The notes under the pieces: generated by a model
The model's input: the letters and a program-made list of their open reading frames with translations, nothing else
Database searches by the model: none
What the model was told of the DNA's origin: nothing
In this document: in pieces, positions 1 to 15,975 of the stretch
Layout of the letters: every line of letters begins with the position of its first letter
Position numbering within the stretch: position 1 is the stretch's first letter
Program-made: the position numbers and the translations under genes
DNA from: a bacterium
GTDB taxonomy: Bacteria > Blakebacterota > Blakebacteria > Blakebacterales > Blakebacteraceae
Reading direction: 5' to 3'
Assembly: GCA_025774615.1 (NCBI GenBank)
Contig: JALGVQ010000072.1
Span: 1 to 15,975 of the forward strand
DNA length: 15,975 bases

Positions 1-42
1 ATAACAGAGCCAGGATACCGGACAGGTCAGTTGCAGGGAGGA

Positions 43-315
43 TCAATCCAGGTGTTCCAGATCAGCAAGATCCTGATGACGGCCCGTGGTCTCTTTATTC
101 TTCTTCAGATGCGGCAGGTCGATAAACAGCACTTGAACCTCATCGATCACAGCTTCAACTCGTGAGTCATAACAATCAGTGAATGATACGCCATCCAGGT
201 CCCTGGTGTAACGGGGATGCCCGTGATACGCAACGGCATACCCCCCTACGACGAGGTACCGTGCACCGCTATCGTTCAGTGACTGTATAAACTCTTTGAA
301 GTCTTGGTTCAGCAT
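43..315 (-). pseudogene. Nucleotidyltransferase-fold protein with internal deletion
   Basis: The 90-residue product begins MLNQDFKEFIQSLND and continues with VVGGYAVAYHGHPRYTRDLD, the N-terminal signature (GG...T.DLD) of small stand-alone nucleotidyltransferases of the DUF6036/MNT-like type. It then jumps directly to GVSFTDCYDSRVE and ends TGRHQDLADLEHLD, the family's usual C-terminal end. From memory of the family (about 145-150 residues), roughly 55-60 central residues are missing, including the segment with the later metal-binding acidic residue. The junction is in frame. The ATG at 315 is chosen over an upstream in-frame ATG at 372 because GGAAG lies 4 nt before it and because family members start M-L-N-x-D-F. 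The start lies inside the preceding small gene (269..454). Such pairs are often annotated as toxin-antitoxin-like, but that role is inference. The product is probably catalytically inactive. Confidence 0.7.
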
Positions 316-454
316 GGTACTTCCACAGGTGATATTCCCGGCGAATCTCTTCCAGGGCAGCGAGACGTTCACCAGGAGAGCGAGAACGCCAATAGGAAGC
401 GTCGGATGGCTGCTCTTTGAGGTTATACTTTCTGCAGACTTTCGCGAGGGTCAG
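269..454 (-). CDS. Small conserved protein upstream of and overlapping the nucleotidyltransferase gene, probable CTG start
   Basis: An open frame without ATG, GTG or TTG runs from the stop at 488-490 down to TAG at 269-271. Its translation contains KEQPSDASYWRSRSPGERL, then ALEEIRREYHLWKY, and ends RLQRVYTVTER. This YW..R.P.ERL / EPRLQRVY pattern is, as I recall it, that of the small proteins usually encoded just before DUF6036-like nucleotidyltransferases. A perfect GGAGGT (complement of 461-466) stands 6 nt before a CTG at 454-452, giving a 61-residue protein, so CTG is the best start. The reading frame overlaps the nucleotidyltransferase gene by 47 nt, which suggests translational coupling. 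An extended -10 box lies about 45 nt upstream of the start region. The function is unknown; partnership with the nucleotidyltransferase is inferred from the overlap. Alternatively the true start was lost and this is a remnant. Confidence 0.6.
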   Translation of the reverse strand: MTLAKVCRKYNLKEQPSDASYWRSRSPGERLAALEEIRREYHLWKYHAEPRLQRVYTVTER

Positions 455-506
455 AGTCGCACCTCCATCAGATCCAATGGGAATGAATCAGATTCCAGTC
501 ACTCAT

Positions 507-515
507 ACTATACCA
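507..515 (-). promoter_or_regulatory. Extended -10 promoter (TGGTATAGT) for the small gene/nucleotidyltransferase pair
   Basis: On the minus strand the sequence reads TGG followed by TATAGT, fitting the extended -10 pattern TGnTATAnT. No good -35 hexamer sits 16-18 nt upstream, as is common for extended -10 promoters. A transcript starting near 500 would have a leader of about 45 nt before the GGAGGT of the small gene. This rests on motif and position only. Confidence 0.4.
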
Positions 516-560
516 GAAATGACTGTCAGAATCGCTTTGAATGTGATGAAACGGAGAGTC

Positions 561-588
561 TGTTCGCCTGTTCGTACATGTTCTGTTA
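561..588 (+). repeat. Cluster of TGTTC/TGTTA repeats upstream of the xylose isomerase-like gene
   Basis: TGTTC occurs at 561-565, 569-573 and 579-583, and TGTTA at 584-588. The flanks form a short CGTA...TACG inverted repeat (574-577 / 586-589). The cluster lies 70-100 nt before the start at 659 and could be an operator for the sugar operon, for example for a LacI- or GntR-type regulator encoded elsewhere. Spacing is irregular and no promoter hexamers are convincing nearby, so this is weak. The rest of 455-658 shows no gene that I can support. Confidence 0.2.
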
Positions 589-658
589 CGATGGTGAGCC
601 CGTGGAACCGGGTTGTGATCTGTCTGACCAGTCTGAAGACCTGTAATGGAGCAGAACA

Positions 659-1765
659 ATGGCGTACACCTTGACCGACCTGCGGTATCAGTCTCTGGCG
701 CGCAATCCTGAAGAGATACTGGAAAACCTGAAGAACGACCTTGAGCTGAAAATCTCGGTGGGGATCTGGTACTTCACCCCCGGCGGCGGGCGGTTCCACG
801 ATCGGTTCGTACCCGCGGCATCGATCGAAGAGCGGATCGAGATGGCAGCCGGAATGGCGGATCTGGGGGTCTCGGGCATAGAGGCGCACTACCCCGATGA
901 AGTGAACGAGACGAACGTTCATCTCTACAAACAGCTTGAGGAAGAAGCAGGGATCCGGCTCGTGGCGGTCCCCTTCTCACACTTCTACGACAAGATGTTC
1001 GAATTCGGCAGTCTTTCGAATCCCGACGCTGGTGTCAGAGAGAAGGCAAAGGAAGTCGCTATCGGTGGCCTGCGGCTGATCGAGGAAATGGGTGCCGACA
1101 TGGCGATCTCCTGGCCGGGGATGGACGGTTACCGTTACCTGCATGGCAAGCCGTTCATGCATATGTGGGATCTGTTCGAGAGTTCCATGGCTGAGGCCAT
1201 GGACGAGGTGCCGGGGGTGCGGATCGCGATCGAACCGAAGCCGTATGAACCGGCAGCCAACAACATCTACCGCACCACTGCCGAGGGGGTCCTCGCCGCC
1301 CAGCGGATCGAGGCGAGGCTCACCAATCCGGAAAACCGCCGCCTGCTGGAGGATGGCCACGCACTGGTCGGGCTGAATCCGGAGGTCGGGCATGTCAAGA
1401 TGGGGTTCGAGATGCTGCCGGCGGCTTTCTCGCTGACAGCGATGGAAGGTCGCCTCGCCCACACCCACTGGAACAGTCAGCCCGATGGCAATTACGACCA
1501 GGACAACAATGTGGGTGCGGTCAACATGCAGGAGACAGAGGCCCTGCTCTACTCACTCTGGTCCTTCGGGTACAGAGAGTACTTCGGTATCGACATCAAC
1601 CCGGAGAACATGCCGGTCGAACGGGCAGTGGAACTGAACATCAGGGCCCTGGAGAGGATGAAGGAGCGGATCAGCCGCCTGCCGCATGAGCGGATACTGG
1701 AATGTCATCTCGACCCGGCCGGTCATCGCGGCGACCTGGAAGAGATCCTCATCGAGAACTGGTAG
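659..1765 (+). CDS. Xylose isomerase-like sugar isomerase (TIM barrel, class I-like length)
   Basis: This 368-residue cytoplasmic enzyme probably interconverts an aldose and a ketose, most likely D-xylose and D-xylulose. Compared from memory with Streptomyces-type xylose isomerase, the expected landmarks appear in order: GIWYFTPGGGRF (35-46); the catalytic pair H77...D80 in AHYPDE; W152 in SWPGMDG; E192 and K194 in IEPKPYEP; E242 and H245 in NPEVGH; D280 and D282 in YDQD; D312 in GIDINPE. One metal-1 ligand differs: the usual HIDLN is HTHWN here, putting His270 where Asp is expected. The length matches the shorter class I enzymes. ATG at 659 follows GGAGCAG (648-654) at a usable spacing. It leads an apparent operon, 55 nt before the kinase. 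A related substrate is possible given the substitution and the second TIM-barrel isomerase downstream. Confidence 0.82.
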   Translation: MAYTLTDLRYQSLARNPEEILENLKNDLELKISVGIWYFTPGGGRFHDRFVPAASIEERIEMAAGMADLGVSGIEAHYPDEVNETNVHLYKQLEEEAGIRLVAVPFSHFYDKMFEFGSLSNPDAGVREKAKEVAIGGLRLIEEMGADMAISWPGMDGYRYLHGKPFMHMWDLFESSMAEAMDEVPGVRIAIEPKPYEPAANNIYRTTAEGVLAAQRIEARLTNPENRRLLEDGHALVGLNPEVGHVKMGFEMLPAAFSLTAMEGRLAHTHWNSQPDGNYDQDNNVGAVNMQETEALLYSLWSFGYREYFGIDINPENMPVERAVELNIRALERMKERISRLPHERILECHLDPAGHRGDLEEILIENW

Positions 1766-1820
1766 GATCAGCGAGAGTGAGATCACCAGGTTACCAGGCA
1801 TTATTCAGGAGTGACCGCTA

Positions 1821-3367
1821 GTGGAAGGTATCTACGCCGGACTGGATGTATCGACCCAGAGCTGCAAGATCGTCGTTATCGATCTGGCGGAGGGGACTGC
1901 CGTCCACATCGACTCGGTGAATTACGACGACGACCTGCCCCACTACGGAACCCGTGATGGTGTTATCCAGGGGCTGGAGGAAGGTGTCTCGGCGTCTGAT
2001 CCCAGAATGTGGACCGAGGCGATCGATCTGCTCCTGCAGCGACTGATGGCATCGGATACAGACCAGAAACAGATCAGGTGTATCTCGGTTTCCGGCCAGC
2101 AGCATGGACTGGTGGCACTGGATGGCGTGGGAAACCTGGCCCGGAGCCACAGCAAACTGTGGAACGACTTCTCCACCGGTGAAGAGTGCCGCCTGCTGAC
2201 CGAACGACTCGGTGGCCCGGAGCGGATGATCGAAGAGGTGGGAAACACGCAGAGGACCGGGTACACCGCCCCGAAGATCCTCCACATGCTGCGGCATGAG
2301 CCGAGGACCTACGCTCTTGCCGCCACACTCTTCCTCGTGCACAACTACATCAACTGGTATCTGACAGGCGGGGCTGAGGGCGGGATTGCCGTCATGGAAC
2401 CGGGGGACACCTCGGGTATGGCCCTCTGGAATCCAATGACCCGTTCCTGGTCATCTGAAGTGCTCAAGGCGATCGATCCCGGCCTGCGGGAGAAACTCCC
2501 CCCGGTCGAACCGTCGGACCAGACCATCGGTGGTATCTCTCCTGCCCTGGCGGATCGGTTCGCTCTCTCCCCGGACTGCCGGATCGACGCGGGAAGCGGC
2601 GACAACATGTACGGCGCGATCGGCACAGGGAACTTCGAGCCGGGGATTGTGACCGTGAGCCTCGGAACCAGCGGAACTGCCTATACCTTCATGAAAGAAC
2701 CTTACGTGGATCCGACCGGTGAGATCGCCACATTCTGCGACAGCACCGGTCATTACCTGCCCCTGCTCTGCGTCTCCAACATGGCCAACGGGTACAACGC
2801 CGTTCTTGAACGGTATGGAATGAGCCATGAGGATTTCGATGCGGTGATCGACAAGACCGCGGCCGGCAATCACGGCCAACTCCTCATCCCCTGGTATGAG
2901 GGTGAGAGAACACCCGACCTGCCGCTCGCTTCACCGGTCATGTTCGGCTTCGGGCTGGATGGCCTCAACCGGGAATCATTCTGCCGGGCAGTACTCGAAG
3001 GCCACGTGTTGAACCTGTACACGGAGGCCTGGCGAACTCCTCCTCCTGGTGCCAGATGATCGCCGATATCTTCGAGGTGGAGACCGTGCCGGTCCCGGGT
3101 GAGGGAGCCGCGCTCGGTGCGGCTATCCACGCCGCATGGGTGTGGCAGAGGGAGCATGAAAACGGGTATACACTGAAGGAAGTTGCCGCTCCGTTCGTCA
3201 TTCCGGATGAGAGCCGGCGGAAGATACCACAGGAGCGAAACCGGGATCCGTACCGGATACAGAAACGGCTCTTCAGAGCGGTGAGTGACAGGATGAGAGG
3301 GCTCGGAGGAGAGGATCCCTTCACGTTGAGGAACGAGCTGCTCCGGATCTCTGATCCACACGATTGA
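1821..3367 (+). pseudogene. xylB: Xylulokinase (FGGY family), interrupted by an out-of-frame deletion near residue 400
   Basis: GTG at 1821 follows AGGAG with 9 nt spacing. The first frame (412 codons, stop 3057-3059) carries the FGGY signatures: GLDVSTQS (7-14), SGQQHG (91-96), LWND (113-116), GYTAPKIL (147-154), NYINWYLTG (175-183), the catalytic Asp in GSGDN (D261) and GTSGT (282-286), up to LEGHVLNLY. After residue 400 it becomes foreign (TEAWRTPPPGAR). The frame one base over reads GGLANSSWCQMIADIF, then GEGAALGAA, the normal C-terminal adenosine-binding lobe, ending at 3367. Between LEGHVLNLY and GGLANS about 19-20 residues of the family are absent, so this is a deletion of length 1 mod 3 (about 58-61 nt), not a one-base slip. 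As written, the product lacks the last fifth of the fold and would probably be inactive. It would phosphorylate D-xylulose if intact. Confidence 0.85.
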
Positions 3368-3387
3368 CTGACAGGAGAGTATATCAG

Positions 3388-4560
3388 ATGAAGGTCGACA
3401 GGAAACTCCGCATGGGAATGGTCGGAGGCGGCCCCGGCGCATTCATCGGTGAGGTGCATCGCAAGGCAGCAAGCATGGACGGTCTGATCGAAGTCGTTGG
3501 TGGCGCTTTCGACATAGATCCTGAAAAGTCATTTCAGATGAGAGATGAACTCCACGTCGATCCAGCGCGGGTCTATGGCAGCTATGCAGAGATGATAGAA
3601 AAGGAAACTGCACTTCCCGAATCTGAACGGATGGACTTCATCACGATCTGCACTCCGAACAACTGGCACTTCCCCATCGCCCGGGATGTACTGAAAGCCG
3701 GCTTCCACGTCATGTGCGAGAAGCCGATGACTATCAACGTCGACGAAGCCAGAGAGCTCGGTGATCTCGTGCGCAGTACCGGCAAGATCTTCGGACTGAT
3801 GCACAACTACACCGGCTATCCGATGGTGAAGCTGGCCCGGGACATCGCCCGGGGTGGCGAGCTGGGCAAGGTGCGCAAGATCGTGGTACGCTATCCGCAG
3901 GGGTGGCTGGCAACGGCCCTGGAACTGACCGGTCACATCCAGGCCAGCTGGCGGGCCGATCCCGAGCAGAGCGGAGCATCGGGTTGTGGCGGCGATATCG
4001 GTACCCATGCCGAGAACCTTGCCGAGTACATCACCGGCCTGAAGATGACCCACCTGTGCGCCGAGCTGACCACATTCGTCGAAGGACGCCGGCTTGATGA
4101 TGACATCAACTGCCTGGTGAAATACGACAACGGGGCCAGCGGTGTCCTGCATGCCAGCCAGATATCCATCGGGGAGGAGAACAACCTGGGCATCTGGATC
4201 TATGGCGAGACGGGCGCACTGGAATGGCACCAGGAACACCCCAACTACCTGTACGTGAAGCGACCGGATGAACCGGTACAGGTATGGCGCCGTGGGAACG
4301 ACTACGTGGCGGAGAAGAGTCCTGCCGCGGGCCGGGCCACGCGGCTTCCCGCCGGCCATCCTGAGGCGTTCATCGAGGCCTTCGCCAACAACTACGTCAA
4401 CTTCTCCGATACCGTGAGAGCGTCCATGGAGGGAATCGAACCCGACCTATTGGCACTCGATTTCCCTGACGTGGAAGACGGCCTGCGGGGCATGCTCTTC
4501 CTGAAAACTCTGGTTGAAAGCGCAGGCAGCAGTGAGAAGTGGACGGAGATTCACATCTGA
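3388..4560 (+). CDS. Gfo/Idh/MocA-family NAD(P)-dependent oxidoreductase
   Basis: The 390-residue protein starts at ATG 3388 with AGGAG at 3373-3377. A TTG at 3364 in the same frame overlaps the xylB stop and has no better ribosome site. The N-terminal Rossmann domain shows [11 protein letters not shown] (11-21) and [12 protein letters not shown]. The catalytic lysine is K112 in CEKPM. The C-terminal domain carries the family's Asp/His pair in GGDIGTH (D203, H207). These enzymes oxidise or reduce sugar or inositol hydroxyls with NAD(P). The substrate cannot be told from the sequence, but the position between a xylulokinase and a xylose-isomerase-like TIM-barrel protein suggests a sugar or sugar-derived keto intermediate. 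It starts 20 nt after the xylB stop and ends 20 nt before the next gene, so it is probably in the same operon. No signal peptide is seen, so it should be cytoplasmic. Confidence 0.88.
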
Positions 4561-4580
4561 TCAACAAGGAGCGTACCAGG

Positions 4581-5585
4581 ATGTCGAGACCAGTAACGAT
4601 TTTCACCGGCCAGTGGGCCGACCTCTCCCTGGAAGAACTTGCCAAGATGATGGCTGGATTCGGGTATGACGGGCTCGAGCTGGCCTGCTGGGGGGACCAC
4701 TTCGAGGTGGATCGGGCCCTTGCTGAAGATGACTACTGCGAGAAGAAACGGGCTCTGCTGAAAAACAACGGGCTCGATGTCTTTGCCATCTCATCCCATC
4801 TGGTCGGACAGGCCGTCTGTGACAACATCGACGAGCGGCACCAGAGTATCCTGCCGGAGGACGTCTGGGGAGACGGCGATCCCGAAGGAGTCCGGCAACG
4901 CGCCGCGCTGAAGATGATCGACACCGCCCGGGCAGCGGCGAAGCTGGGAATCGATGTCGTCAACGGCTTCACCGGCAGTTCCATCTGGCATCTGATCTAT
5001 TCATTCCCACCCGTCTCACCCGAGATGGTCCAGGCCGGCTTCGATGATTTCGCGAAGCGCTGGATCCCGATCCTGGATGAATTCAAGGCCCTGGGTGTGA
5101 AGTTCGCGCTCGAGGTGCACCCCACCGAGATCGCCTTCGATATCGCCACGGCCCAGCGGGCGATCGAAGCCCTCAACGGCCACGAGTCGTTCGGTTTCAA
5201 CTACGACCCGAGCCATCTGGGCTACCAGGGTGTTGATTACGTGCAGTTCATCTACACCTTCGGCGACCGCATCTTCCACTGCCACATGAAGGATGCCTGG
5301 TGGGACCATGGAGACGGTACCGTCGGTGTATTCGGTGGTCATACCGAGTTCGCCGATCCACGCCGTTTCTGGGATTTCCGCTCGATCGGCCACGGTGACA
5401 TCAACTTCGAGGAGATCATCGTCGCCCTGAACGATATCGGCTATCACGGTCCCCTCTCCATCGAGTGGGAAGACAGCCGCATGGATCGCGAACACGGTGC
5501 CCGGGAAGCGTGCGAGGCCGTGAGGCAGTTCGACTTCAAACCATCGGGCGTGGCCTTCGACGCAGCGTTCGAGGGTGAGAGCTGA
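4581..5585 (+). CDS. Sugar phosphate isomerase/epimerase family protein (xylose isomerase-like TIM barrel, AP endonuclease 2 superfamily)
   Basis: This 334-residue protein starts at ATG 4581, 9 nt after AAGGAG, in preference to an upstream in-frame ATG at 4539 inside the dehydrogenase gene. The fold is recognisable from [15 protein letters not shown] (27-41) and [12 protein letters not shown]. The expected metal ligands are visible: E178 in LEVHP, D209 in NYDPSH, H235 in FHCHMKD and E295 in [17 protein letters not shown] (269-279) is the family's G.GD..F motif. It should bind a divalent metal and isomerise or epimerise a keto sugar. This type is often paired with Gfo/Idh/MocA dehydrogenases, as here, so the two probably act on successive intermediates. 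The exact reaction is unknown. It is the last intact gene of the plus-strand operon. Confidence 0.85.
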
Positions 5586-5605
5586 TTGAATATAGAGACC
5601 AGGGG

Positions 5606-5735
5606 ATGAAACCAATGGCCAGCGCCCGGGGGTATGGCGACCGCCTCCTCCCGGGCGTTGTTGTCGGCCTTCTCGACTATGCGATCGGCAATTACATCGG
5701 TTACGCGATCGCGATACTCATGCGGGGGCTGCTAA
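5606..5735 (+). pseudogene. C-terminal remnant of a multi-spanning membrane protein (DUF819-like)
   Basis: The plus-strand frame from ATG 5606 reads MASARGYGDRLLPGVVVG followed by LLDYAIGNYIGYAIAILM. The pattern of an M/P-rich turn, then LLPGV, then a GYAIGNYxG-like membrane helix resembles, from memory, the last helix and C-terminus of DUF819-type membrane proteins of about 400 residues. After about 43 codons the frame runs on antisense through the peroxiredoxin gene, where no membrane character remains, so the natural stop is missing. TAA one frame over, at 5733-5735, may be the original end. The 5' portion (about 350 codons) is absent, and the fragment starts 20 nt after the preceding stop. 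I read this as the tail of a lost transporter gene of the sugar locus. The family assignment is tentative. Confidence 0.4.
5621..5659. terminator. GC-rich hairpin between convergent genes
   Basis: CGCCCGGG (5623-5630) pairs with CCCGGGCG (5650-5657), extended by A-T and G-T pairs outside. The 19-nt loop contains a second small stem, GGC/GCC (5636-5638 / 5643-5645). It sits between the plus-strand isomerase gene and the minus-strand peroxiredoxin gene, where a bidirectional terminator would be expected. No clear U-run follows on either strand, and the hairpin lies within the membrane-protein remnant, so it may be incidental. Confidence 0.3.
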
Positions 5736-6340
5736 TCCGACGCCATATCGGTCGTCCAGACCTCCCATACCTTCCCTACCAGATCAGGTCCCGGTTTCAG
5801 GGTCATCTTCCCCGGCTTCCATCCGGAGGGAGTTGCCTCAGCCCCCTTTGTCTCTCTCACCAGCTGAAATGCCTGGACCTGACGCAGCGTCTCGGAGACG
5901 TTCCTGCCAACCGGCGGAGTGAGAACTTCATATCCCTGGACGATACCATCGGGATCGATGATGAAACGGCCCCGCGTCTCGACCCCGGCATCTTCATCGT
6001 AAATGCCATAGACCTCTCCGACCTTCCCGCCGGCATCGGAAAGCATGGGATAGGGGATCCCCCCATCGACCATCTTCGAGAGTTCGTGGTCATTCCACAT
6101 CTTGTGTACGAACATGCTGTCGACACTCATCGACATCACATCGACACCCAGTTCCTGAAATGTGCTGTAGTTATCGGCGACCGCCGATACTTCGGTCGCT
6201 CAGACGAAGGTGAAATCACCCGGATAGAAGCAGAGCACGACCCACTTCCCCAGATGATCGGAAAGCTTCTCCTCGGTGAATTCCCCCTTGTGGTAAGCAG
6301 GGGCGACGAAATCAGGTGCAGGCTTCCCAACTTTGATCAT
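5732..6340 (-). CDS. Selenocysteine-containing AhpC-type peroxiredoxin (UGA decoded as Sec47)
   Basis: The 202-residue protein reads [20 protein letters not shown], then [14 protein letters not shown], then an in-frame UGA (6202-6200), then [11 protein letters not shown]. AhpC/Prx1-type peroxiredoxins have FTFVCPTE here, so UGA replaces the peroxidatic cysteine exactly. The frame stays open and conserved to TAG at 5732-5734, with P40, T44 and R123 ([11 protein letters not shown]) completing the active site. Readthrough as selenocysteine is therefore expected, helped by a SECIS-like hairpin downstream. The resolving cysteine, normally in EVCPANW near the C-terminus, is Thr170 (EATPSGW); the only cysteine is Cys37. 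It would thus reduce peroxides as a 1-Sec enzyme in the cytoplasm, resolved by an external thiol or perhaps by Cys37. ATG 6340 is preceded by AAGGA at about 6 nt. Conventional gene callers would split it at the UGA. Confidence 0.87.
6172..6202 (-). promoter_or_regulatory. Bacterial SECIS element with its UGA Sec codon
   Basis: After the UGA (6202-6200) come 10 nt, then a perfect 7-bp stem TATCGGC (6189-6183) / GCCGATA (6178-6172) closed by the tetraloop GGTC (6182-6179). The loop begins 17 nt after the UGA. Known bacterial SECIS elements lie within the coding region, place the loop about 16-37 nt after UGA and have G in the first loop positions. The E. coli fdhF element has a GGUC-containing loop about 18 nt after its UGA. 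I see no clear bulged U in the stem, unlike fdhF. A competing stem GCGACC/GGTCGC directly after the UGA is also possible. Confidence 0.75.
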
Positions 6341-6401
6341 GTTGTGTCCTTCCCTGAGAATCGGTGTCGGTTCCTGATTCTGCGACTCGACCGGGTCCTC
6401 A

Positions 6402-6441
6402 CCGACAGGTCCACCTGTCGGCCGGGCACACCCTGCGGCCG
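6402..6441 (-). promoter_or_regulatory. Structured leader hairpins upstream of the peroxiredoxin gene
   Basis: Two stems share bases: CCGACAGG/CCTGTCGG (6402-6409 / 6414-6421, loop of 4) and CGGCCG/CGGCCG (6419-6424 / 6436-6441, loop of 11). They overlap at 6419-6421 and so are mutually exclusive. They lie in the leader of about 160 nt between the extended -10 box and the start at 6340. No U-run follows, so a simple terminator is unlikely; a role in transcript stability or leader control is a guess. Confidence 0.3.
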
Positions 6442-6508
6442 GCTTATCAGCCAAAACGGGCCTCCATTCTCTTGCGGGTGGGTACAACGGGGGCACTGCC
6501 TGGAAATG

Positions 6509-6517
6509 ATTATAGCA
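6509..6517 (-). promoter_or_regulatory. Extended -10 promoter (TGCTATAAT) of the peroxiredoxin gene
   Basis: The minus strand reads TGC then a consensus TATAAT, followed by CATTTCC. No strong -35 is present at 16-18 nt, consistent with an extended -10 promoter. Transcription would start near 6502. The string TATAATCATT matches the left and central part of the PerR box TTATAATnATTATAA (10 of 14 defined positions over the full box), but the right half is poor, so peroxide control by a PerR-like protein is only a possibility. Confidence 0.55.
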
Positions 6518-6577
6518 TGAGAAGCCTGACCCGATATACAGGTATGTACCGGTTCGATGATCGGCTGGTGACTTTGC

Positions 6578-7378
6578 TCAGCGCATTTCCGAGAGCAGCC
6601 GCCTGGCTTCCAGCTTCCGATTGGAATCAGAGTGATATGCCTCAGGCAGTCTGAGTACGGTCTCGAATTCCGCGCGGGCCAGGGCCTTCTCCCTCATTTC
6701 CAGGTAGGTTTTTCCCAGTTCCAGGTGGTGCAGAATTACGTCGGGTTCGAGACTGATAGCCCTCCGGTAGAGTCGTACCGCCTCTTCATTGGATGCCGGA
6801 GGCAGGCCGCCGTAGAAGATCCTCGCCGCCAGCTTCAGCGCCCGCGGGAGATTCGCGACACAGTAATGCCATCGCGCCAGTCCGTGGATGGCGCCGGTAT
6901 GATCAGGATCGAGAGAGATGGCCCGCTCGAAAGCCGACTTGGACTCGGCGGCCATATCCACTGTCTCACGACCTCCGGGCAACTGTGAGAGCAGGCCGGT
7001 CGTCTGCCCGACCTGGAACCAGCCCTCCGCGTCGTCGGGGTTCACATCTACAGCTCGGCGCGCGTTCAGGACCGCTTCCTGGCAGACGGGTTTTGCATCC
7101 CGCGGCGTCACATCCCTCAGGATGACTTCTGATTTATCAACCAGGATCTCGGCCATCCAGCACAGGAGCATGTAATCATCAGGAGCGCTTCGGAGAAGTG
7201 GACGGAGGATCTGGAGCGCCCGGTCATACTCTCCTGAGGCATTGAGTTCACTGACTGTCGTCAGCTGATCGTTCAGACCTTGCTGGCAGGCAGCCGTCGA
7301 TCGGGGGGAAAGGAGGATCGCAGCCACAAGAACCATACCTGCAAGGGCCTGTCGCCGGATGGTAGTTGAACCCATCAT
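6578..7378 (-). CDS. Secreted tetratricopeptide-repeat protein (RMD-like)
   Basis: The 266-residue protein has an N-terminal signal sequence (RRQALAGMVLVAAILLSP, about residues 9-26) and probably a cleavage site near STAAC, which does not form a good lipobox. TPR-like helices follow: ALQILRPLLRSAPDD, AVLNARRAVDVNPDDAEGW, AFERAISLDPDHTGAIHG, YRRAISLEPDVILHHLEL and LARAEFETVLRLPEA. The ARIFYGGLPPAS..EAV segment resembles the RMD (regulator of microtubule dynamics) type of TPR protein found in bacteria as well as animals. It probably acts as a periplasmic scaffold. Its ATG overlaps the permease stop as ATGA, and a second ATG follows directly, so translation is coupled to the permease. It is the last gene of the padR-permease operon. 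The partner is unknown. Confidence 0.8.
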   Translation of the reverse strand: MMGSTTIRRQALAGMVLVAAILLSPRSTAACQQGLNDQLTTVSELNASGEYDRALQILRPLLRSAPDDYMLLCWMAEILVDKSEVILRDVTPRDAKPVCQEAVLNARRAVDVNPDDAEGWFQVGQTTGLLSQLPGGRETVDMAAESKSAFERAISLDPDHTGAIHGLARWHYCVANLPRALKLAARIFYGGLPPASNEEAVRLYRRAISLEPDVILHHLELGKTYLEMREKALARAEFETVLRLPEAYHSDSNRKLEARRLLSEMR

Positions 7379-10116
7379 TCCGCTCTCAGGGCATCCACTG
7401 GAGTGATCCGTATGGCGCGTCGGGCCGGGAAGAAGCTGGCCAATAACGCAATCAGAATCAGAATCAGAAGAGGTATCCCCATCAACAGCGGCTCAAACGC
7501 TCTGATCCCGGGGAATGCCGCACTTGCCAGCACCGAGACTCCCGTCGCACAGATCAGACCGATACACAATCCGATAAAAGTCAGGCGCATACTCCGTCCC
7601 ACCACGAAGCGCAGCACATCACTATTGAGCGCACCGAGCGCCATCCGGACACCGATCTCCCGTGTCTGACGGTTCACGAAATAGGCCACGAGTCCATACA
7701 ATCCTATCGAAGCCAGCAGCATGGCGATGAAACCGAACATCCACATCACTCCGGAGGCGATACTGTATGGCATCAGAGAAAAATTGATCCGCTCCGCCAT
7801 GGTGTTCAACTCACCAACCGGAAGCATCGGATCAAGATCAGTCACCTCTCGACGAACCGCTTTGACCAGCATGAGGGGATTTGAATCGGCTCTGATATTG
7901 ATGGTCATCATACCGAGATAATTCTGGTCGAAGGCGTAGTAGTAGTGAGGTCTCGGTTTCTCGCTCAAAGCGAAATACTTGCCGGTGGGAACCATCCCCA
8001 CCACTTCGAACCAGGTGTCGCCATGCTTCACCCGCTTCCCGATGGGGCTCTCGCCCGGCCAGTACCGGTCCCGAAACATCTCGTTGACGATGAGGACCGG
8101 TTGGGTACCCTCATCATCGAAAGTCACAAAACTCCTACCTTCCAGGATGGGAATCCCCATGGCTGTGAAATATCCCTCATCGACAGTGTTGACCATGACC
8201 TGAAGTCGTTCAGTCTCTGGTGCCTCGTATCCTTCCGGTTCACATATATGCGTCTGTGACATCAGACTGAGAGGGATGTTGAATGCCATCCCGACCGCCT
8301 CCACTCCTGGAAGGGTACTCAGGCGATTTTTCAGGTCGTGGAAGAAGATATTGCCTTCTTCCTCGCTGTACCCCTGCACGGCCAGGTCGAGTGAGACCAG
8401 CAGCTGGTTCTCGGAATCGAATCCCGGATCGATCTCCCGCATATGCTCCATCCCCCTGAGTACCAACCCTCCTCCCACGAGCAGGGTGAACGAAGCGGCC
8501 ACCTGCACCATGACGAGCATGCGGCGGGAGAGTGCCGCCCGGCGGGACAGCATGCTGTCCCCGGACTTCAGAGCCGAGACGATATTCGCCCGGGTGGCAT
8601 GGATCGCGGGTGTCAGACTTATCAATACCGTCGCTACAGCGGTGGATATGAAGATAAAGAGTATATCGCTCCAGAGGATCGTCCTCCCCGTCCCGAAGGC
8701 AATGGGAAGATCCATCGGCGCCGTCACGCCATTGCTGGCTCCATTCAGGGCCACCGCAATGATAATGGCCAGAACCCCGGCAATGATCGCCATTGCGGTG
8801 CTCTCTCCCAGAAGGGATCTAATCAGGCGACCACGACCAGCACCCAGCGCCATCCTGATTCCGATCTCCTGGCGACGACCTTCGGTCCGGGCAAGCAGCA
8901 GACCAGCTACGTTGGCACATGAGAGGATCAGAACCAGTGCAACGATGGCGAATCCAAAGGAAATGAACTGCACGAAGCCAGCCCGCACCATGGGATCCAG
9001 GCTGGCCTCCTTTTCGGGGAGCACAGTGAACGCCTTACCGATATAGAGATCGGGATACCGGTCAGCCAGACTCTCCCTCATCATTCCGACCCGCTCAGCA
9101 GCCTGATCGGGGAACACACCCGGTTTCAGGCGACAGATGATCGACCGGAACACATGGTTGTTCCGCTTGTGGATATCTGTCAGCAGGGGCGCGGCTCTGG
9201 TATGCATCGCAACCGGCACCCAGAGACGCATCACCATCCCGACCGAATCTCCGTAGAATCCCTTTTCCGCTACTCCGACGACAGTGAAGGGATAGCGGTT
9301 GATCTGAATCTGTTGGCCGAGGATGTCGGGGTCACTGCCGAAACGCTCCTGCCAGAATCCATAACTGATAACAACAACCGGATGAGTATCTTCTGTCTCA
9401 TCCTCTTCAGGCAGAAATCCTCGTCCCAATTCCATCTCCGTACCGAAACACCTGAAGAAATCTCCAGAAACGAGAGATCCCCATACACGACGGTTTTGAT
9501 CGTCAATGGTCAGGTTCATTGACATCGGAGTGGCAAGAACAAGTTGATCGAAGATTCCCACTTCCCGCCGAATATCCTCAAAATCAGGCAGGGAAACCGA
9601 GCTGTACTCGTTCCCCCCTTCCCATCGTGTGTATATTCTGACTATCCGATCAGAGTCTTTCGCAGGGGATGGCTGCAGCAGCGTACCTACTGCGGTCGAA
9701 TACAGTACTGCGCCACCACCTATGGAGACCGCCAGGCAGAGCACGGCGGCTGCAGTCACTCCGGGGTTCTTCCGTATCTGTCGAAAAGCAAACTTCATGT
9801 CCTGGACCGTATCCGCAAGCCCGATCCACAACCCACCCCTCAGACGGAGCCGCCCTTCCATCCTCTCAGTCCATACCGTGAAACGTGGCCGTCGCCTTCG
9901 CCGCTCGGAGTGGTTCAGGCCATCAGCGAGGGTGGTCCAGTCGAACCGGTCGATTGCGTATTGCTCGGCCTCATCCTCCGGCAGACTCCGGCTCAGGGCT
10001 TCTTCATGGAAGTCCTGAAGCTGTCCGGCGATCTCCTCGATGATCCGTTCCTCCCGCAGGTCCTTCAGATCCGGGAGGTCGAACCGCTCCCGGACCTCAC
10101 GTCTCCAGTCAGGCAT
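7375..10116 (-). CDS. Duplicated MacB/FtsX-type permease (ADOP family)
   Basis: The 913-residue inner-membrane protein has two MacB_PCD-FtsX units in one chain. A charged soluble prefix (1 to about 60, with LREERIIEEIAGQLQDFHEE) is typical of the 'acidobacterial duplicated orphan permease' group. Then come a helix at about 118-140 (PGVTAAAVLCLAVSIGGG), a periplasmic MacB_PCD domain, and the first FtsX unit with the loop RRQEIGIRMALGAGRGR. The second unit starts near RRMLVMVQVAASFTLLVGGG and ends with REIGVRMALGALNSDVLR and ASFFPARRAIRITPVDALRAE. Partner ATPases drive related MacB-type complexes, but none is encoded in this window, hence 'orphan'. It overlaps padR by 8 nt upstream and the TPR gene by 4 nt downstream. 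Its ribosome site is weak, which fits coupling. Substrate and role (export, stress sensing) are unknown. Confidence 0.88.
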   Translation of the reverse strand: MPDWRREVRERFDLPDLKDLREERIIEEIAGQLQDFHEEALSRSLPEDEAEQYAIDRFDWTTLADGLNHSERRRRRPRFTVWTERMEGRLRLRGGLWIGLADTVQDMKFAFRQIRKNPGVTAAAVLCLAVSIGGGAVLYSTAVGTLLQPSPAKDSDRIVRIYTRWEGGNEYSSVSLPDFEDIRREVGIFDQLVLATPMSMNLTIDDQNRRVWGSLVSGDFFRCFGTEMELGRGFLPEEDETEDTHPVVVISYGFWQERFGSDPDILGQQIQINRYPFTVVGVAEKGFYGDSVGMVMRLWVPVAMHTRAAPLLTDIHKRNNHVFRSIICRLKPGVFPDQAAERVGMMRESLADRYPDLYIGKAFTVLPEKEASLDPMVRAGFVQFISFGFAIVALVLILSCANVAGLLLARTEGRRQEIGIRMALGAGRGRLIRSLLGESTAMAIIAGVLAIIIAVALNGASNGVTAPMDLPIAFGTGRTILWSDILFIFISTAVATVLISLTPAIHATRANIVSALKSGDSMLSRRAALSRRMLVMVQVAASFTLLVGGGLVLRGMEHMREIDPGFDSENQLLVSLDLAVQGYSEEEGNIFFHDLKNRLSTLPGVEAVGMAFNIPLSLMSQTHICEPEGYEAPETERLQVMVNTVDEGYFTAMGIPILEGRSFVTFDDEGTQPVLIVNEMFRDRYWPGESPIGKRVKHGDTWFEVVGMVPTGKYFALSEKPRPHYYYAFDQNYLGMMTINIRADSNPLMLVKAVRREVTDLDPMLPVGELNTMAERINFSLMPYSIASGVMWMFGFIAMLLASIGLYGLVAYFVNRQTREIGVRMALGALNSDVLRFVVGRSMRLTFIGLCIGLICATGVSVLASAAFPGIRAFEPLLMGIPLLILILIALLASFFPARRAIRITPVDALRAE

Positions 10117-10441
10117 GACTCAGACCTATCGCTTCGTTCATGGCCGACGAAAATTCCTTCCACCGCTCCGTCTGCTCTGTCAGCACCCGTTTTCCGTCAC
10201 GGGTCAGGTGATAGAAACAGCGGCGTCGTTCACCCGGTTTCTCGACCCAGATCCCCTCGATCCAGCCACGATCCTCCATGCGGTAGAGCACCGGGTAGAG
10301 AGTTGCCGGATTGAACTGGAGGCGGCCGCTGGACCTGAGCTCGATCAGCTTGCCGATCTGGTATCCGTGACGCGCTTCGTCCTTGAGCATGCTGAGGACC
10401 AGCAGTTCGACACTCCCCTTCTTGAGTTCGGGACCGAACAC
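10109..10441 (-). CDS. PadR-family transcriptional regulator
   Basis: This 110-residue winged-helix protein reads KKGSVELLVLSMLKDEARHG, then YQIGKLIELRS, then FNPATLYPVLYRMEDRGWIE and RRCFYHLTRDGKRVL, the normal order of a PadR DNA-binding domain with its wing hairpin. A short C-terminal helix (TEQTERWKEFSSAMNEAIG) serves for dimerisation. The start is GTG at 10441, supported by a near-perfect AAGGAGG 6 nt upstream. It is the first gene of the operon with the duplicated permease and the TPR protein, overlapping the permease start by 8 nt. PadR proteins near such permeases usually repress their own operon; this is inferred here from the position and from a dyad upstream at 10466-10490. Confidence 0.9.
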   Translation of the reverse strand: MFGPELKKGSVELLVLSMLKDEARHGYQIGKLIELRSSGRLQFNPATLYPVLYRMEDRGWIEGIWVEKPGERRRCFYHLTRDGKRVLTEQTERWKEFSSAMNEAIGLSHA

Positions 10442-10465
10442 TGACTCCCTCCTTAGTTGGTCTGG

Positions 10466-10490
10466 GTATATATCGTGTGACCAGTTATAC
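10466..10490 (-). promoter_or_regulatory. Dyad GTATA-N15-TATAC overlapping the probable padR promoter
   Basis: GTATA (10466-10470) and TATAC (10486-10490) form an inverted repeat with a 15-nt spacer. On the minus strand a -10-like TATAAC (complement of 10484-10489) lies inside it, and the AAGGAGG of padR is about 15 nt further downstream. An operator overlapping the promoter is what PadR autorepression would need. The -35 region is not convincing, so confidence is modest. Confidence 0.35.
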
Positions 10491-10600
10491 GTGCCGATCT
10501 TAAAAAAAGTTGCATACAGTTCATTAACAGGTGGATTGGCTGCAGGAATAACACGGCCCTCGTCAATCCGCTTGCCGGTACCCGGATCGATATCTTTCTG

Positions 10601-10635
10601 TCACAAGTGTGTGATTCAATAGAAATAATTCACAC
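10601..10635 (+). promoter_or_regulatory. Cluster of TCACA/TGTGA half-sites just upstream of the DUF2914 gene
   Basis: TCACA (10601-10605), TGTGA (10610-10614) and TCACA (10630-10634) form two overlapping dyads, with spacers of 4 and 15 nt. GTGTGA/TCACAC is a 6-bp inverted repeat (10609-10614 / 10630-10635). The right arm ends 5 nt before the GGGAGG ribosome site. The cluster may be an operator, or an mRNA hairpin occluding the ribosome site. The half-sites look like those of CRP/FNR-type regulators, but the spacing is not the canonical 6 nt. Confidence 0.3.
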
Positions 10636-10653
10636 TTCCAGGGAGGTATGGCT

Positions 10654-11070
10654 ATGAAGCAAGTCAGAATGTCTCTGTTCCCGGTCCTTATGCTGGCGCT
10701 CATCTGCTTCTCTATTCCATCCCACGCAATTGCCCAGGGATCTTCCGACCTGACCATCGAAGTGGGTGTCATCTGCAAACAGATCGAAGAGCGGGCACCG
10801 GTCGATGCCGACACTACCTTCGTCGTTTCTGTCGAGAAACTGTACTGCTTCACGAAAATCACCGGTGCCGAGGAGGCAACCACGATCAGTCATGTCTGGT
10901 ACTGGGGAGAGACCGAGCGAGCCCGGATAGAGCTGCCGGTCCGTTCGATCAGCTGGCGGACGTACACTGCAAAAAGGATCCAGGAACACGAAGTCGGTAA
11001 TTGGCGAGTCGATGTACTGGACGCGGAGGGGACCGTCCTGAAAACGATACGCTTCAGTATCACGCCCTGA
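10654..11070 (+). CDS. Secreted DUF2914 protein
   Basis: The 138-residue protein has a signal peptide (MKQVRMSLFPVLMLALICFS) with likely cleavage after AIA at residue 27. The rest is one DUF2914 domain: LYCFTKITGAEEATTISHVW, YWGETERARIELPVRS, WRTYTAKR and GNWRVDVLDAEG. The conserved tryptophans of the family (HVWYW, WRT, NWRV) are present. ATG 10654 is preferred over ATG 10648 because GGGAGG (10641-10646) is 7 nt from the former and only 1 nt from the latter. DUF2914 has no settled function; it appears alone in periplasmic proteins or fused to other envelope domains. It is transcribed divergently from padR and ends 7 nt from the convergent DUF6599 stop. Confidence 0.85.
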   Translation: MKQVRMSLFPVLMLALICFSIPSHAIAQGSSDLTIEVGVICKQIEERAPVDADTTFVVSVEKLYCFTKITGAEEATTISHVWYWGETERARIELPVRSISWRTYTAKRIQEHEVGNWRVDVLDAEGTVLKTIRFSITP

Positions 11071-11077
11071 AGGGGTA

Positions 11078-11914
11078 TCAGAACGCGAATCGGTCCAGTC
11101 TGCTGAGCAGTTGCGTCTGGTCTGTCGCGCCGGAGACTCCCATGATCCCCCGGTCGGTCCGGACAACGCCGACCAGACCGCGATACGGTATCTCACGGGA
11201 GAGAACGGTGGTTTCCCGATATTCCAGTGGCTCCCATTGATCGGTCAATGCCGTCCACATATCTGCCGTGGCGGTTGTAGTGGGGATAATGAATCCCTGC
11301 CACACCGCGTCATCCTCACCGGTGTACCCGGCATGGACACAGTGGGTGAGCTCTGTAAGCCCGAGGAAACCCTGAGCCTGATATCCCTCACTTCCACTGA
11401 CTCTGCCGGCCTCCGGCATCAGATCGAATTCTGCCGGCAGGGTCGTCGATCCGCGAAGTGCCCGAGCGATCCCCTCGAGCAGTGAACGGCTGACTGTGTC
11501 TGTCAACTCCCCTTCGAACAGGTTCACCTTGATATAGTCCGCCCCCTTGAGCAACAGCACCTGCCAGGGAGGTGAAATGACGGCCTCTATCGCGCCAGGA
11601 AACGGTTCTCCCCTCCCCGAACTCTCGAGGTTGAAGATACCGAAGGCGTTAAGCGAAGTACCCATGTCGTAGATCTCAACAGTCACCGTAACATCATCCG
11701 CTGCCAGATCGGCAGCGTGGCAGGTCTGCACACCGTAATCGATGAACAGTTCCGCGGCTCCGTTGATGTATTCCCAGAGGTTATCGGCATCATAGATAGA
11801 TACCTCACCGGACTGTATCCATCCCTCCACTTCAGGGAATCCTGAGTCCGGACCTGAACAATCAAGGAGGAGCAAAGCGAGGAGGGGCAGGGTCAGCGCA
11901 GCATTTCTCATCAT
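11078..11914 (-). CDS. DUF6599-type lipoprotein
   Basis: The 278-residue protein has a hydrophobic signal (NAALTLPLLALLLL) ending in LLDC, a plausible lipobox with Cys19, so it should be a lipid-anchored envelope protein. The segment LWEYINGAAELFIDYG (about 47-62) is the hallmark I associate with DUF6599, followed by VTVEIYDMGTSLNAFGIF and the ligand-like core GFLGLTELTHCVHAGYTGED. No catalytic motif is recognised. The frame starts GTG-ATG-ATG; the first ATG (11914) is chosen because GGGAG lies 8 nt upstream. It starts 59 nt after the aldo/keto reductase stop on the same strand, so the two may be cotranscribed. Its own function is unknown. Confidence 0.75.
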   Translation of the reverse strand: MMRNAALTLPLLALLLLDCSGPDSGFPEVEGWIQSGEVSIYDADNLWEYINGAAELFIDYGVQTCHAADLAADDVTVTVEIYDMGTSLNAFGIFNLESSGRGEPFPGAIEAVISPPWQVLLLKGADYIKVNLFEGELTDTVSRSLLEGIARALRGSTTLPAEFDLMPEAGRVSGSEGYQAQGFLGLTELTHCVHAGYTGEDDAVWQGFIIPTTTATADMWTALTDQWEPLEYRETTVLSREIPYRGLVGVVRTDRGIMGVSGATDQTQLLSRLDRFAF

Positions 11915-11972
11915 CACCTACTCTCCCGCTATCTGACCATTCTCTTCATCGGTCTGACTGCCGCGTCGTCGT

Positions 11973-13310
11973 TCAATCGAGTGTCAGATTGTTGTATGCA
12001 TGGACCAGCAGACTGCGAACCGGGACCTCATACGGACACGCCGACTCACAATGCCCCGGACAATCGAGGCAGGGCTGTGTATCGGCCGGACCCAGACCCG
12101 TGAACTTCCGCATGGCATGCTTCTCCCTGCCATGCGCTTCAAAATAGTGGTTATAGCGCATGATGGTGTTCACCGGCACCTGGTGGGGACAGGCAGGTTC
12201 GCACACTCCACAAGCGTGGCGACAGTAGTACTGTCCCAGAGTGGTCTCGTACCCGTTCAGGAGCGCATCGTCATCGACAGTCAGTTTCTGTCCCGACAGG
12301 CTGACGAAGTTCTCGAGTTCATCGAAGGTGTTGATGCTCGGACAGACACAATGAACATCCTGATTATTGAGGCAGAACCGTATCGCCGCGGAACGCGCTT
12401 CTGCTTCCGACTCGATGCCGTGCTCACTCTTGAACGCATCCGCCCTGGAGATGTACTCCTCATATGCCTGCGCCATCTGAGCCCTCGACTCAGAGAGCTG
12501 GCGCCCTGCCTGTTCGGTCATGGCGAGGCTGTTCTGAATACTCGCGTACAAGTTGATCGGATCGGTCTTCATGAGGGTGACACCCATCCCCCGGGACTTG
12601 CACATCTCAATGATACTCTCCCCCTGCTCTTTCTGGAGGAAGTTGTAGACGAAGAGTGCCACATCGAATCTCCCGTCTTCCACAGCGGCTCCAAGAACCG
12701 CCTCCATCGGAACATCGATCCGGCCCCACCACGACTGCTCCATTCCGTGATTGGAGAGGCCAAGGAAACGGACCTTGCCATCAGCCTTCAGTTCCTGGAA
12801 GGCCGCATGGAATGCCTCGTTCCGGACCTGTTCGACCTCCGGCGTCATATGGATCATGAGACAATCGGCATAATCGGTCTGCAGGCGCCCCAGACACTGC
12901 TGGAAGCGATCTTTGAGGGCTTCTTTCGTGGATCCCCCACCGAAGGTCAGGTTCAGTTTGGTGGTCAGAAATATCTTCGAACGGTCCCTGCCTCGGAGTG
13001 CCTCTCCAACAGAGCGCTCGGCCTGACCACCCACATAGTGCTCGGCAGTGTCGATGTAGTTGACCCCCATATCGAGAGCCACCTGCAGTACGTTCGTATT
13101 GTTCAGAGTACCGGTTCCGAAACTGATATCGGACACTTCGAAGCCGGTGCGTCCGAGAGTCCGGTATTCCCTGATCTTCAGATCCTGGCCCTGCCGATCC
13201 TCACCCCTGATCCCGGGTATTCCCTGCCCCGCGACCACACCACCACCCACGACTGCCATACCAGTCGACTTCATGAATCCACGACGACTGAATCTGTTCT
13301 TCATTGTCAT
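11973..13310 (-). CDS. Tat-exported aldo/keto reductase with two C-terminal four-cysteine iron-sulfur motifs
   Basis: The 445-residue protein begins with a Tat signal (FSRRGFMKSTGMAVVGGGVV, residues 7-26), then an aldo/keto reductase barrel starting YRTLGRTGFEVSDISFGTG. The catalytic tetrad is visible: D87 and Y92 in DTAEHY, K118 in TTKLN and H154 in MIHM. The C-terminal part carries C363-x3-C-x2-C-x3-C374-P and C414-x2-C-x3-C-x3-C425-P, the ferredoxin-like motifs of the 'aldo/keto reductase with 4Fe-4S' group. It is folded with cofactors in the cytoplasm and exported. Electron transfer through the clusters could replace or supplement a soluble nicotinamide. The substrate is unknown. ATG 13310 has GGAGG 5 nt upstream. 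It probably shares a transcript with the downstream lipoprotein gene. The 145 nt upstream (13311-13455) show no clear promoter or terminator. Confidence 0.88.
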   Translation of the reverse strand: MTMKNRFSRRGFMKSTGMAVVGGGVVAGQGIPGIRGEDRQGQDLKIREYRTLGRTGFEVSDISFGTGTLNNTNVLQVALDMGVNYIDTAEHYVGGQAERSVGEALRGRDRSKIFLTTKLNLTFGGGSTKEALKDRFQQCLGRLQTDYADCLMIHMTPEVEQVRNEAFHAAFQELKADGKVRFLGLSNHGMEQSWWGRIDVPMEAVLGAAVEDGRFDVALFVYNFLQKEQGESIIEMCKSRGMGVTLMKTDPINLYASIQNSLAMTEQAGRQLSESRAQMAQAYEEYISRADAFKSEHGIESEAEARSAAIRFCLNNQDVHCVCPSINTFDELENFVSLSGQKLTVDDDALLNGYETTLGQYYCRHACGVCEPACPHQVPVNTIMRYNHYFEAHGREKHAMRKFTGLGPADTQPCLDCPGHCESACPYEVPVRSLLVHAYNNLTLD

Positions 13311-13455
13311 TTCATCCTCCAGACAGGCCCGTGTTCAGGCAGGGGTTCAGAAGGCGCCACTAATGTACTCGCCGCATATGATACGTGCAGGATGAGAATG
13401 CGGTTCCGTATGCAGGGCTGAAGCACCGGATCGTAGAGAGTAACTGAACCGGGAT

Positions 13456-13851
13456 CTATCCCTGGGACAGTGCTCTCTTGATCGCCACTTCGATCTGCAG
13501 TGCCTCAAATGGTTTGCTGATACAGGGGCGGCCGTGAAGCAGGCCCTCCTTCTCGATGACATCCTTTTCGGTCAGGAGAGATGTCTGGACGATCACGGGA
13601 ATGTTCATGGTCCTGTCGTCTGACTCCAACACTTCAAGAGTCCTGGGGCCATCCATACCAGGCATTATGAGGTCGAGGAAGATCAGATCGGGTTGATGCT
13701 GATGAGCAATGGAATATCCTTCTTCACCATCAACGGCGATCAGGATCTCCCCGAAACCTATCCCTTCGAGCAAGGCCTTCAACACTTCTGTCAGGTCCTG
13801 GTCATCATCGATGACCAGGACCTTCATGTCTTTACGGTCCCTGTCTGCCAT
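13456..13851 (-). CDS. Stand-alone response-regulator receiver protein (CheY-like)
   Basis: The 131-residue protein is a single receiver domain with no output domain. It shows VLVIDDDQDL (acidic pocket D15-D17), the phosphoacceptor D60 in LIFLDLIMPGMDG, T90 in VIVQTS and K113 in ISKPF. It would be phosphorylated by a histidine kinase encoded elsewhere and act through protein-protein contact. The start is ATG 13851, directly after an in-frame TGA two codons upstream. ATG 13827 (MKVLVIDDD) is an equally possible start, since neither has an ideal ribosome site. It follows the BNR-repeat gene by 72 nt on the same strand. Nothing shows a functional link to its neighbours. Confidence 0.88.
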   Translation of the reverse strand: MADRDRKDMKVLVIDDDQDLTEVLKALLEGIGFGEILIAVDGEEGYSIAHQHQPDLIFLDLIMPGMDGPRTLEVLESDDRTMNIPVIVQTSLLTEKDVIEKEGLLHGRPCISKPFEALQIEVAIKRALSQG

Positions 13852-13923
13852 GGCTCAATCAGTGCTCCTGTCTGAATATTCAGTGAACTTCAACTCCAGT
13901 CTATCGCCACAACCCCGGGGTAA

Positions 13924-15975
13924 TCAATCCCGCAAACCGCCACCCTGCCCCAACAGTCGTTCCACTTCCTGCCGGATCATGTTGAGTTCATGGTTCAGCA
14001 TCTCAAACCGGTGCTGGACGTCGGTGCTGAGTTTCACATCTCCCCGGCTGGTGGCTCCACTGAGGTAACTGATCTGCGACACCAGTCCCGGTTTGCTGTA
14101 GCGAATCGGTGGGGTCTCAAGTCTGGCTGCCACCTCCTCCAGGCCCTTCAGGGTAACCGCTTCCTGCCCGGCTGCTCCCTCCATGCCATCGATCGCTTCC
14201 CGGACCCGCGCGGAGATCGCCCTGACATCGGCCACCATCTTCTGCATCCGCACATTGTGCTTATACAGTGCTATCAGATCGATGTCAGTGATTCCATCAG
14301 CAGCGACTCGCGGATCGATCAGCACGTTTATCCACTCGGTCATGATCGATTCACCGACCGTCATCTGTACGCGATACCGTCCCGGCGGCATGGTCACACC
14401 GTTTTCATGCCGCACATTCCACACAAAGCGGTTGAGCCCCATGTGTACCGTAACCCGGGAAGCGAATCCTCCGGCTCGGCGACCGCCCCGCCCCTGCATC
14501 ATCACAGCAGCCGGTGCCCGGGTGGTGGTACTGCCCTGACCGGCAGCAGCGTCAGCTGTACCCGATCCGGAGAACGCATTTACCTGATTCCCGTTCGCAT
14601 CGAAGATCTCGATGGTCACCGGGCCTTCTGTTCCTGCCGGCAGATAGTACTCGATCATCGGGCCGATCAGATTGGCACCGGTAGTGGTTCGATACCCATC
14701 GCGAGGCGAGTAGAGCCGTGCTCCTTCGGTCGAGGTTGACGGCGTTATCTGGTGGAGCGAGCTGAGGTTGTCGAGAACCCAGAAGGCGCGACCCTGGGTC
14801 GCGATAACCAGATCGTTGCGGTGGACCTTCAAGTCGGTGATCGGAACGTTGGGCATGTTCAGCTGGAACGACTGCCAGTTGGCCCCGTTGTCGAACGAGA
14901 CGAAGAGTCCGAATTCTGTACCGGCATAGAGCAGTCCCTCACGCTCGGGATCCTCGCGCACCACCCTGGTCGGCCAGTCTTCCGGGATACCGTTGGTCCC
15001 GTCGGTCAGCAAGGTCCAGGTCTCACCGTAGTCATCAGTCCGGTAGAGGTAGGGGTGGTAGTCACCCAGGAGGTAGCGGTGGACTGCGTAGAAAGCCGAT
15101 CCCGGACGATGGGGCGAGGGTTCGATGTACTGCACCCGACCACCGGGAAGCAGGTCGGGAGGAGTGATGTTTTTCCATGTCTGACCGTGATCACGGGTGA
15201 CGTGGAAGGGGCCGTCATTGGCACCGACCCAGATAACACCAGGTTCAAAGAGAGACTCCCTGATGCTATAGACGACGCTGTAGATCTCTTCACCCGTCAT
15301 GTCTCTTGTGATCGGTTCCCCGCTGATCCCCTGCATGCCGGGTGGATTCCAGGTCAGGTCGGGGCTGATGACCTCCCAGCTCGCTCCCTCATTCCGGGTG
15401 CGATGTACGTACTGGCTGCCGTAATAGAGGATGCCGGGGTCGTGCGGAGAGATTTCCATCGGAGCGACACGCTGGATTCGCCAGGTGAGGTCTGCGGGAG
15501 GTGATCCGTAGAGAGATTCCACTCCCACCCAGTACGGCCACCGCATACCGGTCGCGAGGTTCATCCGCTCGAACAATCCCTTGCACGACCCGTAGACGAT
15601 GTTGGGATCGATCGGATGCGGCATGATCGGCCCGGTCTCACACCCCGGTCCACTCCGCCACGCTTCGAGATCGTACGGATTGGCGATGCTCGAGATGATG
15701 ATGGTCGAATTGTCCTGCTGGGCCCCATACAGATTATACGGGAAGGCATTATCAACGCAGACGCCGTAAAGCTCTGACGTGGGCTGGTTCATCTGGGTCG
15801 ACCATGTTGCTCCACCGTCGAAGGAGACGTTTGCACCGCCGTCGTTGGCCTGGATCATGATCTGACCATCGTTCTGGCTGACCCAGATGTCGTGATTGTC
15901 ACCATGCGGCGTGCGCATCGACCTCATGGTGACCCCGCCGTCTATCGATTTGAAAAATCCTTCGGCACCGGCATA
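13924..15975 (-). CDS. BNR/Asp-box repeat protein (VPS10/sortilin-like, 'glycosyl hydrolase' type), N-terminus cut by the window edge
   Basis: 683 residues are visible and the frame is still open at the right edge (YAGAEGFFKSIDGGVT precedes the first ATG at 15927), so the gene continues outside. Repeated Asp-box motifs (S/T-x-D-x-G-x-x-W) appear: SIDGGVT, SFDGGATW, TRDHGQTW, RTDDYGETW and SFDNGANW, with degenerate copies such as TRNEGASW. This indicates a beta-propeller of the VPS10/BNR type. After the propeller come a domain with VTIEIFDANGNQV, a low-complexity linker rich in Thr, Ala and Gly (TTTRAPAAVMMQGRGGRRAG), a segment FVWNVRHENGVTMPPGRYRV and a helical tail (RFEMLNHELNMIRQEVERLL). 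Whole proteins of this type are usually about 1000 residues and secreted. Despite the common label, sugar hydrolysis is unproven. Confidence 0.88.
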   Translation of the reverse strand, partial: YAGAEGFFKSIDGGVTMRSMRTPHGDNHDIWVSQNDGQIMIQANDGGANVSFDGGATWSTQMNQPTSELYGVCVDNAFPYNLYGAQQDNSTIIISSIANPYDLEAWRSGPGCETGPIMPHPIDPNIVYGSCKGLFERMNLATGMRWPYWVGVESLYGSPPADLTWRIQRVAPMEISPHDPGILYYGSQYVHRTRNEGASWEVISPDLTWNPPGMQGISGEPITRDMTGEEIYSVVYSIRESLFEPGVIWVGANDGPFHVTRDHGQTWKNITPPDLLPGGRVQYIEPSPHRPGSAFYAVHRYLLGDYHPYLYRTDDYGETWTLLTDGTNGIPEDWPTRVVREDPEREGLLYAGTEFGLFVSFDNGANWQSFQLNMPNVPITDLKVHRNDLVIATQGRAFWVLDNLSSLHQITPSTSTEGARLYSPRDGYRTTTGANLIGPMIEYYLPAGTEGPVTIEIFDANGNQVNAFSGSGTADAAAGQGSTTTRAPAAVMMQGRGGRRAGGFASRVTVHMGLNRFVWNVRHENGVTMPPGRYRVQMTVGESIMTEWINVLIDPRVAADGITDIDLIALYKHNVRMQKMVADVRAISARVREAIDGMEGAAGQEAVTLKGLEEVAARLETPPIRYSKPGLVSQISYLSGATSRGDVKLSTDVQHRFEMLNHELNMIRQEVERLLGQGGGLRD

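Follow-up and report, generated by a model that had tools for sequence, protein, structure and literature searches.

The question raised by this locus is what protein is made from a peroxiredoxin gene whose reading frame is interrupted by a TGA at the codon of the peroxidatic cysteine. In the window, that is, the whole stretch of 15,975 nucleotides analysed here, a frame of 202 residues starts on the reverse strand at ATG 6340, ends in the residues MASD at position 5732, and contains a single TGA at codon 47. This frame, its coordinates and the position of the TGA are exactly as described in a first-pass annotation made from the letters alone, which also anticipated that the enzyme would be split by automatic annotation; an ordinary gene caller indeed yields two fragments (6200-6496 and 5732-6139). 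In the same line, its claim of one protein on both sides of the TGA is borne out by a continuous match to the family model NF040737 over residues 1-199, by alignments to human Prx2 and others that span the stop, and by the conservation of R123, of the DPDG segment and of all 155 codons past the TGA. The proposed extent of the gene was correct for the frame and the TGA but not for the start, since the same frame runs upstream, strongly conserved, as far as a TTG at 6454; the gene thus occupies 5732-6454, R123 becomes R161, and the residue encoded by the TGA is number 85 of this long form. Altogether, that reading identified the selenoprotein and its family correctly, and had overlooked the upstream start with its tail, the SECIS element and the loss of the C-terminal resolving cysteine. 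The gene should be annotated as one selenoprotein over this whole interval (Table 1).

Table 1. Features of the prxU locus in window coordinates.
Feature	Position	Strand	Details
prxU, long form	5732..6454	-	TTG start 6454, 240 residues including Sec85, TAG 5732-5734
prxU, short form (predicted)	5732..6340	-	inner ATG, 202 residues including Sec47; the feature of the first-pass annotation
UGA almost certainly read as selenocysteine, PxxxTxxU	6200..6202	-	TGA in 80/80 relatives; Sec machinery in genome
Bacterial SECIS hairpin, 8 pairs, apical GU in GGUC loop	6172..6189	-	columns 14-31 from the U of UGA; 98.8% of cells paired
Cys37 (Cys75 of the long form), sole other Cys of the short form	6230..6232	-	in 80/80 relatives; C75 invariant in 50 aligned proteins
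Inner Shine-Dalgarno-like GGGAAGGA of ATG 6340	6347..6354	-	nucleotide-level selection across loci
Conserved N-terminal motif, invariant Cys = residue 9 of the long form	6398..6433	-	C-[AST]-R-P in 77/77 loci
Outer Shine-Dalgarno GGAGG of the TTG start	6461..6465	-	read from sequence

As for the family, the earlier comparison with PrxU has become a formal match. Against the NCBIfam model NF040737 (peroxi_PrxU, curated cut-off of 270 bits), the short form scores 395 bits and the long form 414 bits, the latter from its residues 7-237. The AhpC equivalog model reaches only 187-188 bits against a cut-off of 272. By both sequence and fold, the relatives in the PDB are peroxiredoxins of the typical Prx1 type, the best of them human Prx2 with 44% identity. 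The gene therefore very probably encodes a PrxU, a peroxiredoxin that contains selenocysteine; the family is itself already known, and the window gene adds one more member to it.

The machinery for decoding UGA is found in the same genome. Hits to selB (321 bits), selA (509 bits) and selD (351 bits) and a tRNA-Sec with a TCA anticodon were all obtained, the four components that had been suggested as a check; they are spread over four different contigs of a draft assembly (3.3 Mb, 82% complete, 324 contigs), into which binning errors could in principle have introduced them. Moreover, in the genome collection the 80 nearest relatives all have TGA as codon 47; their labels include Krumholzibacteriota, Desulfobacteraceae and other Deltaproteobacteria, Spirochaetes, Fibrobacter, Cloacimonadota, Chloroflexota and Acidobacteria, among others. 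Desulfosarcina alkanivorans PL12 (L097), a relative in culture, has this gene too. Homologs with U or C at this column had been expected, and Cys variants do occur among more distant relatives. When 297 genomes were sampled from the phylum of one relative, 95 carried a PrxU above the cut-off, and almost every one of these contains a single TGA. The sel genes, the invariable TGA of the nearest relatives and the family match strongly support the earlier suggestion that the organism decodes UGA as selenocysteine, and the TGA at 6202-6200 is almost certainly read in this way.

A further line of evidence comes from the RNA just downstream, where the aligned genes share a compact hairpin that begins 10 nt past the UGA and leaves the invariant GU of columns 22-23 unpaired at its tip. 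Over 81 sequences, 94 two-sided changes accompany the almost complete pairing of the stem, against 24 changes and 85.5% of cells paired in shuffles, and slid registers of the hairpin reach 37-71%. Pair 18-27 is seen as GC, AU, UA, CG and GU, pair 15-30 as UA, CG, AU and GC, and pair 21-24 as AU, GC, UA, GU and UG. After synonymous codons had been shuffled among sequences, 476 ± 4 of the 560 possible pairs were formed (maximum 492 in 2000), compared with 556 in the real alignment. This shuffle takes no account of ancestry, and a ranking of all 28,085 variable-column pairs of the gene was therefore added; the three variable pairs of the stem took ranks 1-3, both by excess pairing and by mutual information, with the caveat that shared ancestry is incompletely removed by either control. 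It was the alignment alone that settled the hairpin: the single window sequence has an MFE z-score of -1.7 with a minimum that favours another register, and a search of the window against Rfam returned no match. Natural controls are provided by relatives that differ at the catalytic codon. A further 15 Sec genes retain an NGUN loop on a stem of 5-8 contiguous pairs. One Sec-coding relative outside these (L166) is an exception, with no hairpin at this position, and in each of 11 Cys-bearing relatives examined the hairpin is lost, at most 3 contiguous pairs being left. The same holds within one genome (G295), in which the Sec copy (L169) forms all 8 pairs and the Cys copy (L149) forms 3, with its loop altered to CTTG. 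The prxU genes thus offer a compact and strongly covarying SECIS together with its own Cys controls.

These observations also bear on other ways of reading the TGA. In a draft of so many contigs, a pseudogene or an assembly error, in which a functional Cys codon had been lost or miscalled in one sequence, might come to mind; yet a second genome from this genus and 79 other relatives carry the same TGA, the codons behind it remain conserved and the SECIS covaries. With TGA and hairpin both conserved in independent genomes, this explanation was rejected, and its probability is negligible. Just as slight is the chance of a recoded genetic code in which TGA would stand for an ordinary amino acid genome-wide. 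The prxU frame would be open whatever residue TGA encoded, but the whole Sec apparatus is present, the in-frame TGA falls exactly at the catalytic Cys position, and TGA still terminates genes. The adjoining gene of the window stops at one (5583-5585), and in 34 of the 81 prxU genes the frame itself is closed by a TGA directly behind residue 202, so that in these organisms it is also a real terminator; recoding was rejected. Cysteine insertion at UGA is known from other organisms, and the Sec machinery might place cysteine in some or all of the protein made, for instance under selenium limitation. We regard this as very improbable: were Cys the normal residue, retention of TGA in 80 of 80 genes would be hard to explain, because a single mutation leads to a Cys codon and some relatives do have one.

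Under the favoured reading of the codon as selenocysteine, SelB loaded with Sec-tRNA-Sec would bind the hairpin just past UGA 6202-6200, and the bound complex would insert selenocysteine as the peroxidatic residue. Its selenolate might then attack H2O2 or organic peroxides to give a selenenic acid, which would be reduced via a thiol by a donor of the thioredoxin type. Peroxidase activity is thus a prediction from the sequence of the window protein.

The less expected part of the case lies upstream. In the genome search, the match to NF040737 extended beyond ATG 6340, and the outer start, 114 bases before the inner one, adds an extension of 38 residues. Its C-[AST]-R-P motif is found in every relative with enough upstream DNA, always in the frame of the enzyme and followed by a linker of variable length, and C9, R11 and P12 are invariant in 50 aligned proteins. 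Across loci the motif uses all six Arg codons, all four Pro codons and both Cys codons, and this free variation indicates that conservation acts at the protein level. A start codon stands 8 codons ahead of the tail Cys in nearly all loci (7 or 4 in a few); it is usually ATG, but GTG in the sister genome (L018) and TTG in the window, each with a Shine-Dalgarno sequence. Translation in frame of a 38-residue tail with an invariant Cys is therefore supported by the sequence. A search of the whole genome for the tail motif gave three matches, of which only the one at prxU is in frame. Since the long form matches NF040737 from residue 7, most of the tail is already held in the NCBI model. Within the openly available full text, no description of the tail with its tandem starts was found.

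A Shine-Dalgarno 4-mer precedes the inner ATG in 79 of 80 loci, compared with 48 of 494 other in-gene ATGs, and for GGAGG the counts are 64 of 80 and 4 of 494. At the codons that make up this site, Lys is written AAG over its alternative by 55:2 (579:727 gene-wide, p about 1e-16) and Glu is written GAG by 63:4 (398:567 gene-wide, p about 1e-18), p values that are nominal because the sequences are related. Moreover, 26 of the 27 loci with other residues at these codons still carry the 4-mer, and selection on the inner Shine-Dalgarno at the nucleotide level is well supported. The retention of this selected site suggests that both starts are used, which would give two proteoforms of 240 and 202 amino acids. 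It could instead be that only the outer start is used and that the inner ATG with its Shine-Dalgarno is an ancestral relic or a ribosome brake before the UGA. Tail-less relatives start near the inner position, so the inner site is probably ancestral; nevertheless, it is still under selection over a clade spanning many phyla, and use of the outer start alone seems unlikely.

What the tail does may be connected with a residue that is missing from the enzyme. The C-terminal resolving Cys of typical 2-Cys peroxiredoxins (VCPAGW) is absent from the window protein, which reads ATPSGW, and in the tail-bearing proteins its place is taken by Thr, Ala, Leu or Met, always together with Cys37. Among 134 proteins collected, the C-terminal Cys was absent in all 107 with the tail Cys, and the tail was absent in all 16 with the C-terminal Cys. 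Six proteins with neither (L150, L152, L156-L158 and L161) all have Cys158 and Cys190. The remainder comprises four loci that are truncated or masked on the upstream side and one protein (L118) with an N-terminal Cys of another kind. In the tree, the tail-bearing PrxU proteins form one clade (100/100) and few changes are needed, so that the mutual exclusion counts as about one event, and a resolving role for Cys9 is accordingly offered here as a hypothesis. On that footing, the tail Cys9, or else the invariant Cys37, may replace the missing C-terminal resolving Cys.

A more detailed scenario is that PrxU of many phyla is made as two proteins per gene, a long form whose C-x-R-P tail supplies the resolving thiol and a short form without it, giving a mixture of 2-Cys-like and 1-Cys-like enzymes; as a whole this is tentative and rather doubtful. 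An only slightly less than even chance is given to the tail serving for docking or targeting, for instance towards a dedicated reductase, and its Cys for something other than resolution, with Cys37 or an outside thiol resolving the selenenic acid. Conservation of the tail Arg, Pro and glycines besides the Cys goes beyond the needs of a resolving thiol, the motif is in frame at prxU only, and AlphaFold predicts the tail to be disordered; against docking or targeting stand the mutual exclusion of tail and C-terminal Cys and the Cys47 copy L149, which has lost the tail Arg and kept the tail Cys. The AlphaFold model was also inspected for docking of the tail onto the active site; with the tail disordered it is silent either way, which is a reservation for the resolving-Cys hypothesis as well. 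For a known family, the loss of the classical resolving Cys in the company of an invariant Cys tail and a selected second start poses a testable question.

Other selenoprotein genes were encountered in the course of this work. The source genome has a second Sec peroxiredoxin gene (L100; G000:C244:16375-16962, + strand), with UGA in FTFV-U-ATE and partial copies in the sister genome G001 (L101 and L102). It shares with the window prxU the UGA at the peroxidatic position, but keeps the C-terminal resolving Cys (EACPSKW), carries Phe for Cys37, lacks the C-x-R-P tail and, at 173 bits, lies below the PrxU cut-off; its hairpin has 5 pairs and another loop with a UCUG tip. The selD gene (L015; G000:C273:7717-8634) has an in-frame UGA of its own in TCAG-U-ASKLGP, so that the genome probably encodes at least three selenoproteins. 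In G295, tail-bearing PrxU occurs as both the Sec copy L169 and the Cys copy L149, the latter without hairpin and tail Arg.

With regard to neighbouring genes, a fixed prxU operon was rejected, as the neighbours differ between loci: at most 4 kb from prxU, 9 of 81 loci have a gene resembling FAD/CoA-disulfide reductases, 5 a catalase-like gene and 5 a Fur-like gene, all named by a look at their sequences. In the window itself, a cluster reminiscent of sugar catabolism on the forward strand (659-5585) comprises two xylose-isomerase-like TIM barrels, a GFO/IDH/MocA oxidoreductase and an FGGY sugar kinase (1821-3367) that appears to be divided between two overlapping ORFs (1821-3059 and 3056-3367), whether by a frameshift, an assembly error or a real split. 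The reverse strand holds a MacB/FtsX-type permease (7375-10116) and, overlapping it, a small gene whose sequence resembles a PadR-type regulator (10109-10441; together 7375-10441), as well as an aldo/keto reductase (11973-13310) with a cysteine-rich, ferredoxin-like C-terminal end.

Compared with known systems, the hairpin resembles the SECIS of E. coli fdhF, whose upper stem-loop lies about 11 nt past the UGA with an unpaired GU at its tip and a bulged U17 (PMC8659212). Both start 10-11 nt after the UGA, span about 17-18 nt and share the GU tip, but the window hairpin has no bulged U in its 5' arm, columns 14-21 being paired throughout. With typical 2-Cys peroxiredoxins such as AhpC and human Prx1/2, the protein has in common the fold, the PxxxTxx(C/U) motif, the conserved Arg and the GWKPG C-terminal region; it differs in having Sec for the peroxidatic Cys, and in the tail-bearing group the C-terminal resolving Cys is replaced by Thr, Ala or Leu. 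The closest known systems are the NF040737 family and, alongside it, PrxU of Eubacterium acidaminophilum (Sohling et al. 2001, as cited in PMC13188914, ref. 83), with which the window protein shares Sec at the peroxidatic position (TxxU). With the family it has this same residue in common, together with the Prx1/AhpC fold and a score far over the cut-off, and among the features tested none separates the two.
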